The notes below the pieces were generated by a model. The model saw only the letters and a program-made list of their open reading frames with translations, was not told where the DNA came from and ran no database searches. Made by a program: the position numbers and the translations under genes. From assembly GCF_030813715.1 (NCBI RefSeq), contig NZ_JAUSUZ010000001.1, positions 7,732,501 through 7,796,500 on the forward strand: a stretch of 64,000 bases of DNA, written 5' to 3'. Below are positions 1 to 64,000 of the stretch, piece after piece. The stretch is from Catenuloplanes indicus (GTDB taxonomy: Bacteria; Actinomycetota; Actinomycetes; Mycobacteriales; Micromonosporaceae). How positions within the stretch are numbered: position 1 is the first letter of the stretch; each line of letters opens with the position of its first letter.

Positions 1-2181
<2,181 letters not shown>

Positions 2182-2265
2182 CACAAACTTTTCGAGACTG
2201 CTCGCGTCCACTGTGTGATATCTGAACAAACAACCGTGAACACCCCGGTTTGTAAAGTTCATAGT

Positions 2266-2382
2266 GTTACGGCGGTAATAGCGGAGGGGAAACGCCCGGT
2301 CACATTCCGAACCCGGAAGCTAAGCCCTCCAGCGCCGATGGTACTGCACTCGGGAGGGTGTGGGAGAGTAGGACACCGCCGG
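2266..2382 (+). rRNA. rrf: 5S ribosomal RNA
   Basis: A sequence of about 117 nt beginning GTTACGGCGGTAATAGCG and ending CACCGCCGGAC, whose ends pair to form helix I. The interior has the conserved CCGAACCCGGAAGCTAAG box and the GGGAGAGTAGG segment near the 3' end. It lies 85 nt after the 23S gene, the usual 23S-5S order. No tRNA is visible in the 23S-5S spacer. Confidence 0.97.
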
Positions 2383-2396
2383 ACTTCTTTACAATT

Positions 2397-2425
2397 GAGG
2401 GCCACCCTTCCCGGGGCGGCCCTTA
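2397..2425 (+). terminator. rrn operon terminator hairpin
   Basis: Just after 5S, AGGGCC(A)CCC and GGGG(C)GGCCCT form a GC-rich hairpin with a short TTCC-type loop, followed by TTAGTTGTATTT. The position directly behind 5S supports a terminator for the rRNA operon. Confidence 0.75.
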
Positions 2426-2516
2426 GTTGTATTTACGGGCTCGCCCGGGCCGGGCGTCATGGATCGACAGTTTCGTCGGCGCTGCGAGCCGCAGCGCCCC
2501 CAGGAAGGATGTACTC

Positions 2517-5402
2517 GTGAACCCAGGACCGGACGGCGACAACCCGCGTTCCCGGCGGGATGACGGCCGCGACGGGCGGGGCCGCGACGACGCGCGCGGC
2601 AACCGCGACTCTCGAGGCGGCGACCGCGACTTCCGGGGCGGCGACTCCCGCGGCGCCGGCTTCCGCAGCGGTGGAGACCGCGACGCCCGTGGCGGTGGTT
2701 TCCGCTCCGGCGGCGACCGTGACTCCCGTGGTGGCTTCCGGTCCGGTGGTGACTCCCGTGGCGGTGGCTTCCGGGCCGGTGGCGGCGACCGTGACGGTGG
2801 CGGGTTCCGTGGTGGAGACCGGGACTCGCGTGGCGGCGGATTCCGCTCGGGCGGCGACCGTGACGGTGGCTTCCGCGGTGGCGGTGGTGACCGCGCCGGT
2901 GGGTTCCGCTCCGGCGGTGACCGTGACTCCCGTGGCGGCGGTTTCCGGTCCGGCGGCGACCGCGATTCCCGTGGTGGTGGCTTCCGCAGCGGTGGGGGCG
3001 ACCGAGAGGGCGGCTTCCGCGGTGGCGACTCGCGCGGTGGCGGCTTCCGGGACCGGGACGGTCAGGGCAGCGGCTTCCGCAGCGGCGGTGGCGACCGCGC
3101 CGGTGGGTTCCGCTCCGGTGGTGACCGTGACTCGCGCGGTGGCGGTTTCCGTTCCGGCGGTGACCGTGAGGGTGGCTTCCGCGGCGGTGACCGGGACTCG
3201 CGCGGCGGTGGTTTCCGCAGTGGCGGGGACCGGGACGGTCAGGGCAGCGGCTTCCGCAGCGGCGGTGGCGACCGCGCGGGCGGGTTCCGCTCCGGTGGTG
3301 ACCGTGACTCGCGCGGTGGCGGTTTCCGTTCCGGCGGCGACCGTGAGGGTGGCTTCCGCGGCGGTGACCGGGACTCGCGCGGCGGTGGTTTCCGCAGTGG
3401 CGGGGACCGGGACGGTCAGGGCAGCGGCTTCCGCAGCGGCGGTGGCGACCGCGCCGGTGGGTTCCGCTCCGGTGGTGACCGTGACTCGCGCGGCGGTGGC
3501 TTCCGTTCCGGCGGTGACCGTGACTCCCGTGGCGGTGGTTTCCGCAGTGGCGGGGACCGGGACGGTCAGGGCGGCGGCTTCCGCAGCGGCGGTGGCGACC
3601 GCGCGGGCGGGTTCCGCTCCGGTGGTGACCGTGACTCGCGCGGCGGCGGTTTCCGTTCCGGCGGCGACCGCGATTCCCGTGGCGGTGGCTTCCGGTCCGG
3701 CGGCGGTGACCGTGAGGGCGGCGGGTTCCGTGGCGGTGACCGGGACTCTCGTGGCGGTGGCTTCCGGGACCGTGCGGGCCAGGGCAGTGGCGGCGGCGAG
3801 CGCGCCGGCGGGGACCGCGAGGGCGGCTTCCGCGGCGGTGACTCCCGCGGTGCCGGCCGCGAGGGTGGCTACCGTGGCGGTGATCGTGACACACGCGGTG
3901 GTGGCTTCCGCAGCGGCGGCGGCGACCGCGCGGGCGGGTTCCGCAGTGGCGGCGACCGTGAGGGTGGTTTCCGTGGCGGTGACCGGGACTCGCGCGGCGG
4001 CGGCTTCCGCAGCGGCGGCGAGCGATCCGGTGGGTTCCGTGGCGGCGACCGCGAGGGCGGTCCTCGTGGCGGTGACTCGCGCGGTGGCGGCTTCCGGGAC
4101 CGCGAGGGTCAGGGTGGCTTCCGCAGCGGCGGCGACCGTGACTCCCGTGGCGGTGGCTTCCGGTCCGGCGGCGACCGTGACTCGCGCGGCGGTGGTTTCC
4201 GCGGTGGTGACCGGGACTCGCGCGGCGGTGGCTTCCGCGAGCGTGAGGGCGGTGCCCGCGGTGGTGACTCGCGGGGCGGGTTCCGGGAGCGCGAAGGCGG
4301 GTTCCGCAACGACCGTGGCGGGTTCCGCGAGCGTGAGGGCCAGGGTGTCCGCGATGGTGACCGGGTCGAGCGCGGCGACGAGCGCGTCGAGGCGGCCCAG
4401 GTCGCGCCCACGATCCCGGACGAGGTCGAGGCGACCGAGTTGGACCGGGACGTACGCGCGGAGCTGCTCTCGCTGAACAAGCCGGTGCAGGAGAGCGTGG
4501 CCCGGCACCTGGTGATGACCGGCCGGCTGATCGACGAGGAGCCGGAGCTCGCGCTCGCGCACGCGCTGGCGGCCCGGCGTCTCGCGTCCCGGATCGCGGT
4601 GGTGCGGGAGGCCGTGGGGCTCGCCGCGTACCACGCGGGGGAGTGGCAGACCGCGATCGCGGAGATCCGGACGTACCACCGGATGACCGGCAAGCAGTCG
4701 CACGTGGCCGTGCTGGCCGACTGCGAGCGGGCGCTGGGCCGTCCGGAGCGAGCGATCGACCTGTTCCGCAACACGGACAGCGCGGCGCTGCCCAAGGACA
4801 CGGCCGTGGAGCTGCTGATCGTGGCCGCCGGTGCGCGCGGTGACATGGGCCAGAACGACGCGGCCGTGTCGATGCTGCAGGTTCGTGAGCTGACCGCGGA
4901 GGGCAAGGTCGAGCCGTGGACGGCCCGGCTGCGCTACGCCTACGCGGACGCGCTGCTGGCGACCGACCGTCGCGAGGAGGCGCGTGAGTGGTTCGCCCGC
5001 GCGGCGACCGCGGACGAGGACGGCGCGACCGACGCGGCCGAGCGTCTGCTCGAACTGGACGGCGTCGAGATCGAGGGCGAGGACGAGCCCGACGGCGACT
5101 CCGCCATGTCTGCGGCCGCCGGCCGTGACGCGGACGCGCCCGGCGACTCGGACGACGACGAGTCGGACGATGACGACGAGTCGGACGACGATGACGATGA
5201 CGACGAGTCGGACGACGACGATGACGACGACGAGGAGTCGGACGAGGACGACGAGCTGACGGGCGCCGCCGCGGAAGCCGGGGCCTCCGACACCGCCGCG
5301 GACGAGGACGACGAGGACGCGAAGCTGAAGGCCAAGGAGGCGGAGGAGTCCGCCGCACCGCGCGACCTCGGCCCGAAGTTCGACGACGGCAGCACTCGCT
5401 GA
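2517..5402 (+). CDS. TPR protein with giant RGG-type repeat N-terminus and acidic tail
   Basis: 961 residues. I place the start at GTG 2517 because AGGAAGG (2502-2508) sits 8 nt upstream; the open frame continues to 2427 without a ribosome site. Residues about 25-610 are a low-complexity array of FRSGGDRDSRGGG-like units rich in Gly, Arg, Asp and Phe. Residues about 639-855 form a helical tetratricopeptide-like domain (LALAHALAARRLASRIAVVR, then AERAIDLF- and EEAREWFARA-type helices). About 865-920 is a run of Asp/Ser/Glu. The TPR part and location (before the HAD and tlyA genes) match the family of M. tuberculosis Rv1691, which lacks such an N-terminus. RGG/FRG tracts in other proteins bind RNA and drive condensation; that role here is inference. 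Function unknown. Confidence 0.9.
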   Translation: MNPGPDGDNPRSRRDDGRDGRGRDDARGNRDSRGGDRDFRGGDSRGAGFRSGGDRDARGGGFRSGGDRDSRGGFRSGGDSRGGGFRAGGGDRDGGGFRGGDRDSRGGGFRSGGDRDGGFRGGGGDRAGGFRSGGDRDSRGGGFRSGGDRDSRGGGFRSGGGDREGGFRGGDSRGGGFRDRDGQGSGFRSGGGDRAGGFRSGGDRDSRGGGFRSGGDREGGFRGGDRDSRGGGFRSGGDRDGQGSGFRSGGGDRAGGFRSGGDRDSRGGGFRSGGDREGGFRGGDRDSRGGGFRSGGDRDGQGSGFRSGGGDRAGGFRSGGDRDSRGGGFRSGGDRDSRGGGFRSGGDRDGQGGGFRSGGGDRAGGFRSGGDRDSRGGGFRSGGDRDSRGGGFRSGGGDREGGGFRGGDRDSRGGGFRDRAGQGSGGGERAGGDREGGFRGGDSRGAGREGGYRGGDRDTRGGGFRSGGGDRAGGFRSGGDREGGFRGGDRDSRGGGFRSGGERSGGFRGGDREGGPRGGDSRGGGFRDREGQGGFRSGGDRDSRGGGFRSGGDRDSRGGGFRGGDRDSRGGGFREREGGARGGDSRGGFREREGGFRNDRGGFREREGQGVRDGDRVERGDERVEAAQVAPTIPDEVEATELDRDVRAELLSLNKPVQESVARHLVMTGRLIDEEPELALAHALAARRLASRIAVVREAVGLAAYHAGEWQTAIAEIRTYHRMTGKQSHVAVLADCERALGRPERAIDLFRNTDSAALPKDTAVELLIVAAGARGDMGQNDAAVSMLQVRELTAEGKVEPWTARLRYAYADALLATDRREEAREWFARAATADEDGATDAAERLLELDGVEIEGEDEPDGDSAMSAAAGRDADAPGDSDDDESDDDDESDDDDDDDESDDDDDDDEESDEDDELTGAAAEAGASDTAADEDDEDAKLKAKEAEESAAPRDLGPKFDDGSTR
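2600..4350 (+). repeat. In-frame RGG-type tandem repeats with 177-bp higher-order unit
   Basis: Short units coding GGDRDSRGGGFRS variants repeat about fifty times. On top of this, a longer block starting GACGGTCAGGGC recurs at 3057, 3234, 3411 and 3561; the first three are exactly 177 bp (59 codons) apart and nearly identical, so recent duplication or gene conversion is likely. All lengths are multiples of three and the frame is kept. The bias produces spurious long frames on both strands. Confidence 0.95.
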
Positions 5403-5425
5403 GCCGTACCCGTCGCTGATCAGAG

Positions 5426-5456
5426 AAAGGCCCCGACCACCCGGCCGGGGCCTTTT
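5426..5456. terminator. Bidirectional rho-independent terminator
   Basis: AAAGGCCCCG (5426-5435) pairs with CGGGGCCTTT (5446-5455), loop ACCACCCGGC, with TTTT on the plus side and AAAA/AAA giving a short U-run for the minus strand. It lies between the convergent RGG-TPR gene and the minus-strand MerR gene and can serve both. Confidence 0.9.
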
Positions 5457-5472
5457 CGCATGCCGCCGGCGG

Positions 5473-5874
5473 CTACGAGACGACGGCCAGCGGGGCGGAC
5501 AGCTCCGGTGCGACGTTGCGCGTGCACGAGGCCGGATTCTGCGAGTGGGCGATGACGGCGTCCAGCCGGTTCCGCGTGGAGATCAGCTCTTGGATCTGCC
5601 GGTCGATGCGGTCCCGTTCGGCCTTCATCAGCGCGGTCGACTCCTCGCTCGGCTCGTTCGCGTCGACGCACGGCATCAGCGCCGCGATGTGCCGGCTGGA
5701 CAGACCGGCCGCGTAGAGCTGCTGGATCAGCCGCACGCGCTCGACCGCGGCCTCCGGGTAGTGCCGCTGCCCGCTGGCGCTGCGCGTCGCGTGCAGCAGG
5801 CCCTGCTCCTCGTAGTAGCGCAGCGCGCGCACGCTCACGCCGCCGCGCGTGGCCAGATCGCCGATGCGTATCAC
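5473..5874 (-). CDS. MerR family transcriptional regulator (copy 1)
   Basis: 133 residues from GTG 5874, which has GGGAG 7 nt upstream; the longer TTG frame at 5916 would begin inside the palindromic operator and is rejected. The N-terminus VIRIGDLATRGGVSVRALRY is the MerR winged HTH, followed by RYYEEQGLL, and a coiled dimerisation helix (ERDRIDRQIQELISTRNRLD). The C-terminus is short, with Cys in MPCVDA and SCTRN but no clear effector domain, as in small MerR proteins of oxidoreductase loci. Paralogue of the next gene upstream (5966-6367), same strand. It probably controls itself through the TGACGT-CA-ACGTCA site at 5908-5921. The ligand is unknown. Confidence 0.88.
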   Translation of the reverse strand: MIRIGDLATRGGVSVRALRYYEEQGLLHATRSASGQRHYPEAAVERVRLIQQLYAAGLSSRHIAALMPCVDANEPSEESTALMKAERDRIDRQIQELISTRNRLDAVIAHSQNPASCTRNVAPELSAPLAVVS

Positions 5875-5902
5875 GGAAGGGCTCCCGCAGGGTGTCGAAG
5901 GT

Positions 5903-5924
5903 ACCTTTGACGTCAACGTCAGGT
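5903..5924. promoter_or_regulatory. Probable MerR operator 1
   Basis: TGACGT-CA-ACGTCA (5908-5921) is a perfect 6-bp inverted repeat in the 91-bp gap upstream of the first MerR gene. The same 14-mer with one change occurs upstream of the second MerR gene and SDR. Motifs of the form TTGAC-n-GTCAAGG are typical of MerR-family binding sites between long-spaced -35 and -10 elements. Binding by either paralogue is inference. Confidence 0.65.
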
Positions 5925-5965
5925 CCCAGCGTAGCTCCCGGCCCGGCGCGCAACCCGCGGGCGTG

Positions 5966-6367
5966 CTACGCCCGGACGGTCTGCGCCACGGGTGGGTAGA
6001 CCAGGTGGCCGCAGGTGGCCGGCGACGCGCCGGCGCACTCCTCGATCACCTGGTCGAGACGGTCCCTGGTGGTGATCAGCTCGCGGATCTGCCGGTCGAT
6101 CCGGTCTCGTTCCGTCCGCAGCAGCGTCATCGCCTCGTCGGTGGCTTCCTGTGCGTCGACGCACGGGAGCAGCACGGAGAGCGAACGGCTGGACAGCCCG
6201 GCCGCGAACAGGTCCTGGATCAGGCCGACCCGGTCGACCGCGGCCTCGGGATAGAACCGCTGGCCACCACCGGTACGGGCGGCGGGAAGCAGGCCCTGCT
6301 CCTCGTAGTAGCGCAGCGCGCGGGTGCTGACGCCGGTCTTCGCGGCGAGGTCGCCGATGCGGATCAC
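5966..6367 (-). CDS. MerR family transcriptional regulator (copy 2)
   Basis: 133 residues from GTG 6367 with GGGAG 7 nt upstream. The HTH is VIRIGDLAAKTGVSTRALRY, then RYYEEQGLLPAARTGGGQRF and a long coiled helix (ERDRIDRQIRELITTRDRLD). It is clearly related to copy 1 along the whole length (shared GQR.YPEAAV.RV.LIQ and CVDA...MTL), so the pair arose by tandem duplication. Divergent from the SDR gene at 6474, with 106 bp between starts that hold a MerR-type box, so control of the SDR is the likely job. Effector unknown. Confidence 0.88.
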   Translation of the reverse strand: MIRIGDLAAKTGVSTRALRYYEEQGLLPAARTGGGQRFYPEAAVDRVGLIQDLFAAGLSSRSLSVLLPCVDAQEATDEAMTLLRTERDRIDRQIRELITTRDRLDQVIEECAGASPATCGHLVYPPVAQTVRA

Positions 6368-6407
6368 TGAGCGCTCCCGGGAGGTGTCGGTCGTCACGAG
6401 ACTTGCC

Positions 6408-6440
6408 TTTGACGTCAACGTGAAGTTTTAGCGTAACCCC
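6408..6440 (+). promoter_or_regulatory. MerR-type promoter/operator for the SDR gene
   Basis: TTGACG (6409-6414) followed after 19 bp by TAACCC (6434-6439) gives the long spacer typical of MerR-activated promoters. The spacer starts with the TGACGTCAACGTGA box (6410-6423), matching operator 1 at 13 of 14 positions. It lies between the divergent MerR copy 2 and SDR genes. Confidence 0.6.
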
Positions 6441-6473
6441 GGCAGGATTCACTACGTACAGGGAGCAATGGTC

Positions 6474-7172
6474 ATGGATCTGAAGAATTCGGTCGTGCTT
6501 GTCACCGGGGCGAACCGCGGGCTGGGCCGGCACTTCGCACGCGAGCTGCTGGCGCGGGGCGCCGCCAAGGTCTACGCGACCGCGCGCCGGCCGGAGGCCG
6601 TGGACCTGCCCGGTGCCGAGGTCATCGGCCTGGACGTGACGGATCCGGCGCAGGTAAGCAGAGCAGCGGAGATCGCCACGGACGTGACGCTGCTGGTCAA
6701 CAACGCGGGCAACTCGTCGTTCGCGAACCTGGTGGACGGCGACGAGGCGGAGATCCGCGGTCAGCTGGACGCGTTCTTCTGGGGTCCGCTGTGGATGGTG
6801 CGCGCGTTCGCGCCGATCCTGCGGGCGAACGGCGGCGGTGGTGTTCTCAACATCAACTCGGCGATGTCCTGGGTGGCCGGTGACCGGGCGAACGCCTACC
6901 ACGTGGCGAAGGCCGCGCAGTGGGCGATGACCAACGCGGTCCGGGCCGAGCTGGCCGGGCAGGGCACGCACGTGGCGGGCGCGTACTTCGGCATGACGGA
7001 CACCGGGCACCAGGACTTCTGGACCGGGCCGCTGAACGACGCGGCGGACATCGCGCGGCGCACGCTGGCCGCGTTCGAGGACGGTCAGGTGGAGATCATC
7101 CCGGACGAGCTGGGCGCGGCCGCGAAGGCGATGCTGGCCGGCCCGCCGCAGGCCTACCCCACGGCAGGGTGA
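6474..7172 (+). CDS. Short-chain dehydrogenase/reductase (SDR)
   Basis: 232 residues. Start at ATG 6474 is favoured over ATG 6468: GGGAG at 6461-6465 is 8 nt from the former and only 2 from the latter. Classical SDR features are present: NAD(P) motif TGANRGLG near the N-terminus, basic residues after beta-2 (TARRPE) suggesting NADP preference, NNAG, catalytic Ser in NINSAMSW, and the YHVAK (YxxxK) pair. The substrate cannot be read from the sequence. It stands divergently from the MerR pair, the usual arrangement for regulators that induce a detoxifying oxidoreductase. Confidence 0.9.
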   Translation: MDLKNSVVLVTGANRGLGRHFARELLARGAAKVYATARRPEAVDLPGAEVIGLDVTDPAQVSRAAEIATDVTLLVNNAGNSSFANLVDGDEAEIRGQLDAFFWGPLWMVRAFAPILRANGGGGVLNINSAMSWVAGDRANAYHVAKAAQWAMTNAVRAELAGQGTHVAGAYFGMTDTGHQDFWTGPLNDAADIARRTLAAFEDGQVEIIPDELGAAAKAMLAGPPQAYPTAG

Positions 7173-7222
7173 CGCGCGCCTGGAATGATCGGGGGCGGAA
7201 CAGCGACGGCCGAGGAGGCAGC

Positions 7223-8047
7223 GTGAGCGATCGTCTGATCGACGGGTACGACCTGGTGATCTTCGACCTGGACGGGGTGGTCTACCTGATCGACCAGCCG
7301 ATCCCGGGCGCGGTCGAGGCCATCGCGCGGCTCCACGAGGCCGGCGTCCCGGTCGCCTACGCCACGAACAACGCGTCCCGCCGGGCCGCCGACGTGGCCG
7401 CGCTGCTGACCGGCATGGGTATCCCGGCCACGCCGGAGGAGGTGCTGACCTCGGCCGGCGCGTCCGCGGCCGTGCTCGCGGACCGGCTCCCGGCCGGCGC
7501 TACGGTGCTGGTGGTCGGCGCGGACGCGCTGCGCGCCGAGATCGAGGCGGTCGGCCTGACCGTGGTGAGCAAGGCGGAGGACCGGCCGGCCGCGGTCGCG
7601 CAGGGCTACGGTCCCGCGGTCGGCTGGGCGGACCTCGCCGAGGCCAGCGTGGCGATCCGGGCCGGCGCGATGTGGCTGGCCACGAACACGGACAAGACGC
7701 TGCCCAGCCCGCGCGGCCCGCTGCCGGGCAACGGCTCGCTGGTGGCCGCGCTGCGGCACGCGCTCGGCCGGGACCCGGACGTGATCGTCGGCAAGCCCGC
7801 GCCCGCGTTGTTCACCACCGCGGCCGAGCGGGTCGGTGCGACGAAGGCGCTGGTGGTCGGCGACCGGCTGGACACCGATCTGGAGGGCGCGGTCCGGGCC
7901 GGCATGGACGGGCTGCTCGTGCTCACCGGCGTACACACGGTCGAGGACCTGCGCAACGCGCCGGCCGAGCAGAAGGCCACGTTCGTCGCGCCCGACCTCT
8001 CCGGCCTCTTCGCACCGGCGGTCAAGGCCGACGACTACAAGGCATAG
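7223..8047 (+). CDS. HAD-IIA family phosphatase (NagD/glycerol-phosphate phosphatase-like)
   Basis: 274 residues from GTG 7223, with GAGGAGG upstream. HAD motifs in order: VIFDLDGVVY (nucleophile and acid Asp), ATNNASR (motif II), IVGKPAPALF (motif III Lys), VVGDRLDTDLEGA (motif IV Asp pair). The C2-type cap lies between motifs II and III, as in NagD and p-nitrophenylphosphatase relatives. In M. tuberculosis the corresponding position (Rv1692, before tlyA) holds a glycerol-3-phosphate phosphatase, so a role in glycerophospholipid recycling is a reasonable inference. It converges on the SCP2 gene, with a strong hairpin between them. Confidence 0.9.
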   Translation: MSDRLIDGYDLVIFDLDGVVYLIDQPIPGAVEAIARLHEAGVPVAYATNNASRRAADVAALLTGMGIPATPEEVLTSAGASAAVLADRLPAGATVLVVGADALRAEIEAVGLTVVSKAEDRPAAVAQGYGPAVGWADLAEASVAIRAGAMWLATNTDKTLPSPRGPLPGNGSLVAALRHALGRDPDVIVGKPAPALFTTAAERVGATKALVVGDRLDTDLEGAVRAGMDGLLVLTGVHTVEDLRNAPAEQKATFVAPDLSGLFAPAVKADDYKA

Positions 8048-8086
8048 AACCATCGCCGGGTACGCCGTGAGGCGCGGGTGACCGGA

Positions 8087-8136
8087 GAGGGCGGGGCCGG
8101 CCGGACACGCTCTGTCGTCCGGCCGGCCCCGCCCTC
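8087..8136. terminator. Perfect 20-bp hairpin between convergent genes
   Basis: GAGGGCGGGGCCGGCCGGAC (8087-8106) and its exact complement (8117-8136) enclose a 10-nt loop. There is no U-tract, which is common for actinomycete intrinsic terminators. It lies between the HAD gene (plus) and the SCP2 gene (minus) and should work in both directions. Confidence 0.85.
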
Positions 8137-8180
8137 GCAGGAAGTGGCGCCGAGCCCGGGGAGCGGAGCGACGGCCAGGA

Positions 8181-8516
8181 CTACAGCAGTTTGCGGAGCT
8201 TGAGCAGGTCGAACGGGTTGGCGCCGATCTTGACCTGGCCGGAGCCGATCGCCTTCATCACGTCGAGCTGCCCGTTGATCAGGGCGATCAGGTCGTCGCT
8301 GTTCGCGGTGAGGGAGATCTTCGCCTTCGGGTCGTCGCCGTCGGCGATGTCGACCAGGCGGCCGTCCACCAGCGTGCCGTGGAACGCGGTGGCCAGGTCC
8401 GGGACGCGGGCGGCGAGCGTGCGGTTGAGGTCGATGCGCTGCTGGGCGTCCGCGTTCGCGGCGAGCCGCGCCGCGAGAGTGTTCAATGCCGCCCGAACCT
8501 CGTCTACGCTGGCCAC
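8181..8516 (-). CDS. SCP2 sterol-binding domain-like protein
   Basis: 111 residues from GTG 8516, preceded by GAGAGGA. The single domain shows the SCP2 pattern: a helical start, then DLATAFHGTLVDGRL, DGDDPKAKISLTANSDDLIAL and the signature end GQVKIGANPFDLLKLRKLL (SGKIKVEGDL-type). Such stand-alone SCP2 proteins bind hydrophobic ligands; the ligand is unknown. It is transcribed against the housekeeping block and separated from the next gene by 120 bp of divergent promoter region. Confidence 0.85.
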   Translation of the reverse strand: MASVDEVRAALNTLAARLAANADAQQRIDLNRTLAARVPDLATAFHGTLVDGRLVDIADGDDPKAKISLTANSDDLIALINGQLDVMKAIGSGQVKIGANPFDLLKLRKLL

Positions 8517-8636
8517 GCCTGATCCTCTCCACGCCGGTCACCGAACCTCCCGCACGGTACCGCACGGGTCCGGCGACGTCGCCCGGTAGCGTGGCACGCG
8601 CGGGGGACCGTATCGGAACAGTGAGGGGACGACCGG

Positions 8637-9353
8637 ATGCCGAAGGAAGCGTGGCGGGCCTACCTGGACCTCGCCCTGGGACTGACCGAGAACTCGCGCA
8701 AGCAGGCCACCAGAACCGCGATGAGGCTGGTGGGCAAGGGCGGCGCGACCGCGGTCCAGCTGCAGGCACTCGTCGAGGACGCGCTGGCGGCCGGCACCGC
8801 GAACCGGGCCGTGGTCGAGCGCCTGGTCCGCACCGAGGTCGACCGGGCACTGACCGCGGTCGGGCTGGTCACGTCCGACGAGGTCGCGTCGCTGCGGCGG
8901 CGGGTGGCCGAGCTGGAGGGCCGGCTCGCGGCCCGGCCGGTGGACGTACCCGGTGACCTGACCGTCGAACCCGCGGTGGAGGCGGCTGCGGCCGTGTCCG
9001 CGGCGAACCCGGCCCCGGTCACGGTGAAGAAGGTCGTCGCGAAGAAGGCGGTGGCGAAGAAGGCGGTGGCGAAGGCGCCGGGCGGCGGCACGGCCGTGCC
9101 GGACGCGACGGCCGCGCCCGCGGCCCCGGCCGAGGACGAGCCGGTCGTGGAGACGCCCGCCACGACGCCGGCCGCGAAGATCACGCCGCCGCGCAAGGTC
9201 GCCAAGAAGGTACCCACGATCAAGGCCACGCCGCCGGCGAAGAAGGCCGTGCCGACGCCCGCCGACCTGCCGCCCGCGGCGAAGAAGGCACCGGCCAGGC
9301 GCGCGAAGAAGGCGGTACCGCCGCTCTTCGACGACGGGACCACCCGCGCATGA
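8637..9353 (+). CDS. Phasin-like protein with Lys/Ala-rich histone H1-like tail
   Basis: 238 residues from ATG 8637 with GAGGGG upstream. Residues 1-105 are helical, with amphipathic heptads (ALGLTENSRKQATRTAMRLV; VTSDEVASLRRRVAELEGRL coiled coil) as in polyhydroxyalkanoate granule-associated proteins. From about 120 onward it is Ala, Pro and Lys rich with AKK repeats (VVAKKAVAKKAVAK; APARRAKKAVPP), like the DNA-binding tails of actinobacterial histone-like proteins. The last residues FDDGTTR resemble the end of the RGG-TPR protein (FDDGSTR). Overlaps the next start by ATGA. Function unproven; granule or nucleoid association is inference. Confidence 0.8.
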   Translation: MPKEAWRAYLDLALGLTENSRKQATRTAMRLVGKGGATAVQLQALVEDALAAGTANRAVVERLVRTEVDRALTAVGLVTSDEVASLRRRVAELEGRLAARPVDVPGDLTVEPAVEAAAAVSAANPAPVTVKKVVAKKAVAKKAVAKAPGGGTAVPDATAAPAAPAEDEPVVETPATTPAAKITPPRKVAKKVPTIKATPPAKKAVPTPADLPPAAKKAPARRAKKAVPPLFDDGTTRA

Positions 9354-9589
9354 GCACGCCGTTCCCGGTCCCGCGCCCACCGGCCGTGCCGCGGCCGCCG
9401 CTGCCGGCGAACGCGCCGCCGGTGCGGATGACCGAGCCCGGCGACGGGACCACCGGGCACCCGGCCGTGGACGCGATGCTGGCCTCGCTGGCGAACGCGG
9501 CGTCGCTGTCCCCGGCCGACCAGATCGCCGAGTACGAGGCCGCGCACCAGATCCTGCGCGAGACGCTCGCCACCATCGACCAGGCCTGA
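9350..9589 (+). CDS. Small conserved proline-rich protein upstream of tlyA
   Basis: 79 residues, translationally coupled to the previous gene (ATGA at 9350). Residues 1-28 are Pro-rich; 35-79 (HPAVDAMLASLANAASLSPA...ADQIAEYEAAHQILRETLATI) predict two helices. The position just before tlyA matches the small conserved gene of that neighbourhood in mycobacteria (Rv1693). No motif reveals a function. Confidence 0.8.
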   Translation: MSTPFPVPRPPAVPRPPLPANAPPVRMTEPGDGTTGHPAVDAMLASLANAASLSPADQIAEYEAAHQILRETLATIDQA

Positions 9590-9628
9590 CCGGCCCTCCC
9601 CCCCCGAAAGACACGTGAAGAAGACCGC

Positions 9629-10513
9629 ATGGCACGCCGCATCCGTCTAGACGCCGAACTCGTCCGCCGCGGCCTGGCCCGCTCCCGGGAGCAGGCCGCC
9701 TCGCTGATCGAGGCCGGTCGCGTCGAGGTCCGGGGCGTGGTCGCCCGCAAGGCCGCCGCGCAGCTCGACCCCGCCGAGCCGATCGTGGTCACCGGCGCGG
9801 ACCCGGTCGACGAGTACGTGTCCCGCGGCGGGCACAAGCTGGCCGGTGCGCTCGCCGCGTTCGGGCCCCGGGGCCTGGCGGTGGCCGGGCGGCGGTGCCT
9901 GGACGCGGGCGCGTCCACCGGCGGTTTCACCGACGTGCTGCTGCGTGCGGACGCGGCCGAGGTGGTCGCGGTGGACGTCGGCTACGGGCAGCTGGCGTGG
10001 AAGCTCCGTACCGACGAGCGGGTGCGGGTCTTCGAACGCACGAACGTGCGCACGCTCACGCCGGAGACCATCGGTGGCCCGGTCGACCTGGTCGTGTCCG
10101 ACCTGTCCTTCATCTCGCTGCGCCTGGTGCTGCCCGCGCTGGCCGGCTGCACGCTACCGGACGCGGACCTGGCGCTGATGGTCAAGCCGCAGTTCGAGGT
10201 CGGCAAGGAGCGGGTCGGCGAGGGCGGCGTGGTCCGCGACCCGGCGCTGCGTGCGGAGGCGGTGCTCGACGTGTGTGCCGCCGCGCTGGAGCTGGGCCTC
10301 GGGCTGGCCGGGGTGGCCGCGAGCCCGCTGCCCGGGCCGAGCGGGAACGTCGAGTTCTTCGTGTGGCTGCGGCGCGGCGAACCGGCCGCGGATCCGGGCC
10401 ACGTGCGCGCGGTCGTCGAGGCCGGACCCACGGGTACGGTGGCGGAGCACGCGCCGCAGACCGGCGCGGAATCGCTTGTTGACAGGGGAGTGACGAGTGA
10501 CGAGCACCGCTAA
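9629..10513 (+). CDS. tlyA: TlyA family rRNA 2'-O-methyltransferase
   Basis: 294 residues from ATG 9629. An N-terminal S4 RNA-binding domain (RLDAELVRRGLARSREQAAS...GRVEVRG) precedes a Rossmann methyltransferase: DEYVSRGGHKL (catalytic Lys), CLDAGASTGGFTDVLL (SAM motif I), VVAVDVGYGQL, DLSFISL (Asp), ALMVKPQFEVG (Lys) and GPSGNVEFF (Glu), the K-D-K-E set. TlyA methylates 16S C1409 and 23S C1920; loss gives capreomycin/viomycin resistance in mycobacteria. The C-terminus is about 25 residues longer than usual and runs 17 nt into nadK. Confidence 0.96.
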   Translation: MARRIRLDAELVRRGLARSREQAASLIEAGRVEVRGVVARKAAAQLDPAEPIVVTGADPVDEYVSRGGHKLAGALAAFGPRGLAVAGRRCLDAGASTGGFTDVLLRADAAEVVAVDVGYGQLAWKLRTDERVRVFERTNVRTLTPETIGGPVDLVVSDLSFISLRLVLPALAGCTLPDADLALMVKPQFEVGKERVGEGGVVRDPALRAEAVLDVCAAALELGLGLAGVAASPLPGPSGNVEFFVWLRRGEPAADPGHVRAVVEAGPTGTVAEHAPQTGAESLVDRGVTSDEHR

Positions 10514-11399
10514 CCGGTCGGCGCTGCTGGTGACCCACACGGGGCGCCGGCACAGCACGGAGCACGCGGCGTCGATAGCGAACGACCTCGTGCGCGCGGG
10601 CTTCGAGGTGCGGGTGGTGGCCTCCGAGATCGGCGATCTGGACCTGCCGCCCGGCGTGACGCCGGTGTTCGGCCCGTCCGCGGCCGAGGGCGTGGAGATC
10701 GTGTTCGCGCTCGGCGGTGACGGCACGTTCCTGCGTGCGGCCGAGCTGGCCCGGCCGAACAAGGCGCCGCTGCTCGGCATCAACCTCGGCAAGGTCGGCT
10801 TCCTGGCCGAGGCCGAGATCAGCGACATCGACCAGGCCGTGGCGGACGTGGTGCGCGGTGCGTACACCGTGGACGAGCGGCTCACCCTGGACGTCAAGGC
10901 CGAGCTGGACGGCGAGCTGATCGCGGAGAGCTGGGCGCTCAACGAGGTCACGGTGGAGAAGGGCCAGCGCGCGCAGATGCTGGAGCTGCGCGTGGACGTG
11001 GACGGGCGGCCGCTGTCCCGGTACGGCTGCGACGGCGTGGTCTGCGCGACCCCGACCGGCTCGACCGCGTACGCGTTCTCGGCCGGCGGCCCGGTGGTCT
11101 GGCCCGAGGTGGAGGCGCTGCTGCTGGTGCCGGTCGCGGCGCACGCGCTGTTCAGCAAGCCGCTGGTGACCGCGCCCACGTCCACGTTCGTGATCACGGT
11201 GGATCCGTACACGTCGGTCGCCACGCTCTGCGCGGACGGCCACCGCGTGTTCGACCTGCCGCCCGGCGCGAAGGTCACCGTCCGGCGCGGTGCGCAACCG
11301 GTGCGTGTCGTCCAGCTGGCGCCGCGACCGTTCACCGATCGGCTGGTGGCGAAATTCGACCTCCCGGTTCTCGGCTGGCGGGGTACGAAGCGGCGGTAA
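10497..11399 (+). CDS. nadK: NAD kinase
   Basis: 300 residues from GTG 10497, with AGGGGAG 6 nt upstream and 17 nt overlap with tlyA. Key motifs: ALGGDGTFLRAAELA (GGDG, ATP site), LGINLGKVGFLAE, NEVTVEKG (NE/D), and DGVVCATPTGSTAYAFSAGGP (Gly/Ser/Thr-rich NAD site). It phosphorylates NAD to NADP in the cytosol. Length is normal for the family (ppnK in older naming). Next gene recN follows after 73 bp. Confidence 0.96.
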   Translation: MTSTANRSALLVTHTGRRHSTEHAASIANDLVRAGFEVRVVASEIGDLDLPPGVTPVFGPSAAEGVEIVFALGGDGTFLRAAELARPNKAPLLGINLGKVGFLAEAEISDIDQAVADVVRGAYTVDERLTLDVKAELDGELIAESWALNEVTVEKGQRAQMLELRVDVDGRPLSRYGCDGVVCATPTGSTAYAFSAGGPVVWPEVEALLLVPVAAHALFSKPLVTAPTSTFVITVDPYTSVATLCADGHRVFDLPPGAKVTVRRGAQPVRVVQLAPRPFTDRLVAKFDLPVLGWRGTKRR

Positions 11400-11472
11400 T
11401 CACGGTGTTCCCGGCAATTGGCGCACCGCTCGGCTGGAAATGTGTCAGAGGACGCGGCTACTGTCTTTGCCT

Positions 11473-13230
11473 GTGCTGGAAGAGCTGCGTATCACCGGCC
11501 TGGGCGTCATCGAGGACACCACACTGCCGCTGACCGGCGGGATGAACGTGATAACCGGTGAGACCGGCGCCGGGAAGACCATGGTCGTGACCGGCCTCGG
11601 CCTGCTGTTCGGCGGGCGGGCCGACGCCGGTCGCGTGCGAAGCGACCCGGGCCGCGCGGTCGTCGAGGGGCGGTTGCGCCTGACCGGCAAGATCGCCGAC
11701 GCCGTGCTGGCCCGGATCACCGACGCGGGCGCGGAGGCGGACGACGACGGCGCGGTCATGCTGTCGCGCACCGTCACCATCGAGGGCCGCTCCCGGGCCC
11801 ACGTCGGCGGCCGGTCCGCGCCGGTCGCCGTGCTGACCGACGTCGGTGAGCGCGTGCTGGCCGTGCACGGTCAGTCCGACCAGCTGCGCCTGCTGCGGCC
11901 GGCGGAGCAGCGCGCCGCGCTCGACCGGTTCGCCGGTCCGGAGCACGAGAAGCTGCTGGAGACGTTCCGGGAGACGTTCACCAAGTGGCGTCGCACCGCG
12001 GACGACCTGGCCGACCGGCGCCGCAACGCGCGCGACCGCAACCAGGAGGCCGACCTCCTCAAGCTCGGGCTGGACGAGATCACCCGGGTCGACCCGCAGC
12101 CGGGGGAGGATGACGAGCTGAAGGCGGAGGCGCAGCGCCTCGAGCACGCGGAGGGTCTGCGGACCGCGGCCGCGCTGGCCTACCAGTCGGTGGCCGGCGG
12201 CGCCGAGGCCGGCGACGAGACGCCGGACGCGACCAGCCTGCTCGGCGTCGCCCGGCGCACGCTGGAGGGGCAGGCGGGCGTCGACGCGAAGCTCGGCGAC
12301 CTCGCGGGCCGGATCGAGGAGGCCGCCACGCTGGTCGCGGACGTGACCGCGGAGCTGTCGTCCTATCTGGACGCGCTGGACGCGGACCCGAACCGGCTGG
12401 CCGCGATCTACGAGCGGCGGGCGCTGCTGCGCGGGCTGACCCGAAAGTACGCGGACGACATCGACGGCGTGATCGCCTGGGCGGAGACCGCGCGGACCCG
12501 GCTCGGCGAGCTGGACACGTCCGACGAGCTGCTCGAGGAGCTGGAGAGGGAGCGCCAGCGGCTCGAGGCGGAGGTGGCGGAGCAGGCAGCCCGGCTGACC
12601 GCGGCCCGCACCGAGGCGGCCGGCCGGTTCGCCGAGCAGGTCAGCGTCGAGCTGGCCGGGCTGGCGATGCCGCACGCGCGGGTCGAGGTCGCGGTGCTGC
12701 CCCGGACCGCGGGCAAGAGCGAGCCGTCGGTGACCGTGGACGGCACCGAGGTCGGCGTGACCGCGGACGGCGCGGACGAGGTCGAGCTGCGCCTGCTGGC
12801 CCACCCGGGCGCACCGGCGCTGCCGCTGCAACGCGGCGCGTCCGGCGGTGAGCTGTCCCGGGTGATGCTGGCGATCGAGGTGGTCTTCGCCGGTGCCGGT
12901 GGCCCGCCGACGCTGGTCTTCGACGAGGTCGACTCCGGTGTGGGCGGCACCGCCGCGGTGGAGATCGGGCGGCGGCTGGCCCGGCTGGCGCGCAGCCACC
13001 AGGTGCTGGTGGTGACGCACCTGCCGCAGGTGGCCGCGTTCGCGGACCGGCACCTGGTGGTGGCGAAGGACACCGGCGGCGCGGTGACCACCAGCGGCGT
13101 GCGGGTCGTCGAGGACACGGACCGGGCCCGGGAACTCTCCCGCATGCTCGCCGGCCTGCCCGACTCCGACCTGGGCATCGCACACGCGGAGGAGCTGCTG
13201 GCGGTCGCCGACCGCGAGAAGCGGCGCTGA
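11473..13230 (+). CDS. recN: DNA repair protein RecN
   Basis: 585 residues from GTG 11473. SMC-like ATPase: Walker A GETGAGKT near residue 32, long coiled-coil arms (residues about 160-360), signature GASGGELSRVMLAIE, Walker B LVFDEVDSGVGG, then LARSHQVLVVTHLPQVAAF. RecN acts in double-strand break repair. No ribosome site precedes the GTG; instead TACTGT (11459-11464) lies 8 nt upstream, fitting a -10 box and a leaderless transcript. I see no actinobacterial LexA box in the 73-bp gap. A strong hairpin follows the stop. Confidence 0.96.
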   Translation: MLEELRITGLGVIEDTTLPLTGGMNVITGETGAGKTMVVTGLGLLFGGRADAGRVRSDPGRAVVEGRLRLTGKIADAVLARITDAGAEADDDGAVMLSRTVTIEGRSRAHVGGRSAPVAVLTDVGERVLAVHGQSDQLRLLRPAEQRAALDRFAGPEHEKLLETFRETFTKWRRTADDLADRRRNARDRNQEADLLKLGLDEITRVDPQPGEDDELKAEAQRLEHAEGLRTAAALAYQSVAGGAEAGDETPDATSLLGVARRTLEGQAGVDAKLGDLAGRIEEAATLVADVTAELSSYLDALDADPNRLAAIYERRALLRGLTRKYADDIDGVIAWAETARTRLGELDTSDELLEELERERQRLEAEVAEQAARLTAARTEAAGRFAEQVSVELAGLAMPHARVEVAVLPRTAGKSEPSVTVDGTEVGVTADGADEVELRLLAHPGAPALPLQRGASGGELSRVMLAIEVVFAGAGGPPTLVFDEVDSGVGGTAAVEIGRRLARLARSHQVLVVTHLPQVAAFADRHLVVAKDTGGAVTTSGVRVVEDTDRARELSRMLAGLPDSDLGIAHAEELLAVADREKRR

Positions 13231-13242
13231 GATCCGGCTTCT

Positions 13243-13274
13243 GCTGCCGGGCTCCCGTCCGGGAGCCCGGCAGC
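13243..13274 (+). terminator. recN terminator hairpin
   Basis: GCTGCCGGGCTCCC (13243-13256) pairs perfectly with GGGAGCCCGGCAGC (13261-13274) around a GTCC tetraloop, 13 nt after the recN stop. No U-tract, as elsewhere in this window. Confidence 0.85.
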
Positions 13275-13389
13275 TCGCCACCGAGCCTGGCTGCGGCCTG
13301 CTCTCCCGGCCCCGCGGGGCCGGCGGTTCGCCGCCGGGGATCCGGCGGGTCCGCTGCCCGGCTGCCGCGCGACCGGCTGATCGCTGCTC

Positions 13390-13690
13390 GGCCACTCCGC
13401 CAGCGGCGGTCAGCTGCCCGGCGCCACGAGCCCGGCGGTCGCCACGAGGCCATGCCGCAGCGGCGGTCTGCTGCCTGTCGCCAGGAGGCTGGCGGTCGCC
13501 AGGAGGCCATGCCGCCAGCGGCGGTCTGCCACCCGCGGACACGAGGGTGGCGGTTGCCATCCGGCCACGCCGCCAGCGGCGGTCTGTGGTCCTGCCGGGC
13601 CGGGGGCCGGCGGTTGCTGCCTGGCCACGCCGCCGGCGGCGCCCTGCGACCCGGCCGGGCCGGGGACGGCGGGTTGTGTCCGGCCACGCC
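13390..13690. repeat. Degenerate 57-60-bp minisatellite between recN and steA
   Basis: Five units start with GGCCA(T/C)(G/T)CCGCCAGCGGCGGTC at 13390, 13448, 13505, 13563 and 13623, with a sixth partial at 13682. Each has the inverted repeat CCGC-CA-GCGG followed by a diverging tail. Unit lengths 57-60 bp are not multiples of three overall and no frame is conserved, so it is non-coding. It fills the gap from recN to the insertion element. Frames read through it are artefacts. Confidence 0.85.
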
Positions 13691-13728
13691 GGGACCGGCA
13701 AGGAGGAGCGCCAGCGACGACTGGTGCC

Positions 13729-13756
13729 CAATGCCACTTAGCTTATTTTGATCTTG
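13729..13756. repeat. Left terminal inverted repeat of the IS
   Basis: 28 bp beginning CAATGCCACTTAGCTTATTT and ending GATCTTG; AT-rich compared with the surroundings. Exact complement of 15251-15278. Confidence 0.95.
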
Positions 13757-13944
13757 ATGGTGGGTGGAGGCGGATGGTGGCGGGGCCGGTGTGTCGGGTG
13801 CTGGCGGGTTCGTCGCGTCGTTTGGGCCGGTACATGTTGCGGCGGCAGCGTTTGACGGCGCGGGGGCAGGTGCGGTGGCGTCGGGTGGGGTTGAGTTCCC
13901 GGGTGATGTGGGTCCAGATGGTGGGTAGCTGGGTGGTCCAGTCC

Positions 13945-15249
13945 TCAGGGGGAAATGGCCGCTGAGCCGGTGGCTGAGCGGCGGACGAGGCGCAGGGTGT
14001 CGGTGAAGCTGATCCGGTCGGGGTCGATCGCGGCGGCGTCGGCGGCGGCGGTGATCAGGACGGTGAGTGCGTGCTGGACGAGCAGCCAGGCCCAGATTTC
14101 CTGGTGGACGAGGTCGGGCAGTTTCGAGCGCAGGATCCGGCCGGGCCCGCGGAGGTGGGTTTTGAGCTGGTCGTTGGCGGTTTCGTGTTCCCATCGCAGG
14201 TGGTATGCCTCGGCGAGTTCGTCCGGGCCGGCCTGGGCGGGGTCGGTGATGGTGGTGGCCAGGGTGATCAGCTCACCGGTGCCGTTACCGGCCCGGTCCG
14301 GGACGTCGTACTCGACGATCCGGACCAGGTGGGCGGCGGGCAGGCCACGGTCGTTGATCGCGTCGTCGCAGGTGTCCAGGGTCCCGCCGGCCGCGGCGGC
14401 CAGGATCCGGTCCCGGCGGCCACCGCGGATCGTCTTGTCCATCAACACGGTCAGATAGGTGCCGTCGCCGAGGATCTCGATCACCGGGAGCCTGATCCCG
14501 GCCTGGATCCGCCACAGCAGGTCCGCGCCGGTCGCCTGCGCCCGGTCCCACGCCGTAAACGAGTAGAAGGCACGGTCGGCGGTCAGCAGTTCCCCGCGTC
14601 GCAGCCGCGAATACAACGGCATGGCCAGGGTCTGTTCGGCGACCGCATACGCGCCGACCTCCGCCGCCAGGAACGCGTGTGTCCCGCACTCGGTCAACGC
14701 CACGACCCGGGCTTTCGGGAACGCCGACGGGCCACCACCGGTCCGGGAGTACCCGAACTCGGCCGCGTTCTCCATCGTGTCCGGCACGTCCACGTCGAAC
14801 CCGTCGATGGCAAGGACCCGCCGGTCCCGCAACCACGCACCTGACGTGACCGGTGACGCGACCGGCCGGGCGACCCGCTCGAACACCTCCGCCAGCACAT
14901 CCCGGCCCAGCCGCTTCCTGGCCTGAGAAATCCCACCCGGCGTCGGCGCCAACCAGCCCGCATCCCAGCACCCGAACCGGTCCAGTCCACCGGTCACCTT
15001 CTTCGCGACCTCGGCATAGTCATCATCCGCGAACAGCCACAACCCCATCGTCAGATACGCCGTCACATGCGGCGGCAACTTCCCATCCGACCGTTTCGCA
15101 CCCACACCGCACTGCGCCACCGCCCCATCAACCGCATCCCGCGGCACCGCCGTCACCAGCACACCGACCGACACCTGATCCGGCCGCACCCCCACACCCG
15201 ACACCACACCATCGAAGCAGACAAAGCCACCAGACCACCCACCAGGCAA
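13945..15249 (-). CDS. IS4-family transposase
   Basis: Up to 434 residues. Residues about 12-100 match the IS4 N-terminal domain (VRPDQVSVGVLVTAVPRDAV). DDE catalytic positions: D in VLAIDGFDVDVPDT, D in LLTADRAFYSF, and E in the YREK signature YHLRWEHETANDQLK (Y-x2-R-x3-E-x6-K), diagnostic for IS4. No frameshift or internal stop, so it looks functional. The TTG at 15249 abuts the right inverted repeat and a GTG near 15207 is an alternative start; the first residues are uncertain. A plausible promoter lies in the AT-rich repeat end. Confidence 0.93.
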   Translation of the reverse strand: MPGGWSGGFVCFDGVVSGVGVRPDQVSVGVLVTAVPRDAVDGAVAQCGVGAKRSDGKLPPHVTAYLTMGLWLFADDDYAEVAKKVTGGLDRFGCWDAGWLAPTPGGISQARKRLGRDVLAEVFERVARPVASPVTSGAWLRDRRVLAIDGFDVDVPDTMENAAEFGYSRTGGGPSAFPKARVVALTECGTHAFLAAEVGAYAVAEQTLAMPLYSRLRRGELLTADRAFYSFTAWDRAQATGADLLWRIQAGIRLPVIEILGDGTYLTVLMDKTIRGGRRDRILAAAAGGTLDTCDDAINDRGLPAAHLVRIVEYDVPDRAGNGTGELITLATTITDPAQAGPDELAEAYHLRWEHETANDQLKTHLRGPGRILRSKLPDLVHQEIWAWLLVQHALTVLITAAADAAAIDPDRISFTDTLRLVRRSATGSAAISP

Positions 15250-15250
15250 C

Positions 15251-15278
15251 CAAGATCAAAATAAGCTAAGTGGCATTG
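15251..15278. repeat. Right terminal inverted repeat of the IS
   Basis: 28 bp CAAGATCAAAATAAGCTAAG...GCATTG, exact complement of 13729-13756. Followed directly by the second copy of the duplicated target GACTGGTGCC. Confidence 0.95.
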
Positions 15279-15279
15279 G

Positions 15280-15331
15280 ACTGGTGCCCGCGGGAGCATG
15301 CGGACCTCGGCCACGCCGGAAGTGGGAAGAG
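15280..15331 (+). repeat. Dispersed intergenic repeat, copy A
   Basis: ACTGGTGCCCGCGGGAGCA followed, 13 bp later, by CACGCCGGAAGTGGGAAGAG (15312-15331). The same two blocks recur at 58591-58642, where they are 13 bp apart. The IS target duplication lies inside the first block, so the IS inserted into this repeat. Role unknown; non-coding. Confidence 0.75.
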
Positions 15332-15451
15332 AAAAAGACGCAGCGTGACGTGACTGCGGACACAGGCGAAAATGATTTGGCTGGAAATCAGCTGGTCAAA
15401 GCCGATTTGTCGGCATGTCGTGCGAACACGAGGTCGAGTCAACGTGTCACC

Positions 15452-16639
15452 ATGATGGCGATGCGCCTACCCACTCTTCGCCGCACCCGGGCCGCCGAAC
15501 CCGGGATCGTCGCCGGCACCGCTCGGCTCGATCGGCGTACGAAGCGGCTGACCGGCCGGCTGCGACCCGGCGACATCGCCGTGATCGACCACGTCGACCT
15601 GGACCGGGTCGCGGCCGACTCGCTGGTCGCGGTCGGCGTGGCCGCGGTGCTGAACGCGAAGCCGTCGATCTCCGGGCGTTACCCGAATCTGGGGCCCGAG
15701 GTGCTGGTGAAGGCCGGTATCCCGCTGCTGGACGATCTCGGCGAGGGCGTCTTCCAGCAGATCCGCGAGGGCGACACGGTACGGGTCGACGGGAACACCG
15801 TGTACGCCGGGTCCGAGGCGCTGGTGCACGGCACCCGGCAGGACGCGGAGACCGTGGCGAAGGCGATGGCGGACGCGCGCGAGGGGCTGTCGGTGCAGCT
15901 CGAGGCGTTCGCGGCGAACACAATGGACTATCTGAAGCAGGAACGCGACCTGCTGCTCGACGGCGTCGGCGTGCCCGAGATCGAGACCAGGATCGACAAG
16001 CGCCACGTGCTGATCGTGGTGCGCGGGTACGACTACAAGGCCGACCTGGACGTGCTGCGGCCGTACATCCGGGAGTACCGGCCGGTGCTGATCGGCGTGG
16101 ACGGCGGCGCGGACGCGCTGATCGAGGCCGGCTACACCCCCGACATGATCATCGGGGACATGGACTCGGTGAGCGACGACGTGCTGCGCTGCGGCGCGGA
16201 GATCGTGGTGCACGCCTATCCGGACGGCCGGGCACCGGGCCTGCCGCGCGTGCACCAGCTCGGCGTGCCGGCGATCACCTTCCCGGCCGCGGCCACCAGC
16301 GAGGACATCGCGCTGCTGCTGGCCGACGAGAAGGGCGCGGAGCTGATCGTGGCGGTCGGCACCCACTACACGCTGGTCGAGTTCCTGGACAAGGGGCGCG
16401 GCGGTATGGCGTCGACGTTCCTCACCCGGCTGCGGGTCGGCGGCAAGCTGGTCGACGCGAAGGGCGTGAGCCGGCTCTACAAGCAGACCATCCCGGGATC
16501 GTCGCTGCTGCTGCTCGCCGGGTCGGCGATCGCGGCGATGACGGCCGCGGTGACGGTCTCCACCGTGGGCAAGGCGTACCTCGGTGTGGTCTCCGAGTGG
16601 TGGGACAATCTCGTGTTCCAGCTCGGTCAGCTGTTCTAG
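15452..16639 (+). CDS. steA: SteA-like septation protein (Rv1697 family)
   Basis: 395 residues from ATG 15452 (ATGs at 15455 and 15461 are alternatives; no clear ribosome site). The N-terminus is basic, then a thiamin-pyrophosphokinase-like fold: PVLIGVDGGADALIEAGYTP, DMIIGDMDSVSDDVL, VVHAYPDGRAPGLPR, and a hydrophobic segment near the C-terminus (SSLLLLAGSAIAAMTAAVTV) that predicts a membrane anchor. SteA and SteB were described in corynebacteria as a pair needed for septal peptidoglycan splitting and cell separation. The gene directly precedes steB (14-nt gap), supporting the assignment. The IS now separates it from recN, with 173 bp left for its promoter. Confidence 0.9.
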   Translation: MMAMRLPTLRRTRAAEPGIVAGTARLDRRTKRLTGRLRPGDIAVIDHVDLDRVAADSLVAVGVAAVLNAKPSISGRYPNLGPEVLVKAGIPLLDDLGEGVFQQIREGDTVRVDGNTVYAGSEALVHGTRQDAETVAKAMADAREGLSVQLEAFAANTMDYLKQERDLLLDGVGVPEIETRIDKRHVLIVVRGYDYKADLDVLRPYIREYRPVLIGVDGGADALIEAGYTPDMIIGDMDSVSDDVLRCGAEIVVHAYPDGRAPGLPRVHQLGVPAITFPAAATSEDIALLLADEKGAELIVAVGTHYTLVEFLDKGRGGMASTFLTRLRVGGKLVDAKGVSRLYKQTIPGSSLLLLAGSAIAAMTAAVTVSTVGKAYLGVVSEWWDNLVFQLGQLF

Positions 16640-16653
16640 GGAAAGCGCTACCT

Positions 16654-17586
16654 GTGATCAATTTCCGGTACCATGTCGTGTCGCTCACCGCGGTCTTCCT
16701 CGCGCTGGCGATCGGGCTGGTGGTCGGCACCGCCGCGCTGAACGGGCCGGCCGTCGACGCGCTGGACGGCCAGGTGCAGAAGCTCAGCAAGGACAACAGC
16801 CAGCTGCGGGACAGCGTCGGCCAGCTGCAGAACGAGGTCAACTCCCAGGAGGACTTCGCGGTCGGCGCGGCACCGATGCTGCTCGGCGGCAAGCTGACCG
16901 GCCGGCGAGTGGCGCTGGTGGTGCTGCCGACCGGTGGTGACTACGCGGAGCAGCTGCGCACCATGCTGGCCACGGCCGGTGCGACCGTGACCGGGCGGGT
17001 GGACATCAGCGAGAGCTTCACCGAGCCGGACAACAGCGTGAACCTGCTGGACCTGGCGCACCGCGCGGTGCAGACGTCACTGCCGGCGGCCGGGCTGCCC
17101 AGCAACGCGGACGGCGTGGAGACCTCGGCCGCGCTGCTGGCGACCGCGCTCTACGACCGGACGCCACCGGCCACCGACTCGGACCGCAACGCGGTGCTGG
17201 CCGCGTACGCGGCCGCGAACTACATCACGGTCGAGGACGACAAGGTCACCGGCCCGGCCGAGGCCGTGGTGATCGTGGGTGGGCTGCCGCCGACCGACGA
17301 GCGTGCGGACGAGAAGAACACCTCGACGGTGACGCTGGTGGCGCAGTTCGACGCGGCCGGGAAGCTGGTCGTGGGCGGCAACGGCGTCGGTGACGGCAAC
17401 GTGGTCGCGGCGATCCGCGGCGACGCGGCCCTGTCCAAGACGATCTCCACGGTGGACAACGTGAACACCGCGCAGGGCTCGGTGGTGACCTGCCTGGCGC
17501 TGACCGACCTGCTCGGCACGAACAAGGTCGGGCACTACGGGCTCGGCGCGGGCGCCACGTCGATACTGCCCACTCCCGCTCAGTGA
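16654..17586 (+). CDS. steB: SteB / MctB-like copper transporter-domain protein
   Basis: 310 residues from GTG 16654, with AGGGAAAG 8 nt upstream. One N-terminal membrane helix (VVSLTAVFLALAIGLVVGTA), then a periplasmic coiled coil (LDGQVQKLSKDNSQLRDSVG) and an alpha/beta domain. The start VINFRYHVVSLTAVF is typical of the Rv1698 family, named MctB for copper resistance in M. tuberculosis and SteB for its partnership with SteA in corynebacteria. It probably forms a membrane complex with SteA at the septum. Which of the two roles dominates cannot be told from sequence. Confidence 0.9.
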   Translation: MINFRYHVVSLTAVFLALAIGLVVGTAALNGPAVDALDGQVQKLSKDNSQLRDSVGQLQNEVNSQEDFAVGAAPMLLGGKLTGRRVALVVLPTGGDYAEQLRTMLATAGATVTGRVDISESFTEPDNSVNLLDLAHRAVQTSLPAAGLPSNADGVETSAALLATALYDRTPPATDSDRNAVLAAYAAANYITVEDDKVTGPAEAVVIVGGLPPTDERADEKNTSTVTLVAQFDAAGKLVVGGNGVGDGNVVAAIRGDAALSKTISTVDNVNTAQGSVVTCLALTDLLGTNKVGHYGLGAGATSILPTPAQ

Positions 17587-17610
17587 TCGCCCGGTTCCTA
17601 GAATCGCGTC

Positions 17611-18453
17611 ATGCCCGTTCCTAGGATTCTGGTGTTCGCCGCCGGTGCACTCGCCGCGCGTGCCACGCTGACCGCGGTCCGCCGCAGTCCGGTCAACCCC
17701 TCGCTGGAGCGGGCCAACTTCCGCGGCCGCACGGTCACGCTGGCCGGTGGGCCCGCGCTCGCCGCCGGTGCCTCGGTCGCGGCCGCGTCCGGCGCGCTCA
17801 GCGGCCCGGCCGCCGCGGCCGCGCTGACCGCCGGGCTCACCGCCGGTGCGGTCGGCCTCTACGACGACGTGGTCGGTAACCGGCCGGAGCAGAAGGCCGC
17901 GAAGGGTTTCGCCGGTCACCTGCGCGCGCTGCGGCAGGGCCGGGTCACCAGCGGGCTCGTGAAGATCGCCGGGGTGGGCGGGGCCGGGCTGGCCGCGTCC
18001 GCGCTGCTCACGCTGGACCGGCCGCGCCGGTCACGGTGGCGCACGGTGGCGGACGTGGCGCTCGGCGCGGGCGTCATCGCGGGTACGGCGAACCTGGTCA
18101 ACCTGCTCGACCTGCGCCCCGGCCGGGCGATCAAGGCAAGCGCGCTGATCGCCGCGCCGCTGCTGCCGATGGCCGCCGCGGGCGGGCTCGCCGCCGGTGC
18201 GACCGGCGCCGCGGCCGGGCTGCTGCCCGACGACCTGGACGAGCAGATCATGCTCGGCGACTCCGGCGCGAACGCGCTCGGCGCGCTGCTCGGCGTCGCG
18301 ATCGCGGCCAAGGCCGGCCCGGTCGGCCGTGCGGTGATCTTCGCGGGCCTGGCCGGGCTGACCGCGGCCAGCGAGCGGGTCAGCTTCACCGCGGTCATCC
18401 AGCGCACCCCCGGCCTGCGCGAACTCGACGAGCTCGGGCGGCGGCAGAGCTGA
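17611..18453 (+). CDS. MraY/WecA-like phospho-glycosyl transferase superfamily membrane protein
   Basis: 280 residues from ATG 17611, with TAGAAT at 17599-17604, a good -10 box, only 6 nt upstream, so possibly leaderless. Multi-helix membrane protein. PNPT hallmarks: GLYDDVVGNRPEQKAAKGF (Asp-Asp after a helix), GTANLVNLLDLRPGRAIKAS (the NxxNxxD motif) and MLGDSGANALGALLGV (GDxGA motif). These enzymes move a sugar-phosphate from a nucleotide to a polyprenyl phosphate. The family length (about 320) is greater, so this is a compact member. It starts a cassette with murJ, a GT4 and a phosphatase-like membrane protein. Substrate unknown. Confidence 0.85.
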   Translation: MPVPRILVFAAGALAARATLTAVRRSPVNPSLERANFRGRTVTLAGGPALAAGASVAAASGALSGPAAAAALTAGLTAGAVGLYDDVVGNRPEQKAAKGFAGHLRALRQGRVTSGLVKIAGVGGAGLAASALLTLDRPRRSRWRTVADVALGAGVIAGTANLVNLLDLRPGRAIKASALIAAPLLPMAAAGGLAAGATGAAAGLLPDDLDEQIMLGDSGANALGALLGVAIAAKAGPVGRAVIFAGLAGLTAASERVSFTAVIQRTPGLRELDELGRRQS

Positions 18454-18454
18454 C

Positions 18455-20098
18455 GTGGCGCCCGGCGTGAGGTCGCGGACCGTCGTCGGAGCCGCCGCGC
18501 TGATCGCGGTGCTCACCGTGGTGAGCCGCGTGGCGGGCTTCGCGCGGACCACCGTGTTCGCCTGGACGGTCGGCCCGACCGACCTGGGCGACACCTATCT
18601 GGCGGCGAACACGCTGCCGAACATCATCTTCGAGCTGGTGGCCGGCGGCGCGCTGGCCAGCCTGGTGGTGCCGCTGCTGGCCAGGGCCGTGGCGGCGGGT
18701 GATCGGGAGCGGGTCGGGCGAATCACCTCGGCGCTGCTCGGCTGGGTGCTGGTACTGCTGGTGCCGGTCGCGGTCGTGGTGGCGCTCGCGGCCGGCCCGC
18801 TCGTCAAGGTGATCATGCCGTCGGCGACGCCCGCGGAACTCGAGACCGGCGCGCGCCTGCTGCGGGTGTTCGCGCCGCAGCTGCCGCTCTACGGCGTCGG
18901 CGTGGTGCTCACCGGCGTGCTCCAGTCGCACCGCCGGTTCGCCTGGCCGGTGATCGCACCATTGCTGTCCAGCCTCACGGTGATCGGGGTCTACGCGGCG
19001 TTCGGCCTCACCGAGGGCACCCGGACCGGCATCGCGGACGTGTCCGGCACCGGTGAGCTGATCCTGTCCGCCGGCACCACCGGCGGCGTGCTCGTGCTCT
19101 CCGGATGCCTGCTGATCCCGCTGTCGCGGCTGCGGCTGCCGCTGCGGCCCACGCTGAGCCTGCCGGACGACGCCCGCGCGCAGGTCGTCTCGCTCGGCTG
19201 GGCCGGTCTGGTCACGGTCGGCGCGCAGCAGCTCGCGATGCTGGTCGTGATCGGTCAGGCAAGCGGCGGGCCGGACGGCACCACCGTGCTGTTCAACCTG
19301 GCGCAGACCGTGTTCCTGCTGCCGTGGGCGGTGCTCGCGGTGCCGCTCGCGACCGCGGCCTACCCCGGGCTGACCACCGCGGACGACGACGGATACCGCA
19401 CCGTTCTGGCGCGGACCGCCCGCCAGACCACGCTGGTGAGCTGCCTGGGCGCGGCCGGGCTCACCGCGGTCGCGATTCCCGCGGCGGCCGTGCTCGCCGG
19501 CGAGCCGGCGATGGCGCAGGGCGTGGTCGCGTTCGCGCCCGGACTGATCGGTTACGGACTCTTCGCGCTGCTGTCCCGAGCGCTCTACGCCCGTGGGCGG
19601 GCACCGGCCGTCGCGGTCGCGACCGGGGCCGGGTGGGCCGTGGTCGCCGCGCTCGCCGTCGTGCTGTCGCGCGCCACCGCGCCGGAGCACCGGGTGCTCG
19701 TGCTCGGCCTGGCGCACACCGCCGGCATGCTGGTGCTCGGTGCGCTGCTGCTGGCCGCGGTGCGGCGCACAACCGGCCCGGACGCGCTAGCCGGCCTGGC
19801 CCGTACGCTCCCGGCCGGGCTGTTCGGTGCGGTTGCCGCCGGTACGGCCGGGTACGCGCTGGCCGCGCTCACCGACCCGACCCCGGCGCCCGGCTTCGCG
19901 GTGTTGCAAGGCATGCTGTGCGGGTTCGTCGGGGTCGCGGTGTTCCTCGGTGTCGCCTTCGTGCTCGACCGGGACCAGGTCAGAAACCTCGCCCGGCGTG
20001 GCGGCGCGCGGCCCGGTGCGCCTGGGTCGGGTACCTTGCCGGACGGTGAGAACGACGCGCGGACTTCCGCCGCGCGGGACGGAGGGGACCGCACGTGA
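18455..20098 (+). CDS. murJ: MurJ/MviN-type lipid II flippase
   Basis: 547 residues from GTG 18455, one base after the previous stop. About 14 hydrophobic helices, beginning TVVGAAALIAVLTVVSRVAG, then FARTTVFAWTVG, and ANTLPNIIFELVAGGALASL, the typical MurJ segment. The C-terminus ends with an Arg-rich cytosolic tail. MurJ flips lipid-linked peptidoglycan precursors; mycobacterial MurJ has extra domains that are absent here. Actinomycetes often have several MviN paralogues, so this copy may serve another lipid-linked glycan. Overlaps the GT4 gene by GTGA. Confidence 0.9.
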   Translation: MAPGVRSRTVVGAAALIAVLTVVSRVAGFARTTVFAWTVGPTDLGDTYLAANTLPNIIFELVAGGALASLVVPLLARAVAAGDRERVGRITSALLGWVLVLLVPVAVVVALAAGPLVKVIMPSATPAELETGARLLRVFAPQLPLYGVGVVLTGVLQSHRRFAWPVIAPLLSSLTVIGVYAAFGLTEGTRTGIADVSGTGELILSAGTTGGVLVLSGCLLIPLSRLRLPLRPTLSLPDDARAQVVSLGWAGLVTVGAQQLAMLVVIGQASGGPDGTTVLFNLAQTVFLLPWAVLAVPLATAAYPGLTTADDDGYRTVLARTARQTTLVSCLGAAGLTAVAIPAAAVLAGEPAMAQGVVAFAPGLIGYGLFALLSRALYARGRAPAVAVATGAGWAVVAALAVVLSRATAPEHRVLVLGLAHTAGMLVLGALLLAAVRRTTGPDALAGLARTLPAGLFGAVAAGTAGYALAALTDPTPAPGFAVLQGMLCGFVGVAVFLGVAFVLDRDQVRNLARRGGARPGAPGSGTLPDGENDARTSAARDGGDRT

Positions 20099-21210
20099 CC
20101 GCAGGCGACTGGGCCGGTGGGGTGGCGCTCGTGCTCGCGTCCAGCACCGGTGGCGTGGGGCAGCACGTGGCCTCGCTGTGCCGGGGGCTGACCGCGGCCG
20201 GCATCACGGTCACGGTCTGCGGGCCGGACGCGACCGAGCGGCTGTTCCACTTCTCCGAGCTGGGCGCGCGGTTCGTCCCGGTGGAGATCCCGGCCAACCC
20301 GGCGCCGTCGGACGCGCGCGCGGTCAGCGCGCTGCGCGCCGCACTCGCCGCGGACGGGATCGACGTGGTGCACGCGCACGGTCTGCGCGCCGGATTCGTC
20401 GCGACGCTCGCCCGCCCGCGCCAGCCGCTCGTGGTCACCTGGCACAACGCGATGCTCGCCGGTGGCCTGCGCGGCCGGGTCGCCCAGCTGCTGGAGCGCG
20501 CGGTCGCGGCCGCCGCCCGGGTCACGCTCGGCGCGTCCGAGGACCTGGTCGACCGGGCGCGCGCGGTCGGTGCGCGGGACGCCCGGCTCGGCCCGGTCGC
20601 CGCGCCCGCGCTCGGCCCGGCCCGGCGCAGCCGCGCGGCCGTGCGCGCCGAGTTCGGCGTCGGGCCGGACACGCCGCTGATCCTGTCCGTCGGCCGGCTG
20701 CACCCGCAGAAGCGCTACGACGTGCTGGTCGCCGCGGCCGGCCGGTGGCGGGAGCGCCGCCCCACGCCGGTGGTGCTGATCGCCGGCACCGGCCCCAGCT
20801 ACCTGCCGCTGGCCGCCAGCATCTCCGCCGCGCACGCGCCGGTCACGCTGCTCGGCCACCGCACCGACGTGGCCGACCTGCTGGCCGGCGCGGACCTCGC
20901 GGTCGTCACCAGCGACTGGGAGGCGCGGCAGCTGTTCGCGCAGGAGGCGCTGCAGGCCGGCCTGCCATTGGTCGCGACCGCGGTCGGCGGGCTGCCCGGC
21001 CTGGTCGGCGACGCGGCCGTGCTGGTGCCGGCCGGTGACGTGGAGGCGGTCGACGCGGCCGTGCGCCGCCTGCTGGACGATCCGGACCTGCGCGGCGACC
21101 TGAGCACCCGGGCTCGCGCGCACGCGGCCGCGTGGCCGACCGAGACGGACACGGTCGACGCGGTCCGGGCGGTCTACGCCGAGCTGGCGCCCCGCGGGGA
21201 ACACGGCTGA
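20095..21210 (+). CDS. Glycosyltransferase family 4
   Basis: 371 residues from GTG 20095 with GGAGGGG upstream; overlaps murJ by 4 nt. GT-B fold: N-terminal Rossmann part with STGGVGQHVASLCRGL (glycine loop), DVVHAHGLRAGFVA; C-terminal part with LILSVGRLHPQKRYDVLVAA and WEARQLFAQEALQAGLPLVA (donor-binding EX7E-like E..E). Family GT4 uses nucleotide sugars and retains configuration. The coupled genes suggest it elongates a lipid-linked glycan on the cytosolic face before MurJ-type flipping. Sugar unknown. Confidence 0.88.
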   Translation: MTAGDWAGGVALVLASSTGGVGQHVASLCRGLTAAGITVTVCGPDATERLFHFSELGARFVPVEIPANPAPSDARAVSALRAALAADGIDVVHAHGLRAGFVATLARPRQPLVVTWHNAMLAGGLRGRVAQLLERAVAAAARVTLGASEDLVDRARAVGARDARLGPVAAPALGPARRSRAAVRAEFGVGPDTPLILSVGRLHPQKRYDVLVAAAGRWRERRPTPVVLIAGTGPSYLPLAASISAAHAPVTLLGHRTDVADLLAGADLAVVTSDWEARQLFAQEALQAGLPLVATAVGGLPGLVGDAAVLVPAGDVEAVDAAVRRLLDDPDLRGDLSTRARAHAAAWPTETDTVDAVRAVYAELAPRGEHG

Positions 21211-23414
21211 TGCTGCGCCGCCTCACACCGTGGCTGATCGTGCTGGCCGTGGTGATCGGCAGCATGGTCGCGCTCAGCGTCCGCCCGGTCTCCGCCACCG
21301 TGGACACCGACGCCGACTACGTGGTCATCGTGGGCGTGCCCGGCCTGCGCTGGGACGACCTCGACCCGGCGACGACGCCGTCGCTGTGGGCGCTGGCCGA
21401 GCGGGGCGCGATCGGCGCGCTGTCCGTCCGGTCCGCGAGCGAGCCGACCTGCCCGGTCGACGGCTGGCTCACGCTCGGCGCCGGCAACTACGCCAGCTGG
21501 GGTGACGAGTCGGACGGCGCGGACGTCTGCGCGCCGCTCGACGTGGAGATCGGTGAACCGGACGGCATCGGCGCGAACGTCTCCCGCCAGCCGGTCGCGG
21601 TCGACTACAACGCACGCCAGCCGTGGGGTGCGGTGCCCGGCGCGCTCGCCGAGTCGGTGCGCTGCACCACCGCGGTCGGGCCGGGTGCGGCGGTCGCCGC
21701 GGCCCGCCCGTTCGGCCGGGTCGACCGCTACCGGGCGACGCTGCCGGCCGACGCCGCGCCCGTGCTCTCCCAGTGCGTGCTCAGCATCGTGGACGCGGGC
21801 ACGGTCGCCGGGACCGGCGCGGCGCGCGCGACCGCGGTCGAGGCCGCCGACGACCTGCTCGGCCGGGTGCTCGCGGCACGCCCGGACCGGTCGCTGGTGC
21901 TGGTCGCCGGGCTCGCAGACACCGGCACGGACCAGCGGCTGCACGTGGCGATCGCGGACGGGCCGGGCTGGGACCGGTCCTGGCTCACGTCCGGCAGCAC
22001 CGCGCGGGACGGCTACGTCGCGCTGGTAGACCTGGCGCCGACCGTGCTGACCGCGCTCGGCCGGGAGCTGCCGGCCGGCCGGTTCGACGGGCACGCGGCC
22101 ACCGCGGTGGACGGCCGGCCCGGCGCGCTCGTGGACGCGATCGCGCGCCCGGCGGACGCGGACCGGGAGGCGCGCGCCCAGGGCCGTACCTCGGAATGGT
22201 TCTTCTCGATCCTGACCGCCGTGCAGATCGCGCTGTACGCGCTGCTGGTGCCGCTGCTGCGGCGCACCTACGCGCACAGCGGGCCGCCCGGGCCGCCGCT
22301 GCCGCCGCGCTGGCTGATGGACGGCGCCGAGCTGGCCCTGATCGCGGCCGCGTTGCTCACCCCGGCCGCGCTGGTCGCGGACCTGGTGCCGTGGTGGCGC
22401 GCGGGCCGGCCGTCGCTGACGTTCGCGACCGTGACGGTGCTGCTGACGCTGGCCGGAACGCTCGCGGTGCGGCTGGCCCGCCCGTACCGGTCGACGCTGT
22501 GGCCGCTCGGCACGGTGGCCGCGACCTCCGCGGTGGTGGTGATCGCGGACGTGCTGTCCGGCTCGACGTTGCAGCTCAACGGCGTGGCCGGCTACTCGAC
22601 GCTGGCCGGTGCCCGGTACGCCGGGATCGGCACGGTCGGGCTCGGCGTGCTCAGCGCCGGCATCCTGCTCGCGGCGGCCGCGCTCGGCCAGACGATGCGG
22701 CACCTCCGTCCGCTGATCATGGTGGTGCTGGGCGGCGCGGCCGTGATGGTGGTCGGCAGCCCGTTCCTGGGCGCGCACGCGGTCGGCGCGGTCGCGCTGA
22801 CCGCCGGTGTCTGCGTGGCGACCGCGCTCTGCACCGGCGGCTGGATCGGCTTCGGCCGGATCGCGGCCACCTCCGCGGCCGGCCTGGTGGTGACGTTCGG
22901 CTTCGCGCTGCTGGACGTGCGGCGCCCGGAGGCCGAGCGCGGCAGCCTCGGCCGGATCCTGGCGTCGCTGGTGGACGGCACCAGCGGCATCGCGGTGCAG
23001 CGCGCCACCGGCTCGAACGTGGCGGCGCTGGTCAGCCCGCTGACGCTGCTGGTGCTGACGGTGGCCACGCTGGTCTGGTTCGTGCTGCTGCGGCCGTGGG
23101 GCGGTCTGCTGCGGCTGTACGGGCTGAAACCGGCGGTCCGGGCCGCGCTGGCCGGCACCGCGGTCACCACGCTGGCGGCCGGCGTGCTGGGCGGGTCGGC
23201 GCTGCACGTCGCGGGCGCGGCCGCCGCGGTGGCCGGCCCGCTGGCCGCGCTCACCGCGCTGCGCGTGCTCGACCACGCCGCGATCCGCACGCGCCCGCCG
23301 ACGGTGCCGGCCAACCCCGCCGAGCGTACGGACGGGGCCGCCACCACCGACCGGAACGAGGGCGTCACGGCAGGTGATGACGTGGCCCTGCGTAACAAAT
23401 CCGACGAGAGCTGA
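21210..23414 (+). CDS. Alkaline-phosphatase-superfamily polytopic membrane protein
   Basis: 734 residues; ATG 21210 overlaps the GT4 stop (TGATG). A first helix (LTPWLIVLAVVIGSMVALSV) anchors an external domain of about 320 residues with alkaline-phosphatase-like features (VVIVGVPGLRWDDL, TTPSLWALAERGAIGALSV, CPVDGWLTLGAGNYA, VALVDLAPTVLTALG). Residues about 330-690 hold some ten membrane helices. The usual metal ligands are not all obvious, so activity is uncertain. The fold and place after the transferase, flippase and GT4 genes suggest processing or transfer of a phospho-group on an exported glycan (inference). Confidence 0.82.
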   Translation: MLRRLTPWLIVLAVVIGSMVALSVRPVSATVDTDADYVVIVGVPGLRWDDLDPATTPSLWALAERGAIGALSVRSASEPTCPVDGWLTLGAGNYASWGDESDGADVCAPLDVEIGEPDGIGANVSRQPVAVDYNARQPWGAVPGALAESVRCTTAVGPGAAVAAARPFGRVDRYRATLPADAAPVLSQCVLSIVDAGTVAGTGAARATAVEAADDLLGRVLAARPDRSLVLVAGLADTGTDQRLHVAIADGPGWDRSWLTSGSTARDGYVALVDLAPTVLTALGRELPAGRFDGHAATAVDGRPGALVDAIARPADADREARAQGRTSEWFFSILTAVQIALYALLVPLLRRTYAHSGPPGPPLPPRWLMDGAELALIAAALLTPAALVADLVPWWRAGRPSLTFATVTVLLTLAGTLAVRLARPYRSTLWPLGTVAATSAVVVIADVLSGSTLQLNGVAGYSTLAGARYAGIGTVGLGVLSAGILLAAAALGQTMRHLRPLIMVVLGGAAVMVVGSPFLGAHAVGAVALTAGVCVATALCTGGWIGFGRIAATSAAGLVVTFGFALLDVRRPEAERGSLGRILASLVDGTSGIAVQRATGSNVAALVSPLTLLVLTVATLVWFVLLRPWGGLLRLYGLKPAVRAALAGTAVTTLAAGVLGGSALHVAGAAAAVAGPLAALTALRVLDHAAIRTRPPTVPANPAERTDGAATTDRNEGVTAGDDVALRNKSDES

Positions 23415-23598
23415 CCAGCACCCGGGCGAGTGAACGCCGCGGGTGGCGAGCAGTGTTGATCTTTGTGGGTCTGACCTGCGGAAGTGGCTCGAGCTGCGGA
23501 TCGACGCGAAGCGATCATGGTGGCCGGGCCGGGGGGCCGCACGCGGATGGTGTTACCGTGGAATCCCGTGGATCGCGTGATCACGACAGCCGCGTTAA

Positions 23599-26027
<2,429 letters not shown>

Positions 26028-26041
26028 AACAAGGTATGCCG

Positions 26042-26073
26042 ACGGCCGACGTTTCCTTCGAAACGTCGGCCGT
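26042..26073 (+). terminator. Terminator after pyrG-NUDIX
   Basis: ACGGCCGACGTTTC (26042-26055) and GAAACGTCGGCCGT (26060-26073) form a perfect 14-bp stem with a CTTC loop, 14 nt after the NUDIX stop and before ald. Confidence 0.88.
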
Positions 26074-26171
26074 AGCGCGTTTCGCCTTCATGATCTAAAG
26101 TGCGCGTCGGAGAGCGGGGGTCACCGTTCGCTCGTAGACTGCGGTTAAACGCGCGTGAAAGGGTCATCGAC

Positions 26172-27287
26172 GTGAAGGTCGGCATTCCCCGCGAGGTCAA
26201 GAACAACGAGTTCCGGGTCGCGATCACGCCGGCCGGCGTGCACGAGTTCACCCGTCACGGCCATGAGGTCTTCATCGAGGCCGGCGCGGGTGCCGGCTCG
26301 TCCATCACCGACGAGGAGTACACGTCCGCGGGCGCGACCATCCTGCCGGGCGCGGACGACGTGTGGGGCACGGCCGAGCTGGTGCTCAAGGTCAAGGAGC
26401 CGATCGCGGAGGAGTACCACCGCATGCGCGAGGGGCAGGTGCTGTTCACGTACCTGCACCTGGCCGCGTCCAAGGAGTGCACGGACGCGCTGATCGAGCG
26501 GAAGGTCACCGGCATCGCGTACGAGACGGTGGAGACGCCTGACCGGCAGCTGCCGCTGCTCGCGCCGATGTCCGAGGTGGCCGGCCGGCTCGCCCCGCAG
26601 GTCGGTGCGTACCACCTGATGCGGTCCGGCGGCGGGCGCGGCGTGCTGCTCGGCGGCGTCTCCGGCGTCTACGCGGCCAAGACCGTGGTGATCGGCGCCG
26701 GCGTCTCGGGCATGAACGCGGCCGCGATCGCGCTCGGCCTGCAGTCCGAGGTGCTGCTGCTGGACATGAACATCAACCGGCTGCGCGGCGCGGACGCGAT
26801 CTACCGCGGGCACCTGCAGACCGTGGCGTCCAACACGTACGAGGTGGAGCGCGCGGTGCTGGACGCCGACCTGGTGATCGGCGCGGTGCTGGTGCCGGGC
26901 GCGAAGGCCCCGACGCTGATCTCCAACGAGCTCGTCTCCCGGATGAAGCCGGGCAGCGTGCTGGTCGACATCTCCATCGACCAGGGCGGCTGTTTCGAGG
27001 ACTCGCGGCCGACCACGCACGCGGACCCGGTCTACCGGGTGCACGACTCGATCTTCTACTGCGTGGCGAACATGCCCGGCGCGGTGCCGCACACCAGCAC
27101 GTACGCGCTGACCAACGTGACGCTGCCGTACGCGCTGGCGCTGGCCGACCAGGGCTGGCGGGACGCGCTGCGCGCGGACGCGTCGCTGGCGAAGGGCCTG
27201 AACACGCACGCGGGCGAGGTCACCTACGGCCCGGTCGCGGAGGCGCACGGGATGACCGTGCGGCCGCTGACCGAGGTGCTCGCCTGA
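26172..27287 (+). CDS. ald: Alanine dehydrogenase
   Basis: 371 residues from GTG 26172, exactly the usual family length, with GAAAGGG 8 nt upstream. [20 protein letters not shown] start; Lys in VLKVKEP and His in [12 protein letters not shown] are the pyruvate-binding/catalytic pair; [20 protein letters not shown] is the NAD motif; [18 protein letters not shown] holds the active-site Asn/Pro region. It interconverts L-alanine and pyruvate with NADH/ammonium. The leader between the terminator and GTG carries TAGACT, a possible -10 box at 26135-26140. Confidence 0.96.
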
Positions 27288-27321
27288 CGGGTTGTCGTAC
27301 CCCTGGTCTAGGGTCAGCGGC

Positions 27322-28254
27322 GTGTTGGCGACCGACCGGGCCGTGCGCGGCTACCTCGACCACCTGACGGTCGAGCGCGCGCTCTCGGCGAACACGCTGA
27401 TGTCGTACCGGCGGGATCTCGATCGTTATCTGGAGTTCCTGGCCGGTGCCGAGATCAGCTCGCTCGGCGCGGTCACCGCGAGCGACCTGGACCGGCACCT
27501 GAGCGGGTTGCGGACCGGCGACGACGAGCACCCGCCGCTGTCCGCGTCGTCCGCCGCACGCGCCATGTCCGCGGTGCGCGGCCTGCATCGTTTCGCCGTG
27601 CGCGAGGGGATCGCGGCGGACGACCCGTCCCGCGACGTCAAGCCGCCGGTCCCGCCGCGCCGGCTGCCCAAGGCGCTGGAGGTCGACGAGATCGAGCGGC
27701 TGCTCGCGGTGCCGGCCACGGACACGCCGCGCGGGCTGCGCGACCGGGCGCTGCTGGAGTTCCTCTACGGCACCGGCGCGCGCATCTCCGAGGCGGTCGG
27801 CGCGGCCGTCGACGACGTCGACCTGGACGACGCGACCGTGCTGCTGCGCGGCAAGGGCGGCCGGTCCCGGCTGGTCCCGATCGGGGGGTACGCGCGGGAC
27901 GCGCTCGGTGCGTACCTGGTGCAGGGCCGGCCGACGCTGGTCCAGGCCGGCCGCGGTACCCCGGCGGTGTTCTGCAACGCGCGCGGCGGGCCGCTGTCCC
28001 GGCAGAGCGCCTGGACCATCCTGCACCGCGCGGCCGGGGCGGCGGGCCTGCCGGTCGACGGCCCGCGCGCGGTCTCGCCGCACACGCTGCGCCACTCGTT
28101 CGCCACCCACCTGCTCGACGGCGGCGCCGACGTCCGCGTGGTCCAGGAACTGCTCGGCCACGCCTCGGTGACCACCACGCAGATATACACCCTGGTCACC
28201 GTGGACCGGCTGCGCGAGATCTACGCCACCGCGCACCCCCGCGCGCTCGCCTGA
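27322..28254 (+). CDS. xerD: Tyrosine recombinase XerD
   Basis: 310 residues from GTG 27322; TAGGGT at 27309-27314 lies 7 nt before it, suggesting a leaderless transcript. N-terminal SAM-like core-binding domain ([20 protein letters not shown]), then the catalytic domain: Arg in [11 protein letters not shown], Lys in [32 protein letters not shown] (HxxR), [16 protein letters not shown] (His and nucleophile Tyr). XerD with XerC resolves chromosome dimers at dif. In the Rv1701 position between NUDIX and the parA-scp block; no prophage signs adjoin it. Confidence 0.95.
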
Positions 28255-28426
28255 ACCGGTCTGTATACACCGTCCCCGCGCGCGACACGCCGGGAAGGGT
28301 GGGCGGTGTGTGGGCGGGCGGTGTCGTAGAGTCGGGAATCGGCGTGGATCTCATGGAGGGCGCCGGTCGGCTGAGACGCTCCACCGGGTGTAGCGTCGGG
28401 CAGTCGTGGGAGGGGGCGCAGAGGAC

Positions 28427-29359
28427 ATGGCGGGCAACGGTGACCGTGCCGAGGCGTGGACCTCGGTCCTCCGAGAGCAGCAGAGTTCCCTGGACATCGG
28501 CGCCGAGCTCGGGCCGAGCGATCCCGCGGCGTACACGATGCGCAAGCCGATCCCGGAGCCGATGCCGACCGACCGGCACGGGCCCGCGCGGATCATCGCG
28601 ATGGCGAACCAGAAGGGCGGCGTGGGCAAGACCACGACCACCATCAACCTGGGTGCCGCGCTCGCCGAGTACGGCCGGAAGGTGCTGGTCGTCGACTTCG
28701 ACCCGCAGGGCGCGCTCTCCGTCGGTCTCGGCGTGAACCCGCACAATCTGGACCTCTCCGTCTACAACCTGCTGATGCAGGACGACGTGACGGCCGAGGA
28801 CGTGCTGATCAAGACGGACATCGCCGGCCTGCACCTGCTCCCGGCGAACATCGACCTGTCCGCGGCCGAGATCCAGCTGGTGAACGAGGTAGCGCGGGAG
28901 ATGGCGCTGGCCCGGGTGCTGCGCTCGGTCCGCAAGGAGTACGACTACATCCTGATCGACTGCCAGCCCTCGCTCGGCCTGCTCGCGATAAACGCCCTCA
29001 CCGTCGCGCACGGTGTCCTGATCCCGCTGGAGTGCGAGTTCTTCAGCCTCCGCGGTGTGGCGTTGCTGCTCGACACGATCGACAAGGTGCGCGAGCGGCT
29101 GAACTTCGACCTGGAGCTGGAGGGCATCCTCGCCACCATGTACGACTCCCGCACCACGCACTGCCGCCAGGTGTTGCAGCGCGTCGTGGAGGCGTTCGGC
29201 GACAAGGTGTACCAGACCGTGATCACGAAGACCGTGAAGTTCCCGGAGTCGACCGTGGCCGGTGCGCCGATCACCTCGCTCGACCCGGCGTCCTCCGGCG
29301 CCCGCAACTACCGCCAGCTGGCCCGAGAGGTCATCGCGGCCCAGGCCGAGCGCGGATAG
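28427..29359 (+). CDS. ParA/Soj-type ATPase of the scp block
   Basis: 310 residues from ATG 28427; an in-frame GTG at 28406 sits 9 nt after TAGCGT and is an alternative start. After a 50-residue variable N-terminus come IIAMANQKGGVGKTTTTINL (deviant Walker A KGGVGKTT), VLVVDFDPQGALSVGL (Walker A') and YDYILIDCQPSLGLLAINAL (Walker B). These ATPases dimerise with ATP and bind DNA. The gene order parA-like, scpA, scpB, rluB, cmk, der is that of Rv1708-Rv1713, so this is the orphan ParA of that cluster, without a parB next to it, not the oriC-linked ParA. Confidence 0.92.
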   Translation: MAGNGDRAEAWTSVLREQQSSLDIGAELGPSDPAAYTMRKPIPEPMPTDRHGPARIIAMANQKGGVGKTTTTINLGAALAEYGRKVLVVDFDPQGALSVGLGVNPHNLDLSVYNLLMQDDVTAEDVLIKTDIAGLHLLPANIDLSAAEIQLVNEVAREMALARVLRSVRKEYDYILIDCQPSLGLLAINALTVAHGVLIPLECEFFSLRGVALLLDTIDKVRERLNFDLELEGILATMYDSRTTHCRQVLQRVVEAFGDKVYQTVITKTVKFPESTVAGAPITSLDPASSGARNYRQLAREVIAAQAERG

Positions 29360-29365
29360 GCGCCG

Positions 29366-30061
29366 GTGCTCTTCGCTCTCGCCACGCCGGTCGCATTCAT
29401 CGGCTTCGCGCTCTCGTTCCTGCTGGCCGTCGTGGTGCGCGCGACGGCGATCCGGCTGGCGATCCGGGCGACGGGCCTCGAACAGCGGCGCACCCGGATC
29501 GCGTTCCAGCCGCGACACGACTTCGACGTGTTCGGCGTGGTCGCCTGCCTGATCGGCGGCATGGGCTGGGGCAAGGGCCTCGAGGTCGACGACCTGCCGT
29601 CCTATCGCGGGCGCGGGCGCAAGGCGATCGTCTACGCGGCCGGGCCGGTCTCCGTGTTCGTGCTGTCCCAGCTCGTGCTGCTCGGGTTCGCGCTCGGCTT
29701 CCCGGACTACCGGGCGCTGATGTCCGCGGTCGGGCCGCTGAACGTGAAGCTCGGCCTGCCTATGTCGCTGGGCACCGACCCGGCCGGCATCGGCGCGGAG
29801 ATCACCGCGGCGATCGGGATCGGTCTGTTCACGTTCGCGCTGTTCGACCTGATTCCGCTGCCGCCGCTGGACGGCTGGGGCCTGCTCTGGTGCAGCCTGA
29901 AGCGGCCCGGCACATCCGCCCAGAGCGCCCGGCTGTGGCTGGTCGACAAGAACATCGGTGTGGTGCTGCTCTTCCTGCTGCAGATCTTCCCGTTCGGCGG
30001 GCTGGCCTGGGTGTTGCTCAATCCGATCGGCACGCCGCTGCTGGGGATCTGGGCCTGGTGA
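29366..30061 (+). CDS. Site-2-protease-like membrane protein lacking the HExxH motif
   Basis: 231 residues from GTG 29366, 6 nt after parA. Four to six membrane helices. The layout matches family M50: GGMGWGKGLEVDDLPSYRG (GxGWakpv-like), KAIVYAAGPVSVFVLSQLVL (AGP motif) and FDLIPLPPLDGWGLLW (the LxPxPPLDG motif). The helix that should carry the zinc-binding HExxH reads LAVVVRATAIRLAIRATGLE: no His-Glu-His. It is therefore probably a pseudoprotease. It sits between parA and scpA and overlaps scpA by GTGA, so is co-translated with segregation proteins. Function unknown. Confidence 0.8.
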   Translation: MLFALATPVAFIGFALSFLLAVVVRATAIRLAIRATGLEQRRTRIAFQPRHDFDVFGVVACLIGGMGWGKGLEVDDLPSYRGRGRKAIVYAAGPVSVFVLSQLVLLGFALGFPDYRALMSAVGPLNVKLGLPMSLGTDPAGIGAEITAAIGIGLFTFALFDLIPLPPLDGWGLLWCSLKRPGTSAQSARLWLVDKNIGVVLLFLLQIFPFGGLAWVLLNPIGTPLLGIWAW

Positions 30062-31011
30062 GCGTCGATCACGTCACCGGGTCGGATTCTGCACAGCCCG
30101 GAGATGACACGTCCGGCTACGGTCAGCCGATGACGGACGGGCCGACGCAGGAGACCGTGGAGACCACCAGCGGTTTCCGGGTTCGGTTGCACAATTTTGA
30201 GGGTCCGTTCGACCTGCTGCTCCAGCTGATCGGCAAGCACAAGCTGGACGTCACCGAGATCGCGCTGCACACGGTCACGGACGAGTTCATCGCGTACATC
30301 CGGGCGATGGGCGACGACTGGGACCTGGACGAGACCAGTGAGTTCCTGATCATCGCGGCCACGCTGCTGGACCTGAAGGCGGCCCGGCTGCTGCCCGCGG
30401 CCGAGGTGGAGAACGAGGAGGACCTGGCGCTCCTCGAGGCCCGTGACCTGCTCTTCGCCCGGCTGCTGCAGTACAAGGCGTACAAGGAGGCGTCCGCGGT
30501 CATCGCGGATCTGGAGCGCGACGGCGCCCGGCGCTACCCGCGCGCGGTCAGCCTGGAGCCACGGTACGCGGAGGCGCTGCCCGACCTGATCTTCGGCTTC
30601 GGGCCGGACCGGATACTCAAGATAGCGATCAAGGCGTTCACGCCGAAGATCCCGCCGACCGTCGCGGTGCACCACATCCACCAGGTGCGGGTCAACGTAC
30701 GCGAGCACGCGGACATCGTGCAGAAGATGCTGCGCCGCGCCGGGATCGCCACGTTCGACGTGCTCTGCGCGGACTGCGAGAACACGCTGGAGATGGTGGC
30801 CCGGTTCCTGGCACTGCTGGAGCTCTACCGGGAGGGCCTGGTCGAGTTCGCGCAGCCGGAGTCGCTGGGCGTGCTGACCGTGAAGTGGACCGGCGGCGAC
30901 GAGGACGTCGATCTGCAGGTCGACGACTACGAGGGCACGAAGGACGTGGACACGGCCAAGGACGACCCGGTCCGGCCGGGCGCGGCGCAGGAAACGGAGG
31001 ACGGGGCGTGA
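30058..31011 (+). CDS. scpA: Segregation and condensation protein A
   Basis: 317 residues from GTG 30058 (coupled GTGA overlap); ATG 30130 would give 293 residues but has no near ribosome site. Kleisin family: FRVRLHNFEGPFDLLLQLI at the N-terminal SMC-binding end, KHKLDVTEIALHTVTDEFIA, FLIIAATLLDLKAARLLPA, and a C-terminal winged helix (DIVQKMLRRAGIATFDVLCA). With ScpB and SMC it forms the bacterial condensin that compacts and segregates chromosomes. The acidic C-terminal tail is loose. Overlaps scpB by GTGA. Confidence 0.95.
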   Translation: MSVDHVTGSDSAQPGDDTSGYGQPMTDGPTQETVETTSGFRVRLHNFEGPFDLLLQLIGKHKLDVTEIALHTVTDEFIAYIRAMGDDWDLDETSEFLIIAATLLDLKAARLLPAAEVENEEDLALLEARDLLFARLLQYKAYKEASAVIADLERDGARRYPRAVSLEPRYAEALPDLIFGFGPDRILKIAIKAFTPKIPPTVAVHHIHQVRVNVREHADIVQKMLRRAGIATFDVLCADCENTLEMVARFLALLELYREGLVEFAQPESLGVLTVKWTGGDEDVDLQVDDYEGTKDVDTAKDDPVRPGAAQETEDGA

Positions 31012-32060
31012 CCAGCGAGGACGAGCGCGGATCGCTGGCGGACGCGGCGGCCGCGTGGGTCCCGCCCTGGGACCGCCCGAAGCCGCCCGCAGCCGACGAT
31101 CAAGACCGGCCGGCCCCCGAGGGTACGGACGCGCGCGCCGCGGACCCCGCCGTCCGGCCCGCGGGCGACGCCGGTGTGGGTGCTGACGAGGCCGCCGGTG
31201 TGCGCGCCGGGGCGGCTGCCACGGAGCCGCCCGCCGGGGACGGGTCCGTGCCCGGTTCCGGCGATGTGGCCGAGCCGGTCACCGGCGACGGCCCGGAGCG
31301 GGTGCCGGGGGCGAGCGCCACCGTCGGTGACGGGGCGTCCCCGCCGGTCTCGGAGACCGAGCCGTCGCGCGCGGCCGCCGTACCCCTGCAGAAGTCGAAG
31401 CCGCAGGACACGACGGCGGAGGTGGCCGGCGGGGCGGCATCGGAGGCGCGGGCCGCGCCGAAGCGCCGGCGGGCGAAGCCCAAGCCGGCGGAGCCGGAAC
31501 CGGATCCGGTGTCGCTGATCGACGACGCGGAACTGCGCGGCGCGCTGGAGGCGATCCTGCTGGTCGTGGACGAGCCGGTCGCCGAGGTGATGCTGTCCCA
31601 GGTGCTGGAGCAGCCCACCGAGCGGGTGACGCAGATGCTGTACCTGCTGTCCGGCGAGTACACCGATCGCGGGCACGGCTTCGACCTGCGGCGGGTGGCC
31701 GGCGGCTGGCGGCTGTACACCCGTCCGGAGTACGCGGCGTACGTCGAACGGTTCGTGCTGGACGGGCAGACCGCGCGGCTGACGCAGGCCGCGCTGGAGA
31801 CGCTCGCGGTCGTCGCCTACAAGCAGCCGTGCAGCAGGTCACAGGTCTCCGCCATCCGCGGTGTGAACTGTGACGGCGTGATGCGTACGCTTGTCACCCG
31901 GGGGCTTGTCGAGGAGTGCGGCGCGGACGTGTCCGGCGCCTACCTCTACAAGACCACCACCCTGTTTCTCGAGAAACTCGGCATCGACTCGGTCGCGCAG
32001 CTCCCCCCGCTCGCGCCGTTCCTGCCGGACAATGTGGAAGAGATCGTCACCGATGCCTGA
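31008..32060 (+). CDS. scpB: Segregation and condensation protein B with long disordered N-terminus
   Basis: 350 residues from GTG 31008, with GGAGGACGGGG upstream. The ScpB double winged helix starts only at about residue 168 (LIDDAELRGALEAILLVVDE), and includes GGWRLYTRPEYAAYVERFV, LTQAALETLAVVAYKQPCSR and SAIRGVNCDGVMRTLVTRGL. Residues 1-167 are Ala/Pro/Gly/Glu-rich, plainly disordered, ending in a basic patch PKRRRAKPKP. Typical ScpB is near 200 residues. ScpB binds the ScpA kleisin. The last 8 nt overlap rluB. Confidence 0.93.
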   Translation: MTSEDERGSLADAAAAWVPPWDRPKPPAADDQDRPAPEGTDARAADPAVRPAGDAGVGADEAAGVRAGAAATEPPAGDGSVPGSGDVAEPVTGDGPERVPGASATVGDGASPPVSETEPSRAAAVPLQKSKPQDTTAEVAGGAASEARAAPKRRRAKPKPAEPEPDPVSLIDDAELRGALEAILLVVDEPVAEVMLSQVLEQPTERVTQMLYLLSGEYTDRGHGFDLRRVAGGWRLYTRPEYAAYVERFVLDGQTARLTQAALETLAVVAYKQPCSRSQVSAIRGVNCDGVMRTLVTRGLVEECGADVSGAYLYKTTTLFLEKLGIDSVAQLPPLAPFLPDNVEEIVTDA

Positions 32061-32787
32061 GAACGACGGCGCCGAACGGCTGCAGAAGGTCATGGCCGTG
32101 GCCGGTGTCGGGTCCCGCCGCGCCTGCGAGACACTCATCGCGCGCGGCAAGGTCACCGTGGACGGGCGTCTTGCCCGCCTGGGTGACCGCGCGAACCCGG
32201 CCACCTCCGTGATCATGGTCAACGGCGAGCGACTCGCCGCCGACCAGACCCTGGTCTACCTCGCGATGAACAAGCCCCGCGGCGTGGTCTCGACCATGGC
32301 CGACGAGAAGGGGCGCTCCGCGATCTCCGACTTCCTCGGCCGGGTCGAGCAGCGCGTCTACCACGTCGGGCGGCTGGACCAGGACTCCGAGGGCCTGCTG
32401 CTGCTCACCAACGACGGCACGCTCGCGCACAAGCTCACCCACCCGTCGTACGGCGTGGCCAAGACCTACCTGTGCGAGGTCGCCGGCCCGCTGCCGCGCG
32501 CGGTCGGCCGGCGGCTGCTGGCCGGCGTCGAGCTGGAGGACGGCCCGGCGAAGGCGGACGCGTTCAAGCTGGTCGACACGCTGGGCAAGACCGCGCAGAT
32601 CGAGATCACGCTGCACGAGGGGCGCAAGCACATCGTGCGCCGGCTGATGGACGAGGTCGGGCACCCGGTGTCCCGGCTGGTCCGCACGTCGATCGGCCCG
32701 ATCAAGCTGGGTGACCTGCGCTCCGGCCGTACCCGCCGGCTGAACAACGGCGAGATCGCGGCGCTGTTCGCGGCTGTCGAGGACTGA
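32053..32787 (+). CDS. rluB: 23S rRNA pseudouridine synthase, RluB/RsuA family
   Basis: 244 residues from ATG 32053, overlapping scpB by 8 nt. N-terminal S4 domain (RLQKVMAVAGVGSRRACETL), then the RsuA-type catalytic domain: VYLAMNKPRGVVSTMADEKG, YHVGRLDQDSEGLLLLTNDG (catalytic Asp in GRLDxDSEG), HEGRKHIVRRLMDEVGHPV. RluB makes pseudouridine 2605 of E. coli 23S rRNA; site choice here is by homology. Same operon as scpAB. Confidence 0.92.
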   Translation: MPENDGAERLQKVMAVAGVGSRRACETLIARGKVTVDGRLARLGDRANPATSVIMVNGERLAADQTLVYLAMNKPRGVVSTMADEKGRSAISDFLGRVEQRVYHVGRLDQDSEGLLLLTNDGTLAHKLTHPSYGVAKTYLCEVAGPLPRAVGRRLLAGVELEDGPAKADAFKLVDTLGKTAQIEITLHEGRKHIVRRLMDEVGHPVSRLVRTSIGPIKLGDLRSGRTRRLNNGEIAALFAAVED

Positions 32788-32859
32788 CCCAGTTCGGTGG
32801 TGTGCCGGGTCACCGGGCATCATTGAACAGTTGTCCTGGGCATGGCGAGTGGAGGAACG

Positions 32860-33531
32860 GTGGAAGAAAACGGGCGATGTGTGGTGGCCGTCGACGGGCC
32901 GTCCGGGTCCGGGAAGTCCACCGTTTCGCGGCGGCTGGCGACCGCGCTCGACGCGCGTTACCTGGACACCGGGGCCATGTACCGGGCGGTGACCTGGGGT
33001 GTCATCCGGGCGGGTGTGCCGCTCTCCGATCCGGCGGCCGTCGCCGCGGTCGTCGCCGGTCTTTCGCTGGAGATCGGCACCGACCCTTCCGCACCTTTTG
33101 TCCGGGTGGACGGCGTCTCCGTCGACGGCCCGATCCGCGGCGCCGAGGTGACCGCGCACGTGTCCGCGGTCGCGTCCGTCGCAGCGGTGCGGCAGCAGCT
33201 GGTCGCCCAGCAGCGGGCGATCATCGCGGACGCCGGGCGGATCGTGGTCGAAGGACGCGACATCGGGACGGTCGTGGCGCCGGACGCGTCGCTGAAGGTG
33301 TACCTGACCGCGTCCGCGGAGGCGCGTGCGCAGCGGCGCAGCCTGGAGAACGCGGCGGACGTCGCGGCCACCCAGGCCGACCTGGCCCGGCGCGACAAGA
33401 TCGACTCCAGTCGTGCGGTGGATCCGCTGACCCAGGCGGAGGACGCGGTCGTGCTGGACACCACCGCGATGGGCATCGACGAGGCCGTGGCGCGTCTTCG
33501 CGAGCTACTTGATACGCGGGTGACCGCATGA
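32860..33531 (+). CDS. cmk: Cytidylate kinase
   Basis: 223 residues from GTG 32860, chosen because GGAGGA (32851-32856) precedes it; ATG 32842 adds six residues before that site. P-loop [38 protein letters not shown] (substrate site); [32 protein letters not shown] and [14 protein letters not shown] (lid/CMP site). It phosphorylates CMP and dCMP. Overlaps der by ATGA, the usual cmk-der pair. Confidence 0.95.
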
Positions 33532-34928
33532 CGTCAGTTGAGGTTTCGGAAATGTCGGAAATAGTGGATTCGCCGGCCTCGGTGTCCGTGGTCAATCCGG
33601 TCGTGGCCGTGGTCGGCCGGCCCAACGTCGGCAAGTCGACGCTGGTCAACCGGATCATCGGTCGTCGCCAGGCGGTCGTGCAGGACACGCCGGGCGTGAC
33701 CCGCGACCGCGTGCCGTACGACGCGGAGTGGCTCGGCCGCCAGTTCACCGTGGTCGACACCGGCGGCTGGGAGCCGGACGCGAAGGACCGCGCCGCCGCG
33801 ATCGCCGCCCAGGCCGAGGCCGCGATCGCCACCGCCGACGTGGTGCTGTTCGTGGTGGACGCGGTCGTCGGCAGCACGAACGTGGACGAGGCCGCGGTCA
33901 AGATGCTGCGCCGCAGCCACAAGCCGGTCATCCTGGTCGCGAACAAGGTCGACAACCAGAACCTCGAGGTCGAGGCGACCAGCCTGTGGTCGCTCGGGCT
34001 CGGCCAGCCGTACCCGGTCTCCGCGCTGCACGGCCGCGGCTCCGGCGAACTGCTGGACGCGCTGCTCGACGCGATGCCGTCCGCGCCGCGCGTGGTCGAG
34101 GAGACCGAGCGCGGCCCGCGCCGCGTCGCACTGGTGGGCCGGCCGAACGTCGGTAAGTCCAGCCTGCTCAACCGGCTCGCCAAGGAGGAGCGCGCGGTCG
34201 TCGACTCGGTCGCCGGCACCACCGTCGACCCGGTGGACAGCCTGGTCGAGCTGGGCGGCGAGGTCTGGCAGTTCGTCGACACCGCCGGGCTGCGCAAGCG
34301 CGTCGGCCAGGCCAGCGGCACGGAATACTACGCGTCGCTGCGGACCAACGCGGCGCTGGAGGCCGCCGAGGTCGCGGTGGTGCTGCTCGACGCGTCCGAG
34401 GTGATCAGCGAGCAGGACCAGCGCATCCTGAGCATGGTCGTCGAGTCCGGGCGTGCCGTCGTCATCGCGTTCAACAAGTGGGATCTGGTCGACGCGGACC
34501 GCCGCCACTACCTGGACAAGGAGATCGAGCGCGAACTGCGCCGCATCCCGTGGGCCGTCCGGGTGAACATCTCCGCGAAGTCCGGGCGCGCGGTCGACAA
34601 GCTGGCACCGGCGATCCGCACGGCGCTGGAGAGCTGGGAACTGCGCGTCCCGACCGGTCACCTCAACCAGTGGCTGACCGCGCTCACCCAGGCCACGCCG
34701 CACCCGGTGCGTGGCGGTCGCGCACCGCGCATCCTGTTCGCCACCCAGCCGGGCGTGTCGCCGCCGCGGTTCGTGCTGTTCACGACCGGGCCGCTGGACG
34801 CGGGCTACCAGCGGTTCGTGGAGCGGAAGCTGCGCGAGGAGTTCGGCTTCGAGGGGTCGCCGATCGAGATCGCGGTCAAGCCGCGGAAGCAGGTCGGGCC
34901 GGGCGGGCGCGGCAAGGCGCACGGCTGA
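33528..34928 (+). CDS. der: Ribosome assembly GTPase Der (EngA)
   Basis: 466 residues from ATG 33528. Two GTPase domains in tandem: [16 protein letters not shown] with DTGGW and NKVD, then [16 protein letters not shown] with DTAGL and NKWD. The C-terminal KH-like domain ([20 protein letters not shown] ... [20 protein letters not shown]) is complete. It acts in 50S subunit maturation. Last gene of the conserved block and followed by a strong terminator. Confidence 0.97.
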
Positions 34929-34942
34929 CCCACCTGCTCTGC

Positions 34943-34980
34943 ACGAAAGGCCACGCCGGCGGTACGGCGTGGCCTTTCGT
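34943..34980 (+). terminator. Terminator after der
   Basis: ACGAAAGGCCACGCCG (34943-34958) and CGGCGTGGCCTTTCGT (34965-34980) form a perfect 16-bp stem with a GCGGTA loop, followed by TTCTTC. It marks the right edge of the conserved housekeeping block. Confidence 0.92.
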
Positions 34981-35006
34981 TTCTTCGGCGTGGTGCCGTT
35001 TCGGAG

Positions 35007-35150
35007 TCAGCGGAGGCCGAGGGTGAGCGTGCCGCGCGGGTGGCCGCGTTCGCTCCCGGCGTGCGCGGCCGCGGCGAGCGGGTGGCCGCGCCGAGGCGTG
35101 ACCAGGACGCCGTGATCGGTGACCCGGCGTGCGATCTCCGCCGGGGGCGC
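35007..35150 (-). pseudogene. Possible remnant of a PLP-fold (MocR-like) protein C-terminus
   Basis: The minus frame reads PPAEIARRVTDHGVLVTPRR, then a short Ala-rich stretch and GTLTLGLR-stop. This echoes the last part of MocR/aminotransferase proteins (a helix, xGVLVxPG, then a final LRLGF/LGLR strand). No start or catalytic region remains. The match is weak and could be chance. Confidence 0.25.
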
Positions 35151-35420
35151 GCGCGTCCGCTCGCCCCCGGTCGGCGATCGTGACGTTCCGGTCGGTGGTG
35201 CGGCGCAAGGACTTGCCGGTAGCGGCGTCACGCGACGCGGCGGCCGATGTCGTGGAGCGGCTCGCCGTGGATGACGTGATGCGACGGTTGTCGCGGCCGG
35301 TGGGCGGTGGGGAGATCGACGCGGTGCCGAGGCCGGGGGACCACGGTCGTCGCGGCGCTGCCCCTGGCCGGTGGCGTGGCCGCCGGGCCGGCCGCCGTGA
35401 CGCGGGCCGGTGCGGTGTAG

Positions 35421-35580
35421 CGGGCACGGCTCAACGCGCGGGAGCTGGAGGTGCTGGACGGGATCGCGCGCGGCCTGCGTAACCGGGCGAACGCGGCGGA
35501 GCTGCGGCTGAGTGAGCACACGGTCAAGTTCCACGTGCTCAACCTGCTGGGAAGCTGGGCGCCGGTTCGCGTGGTGAGGC
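35421..35580 (+). pseudogene. LuxR-type HTH remnant
   Basis: Following a TAG at 35418-35420, the frame reads LNARELEVLDGIARGLRNRA and then ELRLSEHTVKFHVLNLL, the core of a LuxR/NarL DNA-binding domain (LTxRExEVLxxIAxGLSNxEIA...LSExTVKxHVxNLL). No start codon with a ribosome site and no receiver domain remain in frame, and the normal IAxRLG segment is altered. It is a decayed response-regulator fragment. Confidence 0.6.
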
Positions 35581-35596
35581 CGCCGCGCCCATGCCT

Positions 35597-35643
35597 GTCA
35601 ACCGAGGTTGACGAACGTACAGCTGTCAACTACGGTTGACAGC
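35597..35643 (+). promoter_or_regulatory. Leaderless promoter overlapped by two palindromic operators
   Basis: TTGACG (35608-35613), 17-bp spacer, TACGGT (35631-35636), then 7 nt to the ATG at 35644. Two palindromes cover both elements: GTCAACC-GA-GGTTGAC (35597-35612) over the -35 and GCTGTCAAC-TACG-GTTGACAGC (35622-35643) over the -10. The half-site GTCAAC is shared. Repression by the adjacent HTH protein is the simplest reading. Confidence 0.8.
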
Positions 35644-35874
35644 ATGAGTGAGGGAACGGATCTCGCCACCGCGGCGGCCGGGCCCGACGTGAAGGTCGGG
35701 TTGCGGGCCACGGTGGCACTGCGGAAGCTGGCCGAGCGCCTGGAGGCGCTCCAGGTCGCGAACGCGCGACGCCAGGGCTGGTCCTGGCAGGAGATCGCCG
35801 ATGCGCTGGAGGTCTCCCGGCAGGCCGTGCACAAGAAGCACGCCGGACGAGCGAGGGGGAACGGGGATGTTTGA
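35644..35874 (+). CDS. Small HTH protein partnered with a Clp-N protein
   Basis: 76 residues from ATG 35644, which lies at the predicted transcription start. Residues 20-50 form a helix (VALRKLAERLEALQVANARR), and 51-68 the HTH QGWSWQEIADALEVSRQAVH with a basic end (KKHAGRARG). No effector domain. Its stop overlaps the next start by 8 nt, so the two proteins are made together. It probably binds the GTCAAC palindromes and represses its own operon. A release signal through the Clp-N partner is inference. Confidence 0.85.
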   Translation: MSEGTDLATAAAGPDVKVGLRATVALRKLAERLEALQVANARRQGWSWQEIADALEVSRQAVHKKHAGRARGNGDV

Positions 35875-36439
35875 GCGATTCACCGCCGAGGCGCGGGCCG
35901 TGGTCGTCCAGGCCCAGGCCGAGGCGCGCGAGCTGGGGCACACGAGGATCGGCACCGAGCACGTGCTGCTCGCGCTGCTCGGCGCGGACGCGGGGGAGGC
36001 CGGATACGTGCTGCGTGGCGCCGGGCTCGACCGGGACGACGTCCGGGCGCGCATCCAGGCGCTGCTCGACAAGCCCGCGCTCGGGCCGGAGGACGCGGCC
36101 GCACTGCGCGCGATCGGGATCGACCTGGACGCGGTACTGGCCCGGATGGACGAGACGTTCGGCATGCAGCCGGTGGAGCCGCAGCCGGAGCCGGGCCGCC
36201 GGTGGTGGCAGCTGCCGAAGGGCGGGCACATCCCGTTCAGCTCGCACGCGAAGAAAACGCTCGAGCTGGCGCTGCGCGAGGCGCTCGCGCTGCGCTCCCG
36301 CGAGCTGCGGCCGGAACACATCCTGCTCGGCCTGCTGCGCGAGAAGCAAGGGCTCGGCGCACGCGTGCTGGCCGACGCCGGGCTCGACCTCGAGGTGCTG
36401 CGCCAGGACGTGCTGGCCACCCTCCCCAAGGCGGCCTGA
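35867..36439 (+). CDS. Double Clp N-terminal domain protein
   Basis: 190 residues from ATG 35867 with GAGGGGG 7 nt upstream. Two Clp-N repeats: residues 1-75 (MFERFTAEARAVVVQAQAEA, LGHTRIGTEHVLLALLG) and about 120-185 (FSSHAKKTLELALREALALR, LRPEHILLGLLREKQGLGAR). No AAA+ domain, so it is not a ClpC unfoldase but an adaptor-type or decoy module. Clp-N domains bind adaptors and, in ClpC, phospho-arginine. Coupled to the HTH gene. Its stop codon lies in a 19-bp tandem duplication. Confidence 0.88.
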   Translation: MFERFTAEARAVVVQAQAEARELGHTRIGTEHVLLALLGADAGEAGYVLRGAGLDRDDVRARIQALLDKPALGPEDAAALRAIGIDLDAVLARMDETFGMQPVEPQPEPGRRWWQLPKGGHIPFSSHAKKTLELALREALALRSRELRPEHILLGLLREKQGLGARVLADAGLDLEVLRQDVLATLPKAA

Positions 36440-36474
36440 CCGTCCGGGGCCGGCTTGACCGTCCGGGGCCGGCT
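36437..36474 (+). repeat. Perfect 19-bp tandem duplication at a stop codon
   Basis: TGACCGTCCGGGGCCGGCT occurs twice, 36437-36455 and 36456-36474; the first copy begins with the stop codon of the Clp-N gene. The second copy supplies one arm of the following hairpin. Confidence 0.9.
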
Positions 36475-36497
36475 TGCCCGGCCGCTGCCGGCCCCGG
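36463..36497 (+). terminator. Terminator after the HTH/Clp-N pair
   Basis: CCGGGGCCGGC (36463-36473) pairs with GCCGGCCCCGG (36487-36497), 13-nt loop, no U-tract. It may also serve the convergent small gene at 36578-36772. Confidence 0.65.
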
Positions 36498-36577
36498 CCC
36501 GCAGGGCCGCCACCGGCTGCGCACCGCGACACCCGTGCTCGTCGCGGTGTGCAGCAGCCGTCAGAGCAGCGGCGGGC

Positions 36578-36772
36578 TCACGCCTCGATCAGCTCGTCCG
36601 CGGTCAGTTCCCGCGCGACCAGCCATGCGCCCAGTTCCGGGATGCCGCCCAGCGTGCGCCCGTGTGCCGACACGCTCACGCCGAGCAGCTCGAAGACCCG
36701 GATCCGACGCTCCTCGATCTGGATCCGCCACCGCCGCCCGTCCCGGTCCGGTGGCGTGATCAACACGCGCAC
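36578..36772 (-). CDS. Small hypothetical protein
   Basis: 64 residues from GTG 36772. It reads as a compact beta-rich domain (VLITPPDRDGRRWRIQIEER, RIRVFELLGVSVSAHGRTLG) with a helical end (LGAWLVARELTADELIEA). A weak AGG lies about 10 nt upstream; GTG 36766 is an alternative. Codon position bias fits a gene, but I do not recognise a family. It stands alone on the minus strand between a Clp-N gene and a Pro-rich secreted protein. Confidence 0.55.
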   Translation of the reverse strand: MRVLITPPDRDGRRWRIQIEERRIRVFELLGVSVSAHGRTLGGIPELGAWLVARELTADELIEA

Positions 36773-37037
36773 CGCGGCAGCCTAACCCTCTGAAGACCCA
36801 AAAATCAGGAAGAATCGGGGGTACGGGCGCCCCGCGCATCGATCCGGCGAAAAAATCGGCCGCGCCGGTCAGGCTTCGCATCCGCCCTGGTCGCGACCGC
36901 CTTCGGCGGGTGCACGACGCCGCCGGTCGCGTCGCTGATGTGGTGGATCGTGGCGTTTGTGGCGTGCCGATCCGGGCGTATCGGTCTAGGGTGGACGTCG
37001 CGGGGAAAGAACTGAGGAGGCGACCGGGGAGGCTCTT

Positions 37038-37451
37038 GTGGCGGTAAGGCCGTGGCATCTGTTCGGCGTGATCGTCGCGTTCGGCGTCGGTCCCGCGGTC
37101 TGGATCGGCGGCAGCCTGGTCCCGCAACCGGCCTCCGGCACCACGCCGTCGCCGTCCGCGTCCAGCACGTCCGCGTCGCCGACACCCACGGCCAGTGCCG
37201 CACCGGCCACCGCCGACGCCGCCGTCCAGCCGACCGGGGTGCCCGGCACCTGGGTGCCCACCGCGAACCCGGCACCCACCAGCGCCGTGCCGGCCACGCC
37301 CGCCGCGACACCGGCCACGCCCGCCCCGCCGGCCGGCACGCCGAGCCCCACCCGCCCGCCGGCCACCGGCTCGCCGCGCCCGTCCTGGTCGATCATCCTG
37401 CCGCCGATCTTCCCGCCGCCGAGCACCCCACCGGACGACGACGCGCCCTGA
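37038..37451 (+). CDS. Membrane-anchored or secreted Pro/Thr/Ser-rich protein
   Basis: 137 residues from GTG 37038, with GGGGAGG 5 nt upstream. Residues 4-28 (WHLFGVIVAFGVGPAVWIGG) form one membrane helix or uncleaved signal. The rest is low-complexity Pro, Ala, Thr and Ser (TPSPSASSTSASPTPTASA; PATPAATPATPAPPAG) and ends in DDDAP. No folded domain. Such stalks are often O-mannosylated in actinomycetes; role unknown. Upstream 36780-37037 contains only a possible -10 box TAGGGT near 36987. Confidence 0.7.
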   Translation: MAVRPWHLFGVIVAFGVGPAVWIGGSLVPQPASGTTPSPSASSTSASPTPTASAAPATADAAVQPTGVPGTWVPTANPAPTSAVPATPAATPATPAPPAGTPSPTRPPATGSPRPSWSIILPPIFPPPSTPPDDDAP

Positions 37452-37470
37452 CCGGCCGCGCGCCGGTCAG
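37448..37470. terminator. Short bidirectional terminator hairpin
   Basis: CTGACCGGC (37448-37456) and GCCGGTCAG (37462-37470), CGCGC loop. It spans the stop codon of the Pro-rich gene and the end of the convergent beta-propeller gene. Confidence 0.6.
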
Positions 37471-38798
37471 AACGTCAGCATGTGCAGGCGGAGCCGGCCG
37501 GCGCCCGCACCGGTCGACACCATCACCCAGCCCTCCCCGACGCCGGTCAGCCAGCCGCCCCGCCGGGCCAGTTGCCGCCCGGTCCGCGCGTCGTAGACCA
37601 GCACGTACGGCCGGTCGCCGGTCGCGCCCAGCACCGCCACCAGGTCGCCGTGCGCCACCGCCTCCCAGCTCGCGGACGTGGTCGCCAGCCCGGTGTCCGG
37701 CGCGCTCCACAGCCGCCGGCCGTCGGCCAGCGCGAGGAGCGCGATCGGCCCGGTCTCCGCGTTTGCCCGGACCAGCAGCGACTCGTCGTCGCCCGCGATC
37801 GGCACGCCCTGTTCCGGAGTGGTCCAGCGGGTCTCGCCGGTGGTTACGTCGACCAGCGTGGCCTGCCCGGAGCGGGTCACCGCGGCCACCTCGTTCCCCA
37901 CGCCGAACAGCTCGGAGCTGCCGGAGTAGATCCTCGGGAAGGAACGGGTGCACTCGCCGCCGGCCGTCCGCCCGCTGTGGATCGCGCCGTCCCAGGCGGC
38001 CGCGCCGGTGCGCGCGTGCACCGCGGTCACCGTCACCGTGCAGTCGCGGTCGCCACGCGGCGGGTCATGATCCGTGACGACCAGTGTGTCCCCGGCCGCG
38101 AACGTGTACCAGGCCCGCTGCTCCGCCCGGCCCGGCAGCACCGTCCCGGTCGTGGTGTCCAGCAGCGCGGCCCGGACCCCCGGCTCGGACACGCTGACCG
38201 GCAGGTACGCGGACGCGGGCGGTGCCAGCGGCCGGCGCGCGCCGATCACGTTCTCGTGCACGCTCACGTGCGTGGCGTCCATGGTCCAGAGCGTCGCGCC
38301 GTCCGCGACCCGGCGCTTGGTGAGCACGCAGTCCGCCGGCGTGTCCCGGCGGTCCGGGCAGGAGTCCAGGTAGAGCGCGTCCGCGCGGGCCACCATGCGC
38401 ACCGGACCGGCCGCGGACCACAGCGTGCGCCCGCTCGCCGGGTCGATCACGTCTACCGGCCCGTCCGTCCCGGCCTGCACCACCGCGACGCCACCGGCCA
38501 CGGTCAGCGCGGTGTCCTCGGCCGGGTACGGCAGCTGCCACACCCGCCCGCCGTCGCCGCGGCGCAGGCCGAGCAGCGAGGTGCCGTCCAGCACCACCGC
38601 GGTGTCGCCGAACACCCACGCGTCCCGTGAGCCGTTCGCGGTGTCCACCGTCCACGCGATCGTGCCGCCCTCGCCGTCCAGCCCGCCCGGGCCGGTGACC
38701 GGGTCACCCACCAGGCGCATCACCAGCGGCACCACGGCGATCGTGGCGCACGCACCGACGATCAGGATCAGCAGGGCCGCCAACCGGGCGCGGTTCAC
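37467..38798 (-). CDS. Membrane-anchored PQQ-type beta-propeller protein
   Basis: 443 residues from GTG 38798, with GGGGT 7 nt upstream; the frame extends to 38861 but that start lacks a ribosome site. One N-terminal membrane helix (LAALLILIVGACATIAVVPL), then repeated blade motifs of the form G..LWQL / GRTLWS / GETRWTT / GRRLWSAP with DxxTGxxLW spacing, as in BamB and quinoprotein-like propellers. Cys pairs (DSCPDRR, DCVLTK; RDCTVTV, GECTRS) suggest disulfides outside the cell. Likely an extracellular binding scaffold, not an enzyme. Ligand unknown. Confidence 0.82.
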   Translation of the reverse strand: MNRARLAALLILIVGACATIAVVPLVMRLVGDPVTGPGGLDGEGGTIAWTVDTANGSRDAWVFGDTAVVLDGTSLLGLRRGDGGRVWQLPYPAEDTALTVAGGVAVVQAGTDGPVDVIDPASGRTLWSAAGPVRMVARADALYLDSCPDRRDTPADCVLTKRRVADGATLWTMDATHVSVHENVIGARRPLAPPASAYLPVSVSEPGVRAALLDTTTGTVLPGRAEQRAWYTFAAGDTLVVTDHDPPRGDRDCTVTVTAVHARTGAAAWDGAIHSGRTAGGECTRSFPRIYSGSSELFGVGNEVAAVTRSGQATLVDVTTGETRWTTPEQGVPIAGDDESLLVRANAETGPIALLALADGRRLWSAPDTGLATTSASWEAVAHGDLVAVLGATGDRPYVLVYDARTGRQLARRGGWLTGVGEGWVMVSTGAGAGRLRLHMLTF

Positions 38799-38857
38799 CG
38801 GTACACCCCGTCTCAGGTCCGAAGGTAAGGAACGACCCGTCACGCTAGCGCCCGGCG

Positions 38858-39340
38858 TCAATCGTCGTCATCGCCGGGACCGTGCTGCGCCGGTACGCCG
38901 CCGGAGCAGCGGATCCGCAGCTCGGACTCGTCGCCGGCGCCTTCGAACTCGACCCTGACCTCGCGGGCCGGCCCACGCTCGACCCTCGCGATTGACCAGC
39001 CCTGCGCCGCCGACCAGGTGACCAGCTCCGCGCGGCCGTCCGCGGCGCACGCGGCCACGGCCGTGCCACCGGCCACCGCGAACGACCGGCGGTCATCCAG
39101 CGGCGCGGTCGGCTCCGGAGGCACGGCCGACGGGGACGGCGACGGGGACGGCGACGGGGACGGCGGCGCGGGCGGCGGCAGCGAGTCCAGCGCGGCCAGC
39201 ACCTCCCGCTCGGAGAGCACGCCGCCGGGCGTACCCGTGATGCTCTCGCCGATCAGGCGGATCGCGGCCAGGCCGATGAGCGTGGCGGCGACCGCGGCGG
39301 CCAGCCACCCGGCGACGGCGATCACGGTACGGCGACTCAT
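38858..39340 (-). CDS. Membrane-anchored protein with Ser-Pro stalk
   Basis: 160 residues from ATG 39340. One helix (TVIAVAGWLAAAVAATLIGL), a stalk of Ser-Pro repeats coded by alternating GACGGGGACGGC on the plus strand (39126-39165), then about 75 residues of a small domain (SFAVAGGTAVAACAADGRAE, VRVEFEGAGDESELRIRCSG) with two Cys, ending in DDDD. It precedes the beta-propeller gene by 59 bp on the same strand, so the two may be co-expressed. Divergent from the two-component genes. Function unknown. Confidence 0.75.
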   Translation of the reverse strand: MSRRTVIAVAGWLAAAVAATLIGLAAIRLIGESITGTPGGVLSEREVLAALDSLPPPAPPSPSPSPSPSPSAVPPEPTAPLDDRRSFAVAGGTAVAACAADGRAELVTWSAAQGWSIARVERGPAREVRVEFEGAGDESELRIRCSGGVPAQHGPGDDDD

Positions 39341-39442
39341 GCCCCGACTATGCCGCACGCCTCGCTAACGGCCGGACAGGCCAGGGATAAGGGACGGTCA
39401 AGGTGGCCGGGGCCGGTCCGGCCGGCGGCTACCCTGCCAGTC

Positions 39443-40123
39443 GTGGCCCGACTGCTCCTGATCGAGGACGACCTGACGATCCGCCTGCCGCTGGTCCGCG
39501 CGCTCACCGAGAGGGGGCACGCGGTCGCGGCGGCCGGCACCGCGATGGACGGCGTCCGCCTCGCCGTCGACGAACGCCCCGACCTGGTCGTGCTCGACCT
39601 CGGCCTGCCCGACCTGGACGGCCGGGAGATGCTCCGGATGCTGCGTGCGGTCAGCACGGTCCCGGTGATCGTCGCCACCGCGCGCGACGACGAGACCGAG
39701 ATCGTCCGGGTGCTGGACGCGGGCGCGGATGACTACCTGGTCAAGCCGTTCAGTGCGGCACAGCTGGACGCCCGGGTGCGCGCGGTGCTCCGGCGCGGCG
39801 CACCGGCCGGCGACGGCGACGCCGCGATCACGGTCGGCCAGCTGCGCATCGACCCACGTGCCCGCGAGGTCACGCTGGCCGGTGCGCCGGTCGAGCTGAC
39901 GCCGCGCGAGTTCGACCTGCTGTACCACCTGGCCGGGCGGGCCGGCGAGGTGGTCACCAAGCGCGAACTGCTCAGCGAGGTGTGGCGGATCCCGTACGGC
40001 GGCGCGGACAAGACCGTCGACGTGCACATCTCCTGGCTGCGCCGCAAGCTCGGCGAGAACGCGGCCGCGCCGCGATACCTGCACACGGTCCGCGGCGTCG
40101 GCGTGCGGCTGAGCGCGCCGTGA
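39443..40123 (+). CDS. OmpR/PhoB-family response regulator
   Basis: 226 residues from GTG 39443; TACCCT (39430-39435) lies 7 nt upstream and no ribosome site is seen, so probably leaderless. Receiver domain: LLLIEDDLTIRLPL (acidic pair), VVLDLGLPDLDG (phospho-Asp), VIVATARDDE (Thr), DDYLVKPF (Lys). Winged-helix effector: VELTPREFDLLYHLAGRAGE and ADKTVDVHISWLRRKLGE. Overlaps the kinase by GTGA. Targets may include the nearby surface-protein genes (inference). Confidence 0.94.
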   Translation: MARLLLIEDDLTIRLPLVRALTERGHAVAAAGTAMDGVRLAVDERPDLVVLDLGLPDLDGREMLRMLRAVSTVPVIVATARDDETEIVRVLDAGADDYLVKPFSAAQLDARVRAVLRRGAPAGDGDAAITVGQLRIDPRAREVTLAGAPVELTPREFDLLYHLAGRAGEVVTKRELLSEVWRIPYGGADKTVDVHISWLRRKLGENAAAPRYLHTVRGVGVRLSAP

Positions 40124-41406
40124 GGGGCCGGCTCGCGCTGCTGGTCGCCGCGACCACCGGCCTCACCATGATCGCTTTTCTGGTGCCGCTGGCACTGCTG
40201 CTCCGCGACGTCGCGGCCGACCGGGCCACCGTCACTGCGACCGCGGACGCGCAGGCCATCGTGTCCGTGGTCGGCGCCGCCGACGCAGCGACCGTGCGCC
40301 TGACCGTGGAGCGTCTCGCGCTCGCCTCCGGCCGCCCGGTGACCGTGTTCCTCGCGGACGGCACCGTACTCGGCGACCCGGTCGCGCCCACGCCCGCCAC
40401 CCGGCTCGGCGCGACCGGCCGCAGCCTCACGGCGGAGACCGCGGACGGCGGCCGGGAGATCGTCATTGCGGTCCAGGGCCGCGCCGAGGGTACGGCCGTG
40501 ATCCGCACCCTGGTCCCGGCCGCCGAGCTGACCCGCGGCGTACCCCGGTCCTGGCTGCTCCTCGCCGTGCTCGCGATCGTGCTCGTGTTGCTCGGGCTGG
40601 CCGTCGCGGACCGGCTGGCCCGCGCGCTGGTCCGGCCGATCGTCGCGCTCTCCCAGGTCTCGCACCGGCTGGCCGGCGCGGAACTGACCGCGCGCGCCGA
40701 ACCGGACGGTCCACCCGAGGTACGCGAGGTCGCCGGAGCGCTGAACCACCTGGCCGCCCGCATCCAGGAGCTGCTGCACGCCGAACGCGAACACGTCGCC
40801 GACCTGTCCCACCGGCTGCGCACGCCGCTGACCGCGCTTCGGCTCGAGGCCGAGTCGATGCGCGACCGCGACGAGGCCGCCCGGATCCAGGCGGCCGCGG
40901 ACGGCGTGGAGAGCGCGGTCACCGCCGTGATCCGCGCGGCGCGCGCCGCGACCGCGGCCGGTCCGGTCGCGCCGGGGGAGTGCGACGCCGCGGCCGTGGT
41001 GGCGGAACGCGTCGAGTTCTGGCGCGTGCTGGCCGAGGACACCGGCCGCGACGTGACCACCGAGATCGCGCCGGGCCCGCTGCCGGTCGCGCTGACCGCG
41101 GACGACCTGGCGGCCGCGGCCGACGCGCTGCTCGGCAACGTCTTCGCTCACACACCCGACGAAACCCCGTTCACGGTACGGCTGCGCCGCACGCCCGGCG
41201 GCGGTGCGGCACTCACCGTGGCGGACCGGGGTCCGGGCATCCCGGCCGGGCTGGTGCGCCGCGGGAAGAGCGGCGGCGGCTCGACCGGCCTCGGCCTGGA
41301 CATCGCCCGCCGCGCGGCCCAGGCGGCCGGCGGAAGCCTGGAACTCGGCACGGCCGAACCCGGCGGCGCCGCGATCACGCTGCATCTCGGCGTGCCAGGA
41401 GCCTAA
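40120..41406 (+). CDS. Sensor histidine kinase
   Basis: 428 residues from GTG 40120. Helix 1 (LALLVAATTGLTMIAFLVPL), a short external domain of about 110 residues, helix 2 (SWLLLAVLAIVLVLLGLAVA), HAMP, then HisKA with HVADLSHRLRTPLTALRLEA (phospho-His) and a HATPase_c domain. N-box-like ADALLGNVFAHTP has the Asn; G1 is VADRGPGIP and G2 GGGSTGLGLDIAR. Partner of the preceding regulator. The ligand cannot be read from the sequence. Confidence 0.94.
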   Translation: MRGRLALLVAATTGLTMIAFLVPLALLLRDVAADRATVTATADAQAIVSVVGAADAATVRLTVERLALASGRPVTVFLADGTVLGDPVAPTPATRLGATGRSLTAETADGGREIVIAVQGRAEGTAVIRTLVPAAELTRGVPRSWLLLAVLAIVLVLLGLAVADRLARALVRPIVALSQVSHRLAGAELTARAEPDGPPEVREVAGALNHLAARIQELLHAEREHVADLSHRLRTPLTALRLEAESMRDRDEAARIQAAADGVESAVTAVIRAARAATAAGPVAPGECDAAAVVAERVEFWRVLAEDTGRDVTTEIAPGPLPVALTADDLAAAADALLGNVFAHTPDETPFTVRLRRTPGGGAALTVADRGPGIPAGLVRRGKSGGGSTGLGLDIARRAAQAAGGSLELGTAEPGGAAITLHLGVPGA

Positions 41407-41817
41407 ACGGCCCGGCCCGGCCCGGCGCCGCAGGTGCGCCGTGCCTCGGCCCGCCGAGCGGGCTGAACGGCGCTCTCCTGGCGATACCGGTCCGCTGGCG
41501 TTCACGGGTGGCCGGTTCGGCCTCGACGCTGGCGACTTGCGACGGCGTCAGCCCGGGGAAAGCGCAGAACGTCGCTACGGGTTTCGCGGCTAGCCGCCTT
41601 TATGATGAGATTTCGGGCGCGGAGTGCGCGATCATGAACCCTGCCGGTGCGGCCACCGGCCCGCTGGCCGCACCGGTGATTGCCGAAATGGGTTCGACCG
41701 GCGGCTGTGCTGGCAAGCGAACCACCGGCCCGCTGGCGCGGACCGGTGGTCGGCTCGGGCGGAGTCCACCGTGCCCCGGGCCGTTGGATCGGCTGGGGGA
41801 TGCCCGAGGCGCCGGGA
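41407..41817. other. 411-bp convergent gap with two related hairpins
   Basis: No gene is supported. CCGGTGCGGCC (41644-41654) pairs with GGCCGCACCGG (41666-41676), and ACCACCGG (41721-41728) pairs with CCGGTGGT (41743-41750). The loops share CCGGCCCGCTGG, so the second hairpin looks like a copy of the first. They probably terminate the kinase gene and the convergent PepSY gene. Confidence 0.6.
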
Positions 41818-42420
41818 TCAGTCGTCGTCGCGGTCGTCGCCACCGCGGCGGCCGCTGCGGTCGTCGTCATCGCCGCCGTGCCGGCCCTTGCCGTCATCGC
41901 TGCTGCCGTCGCTGCGGTCGCCGCCGTGACCGCCGCGGTCGTCGAGTTCGTCGTCGATCACGCGGCCGGTGGCCTTCTCGATATTGATCTCGCGACGCCC
42001 GTGGTCCGTGGTGAACTCGACCTTCCAGGTCGGGACGTCGTTCACGTCGTCGCTCTCCACCTCGCGTACGGTGCCGGAACCCAGGTGGGCCCGCGCGATC
42101 GCCACCGCCTGCTCCCGGCTCACCGGGCCGCCGGCGACCGGGGGCGTCGCCGGTGCGGTGGACACGGACGACGACGGCGACCCGGACGGATCGCCGGACG
42201 ACGGGGCCGGCCCGGGCGTGCCCGGCTCGCCGGACGACGGGTCCACGGGCGGCGTGGCGGAGTCGTCGGAGGACGGTGCCGGGGACGGCGTGGCCGCCGT
42301 GCCCAGGCCGCTCGTGGCGCTGCCGGAGCCGTCGCTCAGGCCGGCGGCCACCGCGGTGCCGCCGAAGCCCAGCACCAGCGCGGCTCCGGCCGCCGCGGCC
42401 AGCATGGTCGTGCGCTTCAT
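41818..42420 (-). CDS. Secreted PepSY-domain protein
   Basis: 200 residues from ATG 42420. A signal peptide (MKRTTMLAAAAGAALVLGFG ... AVAA) is followed by a Ser/Pro/Asp linker (residues 28-95), one PepSY domain (SREQAVAIARAHLGSGTVRE, then PTWKVEFTTDHGRREINIEK, ending VIDDELDD), and a tail rich in Gly, Asp, His and Arg (GGHGGDRSDGSSDDGKGRHG). PepSY modules inhibit proteases or sense envelope state. The His/Asp tail could bind metal. Downstream of, and convergent with, the two-component system. Confidence 0.85.
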   Translation of the reverse strand: MKRTTMLAAAAGAALVLGFGGTAVAAGLSDGSGSATSGLGTAATPSPAPSSDDSATPPVDPSSGEPGTPGPAPSSGDPSGSPSSSVSTAPATPPVAGGPVSREQAVAIARAHLGSGTVREVESDDVNDVPTWKVEFTTDHGRREINIEKATGRVIDDELDDRGGHGGDRSDGSSDDGKGRHGGDDDDRSGRRGGDDRDDD

Positions 42421-42520
42421 GGTCGTACCTCCGTTGGTCGATCGATCGTCGGTTGTCGACGACCACCGAAGGTTCGTCCGCGACCGGATAGCGGCGCGCT
42501 GTGCGACGGCTAAGGCGAGG

Positions 42521-43012
42521 TTAAGACATCAGCGCCGCCACCAGCACCGATGCGACCGACAGCGTGGTCGCGGCGGTGCGCAGCGCGTGCCACCGGGCCC
42601 ACGGCACCTCGAACCACCGGCGTACCGAGCTGGCCTCCGCGTCGGTCGCGGAGTGCAGGTCGACCGCGTCCAGCCGGTTGTTCAGCGGGATGTTCGCGCC
42701 GACGGTGACGCCGAAGCCGCCCACGACGTACAGCGCGCAGGCCGCGAGCAGCAGCCCGCCCTCGGCGGACCAGCCGTCCTGCAGGCGGAGGATCAGCGCC
42801 AGCGGCAGCAGCACCAGTGGGCCGAGGAACGCGGCCAGGAACACCGGGTTCACGATCGCCACGTTGATCGACTGCATGGCGCGCAGGTATCCGATGTCGC
42901 CGAGGCGGCCGAGGCCCCGGTTCGTGACGAACGAGAACGAGAAGAACAGGCCGGCGATGAGCGCGGTCAGCGTGCCGGCCAGCACCAGCGTCGCGTCGGC
43001 GAGAAGATCCAT
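42521..43012 (-). CDS. DUF1772 (anthrone oxygenase-like) membrane protein
   Basis: 163 residues from ATG 43012. Four membrane helices (ATLVLAGTLTALIAGLFFSF; VFLAAFLGPLVLLPLALILR; LLLAACALYVVGGFGVTVG; a C-terminal one) with the family motif GANIPLNNRLDAVD and FEVPWARWHALRT. A TACCGT box 7 nt before the ATG suggests a leaderless transcript. Divergent from the LysR gene, which probably controls it. The enzymatic role of bacterial DUF1772 proteins is not settled. Confidence 0.85.
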   Translation of the reverse strand: MDLLADATLVLAGTLTALIAGLFFSFSFVTNRGLGRLGDIGYLRAMQSINVAIVNPVFLAAFLGPLVLLPLALILRLQDGWSAEGGLLLAACALYVVGGFGVTVGANIPLNNRLDAVDLHSATDAEASSVRRWFEVPWARWHALRTAATTLSVASVLVAALMS

Positions 43013-43140
43013 GACGGCGACGGTACGCGGCGCGGCCAGGTCCGGCGTACCCGCGAAGGTGTGTGATTACCGGCCGAACGTGCCATCCGGATCGATCGAC
43101 AACCTTGTCTCCGTCCGGACGCCGGTAGCAGAATCGGCGG

Positions 43141-44049
43141 ATGGGCGACCGCCGTGAGCCGAGCATCCACCAGCTGCGCCTGCTCCTCGGCCTCGCCGCC
43201 CACCTCCACTTCGGACGCGCGGCCGAGGCGCTGCGGATCAGTCAGTCCGCGCTCAGCATGCAGATCCGCGCGCTGGAGGACCGGCTCGGCGTGCGGCTGG
43301 TCGAGCGCACCAGCCGGACCGCGGAGCTGACCACGGCCGGGCGCGCGCTGCTGCCCGTGATCGAGGAGACCGTCGCGGCCGTCGACCGGTTGCTCGAGGC
43401 GGCCGCCGCGCGCAGCGCCGACCTGGACCGCGAGCTGGTCGTCGGCGCGGTCGACACCGAGGCCGCGATGCCGCACACCGCCGCGATCCTGCGCCGGGTG
43501 CAGACCGGCGACCCGTCGATCCGGGTGAGCGTGCGCAGCATCGGGTTCGTCGACCAGATCCGCGCGCTGACCAGCGGCAAGGTGGACGTGGCGTTCCTCC
43601 GGCCGCCGCTGCCGCCGGGCATCGAGTCGCTCCAACTGGCCACCGAGCCGCGCGTCGCCTGCCTGCCGGTGAACGATCCGCTGGCCCGCGCCGGCCGCCC
43701 GGTGCCGCTGGCCCGGCTGGCCCGGCACCCCGTCCTGGACGTGCCGGCCGGCGTACCGCGGGACTGGTGGTCGTTCTGGGCCGCCGACCCGCGGCCGGAC
43801 GGGACGCCGGTCACCTACGGCCCGGTCGTCGGCGACCTGGAGACGCTGCTCCGGGCGGTCGCGGACGGGCGCGGTATCGCGTTCCTGCCGGCGGCCGCGC
43901 GCACCACGTTCGCCCGGCCCGGCGTGGCCTACGTGGACGTCACCGGCCTGCCACCGTCCACCTCCGCGCTGGCCTGGCTCGCGGAGAACTCGTCCGCCCC
44001 GGCGATCGCGGCGATCCGGGCGGCCGCCGGGAGCCTGCTGAAGGCGTGA
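43141..44049 (+). CDS. LysR-family transcriptional regulator
   Basis: 302 residues from ATG 43141. N-terminal HTH: SIHQLRLLLGLAAHLHFGRA, AEALRISQSALSMQIRALED, RLGVRLVERTSRTAELTTAG. The effector half has the periplasmic-binding fold (ELVVGAVDTEAAMPHTAAIL; GKVDVAFLRPPLPPG). Divergent from the DUF1772 gene across 128 bp. The inducer is unknown. Confidence 0.92.
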   Translation: MGDRREPSIHQLRLLLGLAAHLHFGRAAEALRISQSALSMQIRALEDRLGVRLVERTSRTAELTTAGRALLPVIEETVAAVDRLLEAAAARSADLDRELVVGAVDTEAAMPHTAAILRRVQTGDPSIRVSVRSIGFVDQIRALTSGKVDVAFLRPPLPPGIESLQLATEPRVACLPVNDPLARAGRPVPLARLARHPVLDVPAGVPRDWWSFWAADPRPDGTPVTYGPVVGDLETLLRAVADGRGIAFLPAAARTTFARPGVAYVDVTGLPPSTSALAWLAENSSAPAIAAIRAAAGSLLKA

Positions 44050-44053
44050 CACC

Positions 44054-44085
44054 GTGCCCGCCACCGCGTCGGCGGTGGCGGGCAC
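44054..44085. terminator. Bidirectional terminator hairpin
   Basis: GTGCCCGCCACCGC (44054-44067) and GCGGTGGCGGGCAC (44072-44085) form a perfect 14-bp stem, GTCG loop, between the LysR gene and the convergent sigma-linked membrane gene. Confidence 0.88.
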
Positions 44086-44092
44086 GCCCCCG

Positions 44093-45199
44093 TCAGAACC
44101 AGCCGGCCGTGTCGTCCAGCCGGTCCGCGAACTCCAGCCCGGCGATCACCTGCAGCGCCTGGGCCTGCGTGACCGGAGTGCCGGCGTCGGCGCGTTCGCC
44201 GCCGTCGCTGGTCGCGGTGACGAGCACGTCGTTGTGCTTCAGGTCGACGCTCCAGAGATCGCCCGCCGAGACCGCGTTGACCTGGTACGGGCCGGCCGTC
44301 TGCAGCCGCGGACCGTCGCCGGCGGTCCTGGTGCCGGTGGCGTCGAGCCCCAGCCGGCGCTGCCCGTCGCCGACGACCAGCCGCCCGTACGCGAACAGGC
44401 CGACCTCGCTGTCCGCACGGAGCGTCACGCCGGTCTCCCGCAGCTGCAGCCCGGCGGGCAGGCCGGCCGCCCCGAACGGCAGCACGATCCGCCGGCTCTG
44501 GTCGAAACGCACGCGCGTGAGCAGGGAGAGATCGGCCGGCCGGGAGCCGGCCGACACCGACGCGCGTGCCCACAGCCCGTCCGCGGGCTGCCAGGTGATC
44601 ACGTTGAGGGCCGCCTCGGGGACGACGCTCATCTTCGCCGGCCGGTCACCCACGGTGGTGGGTGACGGATCAGGCAGCGGTACGTCCGGCAGCCCGGCGA
44701 CGTCCAGCGGCGGCAGATCCTCCTCGGCACGGGCGACGTCGATCGTGATGTTCCCGTCCGGACGGAGGGCGGTGGCACTCTCGGCGCCCGGCCGGGACCG
44801 CCAGCCGGCCTCGTAGGCGTCGCCGGCCAGCGCGTCGATGGAGAAGTGCACGGTCAGGGGATCGGTACCGACCAGGTCCGGTCGCGCCGCCGCACCGGGC
44901 TGCCCGGCGTCCGGCATCCGGGCCAGGTCGCCGGTGAGCGGACCGGGCGCCTGCGACGGGCCGGTGGACGAGGCGGGCGGCACCGGCGGCTGCCGGTCGG
45001 GCAGCACCGTGGCCGCCGCCGCGCCGACCGCGACCACGGCCACCGCCGCGAGCGTCGCGGTGGCGATCCGCCGCCGGGTCCGCAGCCGCCGTCCCCGTAC
45101 CAGCGCGGCGGCCAGCAGCAGCCCGGCCTCGACCGGCGGTCCGGCGTCCGCGCGGGCCCGGAGGCTGTCGGTCAGTAGCGTGTCACGATCGGCGGACAT
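44093..45199 (-). CDS. Membrane protein co-encoded with a SigE-family sigma factor
   Basis: 368 residues from ATG 45199, overlapping the sigma gene by 17 nt. A cytosolic N-terminus of about 43 residues (TLLTDSLRARADAGPPVEAG) precedes one helix (IATATLAAVAVVAVGAAAAT) and an external domain of about 300 residues without recognised motifs. The layout and co-translation fit a regulator of the sigma factor, but no ZAS anti-sigma zinc motif (HxxxCxxC) is visible. Could also be a client of the sigma factor. Confidence 0.75.
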   Translation of the reverse strand: MSADRDTLLTDSLRARADAGPPVEAGLLLAAALVRGRRLRTRRRIATATLAAVAVVAVGAAAATVLPDRQPPVPPASSTGPSQAPGPLTGDLARMPDAGQPGAAARPDLVGTDPLTVHFSIDALAGDAYEAGWRSRPGAESATALRPDGNITIDVARAEEDLPPLDVAGLPDVPLPDPSPTTVGDRPAKMSVVPEAALNVITWQPADGLWARASVSAGSRPADLSLLTRVRFDQSRRIVLPFGAAGLPAGLQLRETGVTLRADSEVGLFAYGRLVVGDGQRRLGLDATGTRTAGDGPRLQTAGPYQVNAVSAGDLWSVDLKHNDVLVTATSDGGERADAGTPVTQAQALQVIAGLEFADRLDDTAGWF

Positions 45200-45680
45200 C
45201 GGCGGTCTCCCCTCGGCCGGTCAGGGCCTGCAACCTGTCCAGGGCGCGTTTTGCCTGGGTACGGACGGTGCCCTGGCTGCACTGCAACAGCTCCGCGATG
45301 GTCGCGTCGTCGTAGTCCTCGTAGTACCGCAGCACGATCACGGTCCGCTGCCGCGGTGACAGCCGGGTGACCAGCCGCCACATCGCGTCCCGCTCGTCGG
45401 TCTCGGCCGCGGGGTCCCGCACGGTCGCGGTCTCCCGCACCGTGTCCACGCTGACCTCGCGGTTCATCAGCCGGCGTCGCCACGAGTGGTGCGCGTTGAC
45501 CAGCATCCGCCGCACGTAGAGGTCCGGCCGGTCCACCGCGCCCACCCGCCGCCACCGCACGTAGGCGCTGGCCAGCACGTCCTGCACCAGATCCTCGGCC
45601 CGGTGCTCGTCGCCCGTCAGCAGCCGCGCGAACCGCACCAGGGCCGGGCCCCGCGCCAGCACGTACTCATCGAACGTCAC
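45183..45680 (-). CDS. SigE-family ECF RNA polymerase sigma factor
   Basis: 165 residues from GTG 45680. Region 2: ARLLTGDEHRAEDLVQDVLA and AYVRWRRVGAVDRPDLYVRR. Region 4: LVTRLSPRQRTVIVLRYYED and DDATIAELLQCSQGTVRTQA. Family typical of actinomycetes (SigE-type, about 165-180 residues). It lies 16 nt after the MalY-like gene on the same strand and overlaps the membrane gene, so it may be read with the DinB-malY genes. Confidence 0.92.
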   Translation of the reverse strand: MTFDEYVLARGPALVRFARLLTGDEHRAEDLVQDVLASAYVRWRRVGAVDRPDLYVRRMLVNAHHSWRRRLMNREVSVDTVRETATVRDPAAETDERDAMWRLVTRLSPRQRTVIVLRYYEDYDDATIAELLQCSQGTVRTQAKRALDRLQALTGRGETADVRRS

Positions 45681-45696
45681 GACACATGAAACGCGC

Positions 45697-46833
45697 TCAC
45701 CCGGCCGCCGCGTAGACAGCGTGCCGGGAAATCCGGTCGAGAATCTCGGTGAGCACGTCCGGGCCGGTCGCGAAGTTGATCCGGATGAATCCGGCGGTGT
45801 CCGGGGAGAACTCCGCGCCGGCGCCGACCTTGACGCCCGCGTCGCGGAGCAGCCGGCCGGCCGGGTCCGGGCCGAGCGGTGAGCCGGTGCAGTCGAGCCA
45901 GGCGAGGTAGGTCGCGTCCGGTGTGCGGTAGCCGGTCTCCCACGGCAGCGTCGCCGCCCACTCGGTGATCCGGGCGCGGTTCTCGGTGAGCAGGGCCATC
46001 AGGCCGTCCAGCCAGGGGCCGGCCTCCCGCCATGCCGTGGTGGTGGCGACCCGGCCGTGCAGGCCGGGCTGGCCGAGGTAGTCGAGCGGCAGCGCGGCCA
46101 GCCGCTCCCACAGCACGCCGTCGCCGATGTGGGCGACCGCGCAGCGTACCCCCGCGATGTTGAAGGCCTTGGTGGCGGACGTCGCGGTGACCGTGCGGGC
46201 CGCGGCGTCCGCGGACAGCGACGCGAACGGGATGTGCCGGTGCGGCGCGTGGACCAGGTCGGCGTGGATCTCGTCCGCGAGGACCAGCAGGTCGAGTTCG
46301 GCGGCGGCGGTCGCGAGCGCGTCCAGTTCCGCGCGGGTGAAGACGTGGCCGGTCGGATTGTGCGGGTTGACCACGACCAGCATGGCGCACCCGCGCAGCG
46401 TCTCCCGCAGATCGAAACCGTCCGGCGGTACGACCGGGAGCGGCACGACGTGGCGTCCGGCCCGGGTGATCGAGGCCAGGAACGGCGGATAGTTCGGCAG
46501 GTGGATCGCGATCCGGTCGCCGGGTCGGGTCGCGTGCTCGATCACGACCTGGAGCGTCTGGATCAGGTCGGATAGGACCCGGGTGCGGCCGGGCGCCGGG
46601 GTCCAGCCGTGCCGGGCGGCCATCCGTTCCTCGAACGCGGCGATCACCGGGTCACCGTCCGGCCAGTGCGGATAGCCGAGGTCGGTGAGCTCGGCGAGGC
46701 GGCGGCGGATGACCGGGGCGGGCGCGAAGTCCATGTCCGCGACCCAGGCGCCGAGCGTGCCGGGCGGCAGCGAGCCCCACTTCACGCCGTGCCCGGACCG
46801 CAGCCGGGCGGTGTCCACCGCGAAGTCGCTCAC
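45697..46833 (-). CDS. MalY/PatB-type PLP-dependent C-S lyase or aminotransferase
   Basis: 378 residues from GTG 46833, overlapping the DinB gene by GTGA. Fold-type I: GAWVADMDFAPAPVIRRRLA at the start, VVNPHNPTGHVFTRAEL (Asn), LVLADEIHADLVHAPHRHIP (Asp), SATKAFNIAGVRCAVAHIGD (Schiff-base Lys in SxTKAFN), FIRINFATG (Arg). This subgroup cleaves cystathionine or cysteine conjugates; substrate not readable. Confidence 0.9.
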   Translation of the reverse strand: MSDFAVDTARLRSGHGVKWGSLPPGTLGAWVADMDFAPAPVIRRRLAELTDLGYPHWPDGDPVIAAFEERMAARHGWTPAPGRTRVLSDLIQTLQVVIEHATRPGDRIAIHLPNYPPFLASITRAGRHVVPLPVVPPDGFDLRETLRGCAMLVVVNPHNPTGHVFTRAELDALATAAAELDLLVLADEIHADLVHAPHRHIPFASLSADAAARTVTATSATKAFNIAGVRCAVAHIGDGVLWERLAALPLDYLGQPGLHGRVATTTAWREAGPWLDGLMALLTENRARITEWAATLPWETGYRTPDATYLAWLDCTGSPLGPDPAGRLLRDAGVKVGAGAEFSPDTAGFIRINFATGPDVLTEILDRISRHAVYAAAG

Positions 46834-47297
46834 GGCCGGACCCCGCTCACCAGCGCGTCCCGGAGGATCTCCATCTGGCCGTGGTGCTGGGCCAGTTCCT
46901 CCAGCACGTGCAGCAGCGCGCCGCCGCGGGTGAGCGTGCGCGGCGGACCGGCGTAGCCGGCCGGGGGAGTCCCGTGCAGTGGTGCGTCACCGTCCAGGCC
47001 GGTGACGTCCGCGGCGAGCCGGTCGCGCAGCGCGCGCACCTCGGCCAGCAGTGGCGCGACCGGGCCGGCCGCGGTGAACTCAGCGTCGCGGTCACGGTGC
47101 ACGGCCCGGCCCGCGACGAGCGCGCCGGACCAGTAGTCGGCCACGCCCACACAGTGCGTGAGCAGCGCGAACGGTGAGTTGGCGCCGGGCAGCGGCGGCG
47201 TCGTGCCGGCCAGTTCGTCGCCGAGCCCGGCCACGATGGCGGACATGCCGTCGAGCGCGCGCCCGACGAAGTAGAGGTAGTCGTCGGTTGATATCAA
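46830..47297 (-). CDS. DinB superfamily protein (DUF664-like)
   Basis: 155 residues from TTG 47297, chosen because GGGAGG lies 7 nt upstream; the frame continues to 47345 without such a site. Four-helix bundle: DDYLYFVGRALDGMSAIVAG, SPFALLTHCVGVADYWSGAL, VAPLLAEVRALRDRLAADVT, LHVLEELAQHHGQMEILRDA. His in LTHC and HHGQ match the DinB metal triad. Such proteins include thiol-dependent transferases (mycothiol). Coupled to the malY-like gene; divergent from the CGNR regulator. Confidence 0.85.
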   Translation of the reverse strand: MISTDDYLYFVGRALDGMSAIVAGLGDELAGTTPPLPGANSPFALLTHCVGVADYWSGALVAGRAVHRDRDAEFTAAGPVAPLLAEVRALRDRLAADVTGLDGDAPLHGTPPAGYAGPPRTLTRGGALLHVLEELAQHHGQMEILRDALVSGVRP

Positions 47298-47319
47298 ACC
47301 GGCCTCCCGGGGGTTTAGC

Positions 47320-47386
47320 GTCACCGCCTTAGCCGGTGACGGCAAGAACCATTGCGCGGGTACGTGTCACCTGTCAAGGTGGTGAC
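47320..47386. promoter_or_regulatory. Divergent regulatory gap with paired inverted repeats
   Basis: Two related inverted repeats: GTCACCG-n7-CGGTGAC (47320-47340) and GTCACC-n9-GGTGAC (47366-47386), start points 46 bp apart. They lie between the DinB and CGNR genes, the second right against the CGNR start codon. Likely operators for the CGNR protein. Confidence 0.5.
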
Positions 47387-47944
47387 GTGGAGTTCGTGTT
47401 CATCGGCGGGAACCTGGCGCTCGACCTGCTCGGCACGCTCAAGTGGCGCCGCACCGAGCCGCTCGAGGGCCTGCGCACAACCGACGACGCCGCCCGCTGG
47501 GCGGTCGAGGCCGGGCTGGTCACGTCCCGCCCGAAGCTGACCCCGATCGACGTGGAAGCGCTCCGCGCGCTCCGGGAGAGCATCTATCGCCTGGTCACCG
47601 CGCTGCGGGAAGGGACGCCGATCCCGCGCGCCGACCAGGCCGCGGTCAACGAGGCCGCGGCCGGCCCGCGCGTGCTCACCCGGCTCGTCGGCCTGGACGC
47701 CCGCCGCACCGGTACGGCCGCGGCGATCGAGGCCGAGGTGGCCGTCGCCGCGATCACGGTGATCGCCGACCTGTACGCCAGCCGCGGACCACGCCTGCGG
47801 GAGTGCGAGCGCCAGGACTGCACCCGGCTGTTCCTCGACCGCTCCCGCGGCCGCACCCGCACCTGGTGCGGCATGAGCGAGTGCGGCAACCGCGTCAAGG
47901 CCGCCGGCTACCGCGCCCGCAAGGCGGCGGTGCGGACGGCGTGA
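47387..47944 (+). CDS. CGNR zinc-finger regulator (ABATE domain)
   Basis: 185 residues from GTG 47387, with AAGGTGG 4 nt upstream. N-terminal ABATE/DUF1470 domain (FVFIGGNLALDLLGTLKWRR, LRALRESIYRLVTALREG), then the zinc finger: Cys in RECERQDCTRLFLD and WCGMSECGNRVKAAGYRARK (CGNR motif). Predicted stress-linked transcription factor. Divergent from DinB-malY, which it may control through the GTCACC repeats. Confidence 0.88.
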   Translation: MEFVFIGGNLALDLLGTLKWRRTEPLEGLRTTDDAARWAVEAGLVTSRPKLTPIDVEALRALRESIYRLVTALREGTPIPRADQAAVNEAAAGPRVLTRLVGLDARRTGTAAAIEAEVAVAAITVIADLYASRGPRLRECERQDCTRLFLDRSRGRTRTWCGMSECGNRVKAAGYRARKAAVRTA

Positions 47945-48069
47945 CGTGGTTCGGTGGCAGGCTGTCGTGCCCGCCGGGTGGCCGTCCGGGGACGGGACGC
48001 GACGGACCGGGTGTCCGTCGCCGACCGGAGACCGGGTGGCCAGGATGAGGCGCGAGGGAGAGGAGCATC

Positions 48070-48858
48070 GTGACCGGCACGATCGACGCGCGGCTGGCCG
48101 CCGTCTACCGCTACGAGATCCTGGATACCCCACGGGACGGCACGTTCGAGGGCTTCGCGCGTGTTGCGGCGCGTCAGTTCCGGGTGCCGATCGCCACCGT
48201 GACCATCGTGGACGCCGACCGGGTCTGGTTCGCGGCCGCGGAGGGCCTGCCCGGTGTCGCGCAGATCGGCACCGAGCCGGGCCTGTGTGCGTCCGCCGTG
48301 CTGCAGGCCGGGCCGTACGTGGTGAACGACGCGCTGGTCGACCCACGCACGATGGACCACCCGCTGGTCCGCGGCGAACTCGGCCTCCGTTTCTACGCGG
48401 CCGCGCCGATCACCACCCGCGACGGTCACCGGCTCGGCACGGTCAACGTGATCGACTCCGCCCCGCGTGACGTCACCGAGGACGAGGCCATGCTGCTCAC
48501 CGACCTGGCCTGCCTGGTCGCCCAGCACCTCGATCTGCGGCTGGCCACGCTGCTCGCGGTCCGCGCCGAGCAGACGCTGCGCCACGACGCGGATGCCCGC
48601 GCCACCGCGTCCGCCGCACTCGTCAACCGCATGCGCGCGGCCGGTGCCGCCCAGCGCGAGGCCGCCACCCTCCCGGAGTTCTGCCAGCTCGGCGGCGCCG
48701 GCGGCTGCGGCGCGGCGGCCGAGCTCAAGGTGGCGGACACCTGGGGCGACCACGCCTGGGGATGCCCGGCCCACGTCGAGGAGGTCCTCACCCACGCCTC
48801 CTCCGTCTTCCTGGCCAGCCAGGAACTCAACGGCCTCGCCGGCTACCGCGCCCGCTGA
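48070..48858 (+). CDS. GAF-domain protein
   Basis: 262 residues from GTG 48070 with GAGAGGAG upstream. GAF domain about residues 5-160: RYEILDTPRDGTFEGFARVA, VPIATVTIVDADRVWFAAAE, LCASAVLQAGPYVVNDALVD, LRFYAAAPITTRDGHRLGTV. It is followed by a helix (ADARATASAALVNRMRAAGA) and a Cys-containing C-terminus (EFCQLGGAGGCGAAA, WGCPAHVEE) of no known family. No output domain, so it probably signals by protein contact. Ligand unknown. Confidence 0.85.
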   Translation: MTGTIDARLAAVYRYEILDTPRDGTFEGFARVAARQFRVPIATVTIVDADRVWFAAAEGLPGVAQIGTEPGLCASAVLQAGPYVVNDALVDPRTMDHPLVRGELGLRFYAAAPITTRDGHRLGTVNVIDSAPRDVTEDEAMLLTDLACLVAQHLDLRLATLLAVRAEQTLRHDADARATASAALVNRMRAAGAAQREAATLPEFCQLGGAGGCGAAAELKVADTWGDHAWGCPAHVEEVLTHASSVFLASQELNGLAGYRAR

Positions 48859-48869
48859 GCCACCGCTCA

Positions 48870-48894
48870 GTCGCTGCCGGCTGCTGGCAGCGAC
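48870..48894. terminator. Terminator between GAF and BlaR1-like genes
   Basis: GTCGCTGCC (48870-48878) and GGCAGCGAC (48886-48894), GGCTGCT loop, after the GAF stop. Converging BlaR1-like gene ends at 49061; the 200-bp gap shows no gene. Confidence 0.7.
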
Positions 48895-49060
48895 ACGGGA
48901 TTCGGCGCCCGCGGGCTCTGCGTACCGCGGTGGTCGTGTGTCGTGGGCGGCTGCCGCGCGAGCGCGAGAACGAGAGCGGTCGCTCCGCTCGACCGGCTCC
49001 CGGCGGCTGCCACGCTCAGCAATTCCGTGGTCGCGGCGTTGCGCCCGGTGGCACGGATGC

Positions 49061-50326
49061 TCAGGGCATCCAAGCGGTCGCGAAGACGACGAAGTCGGTG
49101 GCGGCCGCGGCGTCCGTCACGACGAACGCGATGCTGAGCAGCGCCAGCGCGAACAATCCGGCGCGGGTGCGCCGCGTCGTCCCGGCCGGATCGGTCATCG
49201 CCCGGACCCGGCCGACCGCGTGCCCGCGCCGCGACCCGTGCATACCCTGCACACCCGGGGCCTCGGCCCCGCAGCCGCGCCGACCCCGGGCTGTGCCGGT
49301 TGCGCGGCCTCCGGCCGCCGGGGTGACGGTTGCGTAACCTTCGGGCGCTGGATTGCCGGTCGCGCAACCGTCGGTCACCGGGATGCCGGATACGCGACCC
49401 TCGGTCACCGCGGTGCCGGTTGTGCGGCCTTCGGCCGCTGGAGTGCCGGTTGCGCGACCTTCGGACGCCGCGGTGCCGGTTGTGCGGCCTTCGGCCGGCT
49501 GGGGGCCGGATATGCGACCCCCGGCCGGCGGGATGCTGGACGCGCGGCCCTCGGAAGAGGCGGTGCTCGGCACGTGCGCCCCGGCCGGCGGCGTACCCGG
49601 GGTGAACGTCGGATGGTCGAGCGTGGCGAGGGCGGCCTTGGCGACGCTGCGGGCCGTCAGGTGGCGGTCGCCGACCTCGGTGGCGGCCTCCTCGTCGGCC
49701 CAGCGTTCCACCAGGTACGAGACCGCGTCGCGGGCCGGCAGCAGGATCGGGTTGAGTGCGGCCGCGGTGGAGGCCATCGCGGTCAGGCGGTGGTGGCGGC
49801 GGGCCAGGTGGGCGCGTTCGTGGGCCAGCACGACGCGACGTTCGTCCGCGGTGAGCAACCTGATCATGCCGGTGGTCAGGAGGATGTGGCCGGGACGGCC
49901 GGGGACCGCGATCGCGAACGGTGCGGACCAGTCGGCGACCACCACGCCGTCGCCGCCGGCGCGGCCGCCGTGGTCGACGGCGTCGCGGAGGCCGCGGTGG
50001 ACGGCGTCGCGGCGGCGGACGTCCACGCCGTACCGGATCAGGGCGATCAGCAGCAGTACGACCGCGGTGATCGCGACCACGTCCGGCACCGGTTCGGGGA
50101 GCCGGGGGCGGCCGGGCTCGTTGCGGGCGACCAGTGGCGGTGGCAGGCGGTCGAGCAGCGTGGCGACCAGCAGGATCAGCGAGGCGGTCGAGGTCACGGC
50201 CGCGAGGAGCGCGGCACCGGCCAGCGCGCGGGCCGCGGCGGCGGGTGCGGATCCGGTCGCGATCGGGCGGGCCAGCAGCGCAAGCGCGGCGGACAGCACG
50301 ATCGGGACGTAGACCCACACGGTCAC
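49061..50326 (-). CDS. BlaR1-like M56 membrane metallopeptidase with decapeptide-repeat linker
   Basis: 421 residues from GTG 50326, overlapping blaI by GTGA. Helices near residues 5-20, 36-58 and 83-98, then the cytosolic peptidase with HExxH in RRVVLAHERAHLARRHH (His169, Glu170, His173) and the third ligand region VERWADEEAA. Residues 259-348 are nine 10-residue repeats (EGRxTGTxxx), followed by a final helix (AGLFALALLSIAFVVTDAAA). The penicillin-sensing domain of BlaR1 is absent. It probably cleaves or controls the adjacent BlaI-type repressor; the signal is unknown. Confidence 0.88.
   Translation of the reverse strand: MTVWVYVPIVLSAALALLARPIATGSAPAAAARALAGAALLAAVTSTASLILLVATLLDRLPPPLVARNEPGRPRLPEPVPDVVAITAVVLLLIALIRYGVDVRRRDAVHRGLRDAVDHGGRAGGDGVVVADWSAPFAIAVPGRPGHILLTTGMIRLLTADERRVVLAHERAHLARRHHRLTAMASTAAALNPILLPARDAVSYLVERWADEEAATEVGDRHLTARSVAKAALATLDHPTFTPGTPPAGAHVPSTASSEGRASSIPPAGGRISGPQPAEGRTTGTAASEGRATGTPAAEGRTTGTAVTEGRVSGIPVTDGCATGNPAPEGYATVTPAAGGRATGTARGRRGCGAEAPGVQGMHGSRRGHAVGRVRAMTDPAGTTRRTRAGLFALALLSIAFVVTDAAAATDFVVFATAWMP
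49283..49552 (-). repeat. 30-bp in-frame tandem repeats (nine decapeptides)
   Basis: Nine consecutive units of the form EGR(T/A)TGTxxx within the BlaR1-like protein (residues 259-348), e.g. EGRTTGTAAS, EGRATGTPAA, EGRTTGTAVT, EGRVSGIPVT. Period exactly 30 bp. Likely length-variable between strains. Confidence 0.9.
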
Positions 50327-50688
50327 GGGCGGCCCGTTTCCAGGAACGCGCGCAGCGTCGCCGCGTCCGCGTCGTCGAGGGTGGCGGCGAACTGCTGGAG
50401 CACTCGCTCCCGGTCGGGCCGGCCGGCCAGCGTGGCGCGCATCGTCTCGGCCGCGAACGCGGCCTCGTCCTTGGCCGGCCAGTAGACGTGGCCGCGGCCC
50501 TCCGGCCGCCGCACCAGCCGGCCCTTGTCCTGGAGCCGGCCCAGGATGGTGAGCACCGTGTTGTACGCCAGCGTGCCGCCCAGCGCGGCCTGCACCTCCG
50601 ACGGTGTCAGCGGGCGCCCGGCCGCCCACAGCGCGGCCATCACCTCCGCCTCCAGCGCTCCCGGTGCCCGTCGTCCCTCACCGCTCAC
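50323..50688 (-). CDS. BlaI/MecI-family transcriptional repressor
   Basis: 121 residues from GTG 50688, with GGGAGG 6 nt upstream. Winged helix: GALEAEVMAALWAAGRPLTP, SEVQAALGGTLAYNTVLTIL, GRLQDKGRLVRRPEGRGHVY, then a dimerisation tail with the typical protease-sensitive stretch (AAFAAETMRATLAGRPDRER). Overlaps the BlaR1-like gene and lies 22 nt after the ECF gene, so all are probably one transcript. Confidence 0.92.
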   Translation of the reverse strand: MSGEGRRAPGALEAEVMAALWAAGRPLTPSEVQAALGGTLAYNTVLTILGRLQDKGRLVRRPEGRGHVYWPAKDEAAFAAETMRATLAGRPDRERVLQQFAATLDDADAATLRAFLETGRP

Positions 50689-50710
50689 CGCACACCTCCC
50701 CAGGTTCCCG

Positions 50711-51904
50711 TCACTGTAACGCCGCACGGCGCCGGTGCAGGAACGCGCGGGCCGGGCCGTTCGCGGTGCGCGCGATCGCCTCGTCGTAGGCCGCGGCCGA
50801 CTCCGCCGTGCGCCCGAGCCGGCGCAGCAGGTCGGCCCGGACCGCGTGGAACAGCTGGTACTCGTGCAGCGGCAGCGCGTCGACCAGCGCGAGCGCGGTC
50901 TCCGGGCCGGACACCTCGGCGACCGCGATCGCGCGGTTCAGTTCCGCGACCGGGCCGGGCGCGACCACGAGCAGCCGGTCGTAGAGCGTCACCACCTGAG
51001 CCCAGTCCGTCTCCGCCGCGGTGTGCACCGCGCTGATCGCGGCCTGGATCTGGTACGGCCCCGGCCGCCCGGCCCGCAGGCAGGCCCGGACCAGCTCCCG
51101 CCCCTCGGCGGCCAGCGCGGCGTCCCACAGTGACCGGTCCTGGTCGGCCAGCAGCACGAGGTCGCCGGCCGCGTCCACCCGCGCGGGCCGGCGTGCCTCG
51201 GCGAGCAGCATCAGCGCGAGCAGCCCGGTCGCCTCCGGCTCGTGCGGCATCAGGTGCACCAGCAGTCGGCCGAGCCGGATCGCCTCGGCCGCGAGGTCGT
51301 CCCGGGTCAGCGCGTCCCCGGCGGTGGCGGTGTGCCCCTCGTTGAAGATCAGGTAGATCGCCGCGAGCACCGCCTCCAGGCGCTCCGGCAGTTCGTCGCC
51401 GGACGGGATCCGGTACGGGATGCGCGCGTCCCTGATCTTCGCCTTCGCCCGGACCAGGCGCTGCGCCATCGTCGCCTCCGGCACCAGGAACGCGCGGGCG
51501 ATCTCACCGGTGCTGAGCCCGCCGAGCAGCCGCAGCGTGAGCGCCACCCGGGCCGGCAGGCTCAGCGCCGGGTGGCAGCAGGTGAAGATCAGCCGGAGCC
51601 GGTCGTCGCCGTACTCGTCGTCGGCCGGGGATCCGGCGCCGGCCGGTGGGTGCAGCAGCGCCACCTTCCGCCGGCCGGCCGCCTCGCGCCGGAGCCGGTC
51701 GACGGCCCGGTTCCGCGCGGCCGTGATGATCCAGCCGGCCGGGCTGGGCGGCGGCCCGTGCTCGGTCCAGCGCCGGGCCGCCGCCGCGAACGCGTCCTGC
51801 ACCACGTCCTCGGCCAGCTCGAGATCACCGTACGCGCGGGTGAGCACGGAGACGGCCCGGCCGTACTCGGCCCGGTAGATCGCGTCGAGTTCGCTCGCCT
51901 TCAC
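50711..51904 (-). CDS. ECF sigma factor with C-terminal helical extension (ECF42-like)
   Basis: 397 residues from GTG 51904. Sigma2: [37 protein letters not shown]. Sigma4: [40 protein letters not shown]. Beyond residue 170 a long extension ([60 protein letters not shown]) replaces an anti-sigma factor, as in the group linked to YCII/DGPF proteins. The YCII gene lies 48 nt upstream on the same strand. Target promoters unknown. Confidence 0.92.
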
Positions 51905-51952
51905 CGTGCCGACCCTGCCATCCCCGGCTGAGAACTCGCTGCCGGGACGCGG

Positions 51953-52285
51953 TCACGACCAGTGGAACGCGCGCACCTCGATCGGCAGGCCCATCACCGT
52001 GGTGAGGCGCTTGGTCCAGTGCAGCGCGGTGTCCAGGTCCGGTACGTCGATGATGGTGATCCCGCCGAGGTGCTCCTTGCCCTCGACGTACGGCCCGTCG
52101 GTGATCATCGTGCCGCGCACCACGGTCGCGGACTCCGGCGCGGTCAGGCCGCCGCTGAACACCCAGACGCCGGCCTCGCGCATGGCGTCCTCGATCGCGC
52201 CGAGCTCGCGCATGATCGGTTCGAGGATCTCCGGCTCCGGCGCGGGGCCGTCCGGCTGTTCGATGCTGAGCAGGTACTTCGGCAT
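51953..52285 (-). CDS. YCII-related (DGPF) protein, ECF partner
   Basis: 110 residues from ATG 52285 with GGAGGACGAC upstream. MPKYLLSIEQPDGPAPEPEI start, then GVWVFSGGLTAPESATVVRG and the DGP motif TDGPYVEGKEHLGGITIIDV, ending IEVRAFHW. Ferredoxin-like fold of the YCII family; these genes are regularly paired with ECF42 sigma factors but their activity is unknown. Confidence 0.92.
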   Translation of the reverse strand: MPKYLLSIEQPDGPAPEPEILEPIMRELGAIEDAMREAGVWVFSGGLTAPESATVVRGTMITDGPYVEGKEHLGGITIIDVPDLDTALHWTKRLTTVMGLPIEVRAFHWS

Positions 52286-52357
52286 GTCGTCCTCCGTCGT
52301 TCGCGGGTGTTCTCACCACCTACACGAACGAGCGGCGCCCCGATCGACATGCGGGCG

Positions 52358-52395
52358 AAAAAAAATACGGGCCGCCCCCGGAAGGAGGCGGCCCG
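52358..52395 (-). terminator. Classical rho-independent terminator with U-tract
   Basis: On the minus strand CGGGCCGCC and GGCGGCCCG form a 9-bp stem followed by TATTTTTTTT (plus strand run of A's at 52358-52365). It ends the RDD/DUF2752 transcript. One of very few terminators here with a real U-tract. Confidence 0.93.
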
Positions 52396-52405
52396 GTACG
52401 GAAGA

Positions 52406-53164
52406 TCAGCGCGCCGAGACGACGACCGTCTTCATGATCTTGTCAGCGAACGTCTGGTTCTTGTCGTCCCAGATCGGCCACAGGTAACCGATGTAGCACG
52501 GGAAGCTGTCCAGGATGTGCACGATGCCCCGGACGAAGACGAGCAGCGGGCCGATCGGCTGGCCGTCGTTCTCGCTGATCAGCTTGATGCCGAGGGCCTT
52601 CTTGCCCCAGCTCTGACCGGTCCTGCCCTGGAGCCAGACCTGGTTGTAGATGCCGAGCAGGCCGCCGAGCGCGAGGAAGATGAAGTACAGCGCGTTCGGC
52701 GCGGCCGGGGTCGCGATGCCGGTGGTCGGGTCGACCTGGGTGTTCATCGTGCCGCCGAGGATCACGGCGAGGATCGAGAACGGCGCGACGACCAGGATGT
52801 CGACCAGCGTGGCGCCGACCCGGTGGAACCAGCTGGCGTACTCCTGCGGCGCACCGTAGCCGCCGTAGCCGCCGGTCTGCGGGGTGCCGTAGGCGGGCTG
52901 GCCGTACGCGGGCGACTGCGGCTGCCCGTACGACGGCTGCTGCGGCTGGCCGTAGGACGGCTGCTGCGGCTGGCCGTAGGACGGCTGCTGCGGCTGGCCG
53001 TAGGACGGCTGCTGCGGCTGCTGCCCGTAGGAGGGCTGCTGCGGCTGCTGACCGTAGCCGGGCTGCTGACCGTACGACGGCTGCTGACCGTAGCCCGGCT
53101 GCTGGCCCTGGCCGTAGTTGGGCTGCTGCCCGTACGGCTGGCCCTGGTTCGGCGGGTATGTCAC
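52406..53164 (-). CDS. RDD-family membrane protein with QQPxYG repeats
   Basis: 252 residues from GTG 53164, with AAGGAG 7 nt upstream. Residues 1-105 are Gln/Pro/Tyr/Gly repeats ([12 protein letters not shown], then QQPSYGQP four times). The RDD domain follows: [20 protein letters not shown] (R-D pair), three or four helices, [17 protein letters not shown], and the last helix region. RDD proteins include Na+/H+ antiporters and many of unknown use. Same strand and 18 nt after the DUF2752 gene. Confidence 0.9.
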
Positions 53165-53182
53165 GTAAAGCTCCTTGAAGGA

Positions 53183-53593
53183 TCAGCTCAGCACGAGCCG
53201 GTTCAATTGGAACACCCAGCTCGCCACGGCGAGGAGAGCGACACTCGACCCCAGCCACCGTCGCGCGGCGCCCCCGATGGGCCGCGGCGCCGCCATGATC
53301 CCTGCGGCCCGCAGTGCCAGCAACGGCACCACGGAGATCGCGAGCGCCGCCAGGGCCAGAACGCCCGGGTTGGCGGCGGCCGCGCCGGCCACGTCACCGT
53401 GGACCAGCGCGACGGAGGCGGTCGTCAGACCGCAGAACGGGCAGGGCACGCCGGTCACCGCGTACAGCGGGCACGGCGCACCCAACCCGGTCGCGGAGGT
53501 GAACGCGGGCCACACGAGCGCCGCGGCCCCGGCGGCGAGGCCGAGCAGGCCCAGCCGTTCCGGTACCGAGACATACCGCGTGGTCACGTTCAT
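53183..53593 (-). CDS. DUF2752 membrane protein
   Basis: 136 residues from ATG 53593. Three membrane helices and the family signature CPLYAVTGVPCPFCGLTTAS with a CPFCG pair and conserved Gly. Function unknown; often next to RDD or TM2 proteins in actinomycetes, as here. Confidence 0.88.
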   Translation of the reverse strand: MNVTTRYVSVPERLGLLGLAAGAAALVWPAFTSATGLGAPCPLYAVTGVPCPFCGLTTASVALVHGDVAGAAAANPGVLALAALAISVVPLLALRAAGIMAAPRPIGGAARRWLGSSVALLAVASWVFQLNRLVLS

Positions 53594-53671
53594 CCGTCCT
53601 GCTCAGGTGGAAGGGGCGACTGATAGTAGGACAACGGTCACTGCATCGGCCACCCCGTACACCTGGTGAGG

Positions 53672-55093
53672 TCAGGGGGTCCTTCGCAGCCACTGCTGGT
53701 TGGCCCCACCATTACAGCCGTACTGTGCAAGTCTCGCGCCGTCCGAGGCCGAGGCACTGATCACATCGAGGCAGCGGCCGCTGTGCCGGGCCACCAGCCG
53801 CACGTAGCCGGAGCCGGCGTCCTGCACCTGCCACTGCTGGTTCGTCCCGAGCCCGCACGCGTACTGGATCACGCGCGCGCCGTCCGCGGTGCTGCCGGAC
53901 GTGACGTCCAGGCAGCGGGCGCTGTGCCGGGCCTGGATCTGCACGTACCCGCTGCCCAGCGGCTTGAGGAAGAACTGCTGGTTGTGCCCGGTGCCGCAGG
54001 CGTACTGCACGGCCTCCGCGCTGTTGGCCGCACTGCCGTTCACCACGTCCGCGCACTTGCCGGAGTGCCGGGCGGCGAGGGCGACGTAACCGGACGTCAG
54101 ACCGGACACCGCGCCCGCGGCCGCGTCGATCGACAGCTCCGGGTAGTAGGACAGGCTCATCGTGGCCGGGGACGGGAACGAGATGGGCAGCCAGACGTAC
54201 TGCGAGTCGTTGACCGTGCCGCCGATCGAGTTGCCCCAGCGGTCGCCCAGGTACAGGAACGCGTTGCCGACCGGCAGCACGAACGTGCTCTGCGATCCGA
54301 ACGTCACGCTGTCGCCCACGTTCTGCCAGGCGCTCCACGTACCCGTGATGGATGTTGCGGTGGAGTATTTCGCCTGGTTGGGGTTCCAGCCGGTGGCGCC
54401 GGAGGTGAGCATGAAGTAGACGCCGTCGCGCTTGAACAGCGCCGGGGCCTCGCGGTGGTCACCGGGCCAGGACCGCACCAGCGCGGCCGTGTTCGTGTAG
54501 TCCGCGGTCAGCCGGTAGACGTGCAGGTCGTAGTTCTCGTTCGCCGCGGAGATCATGTAGCCGGTGCCGTCGGTGTCCACGAACGCGGTGATGTCCCGCG
54601 ACATGTGCTGGCCGAGCGGCCGGAAGCTGCCCCGGTACGTGTAGTCGCCGTCGACCGTGCCGGACACCGCGACCGCCGCGCGCGCCTCGCCGTAGTCGAC
54701 GCCGTTCTCCTTGTGCATCCACATCACGAACTGTCCGGTGCTCGCGTTGTAGATCACCTTGGGCCGCTCGATGTTCGCGACCCGCAGCTCCGCGGCCGAC
54801 GACTGGGTCAGCACGTCGTTGCGGAACTCCCAGTTCCGCAGATCCGTGGAGCGGTAGACAGAGACGGCCCGGAACGTGTTGTCAGCGTTCCGGTTCTCGC
54901 CGAACCAGTAGTAGTAGGAGCCGTGCTTCAGGATGCCGCCGCCGTGCGCGTGCACGGGATTCCCGGCGGTGTCCCGGAACTGCACGGCGTTGGTCACCGT
55001 GACCGGCGCGGCCGACGCGGGCGCGGGCGGCGCGAGGAGCGCCGCCACGGCGGCGAGGACCACCAGAGCGGCGACACGGGTACGGGTGGACAC
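53672..55093 (-). CDS. Secreted GH43-type glycosidase with ricin-B lectin domain (exo-beta-1,3-galactanase-like)
   Basis: 473 residues from GTG 55093, with GGAGG 6 nt upstream. Signal peptide (VAALVVLAAVAALLAPPAPA). Five-bladed GH43 domain about 30-335: VHAHGGGILKHGSYYYWFGE, VYRSTDLRNWEF, ERPKVIYNASTGQFVMWMH, HREAPALFKRDGVYFMLTSG (catalytic Glu candidate). Residues about 340-470 are a CBM13 trefoil with three repeats (ARHSGKCADV, ARHSARCLDV, ARHSGRCLDV, each with QYxCGxxxNQQF). This make-up is that of subfamily 24 exo-beta-1,3-galactanases acting on arabinogalactan. Substrate is by similarity only. Confidence 0.86.
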   Translation of the reverse strand: MSTRTRVAALVVLAAVAALLAPPAPASAAPVTVTNAVQFRDTAGNPVHAHGGGILKHGSYYYWFGENRNADNTFRAVSVYRSTDLRNWEFRNDVLTQSSAAELRVANIERPKVIYNASTGQFVMWMHKENGVDYGEARAAVAVSGTVDGDYTYRGSFRPLGQHMSRDITAFVDTDGTGYMISAANENYDLHVYRLTADYTNTAALVRSWPGDHREAPALFKRDGVYFMLTSGATGWNPNQAKYSTATSITGTWSAWQNVGDSVTFGSQSTFVLPVGNAFLYLGDRWGNSIGGTVNDSQYVWLPISFPSPATMSLSYYPELSIDAAAGAVSGLTSGYVALAARHSGKCADVVNGSAANSAEAVQYACGTGHNQQFFLKPLGSGYVQIQARHSARCLDVTSGSTADGARVIQYACGLGTNQQWQVQDAGSGYVRLVARHSGRCLDVISASASDGARLAQYGCNGGANQQWLRRTP

Positions 55094-55112
55094 ACCGACC
55101 TCCTTGCGGGCG

Positions 55113-57047
55113 TTATGGGACGGTCGGATCCCAGGTGATGGACGGCCCGCCGCGTGGCGGCCGGCGGGAGTAGCGGGGGCTCTCGCCGAGGCGCACGCGG
55201 ATCTCCTCCCCGTCCGGGAGCACCGCCACCACCTCGTCTCCCTGCTGAGCCGCTGCCGGCACGACGCCGGAGACGTCGCGGGACAGCGTGACGAGAGCGA
55301 CGTACCAGGCCGCGGTGCCGTCGACCACCGGCCCGGTCAGATACGGCGTGGCGGACCGGCTCCCGAACGCGTTCGCGCCGGACATCCGCTGCACGCCCGC
55401 GGCTGACCAGCCCAGCAGCCCCACGACCCGGCTGGTCAACCCGTCAGGACCGACGACCTCGGCGGTACGGTCGTGCGCGCGCCCCGCGGGCGTCCCGGCG
55501 CCCGCGATCGCGAACCCGCCGGTCCGCGGCGTCCACCCGGCCGGACCGGTGATCCGCTCGATGCGCAGCTCGCCCGCGTCCCCGCACAGCACGCTCGAGG
55601 TCTCCACCCGCACGTCCCCGTCGGTGTAGTAGGACGCGGCGAACCGGTCCGCACACCCGATCCGGTGGATGCGCCGCCGCCTGGTCACCGCGCCGCCGCC
55701 CGGCGGCACCAGCCCGGTGTGCCCGTCCACGTCCGCCGACCACGCCCGCGCCTCGGTCTCCGGCGCGGTGTGCGTGCTGTACCCGACCTTCGCGTAGTGC
55801 GGATCGTCCCGCTCCGGGTCCTCGCCCAGCTCGGCCGGCACCTTGATGTGGTCGCTGCCGTGGTTGTACAGCCGCACCACGCCGTCCGCCCGGGTGCCGT
55901 GCAGCAGCCAGCCCGGCGCCGGGAGCGTGCGGATGAAGCTCGCGCGTTCGACCGCGGCCGGCTCCTCGGTCGCGGTCCACACCGGATGATCCGCGGGCAG
56001 CAGCAGACCTACGAAACCCTTGGCCGCCCAGTACGGCGAGGCCGGCCCGGAGTACGGCTGGGTGATCGGCGGGAACTGGCCGTGGTACCCGAGCCGCAGC
56101 AGCCCGGCCTCGTCCGGCGTGCCGCGGTCCGCGAAGTAGCGCAGCGCGCCGGACGCGAGCCGCCGCGTCTCGCCCGGCGGCAGCGGCGTGGCGTCCGCGA
56201 GCGCGCCGGTCCAGAGCGCGGCAGCGGCCGCGTACCGGTAGGTCAGCGACCGGCCCTGGTGCATCGGCGCGCCGTCCGCGCCGAACATCAGGCGGAAGTC
56301 GCCGAGGAACGCGTGCAGCCGCTCCCGGTAGCGCGCCGCCCGGTCACTGCCCGCCGCGCCCGGCATCCGGGCCCAGAGCAGCGGGTAGAGATGCATCGCC
56401 CAGCCGGCGTAGTGGTCGAAGTGCTGGCCGGCGCCGTCGGAGTACCAGCCGTCGCCCCGGTACCACTCCTCGATCGCGTCCAGGCCGGCGTCGATCTCCC
56501 GCTGTGCGAAGCGGCCGCCGGTGTCCGCCAGGAACTGCTCGACGATCACCTGGAACAGCAGCCAGTTGCACGGCCACGGGCGCTTGCCGACGATCTGCTC
56601 CAGCCAGCGGTGCACCGACCGCTGGGTGTCGCGGCCGAGCCGGTCCCACAGCCAGGGGCGGGTCTCGGCCAGCATCAGCGCGACGGACGCGGCCTCGACG
56701 ATCGACTGCGCGTAGTCCTCGATCGGCGGCCAGGCGTACCGGTCGCCCGGATCCGTGCCGGCGGCCAGTCCTTCGGCGTACCGCTCGATCAGGATCTCGG
56801 CTCTGGGCGTTTCCCCACGATCGCCCGCGATCCGAGTGCCGGCCAGCAGGAACGTGCGGGCGAAGCCCTCGAGGCCGTCCGACTCGACGCCGGCCCGGCT
56901 GGTCCGGCCGGGCAGCCGGAACTGGGCAAAACCGGGCGCGGCGAACGGTACGACGGACTCCAGCAGGTGGTCCGCCATCGTCTCCCAGTGCGCGCGGGTC
57001 CAGCCGGTGTACGGCGAGCGGGTCCGGTCTTCCGGGGGGAGGTCCAC
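55113..57047 (-). CDS. DUF2264 domain protein
   Basis: 644 residues from GTG 57047; 19 nt before the GH43 gene, so one transcript. No signal peptide. The N-terminal 400 residues look like an (alpha/alpha) toroid (HWETMADHLLESVVPFAAPG, WPPIEDYAQSIVEAASVALM, CNWLLFQVIVEQFLADTGGR, DGWYSDGAGQHFDHYAGWAM), and the rest is beta-rich. The family is usually found in polysaccharide utilisation loci and resembles heparinase-type lyases. Probably an intracellular lyase or hydrolase for the sugar released by GH43. Confidence 0.86.
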   Translation of the reverse strand: MDLPPEDRTRSPYTGWTRAHWETMADHLLESVVPFAAPGFAQFRLPGRTSRAGVESDGLEGFARTFLLAGTRIAGDRGETPRAEILIERYAEGLAAGTDPGDRYAWPPIEDYAQSIVEAASVALMLAETRPWLWDRLGRDTQRSVHRWLEQIVGKRPWPCNWLLFQVIVEQFLADTGGRFAQREIDAGLDAIEEWYRGDGWYSDGAGQHFDHYAGWAMHLYPLLWARMPGAAGSDRAARYRERLHAFLGDFRLMFGADGAPMHQGRSLTYRYAAAAALWTGALADATPLPPGETRRLASGALRYFADRGTPDEAGLLRLGYHGQFPPITQPYSGPASPYWAAKGFVGLLLPADHPVWTATEEPAAVERASFIRTLPAPGWLLHGTRADGVVRLYNHGSDHIKVPAELGEDPERDDPHYAKVGYSTHTAPETEARAWSADVDGHTGLVPPGGGAVTRRRRIHRIGCADRFAASYYTDGDVRVETSSVLCGDAGELRIERITGPAGWTPRTGGFAIAGAGTPAGRAHDRTAEVVGPDGLTSRVVGLLGWSAAGVQRMSGANAFGSRSATPYLTGPVVDGTAAWYVALVTLSRDVSGVVPAAAQQGDEVVAVLPDGEEIRVRLGESPRYSRRPPRGGPSITWDPTVP

Positions 57048-57079
57048 GACGGCACCTTAGTTCTCACGCTGGAAACACT

Positions 57080-57123
57080 TCAATGCTTGACGAATGAAAG
57101 TCCATTGATTACCGTGCCCGTCT
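57080..57123 (+). promoter_or_regulatory. Leaderless ROK promoter with inverted-repeat operator
   Basis: TTGACG (57087-57092), 17-bp spacer, TACCGT (57110-57115), 8 nt to the ATG at 57124. TCAATG (57080-57085) and CATTGA (57103-57108) form an inverted repeat that straddles the promoter in a 76-bp divergent gap, a likely ROK-protein operator controlling both directions. Confidence 0.72.
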
Positions 57124-58260
57124 ATGGATCGCCGGTCATCGATCACCGCGATCGTCCGCGCCGTGCTGGCGGCCGGTCCACTGCGCCGCGCCGACCTGGA
57201 GGCGCGGACCGGCCTGTCCCAACCCACGATCGCGAAACTGACCCGGTCCCTGATCGACGCCGGCTACCTCACCGAGACGACCGAGGGCGGCGGCCCCGGG
57301 CGGATCGGCCGGCCCGCGGCCGCGCTCGACGTGCGCGCCGACCGCGAGTTCTTCGCCGGCGTCAAGGTCACCCCCGGCGAGCTGATCGGCGTCGTCACCG
57401 ATCTGCGCGCGGTCGTGCGCGTCACCGCCCACGCCCCGCTCGGCGACGCCCGCACACCCCCCGACGTGGTCCGCGCGATCACCCACCTGGTAGCCGGCCT
57501 GCGTGAACGTGTCGGTCCGGTGAGCGGGCTGGGGGTCTCGGTCGCCGGTGACGTCGACCGGAGTACCGGGCTCGCGCGTTACGAGCCGTTTCTCGGCTGG
57601 CGGGACGTCCCGCTCGCCGCGCTGTGCGCGGCCGCGACCGGCCTGCCCACGGTGGTGGACAACGACATCCGCGCGCTCACCGAGGCGGAGAACTGGTTCG
57701 GCGCGGGCGCGGGCGCCCGGTCGTTCCTGCTGGTCGCGGTCGGATCCGGGGTCACCAGCGGGCTCGTCGTCGACGGCCGGGTGCTGACCGGCGCGCACGG
57801 CGTGGCCGGCGAACTGGGCCATGTCCCGGTCGACCGCCGCGGTCCCAAGTGCTACTGCGGCGCACGCGGCTGCCTCGAGGCGATCGCGTCCGAGCCCGCG
57901 CTGCTGCGCCGCATCGCCGAGACCACCGGCACCCCCGCGATCACGCTGGATCGCGCCATCGAGTTGGCCCGCCTCGGCGACCCGCGGGTCGGCGAGGCAT
58001 TCGCCGAGGCGGGCCGCGCCATCGGGCAGGCGGTCGGCGGAGTGATCAACCTGTTCGGCCCCGAACTGGTCGTCTTCTCCGCCGACCACCTCGACGGCTT
58101 CGCCCTCCTCGACCCCCACATCCGCACCGCCATCGACACCCACGCCTATGGCGCCGCCGCCCGCGCCACCGTCGCCGTCCGCCCTCTCCCGTTCGACCAG
58201 TGGGCCCGCGGTGCCGCCACCGTCGCCATCACCCACCACCTGACCTCCACCCCCATCTGA
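57124..58260 (+). CDS. ROK-family transcriptional regulator / sugar kinase-like
   Basis: 378 residues from ATG 57124. N-terminal HTH (AAGPLRRADLEARTGLSQPT, IAKLTRSLIDAGYL), then the ROK fold: GVSVAGDVDRSTGL, NDIRALTEAENWFGAGAGAR, GELGHVPVDRRG, zinc site CYCGARGCLEAIAS. The ATP-site Gly loop is VAVGSGVTSGLVVDG. An HTH plus kinase fold means a sugar-responsive repressor. Divergent from DUF2264-GH43, whose sugar it probably senses. Confidence 0.93.
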   Translation: MDRRSSITAIVRAVLAAGPLRRADLEARTGLSQPTIAKLTRSLIDAGYLTETTEGGGPGRIGRPAAALDVRADREFFAGVKVTPGELIGVVTDLRAVVRVTAHAPLGDARTPPDVVRAITHLVAGLRERVGPVSGLGVSVAGDVDRSTGLARYEPFLGWRDVPLAALCAAATGLPTVVDNDIRALTEAENWFGAGAGARSFLLVAVGSGVTSGLVVDGRVLTGAHGVAGELGHVPVDRRGPKCYCGARGCLEAIASEPALLRRIAETTGTPAITLDRAIELARLGDPRVGEAFAEAGRAIGQAVGGVINLFGPELVVFSADHLDGFALLDPHIRTAIDTHAYGAAARATVAVRPLPFDQWARGAATVAITHHLTSTPI

Positions 58261-58269
58261 CCCCACCCC

Positions 58270-58320
58270 GCCACCCACGCCGCACTGCCACCCACGCCGC
58301 ACTGCCGCCCACGCCGCGCT
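58270..58320 (+). repeat. 17-bp tandem repeat, three copies
   Basis: GCCACCCACGCCGCACT at 58270-58286 and 58287-58303, and a third copy with two changes at 58304-58320, right after the ROK stop. Non-coding. Confidence 0.85.
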
Positions 58321-58590
58321 GCTGCCGGTGTCACCCCGCCACCCGCTGCCCGCCCCACCACCCGCACCGCAGCGCTGCCGGCCCTCGCCCACCACTCGTG
58401 CCGCGCTGCTGTCGGCGTCGCCCGCGGGCGGCGTCCCGGCCGCGTCGGGTCGCGCACCACGCCTGTTCCCGCCGAGGGCTAGGGGGCTGGGCGGCGAGGG
58501 CGCGGGCGTGGCTGGTGGGGCGGCTGCGGCGCGGGCTCGGCGGCGGGCAGCGGTGGGGGAGGGGGTGGGGGTGTGGTGACCGGCGGCGGC

Positions 58591-58642
58591 ACTGGGGCCC
58601 GCGGGAGCACTGGGGAAGTGGGCACGCCGGAAGTGGGAAGAG
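58591..58642 (+). repeat. Dispersed intergenic repeat, copy B
   Basis: ACTGGGGCCCGCGGGAGCA, 13 bp, then CACGCCGGAAGTGGGAAGAG (58623-58642). Nearly the same as copy A at 15280-15331. Both copies are intergenic and in the same orientation. Confidence 0.75.
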
Positions 58643-58830
58643 CGGCTCGTTGCCCTTGATCTTTATGGGGGTGGTGGGGTTTTCGGGTCCCGCGGGCGGG
58701 CAAGAGGATCTACGCTACCTCGGTGGATCGATGAAGATCCGCGGTAGGCCGGCCGGTGCGGGTCCGTGCGGGAAAGCCGAATGAAACGCGGTGGCCTGCC
58801 GATCGGGAGGGTGTTCATCGACCTTCAGGG

Positions 58831-61101
58831 GTGGGACGGCTGAGCGCACGGGCAGGGGCGGACGGCGGCGACCGGTGGCGTGACCGGTTGTGGTGGATGT
58901 TCGCGCTCGTCGGGGTGGTGGCGACCGGGCTGTACGTGGCCGATGTCGCGCCGCTGGTGGACTTCGCGCTGATCGGTGCGGGCGCGATCGCGGCCTGTTT
59001 CGCCAGCCCGGCCATGCACGACATCAGGCCGGCCCGGGCCTGGCACACGCTGGGGATCGCCGGCGCGTTCATGCTGACCGGGGCGATCCTGCGGCCGATC
59101 GTGGTGCCGTACGGGTCGGCGCTGCCGGCGGAGGCGTTCACCGTGCCGGGGTACGTGCTGATGATCGCCGCGCTGGCCGACTTCGCGTACGGGCGGCGGG
59201 CGATCGACCGGCACTCGGTGATCGACGGGCTGATCGTCTGTGTCGGCGCGACCACCGTGTTCACGCTGCTGTTCGCGATCCCGGCGATCTCGATCCCGGG
59301 CCGGCCGGTGCTGATCTCGGTGCTGGCCGGGCTCTATCCGACGTTCGACGCGATCCTGGTGCTGCTGGTGGTGATGCTGGCGTTCAGCACGGCGGCGCGG
59401 CGGGCCTCGTTCCGGCTGCTGCTCGGCATGATGGTGCTCATCTTCATCGGGGACCTGGCGTACGCGACCATCGGCAACCAGGGCGAGTTCTACACGTCGC
59501 CGGTGCTGGACGTGCCGTTCCTGCTGGCGTTCACGCTGGGCGGCGCGTCCGCGCTGCATCCGACCGCGCGGGAGCTGGTCCGGGCGGTGCCGCTGCCGGT
59601 GCAGCCGTGGTCGCTCGCCCGGCTCGCGGTGATCATTCCGGCGGTGGCGGCGCCGTTCGTGCTGACCGTCGCGGGCGCGGCGCGCACCGGCGTGGAGCGC
59701 TGGATCGTCGGGCTCGGCGGCGCGGTGATCGTGCTGCTGCTGATCCTGCGCGCGGTCAGCGCGGTGCAGGCGAACGCGGCGGCGCAGGCCCGGTTCGAGT
59801 ACCAGGCCACGCACGACGAGCTGACCGGGCTGCCGAACCGGCGGCGGCTCACCCAGATCCTGGAGGAGCTGCTCGCGGACCCGTCCGGTCGCGGCGCGGT
59901 CTGGGTGTTCTTCCTCGACCTGGACGGCTTCAAGATTGTCAACGACTCGTGGGGGCACCCGTCCGGTGACCGGCTGATCCGGCGGATCGGCCAGCGTCTG
60001 CGGGACACGCTGCCGCCGGAGGCCACGATCGCGCGAATCGGCGGCGACGAGTTCGTGGTGATCCGGCGCGGCACCGAGGCGGAGGCGCTGGAGCAGGCGC
60101 AGCAGATCGTGGACTGCGTGGAGCCGCCGACCCGGGTCGGGCCGGCCGAGGTGGTGATCACCGCGTCGATGGGGATCGTGGCCGCGACGCGGCCGGACGA
60201 CACCGCGGACTCGCTGCTGCGGGACGCGGACACCGCGATGTACCGGACCAAGGCGGCCGGGCGCGGGAAGTGGACCGTGTTCGACGCGTCCATGCGCGAG
60301 GCCGTGCAGGAGCGGCTGGAGATCGAGAGCGCACTGCGGGCCGCGCTGGCCGACGGCCAGCTCCAGGTGTTCTACCAGCCGATCGTCGACCTGGAGAGCG
60401 GGCGGCCGCGCGGCGCGGAGGCGCTGGTCCGGTGGGAGCACCCGGAGAAGGGCCCGATCGGGCCGAACGTGTTCATCCCGGTCGCGGAGGAGTCCCGGCT
60501 GATCACCGGCATCGGCGCGTTCGTGCTGCGCGACGCGGTGCGGCAGCTGGCGGCGTGGCGGGCCGACGGCGTGGTCGGCGACGACTTCTGGATGTCGATC
60601 AACGTGTCGCCGCGCCAGCTGACCGAACCGTGCTTCACCGGCGTGGTGGCGGAGGCGTTGCGCACGCACGGCGTACCGGCGCGGTGCGTGGCCCTGGAGA
60701 TCACCGAGTCGGTGATGGTGGAGGGCGGCGACATCAGCGAGGGTGCGCTGCGCGACCTGCGCGCGCTCGGCGTCTCGATCTCGGTGGACGACTTCGGCAC
60801 CGGCTTCTCGTCGCTCGGCTACCTGCGGCGGCACCCGGTCACCAGCGTGAAGATCGACCGTTCGTTCGTCTCCGGGCTCGGTGCCAGCAGCTCGGACGAG
60901 GAGATCGTCCGCGCGGTGGTCGCGATGAGCACCGCGCTCGGGCTGGCCGTGGTCGCCGAGGGCGTGGAGAGCACGGCGCAGCGGGACGTGCTCGGCCGGC
61001 TCGGCGTGCGGCTCTGCCAGGGATGGCTGTGGGGCAAGGCGGTGGACGCCCGTGCGTTCGCGGAGCGTTGGTCGGTTGATCACACCGTGAAAGCACGCTA
61101 A
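58831..61101 (+). CDS. Membrane GGDEF-EAL cyclic-di-GMP enzyme
   Basis: 756 residues from GTG 58831; the frame opens at 58756 and the true start is uncertain because no good ribosome site is seen. Residues about 20-330 hold nine or so helices (LWWMFALVGVVATGLYVADV; GYVLMIAALADFAYG; VVMLAFSTAARRASFRLLLG). Then GGDEF: HDELTGLPNRRRLTQ, DLDGFKIVNDSWGHPSGD, ARIGGDEFVVI (residue about 404), without the RxxD I-site. Then EAL: GAEALVRWEHPEKG, SINVSPRQL, DDFGTGFSSLGYLRRHPVTS, KIDRSFV, AEGVES, all intact. Both synthase and phosphodiesterase activity are possible. Confidence 0.9.
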   Translation: MGRLSARAGADGGDRWRDRLWWMFALVGVVATGLYVADVAPLVDFALIGAGAIAACFASPAMHDIRPARAWHTLGIAGAFMLTGAILRPIVVPYGSALPAEAFTVPGYVLMIAALADFAYGRRAIDRHSVIDGLIVCVGATTVFTLLFAIPAISIPGRPVLISVLAGLYPTFDAILVLLVVMLAFSTAARRASFRLLLGMMVLIFIGDLAYATIGNQGEFYTSPVLDVPFLLAFTLGGASALHPTARELVRAVPLPVQPWSLARLAVIIPAVAAPFVLTVAGAARTGVERWIVGLGGAVIVLLLILRAVSAVQANAAAQARFEYQATHDELTGLPNRRRLTQILEELLADPSGRGAVWVFFLDLDGFKIVNDSWGHPSGDRLIRRIGQRLRDTLPPEATIARIGGDEFVVIRRGTEAEALEQAQQIVDCVEPPTRVGPAEVVITASMGIVAATRPDDTADSLLRDADTAMYRTKAAGRGKWTVFDASMREAVQERLEIESALRAALADGQLQVFYQPIVDLESGRPRGAEALVRWEHPEKGPIGPNVFIPVAEESRLITGIGAFVLRDAVRQLAAWRADGVVGDDFWMSINVSPRQLTEPCFTGVVAEALRTHGVPARCVALEITESVMVEGGDISEGALRDLRALGVSISVDDFGTGFSSLGYLRRHPVTSVKIDRSFVSGLGASSSDEEIVRAVVAMSTALGLAVVAEGVESTAQRDVLGRLGVRLCQGWLWGKAVDARAFAERWSVDHTVKAR

Positions 61102-61114
61102 GAGAACGCTCTCA
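61101..61114. promoter_or_regulatory. Possible LacI-type operator upstream of GH64
   Basis: AGAGAACGCTCTCA, a near-palindrome (GAGA-ACGC-TCTC), 127 bp before the GH64 start and overlapping the end of the GGDEF-EAL gene. Similar GAGC-GCTC palindromes are bound by LacI-family repressors of actinomycete sugar genes. No LacI gene in the window. Confidence 0.45.
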
Positions 61115-61240
61115 GATTTAGGGATCCTTAGGGTACGGACCCGTTGACCTGCCATTGTGCGGTTGGACAGACTCGCTTACGTCCAATTCAGCGGAGTCGC
61201 CGGAAAGTTGGCGGCTTGTGTGGTAAGAGGCGGTTTGCAC

Positions 61241-62890
61241 ATGGCGTCCCGGAGAAAGTTCCTCGGTCTCGCGGCGATCGGTGCGGTGGCGGTCGGCGCC
61301 CCGCTCGTGGCCACGGCCATCAACTCACGGGCGTTCGCCGCCGACGGTCTGCCGATGACGATCGTCAACTCGTCCGGGACGTTCGGCAACAACGAGATAT
61401 TCGTCTACGTCGTCGGCACCGAGTTGGCCACCGGCCGCCAGGGCTACGTCAAGCAGAGCGGCGTCTTCACGCCCTGCTCCCCGTCGGACAACGGTGCCGA
61501 CGGGTTCGCCGACCTGTCGGTGAAGCTGAACGCGACCGGCACCACCACGATCAACCTGCCGAAGATGTCCGGCCGGGTGTACTTCGCGATCAAGGACAAG
61601 CTGAAGTTCAAGGTGGTCACGGACGGCGCCGGCAACTCCGCGCTGCAGTACCCGGCCGGCTGGGTGGCGAACGACCCCAGCTTCTCCGTGCTGCACGACT
61701 GCGTCGAGTTCACCCACAGCGACGCCGGGATGTTCTGCAACTCGACCATGGTCGACATGTTCAGCATCCCGCTCGGGATCAAGCTGACCGGCTCGAAGGA
61801 GCAGGTTACCGGCGTGCTCAAACCGGGCGGCCGGGACGCGATCTTCGCGGCGGCCCGCGCGCTGCCGGACTTCCGGCGTCTGGTCATCGGCGACGACCTG
61901 CGGGTGATCGCGCCCGGTCACGGCATCGGCGCCGGCCTGTTCTCCGCGTCGTACTTCGACTCCGCGATCGACGAGGTGTGGGCCAAGTACGCCACCACGG
62001 ACCTCAAGGCCACCACCAACGCGGGTACGTTCACCGGCCGCGTCACCGGCGGGCTGTTCACGTTCGACAAGGGCGTCAAGGCGTTCGCGAAGCCGACCAC
62101 CAAGGACGTGCTCTTCTGCGACGGCGCGCTGGCCGCCCCGAACGACGGCATCACCGGCCCGGTCGCGGCCATCCTCGGCGCCGGCTTCAACCGCTCGACG
62201 CTGATCAGCCAGCCGAACCAGCCGAGCACCGACCCGTCCACGTTCTACCGGGCGCCGATCAGCAACCACTACTCGCGGATCATCCACGAGCAGACGGTGG
62301 ACGGTAAGGCGTACGGGTTCGCGTTCGACGACGTGGTCGACTTCGCGTCCTACATCCAGGACACGGCGCCGCGGGCGTGGGAGGTCACGATCGAGCCGTT
62401 CGGGTCCGCGAACCCGAACCCCGGTCCGTCCGCCTCGGCGGCCGCCACCGCGACGGCCACGGCGTCCGCGGTCGCCACCGCACCGGGCGGCACCCGGAGC
62501 GCGTTCGCCGCGCTGCCGGCCGCGACCGCGGACGCGCAGGCCGGCACGCAGGTCGAGGGCAGCACGGTGGCGTACGTCGCGAACGGCGACTGGCTGCGCT
62601 TCGACAACGTGGCGTTCGGCACCGACCCGGTCCGGCAGTTCACGGTGCGGGCCGCGTCCGGCGCGCCGACCGGCGTCTCCGGCCTGATCGAGGTGCGCCT
62701 CGGCTCGCGCTCCGCCGCCCCGGTGGGCACGATCGCGGTCGGCAACACCGGCGGCTGGCAGTCCTGGCGCTCGGTCGCCGGCGCGCTCGGCGGCGGCGGT
62801 GTCACCGGCACCCACACGGTCTTCCTGACGTTCGCCAGTGGCCAGCCGGCCGACTTCGTGAACGTCGACTGGCTTCAGTTCGCCCGCTGA
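61241..62890 (+). CDS. Tat-exported GH64 beta-1,3-glucanase with C-terminal CBM6-like domain
   Basis: 549 residues from ATG 61241, with AAGAGG about 10 nt upstream. Tat signal SRRKFLGLAAIGAVAVGAPL. GH64 domain about 36-385: MTIVNSSGTFGNNEIFVYVV, INLPKMSGRVYFAIKDKLKF, DCVEFTHSDAGMFCNSTMVD (catalytic Glu/Asp region), YGFAFDDVVDFASYIQDTAP. An Ala/Thr linker leads to a beta-sandwich (GSTVAYVANGDWLRFDNVAF ... FVNVDWLQF) of the CBM6 type. It cleaves beta-1,3-glucan to pentasaccharides in known members. Confidence 0.92.
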   Translation: MASRRKFLGLAAIGAVAVGAPLVATAINSRAFAADGLPMTIVNSSGTFGNNEIFVYVVGTELATGRQGYVKQSGVFTPCSPSDNGADGFADLSVKLNATGTTTINLPKMSGRVYFAIKDKLKFKVVTDGAGNSALQYPAGWVANDPSFSVLHDCVEFTHSDAGMFCNSTMVDMFSIPLGIKLTGSKEQVTGVLKPGGRDAIFAAARALPDFRRLVIGDDLRVIAPGHGIGAGLFSASYFDSAIDEVWAKYATTDLKATTNAGTFTGRVTGGLFTFDKGVKAFAKPTTKDVLFCDGALAAPNDGITGPVAAILGAGFNRSTLISQPNQPSTDPSTFYRAPISNHYSRIIHEQTVDGKAYGFAFDDVVDFASYIQDTAPRAWEVTIEPFGSANPNPGPSASAAATATATASAVATAPGGTRSAFAALPAATADAQAGTQVEGSTVAYVANGDWLRFDNVAFGTDPVRQFTVRAASGAPTGVSGLIEVRLGSRSAAPVGTIAVGNTGGWQSWRSVAGALGGGGVTGTHTVFLTFASGQPADFVNVDWLQFAR

Positions 62891-63207
62891 TCACGCGCAC
62901 CCGCCGGGACTCGGCCGCAGTGGGCGGCGGCCGGTCCCCAGGCCACGACTTGTGGGCAGTGGCCGGTCCTTAGGGGTGGCGGGAGCGCGTGCGGCGGGGT
63001 TGATGGCGGCACCCGGTTGCGTCGATCGGTCAGGATCGGCGGGGCCGGGTGCCGCCCCTTTCCCGTGCCGCTCCCGCGGCCGACGGCCACGATCCTGCGG
63101 CGGTACGGGCGCCGAGCGCGATATTTTCGTCCCGCCGGTGTCCGGTGGCGGCGGGTGGCTCCGACGTCTCCTGCGAAACCGTCACCGCACCACCGGAGGA
63201 GACCGCG
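62891..63207. other. 317-bp gap with terminator-like hairpin
   Basis: No gene. GGCGGCACCCGG (63005-63016) pairs with CCGGGTGCCGCC (63045-63056); the 28-nt loop contains CGATC/GATCG (63023-63038), giving a two-tier stem. Probably ends the GH64 transcript. The part from about 63100 holds the promoter of the YCII-ECF pair. Confidence 0.6.
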
Positions 63208-63633
63208 ATGAAGTACATGATCCTCAGCTACGCCGCCCAGCTCGACTACGACGAGATGGGCGGGCGGGACACCGGGCGGCCGGCCTGGACGCCCGAGGAG
63301 ATGGCCGCGATGGGCGAGTTCATGGTCGCGTTCAACCAGAAGCTGGCCGAGTCCGGCGAGCTGGTCGAGACGCGCGCGCTCGCCGCACCGGTGCTCACCC
63401 GCCGGGTCGCGCCGGACCTGGCCGGCGGGCTGCCGGTGGTCACGGACGGGCCGTACGCGGAGACCCAGGAGGTCCTGGCCGGCTACTGGATCGTCGACGT
63501 GGACGGCATCGACCGGGCCACCGAGATCGCCGCCATGCTGAACGACACACCGGCCCCGGCGCACGTCCGGGCCGGGGCGTACGCGGACGTCCGCCCGCTC
63601 ATGGACGAGCGCGCCGAGCTGCTCGAGTCGTGA
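63208..63633 (+). CDS. YCII-related (DGPF) protein, second copy
   Basis: 141 residues from ATG 63208 with GGAGGA upstream. MKYMILSYAAQLDYDEMGGR, an N-terminal insert relative to the first copy, then PEEMAAMGEFMVAFNQKLAE, VVTDGPYAETQEVLAGYWIV (DGP motif), IDVDGIDRATEIAAML-type strand. Overlaps the ECF gene by GTGA. As with the first pair, activity unknown. Confidence 0.92.
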   Translation: MKYMILSYAAQLDYDEMGGRDTGRPAWTPEEMAAMGEFMVAFNQKLAESGELVETRALAAPVLTRRVAPDLAGGLPVVTDGPYAETQEVLAGYWIVDVDGIDRATEIAAMLNDTPAPAHVRAGAYADVRPLMDERAELLES

Positions 63634-64000
63634 CCGTCCCGCTCGAGGACCTGTTGCGTGAGCTGGCGCCGCAGGTCCTCGGCGCGGTGGTCCGCCGGTA
63701 CGGCCACTTCGACACGGCCGAGGACGCGGTGCAGGAGGCGCTGCTCGCGGCGGTCCGGGACTGGCCGCGCCGGGGCCGCCCCGACGACCCGCGTGCCTGG
63801 CTGATCACGGTGGCCGCGCGCCGGCTGACCGATCTGCTGCGCGCGGACTCGTCGCGCCTCCGTCGCGAGTGGACGGTCGCGCTGCGCCGCGACGACGCCG
63901 ACGTCCCGGACGCGGACGACTCGCTCGTGCTGCTGTTCCTCTGCTGTCATCCGGCGCTGTCCGTACCGGCGCAGCTGTCCCTGACGTTGAAGGCGGTCGG
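63630..64000 (+). CDS. ECF sigma factor (ECF42-like), 5' part, cut by window end
   Basis: First 123 residues from GTG 63630. Sigma2: LAPQVLGAVVRRYGHFDTAE, DAVQEALLAAVRDWPRRGRP, RAWLITVAARRLTDLLRADS. The segment LVLLFLCCHPALSVPAQLSL matches the group's FTCCHPALS signature. Translationally coupled to the YCII gene. The C-terminal extension expected for the group lies outside the window. Confidence 0.92.
   Translation, partial: MTVPLEDLLRELAPQVLGAVVRRYGHFDTAEDAVQEALLAAVRDWPRRGRPDDPRAWLITVAARRLTDLLRADSSRLRREWTVALRRDDADVPDADDSLVLLFLCCHPALSVPAQLSLTLKAV

What the first reader, a model, noticed from the sequence alone, without database searches (positions are those of the whole stretch)
2517..5402. 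RGG-repeat expansion fused to a conserved TPR protein beside an rRNA operon
The conserved part (TPR, Rv1691 position) is only about 220 residues; here about 600 residues of FRSGGDRDSRGGG-type repeats precede it and a poly-Asp/Ser tail follows. Arg/Gly/Phe tracts plus an acidic tail are the make-up of condensate-forming RNA-binding proteins, which are rare in bacteria. The gene lies directly behind 23S-5S and ahead of tlyA, rluB and der, so an rRNA or ribosome-related role is attractive but unproven.
Basis: partly seen in the sequence, partly recalled or inferred. Interest (0 to 1): 0.8.

Follow-up and report, generated by a model that had tools for sequence, protein, structure and literature searches.

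The report
Arg-Gly-rich TPR protein behind rRNA
The gene right after a ribosomal RNA operon in this soil actinobacterium encodes a folded protein-binding domain carrying a long, selectively maintained arginine-glycine-phenylalanine repeat arm of the kind that clusters around RNA in animal cells, and the same gene sits in the same place in most of the actinobacteria tested, with no function that I could find described.

Summary
One gene (2517-5402, 961 aa) has a 634-residue R/G/D/F repeat arm, a TPR core and an acidic tail, behind 23S-5S rRNA. The arm is translated and under protein-level selection: in frame-blind DNA alignments of five congeners all 281 gaps are multiples of three and changes pile up at codon position 3. 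No ATG, GTG or TTG is in frame between residues 2 and 641. It is no oddity of this strain. The core is in 187 of 197 genomes of the class. An Arg-rich, mostly Lys-poor, net-positive arm precedes it in most families sampled, Phe/Tyr-rich and about 530 aa in Micromonosporaceae, usually shorter elsewhere. A 5S gene lies upstream in 72 of 85 genomes, a linkage I found no report of. The mycobacterial counterpart co-purifies with crosslinked RNA polymerase but showed no DNA association (PMC7092591). Best reading: an RNA-associated, probably condensate-prone scaffold whose TPR core docks a transcription or ribosome-assembly partner. RNA binding, condensation, partner and rRNA specificity are unproven.

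The parts
1..2182 (+). 23S rRNA (5' part lies outside the window)
   Evidence: Rfam RF02541
2268..2384 (+). 5S rRNA, diverged from the 5S of the other four rrn copies of this genome
   Evidence: RF00001 100.2 bits; others 94.8 bits; alignment
2390..2431 (+). hairpin after 5S with a 14-pair outer stem, rrn terminator-type; a similar hairpin follows the other four 5S copies
   Evidence: the consensus scan called no terminator here
2478..2498 (+). small hairpin just before the Shine-Dalgarno; seen in the Catenuloplanes copies, not obviously in other genera (by eye)
2502..2509 (+). Shine-Dalgarno AGGAAGGA
   Evidence: similar sites in relatives
2517..4418 (+). Arg-Gly-Asp-Phe repeat arm, residues 1-634, Lys-free, net +31
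4419..5105 (+). conserved TPR core, residues 635-863
5106..5402 (+). acidic Asp-rich tail (98 residues, net -41) and stop
6920..8047 (+). ORF holding a HAD-type hydrolase (true start probably later in the ORF); counterpart of the Rv1692 position by gene order
   Evidence: gene order in PMC3072309
9629..10513 (+). tlyA-type gene (S4 + FtsJ methyltransferase domains)
10497..11399 (+). NAD kinase
11290..13230 (+). recN-type ORF (start may lie later)

Best explanation
A near-universal adaptor protein of the class. Its TPR superhelix holds a protein partner, probably part of the transcription or ribosome-assembly machinery. Its long disordered Arg-Gly-aromatic arm makes many weak contacts with RNA and with itself (Arg-base, Arg-Phe/Tyr), countered by the acidic tail. 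It therefore gathers the partner around RNA, most plausibly nascent rRNA, as a condensate-prone scaffold. Shown by calculation: the arm is translated, its composition is maintained, the core is conserved, and the gene is linked to rRNA operons. Shown by others for the mycobacterial counterpart: co-purification with crosslinked RNA polymerase. Inferred: disorder, RNA binding, condensation, the partner, rRNA specificity.
For: Protein-level selection on the arm: 281 of 281 gaps in multiples of 3; differences 839/986/2227 at codon positions 1/2/3, ten overlapping pairs of five congeners. In 68 of 69 Micromonosporaceae rows the arm exceeds 200 aa: median 530 aa, R 25%, G 33%, D+E 20%, aromatics 7.4%. 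K:R is 47:8851 in arms against 229:1510 in cores, and 2105 of 2604 Phe/Tyr are followed by R or K. All 68 arms are net positive; 66 of 68 tails have net charge -10 or lower. Other families keep an Arg-rich arm with a different repeat. Core present in 143 of 150 family genomes and 187 of 197 class genomes, including twelve genomes of 1.3-1.5 Mb with one 5S each, where the core match begins 254-422 nt after 5S. 5S upstream on the same strand within 2.6 kb in 72 of 85 genomes. MSMEG_3754/Rv1691 was selected from the high-confidence list of an RNA polymerase pull-down and gave no DNA; the authors allow that it may be RNA associated (PMC7092591). Rho and three DEAD-box helicases of the same genome carry Lys-free Arg-rich tracts.
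Against: No RNA-binding or condensation data exist for any member in what I read. The mycobacteria-like proteins have arms of only about 35-95 residues, so the pull-down of the M. smegmatis protein speaks for the core rather than the arm. That pull-down used formaldehyde and also brought in metabolic enzymes. The arm matches no Pfam, NCBIfam or PDB entry. The core fold is a generic TPR superhelix. TPR-linked rrn copies do not have weaker terminator tails than other copies (mean 2.5 against 2.6 T in 8 nt), so transcription from the rRNA operon is not shown. The linkage is absent in 4 of 85 genomes and looser (3.4-3.7 kb) in 2. Lys is not excluded everywhere: arms of f7, f45 and one f8 genome have 6-8% Lys. 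Aromatics are scarce in most families outside Micromonosporaceae. One family genome with a displaced rrn (G013) has a short arm of roughly 110-140 residues.
Confidence: 0.45

Rival explanations
1. RNA-decay, RNA-chaperone or general stress-granule-like role: the arm binds RNA without rRNA preference, like the tails of Rho and DEAD-box helicases in the same cell, and the rrn location is only inherited gene order.
For: Arg-rich Lys-free tracts in Rho (L257) and in three of eight fetched DEAD-box loci (L259, L261, L262) of the genome; the rrn copy next to the gene has a terminator-type hairpin like the other copies; in mycobacteria an rrn operon behind tyrS (rrnB) is a known arrangement (abstract start of PMC10218544 in a search listing).
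Against: Linkage kept in 72 of 85 genomes over very large divergence, even where there is a single 5S, is more than drift of gene order usually leaves.
Confidence: 0.25
2. The TPR core is the working part; the arm is a solubility, spacing or anti-aggregation device balanced by the acidic tail, with no specific RNA role.
For: Arm length and repeat type vary widely (about 20-730 aa); mycobacteria-like genomes do with a short arm; TPR fold confident.
Against: Near-total exclusion of Lys in favour of Arg in Micromonosporaceae, regular aromatics next to Arg and RGG clusters are not needed for a mere spacer.
Confidence: 0.2
3. Neutral slippage of a GC-rich tandem repeat, tolerated in frame, without function.
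For: Tandem repeats with many periods, and arm length differing between congeners (581-666 codons).
Against: Excess of third-position changes, only in-frame gaps, 20 of 21 differences at third positions in recent copies; composition kept with different repeats in other families.
Confidence: 0.05
4. Growth-rate-coupled protein (compatible with the others): the gene is read as the last cistron of the rRNA operon, so its level follows rRNA output.
For: Gap from 5S to the called start is 59-193 nt in 22 of 27 loci where it was measured, of 40 fetched; in three Phytohabitans loci and in L170 only about 20 nt separate the hairpin from the start codon, leaving no room for a promoter after the hairpin (read by eye; its twin L171 has the same hairpin and tail).
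Against: A terminator-type hairpin precedes the gene; no weaker U-tract than other copies; a promoter inside the 5S region is possible; no consensus promoter was found, but the scan is weak for actinobacteria.
Confidence: 0.35

Closest known systems
Rv1691 / MSMEG_3754 (mycobacterial TPR protein of the lprJ-recN operon)
   Same: Same place in the gene order (before HAD, tlyA, NAD kinase, recN), TPR core; hits in the mycobacteria-like genus g45 at 49-54% identity to the core
   Different: Arm of only about 35-95 residues and no acidic tail in the three mycobacteria-like loci read (L159-L161). Rv1691 itself was not aligned by sequence, and g45 as Mycobacterium is my inference; identity rests on gene order and the published orthologue pair
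Eukaryotic RGG/RG-motif proteins (FUS, LAF-1, Ddx4, nucleolin, fibrillarin; recalled)
   Same: Gly/Arg-rich disordered arm with aromatics; nucleolin also pairs acidic tracts with an RG tract (recalled)
   Different: Asp in nearly every repeat, no RRM or helicase, no PDB sequence match, a tri-RGG only once; no evidence of common descent
Arg-rich tracts of Rho and DEAD-box helicases of the same genome
   Same: Lys-free R/G/D-rich tracts, e.g. RRFDG repeats in L261
   Different: Attached to known RNA enzymes; only the densest 100-residue window of each was compared; the second Rho-like hit (L258) and L260, L263, L264 lack such a Lys-free tract
Bacterial condensate proteins such as RNase E BR-bodies (PMC10412687, search listing and abstract start only)
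   Same: A bacterial protein proposed to gather RNA machinery by phase separation
   Different: No sequence relation tested; no enzyme domain here

Membership tests
TPR protein superfamily | tandem helix-turn-helix TPR repeats | tested here: met
RGG/RG-motif RNA-binding proteins | clustered RGG/RG repeats (spacing rule of up to 4 residues, recalled) | tested here: met
   39 RGG, 12 neighbouring pairs within 4 residues, one triple; 43 of 68 family arms have at least one such pair, 11 of 68 a triple
RGG/RG-motif RNA-binding proteins | binds RNA | not testable with these tools
   none for any member; PMC7092591 authors only allow it
condensate-forming proteins | phase separation in vitro or in cells | not testable with these tools
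   composition only
Rv1691 family | TPR core in the HAD-tlyA-nadK-recN gene order | tested here: met
   gene order of PMC3072309; two MerR genes and a dehydrogenase are inserted before HAD here; Rv1691 sequence itself not aligned
ribosome-assembly or rRNA-transcription factor | association with rRNA, ribosome or RNA polymerase | not tested
   literature: mycobacterial counterpart in RNA polymerase pull-down

The most novel reading that the evidence does not exclude
Actinobacteria possess a nucleolus-like scaffold: an Arg-Gly-aromatic/TPR/acidic protein encoded, and in some lineages apparently transcribed, as the last gene of an rRNA operon, which condenses on nascent rRNA and recruits RNA polymerase and ribosome-assembly factors, its arm lengthening in large-genome, filamentous lineages.
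Probability: 0.2. Interest if true: 0.92.

Novelty: new variant of a known kind. Interest (0 to 1): 0.64.

Why it matters
It points to a mostly single-copy protein that nearly all genomes of the class keep, including many of 1.3-1.5 Mb, usually at a fixed place beside an rRNA operon, and that in some families carries a long and regular RGG-type arm. If it organises rRNA synthesis it would give bacteria a direct, testable analogue of nucleolar scaffolds. Because repeat length and chemistry vary from lineage to lineage on a fixed core, it is also a natural series for asking how arm length and Arg/aromatic content set condensation.

Tried and rejected
Neutral repeat expansion: rejected on codon-position evidence. 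Separate TPR start after the repeats: not in the window gene; 2 of 68 family rows have an SD-like signal near the core (L085, L148), not followed up. Weaker rrn terminator at the TPR-linked copy: tested on 23 linked and 39 other copies, no difference; the hairpin picker chose doubtful hairpins in several rows (e.g. L201-L205, L233-L235, L207, and L166), so this is a rough test. Shared C-terminal FDDG ending between this protein and the 8637-9353 ORF: looked striking, but among the C-termini printed it shows only in the Catenuloplanes copies (a related ending in L143), dropped. A sequence relative of the arm in the PDB, Pfam or NCBIfam: none. Foldseek and VIA-align show generic helical-repeat chains, nearly all TPR, with no family standing out. 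Literature on an RGG-TPR protein of actinobacteria: the listings (0 papers; 15 of 56 papers shown) showed nothing on it; only open-licence papers are held. The name searches Rv1691 and MSMEG_3754 gave 3 and 2 papers; one of these (PMC11754781) was seen as a listing only.

Start calls were unreliable for loci cut short and were used only as a guide; replace them, and starts there are automatic too (first SD-led start). In the family census 100 loci were on hand (L031-L110, L139-L158); 69 gave a start call; 68 with an arm over 200 aa were counted, L155 dropped as cut by the contig; 31 gave none, I think mostly because the contig begins inside the repeat, not checked one by one. Among those 31, L150 (G013) really has a short arm (112 residues, 140 open codons), and L140 (G001) has only 185 open codons before the core, which may be a short arm or a frame break; neither is in the 68. 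In one search, 7 of 143 hits have an open frame under 460 codons (contig ends or short arms, not resolved). The tails of L142 and L075 look wrong or absent. In one search, L242 was not counted and L240's start is doubtful.
Full report
WHAT IS THERE. The reported gene is real and its coordinates are exact: GTG at 2517, stop ending at 5402, 961 residues, with a Shine-Dalgarno AGGAAGGA ending seven bases before the start. The 23S gene ends at 2182 and 5S lies at 2268-2384. Residues 1-634 are a repeat arm (GGFRSGGDRDSRGG and variants) with 136 Arg, no Lys, 244 Gly, 105 Asp+Glu, 47 Phe, 1 Tyr and net charge +31. The core has net charge -19 and the 98-residue tail -41. Downstream come two MerR genes and a short-chain dehydrogenase, then a HAD hydrolase, an SCP2-like gene on the other strand, a phasin-like Lys-rich protein, TlyA, NAD kinase and RecN. 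This resembles the mycobacterial order Rv1691, Rv1692, Rv1693, tlyA, ppnK, recN as listed in PMC3072309 (passages read). I did not align Rv1691 itself. The genome is a Catenuloplanes or close to it: the C. japonicus core is 88% identical.

IS THE ARM TRANSLATED AND SELECTED? Long open frames mean little here, because the opposite strand is open for 989 codons too. So I aligned the arm DNA of five congeners without regard to frame. All 281 gaps over the ten pairs are multiples of three, every aligned base pair is in frame, and differences fall 839/986/2227 at codon positions 1/2/3. The ten pairs share sequences, so these are not independent counts. Within the window gene, two recent repeat pairs differ at 21 sites, 20 of them third positions. 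There is no ATG, GTG or TTG in frame between residues 2 and 641, so the core cannot be made separately from such a start before it. Aromatics are spaced evenly (sd 2.4; shuffles average 12.0, minimum 7.6).

HOW WIDESPREAD. The core is found in 143 of 150 genomes of the family, 187 of 197 of the class (5 of the 187 have two matches) and 119 of 296 of the phylum. It is kept in genomes of 1.3-1.5 Mb; of the ten class genomes without a match, four are very small (three of genus g286, one of g303) and six are 1.7-6.5 Mb assemblies. Across 68 Micromonosporaceae rows the arm has a median length of 530 (283-691), R 25%, G 33%, D+E 20%, aromatics 7.4% and median net +30. Lys:Arg is 47:8851 against 229:1510 in the cores; 2105 of 2604 Phe/Tyr are followed by Arg or Lys. 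All 68 arms are net positive and 66 of 68 tails are clearly acidic. Not in the 68: L150 (G013), a family member with a short arm, and L140 (G001), with only 185 open codons before the core. Outside the family the arm persists with other repeats: RRDD/FRRDD in f4 (probably Streptomyces, my inference from size and six rrn copies), GGYRRDG and KRPYEKRDG in f8, RPSSGRPSS in the 1.3 Mb genomes, APRSGG elsewhere. In 19 of 20 further loci from 19 families I read an Arg-rich, net-positive stretch of 47 to 727 residues with at most 4% Lys. L242 is the exception: its automatic start runs into sequence of another kind and I do not count it. Lys reaches 6-8% in f7, in f45 and in one f8 genome. Aromatic residues are scarce in most of those families, so the Phe/Tyr-rich form is a lineage feature. 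The three mycobacteria-like loci read have about 35-95 residues.

THE rRNA LINK. I compared the position of the core with 5S genes in 85 genomes that have the core and few contigs (1-5), chosen for contig number and not for linkage, but unevenly spread: 36 are Micromonosporaceae and 12 belong to one small-genome genus (distances). A 5S gene on the same strand lies within 2.6 kb upstream of the core in 72. In 4 the two fall at opposite contig ends or on different contigs (G062, G068, G416, G546); in 2 they are 3.4-3.7 kb apart on the same strand (G514, G594); in 3 the core position was not printed (G501, G520, G551); in 4 they are apart (G013, G165, G229, G299). In two genomes with two copies of the gene each copy lies behind its own 5S (G362, G504); other two-match genomes were not checked. 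In twelve small genomes with a single 5S the core match follows it at 254-422 nt. In the window's genome, with five 5S genes, one operon carries the gene. For mycobacteria a published abstract places rrnB downstream of tyrS (PMC10218544, listing only). The genomes G187, G223 and G572 of the mycobacteria-like genus show the core 220-286 nt behind a 5S, while G299, with a single 5S, lacks the neighbourhood. No search listing mentioned this linkage; only held rRNA-operon terms.

EXPRESSION. A strong hairpin follows 5S (2390-2431; z -3.7 for the whole stretch 2385-2530). The other four operons have a similar one, so it is the usual rrn end structure. TPR-linked copies do not have weaker T-tracts (2.5 against 2.6 T in 8, 23 and 39 copies). 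In Phytohabitans (L076, L082, L087) and in L170 of G362 only about 20 nt lie between hairpin and start codon, and the ribosome-binding site is in them. There the message should begin before or within the hairpin, by read-through or from a promoter at the 5S end. This is suggestive, not shown.

MECHANISM. The only experimental hints that I found concern the M. smegmatis protein. It was chosen for testing from the high-confidence list of an RNA polymerase beta-subunit crosslink pull-down, did not bring down DNA, and the authors say such proteins may be RNA associated (PMC7092591: abstract, section 5 part 1, passages of section 6, and section 7 read). It also appears in a ClpC1 interactome table (PMC10433963, one passage). 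I read this as the core docking near transcription, with the arm adding RNA contact and self-association. Rho (L257) and three of eight fetched DEAD-box loci of this genome (13 hits in all) carry Lys-free Arg-rich tracts too; the second Rho-like hit does not. This supports an RNA setting and also shows that such tracts are not unique. A coding link between RGG stretches and G-quadruplex mRNA has been proposed for human proteins (PMC11789052, passages); I did not test it here.

VERDICT. Observation confirmed, interpretation partly supported. What is new is that the arrangement is a class-wide, mostly rRNA-linked protein family with a selected Arg-rich arm and, in what I could search, no described function.

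Noticed in passing
window 2268-2384: The 5S gene of the TPR-linked operon differs from the 5S of the other four operons in the genome at several positions (100.2 against 94.8 bits), so this rrn copy is not homogenised with the rest.
   Followed up: partly
window 5473-7172: Two similar MerR-type regulators and a short-chain dehydrogenase stand between the TPR gene and the HAD gene.
   Followed up: partly
window 8637-9353: Phasin-like protein with an AKKA-rich Lys tail ends in PLFDDGTTRA; the TPR protein of the same genome ends in PKFDDGSTR. Among the endings printed this is not seen on TPR proteins of other genera.
   Followed up: partly
window 13945-15249: ORF that looks like a transposase lies on the minus strand between recN and the next genes; judged by eye only.
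   Followed up: no
L170, L171 (G362) and G504: Genomes in which two rRNA operons each carry a copy of the TPR gene behind 5S.
   Followed up: partly
L257, L261: Rho and a DEAD-box helicase of this genome carry long Lys-free Arg-rich tracts, the helicase with RRFDG repeats resembling the arm.
   Followed up: partly
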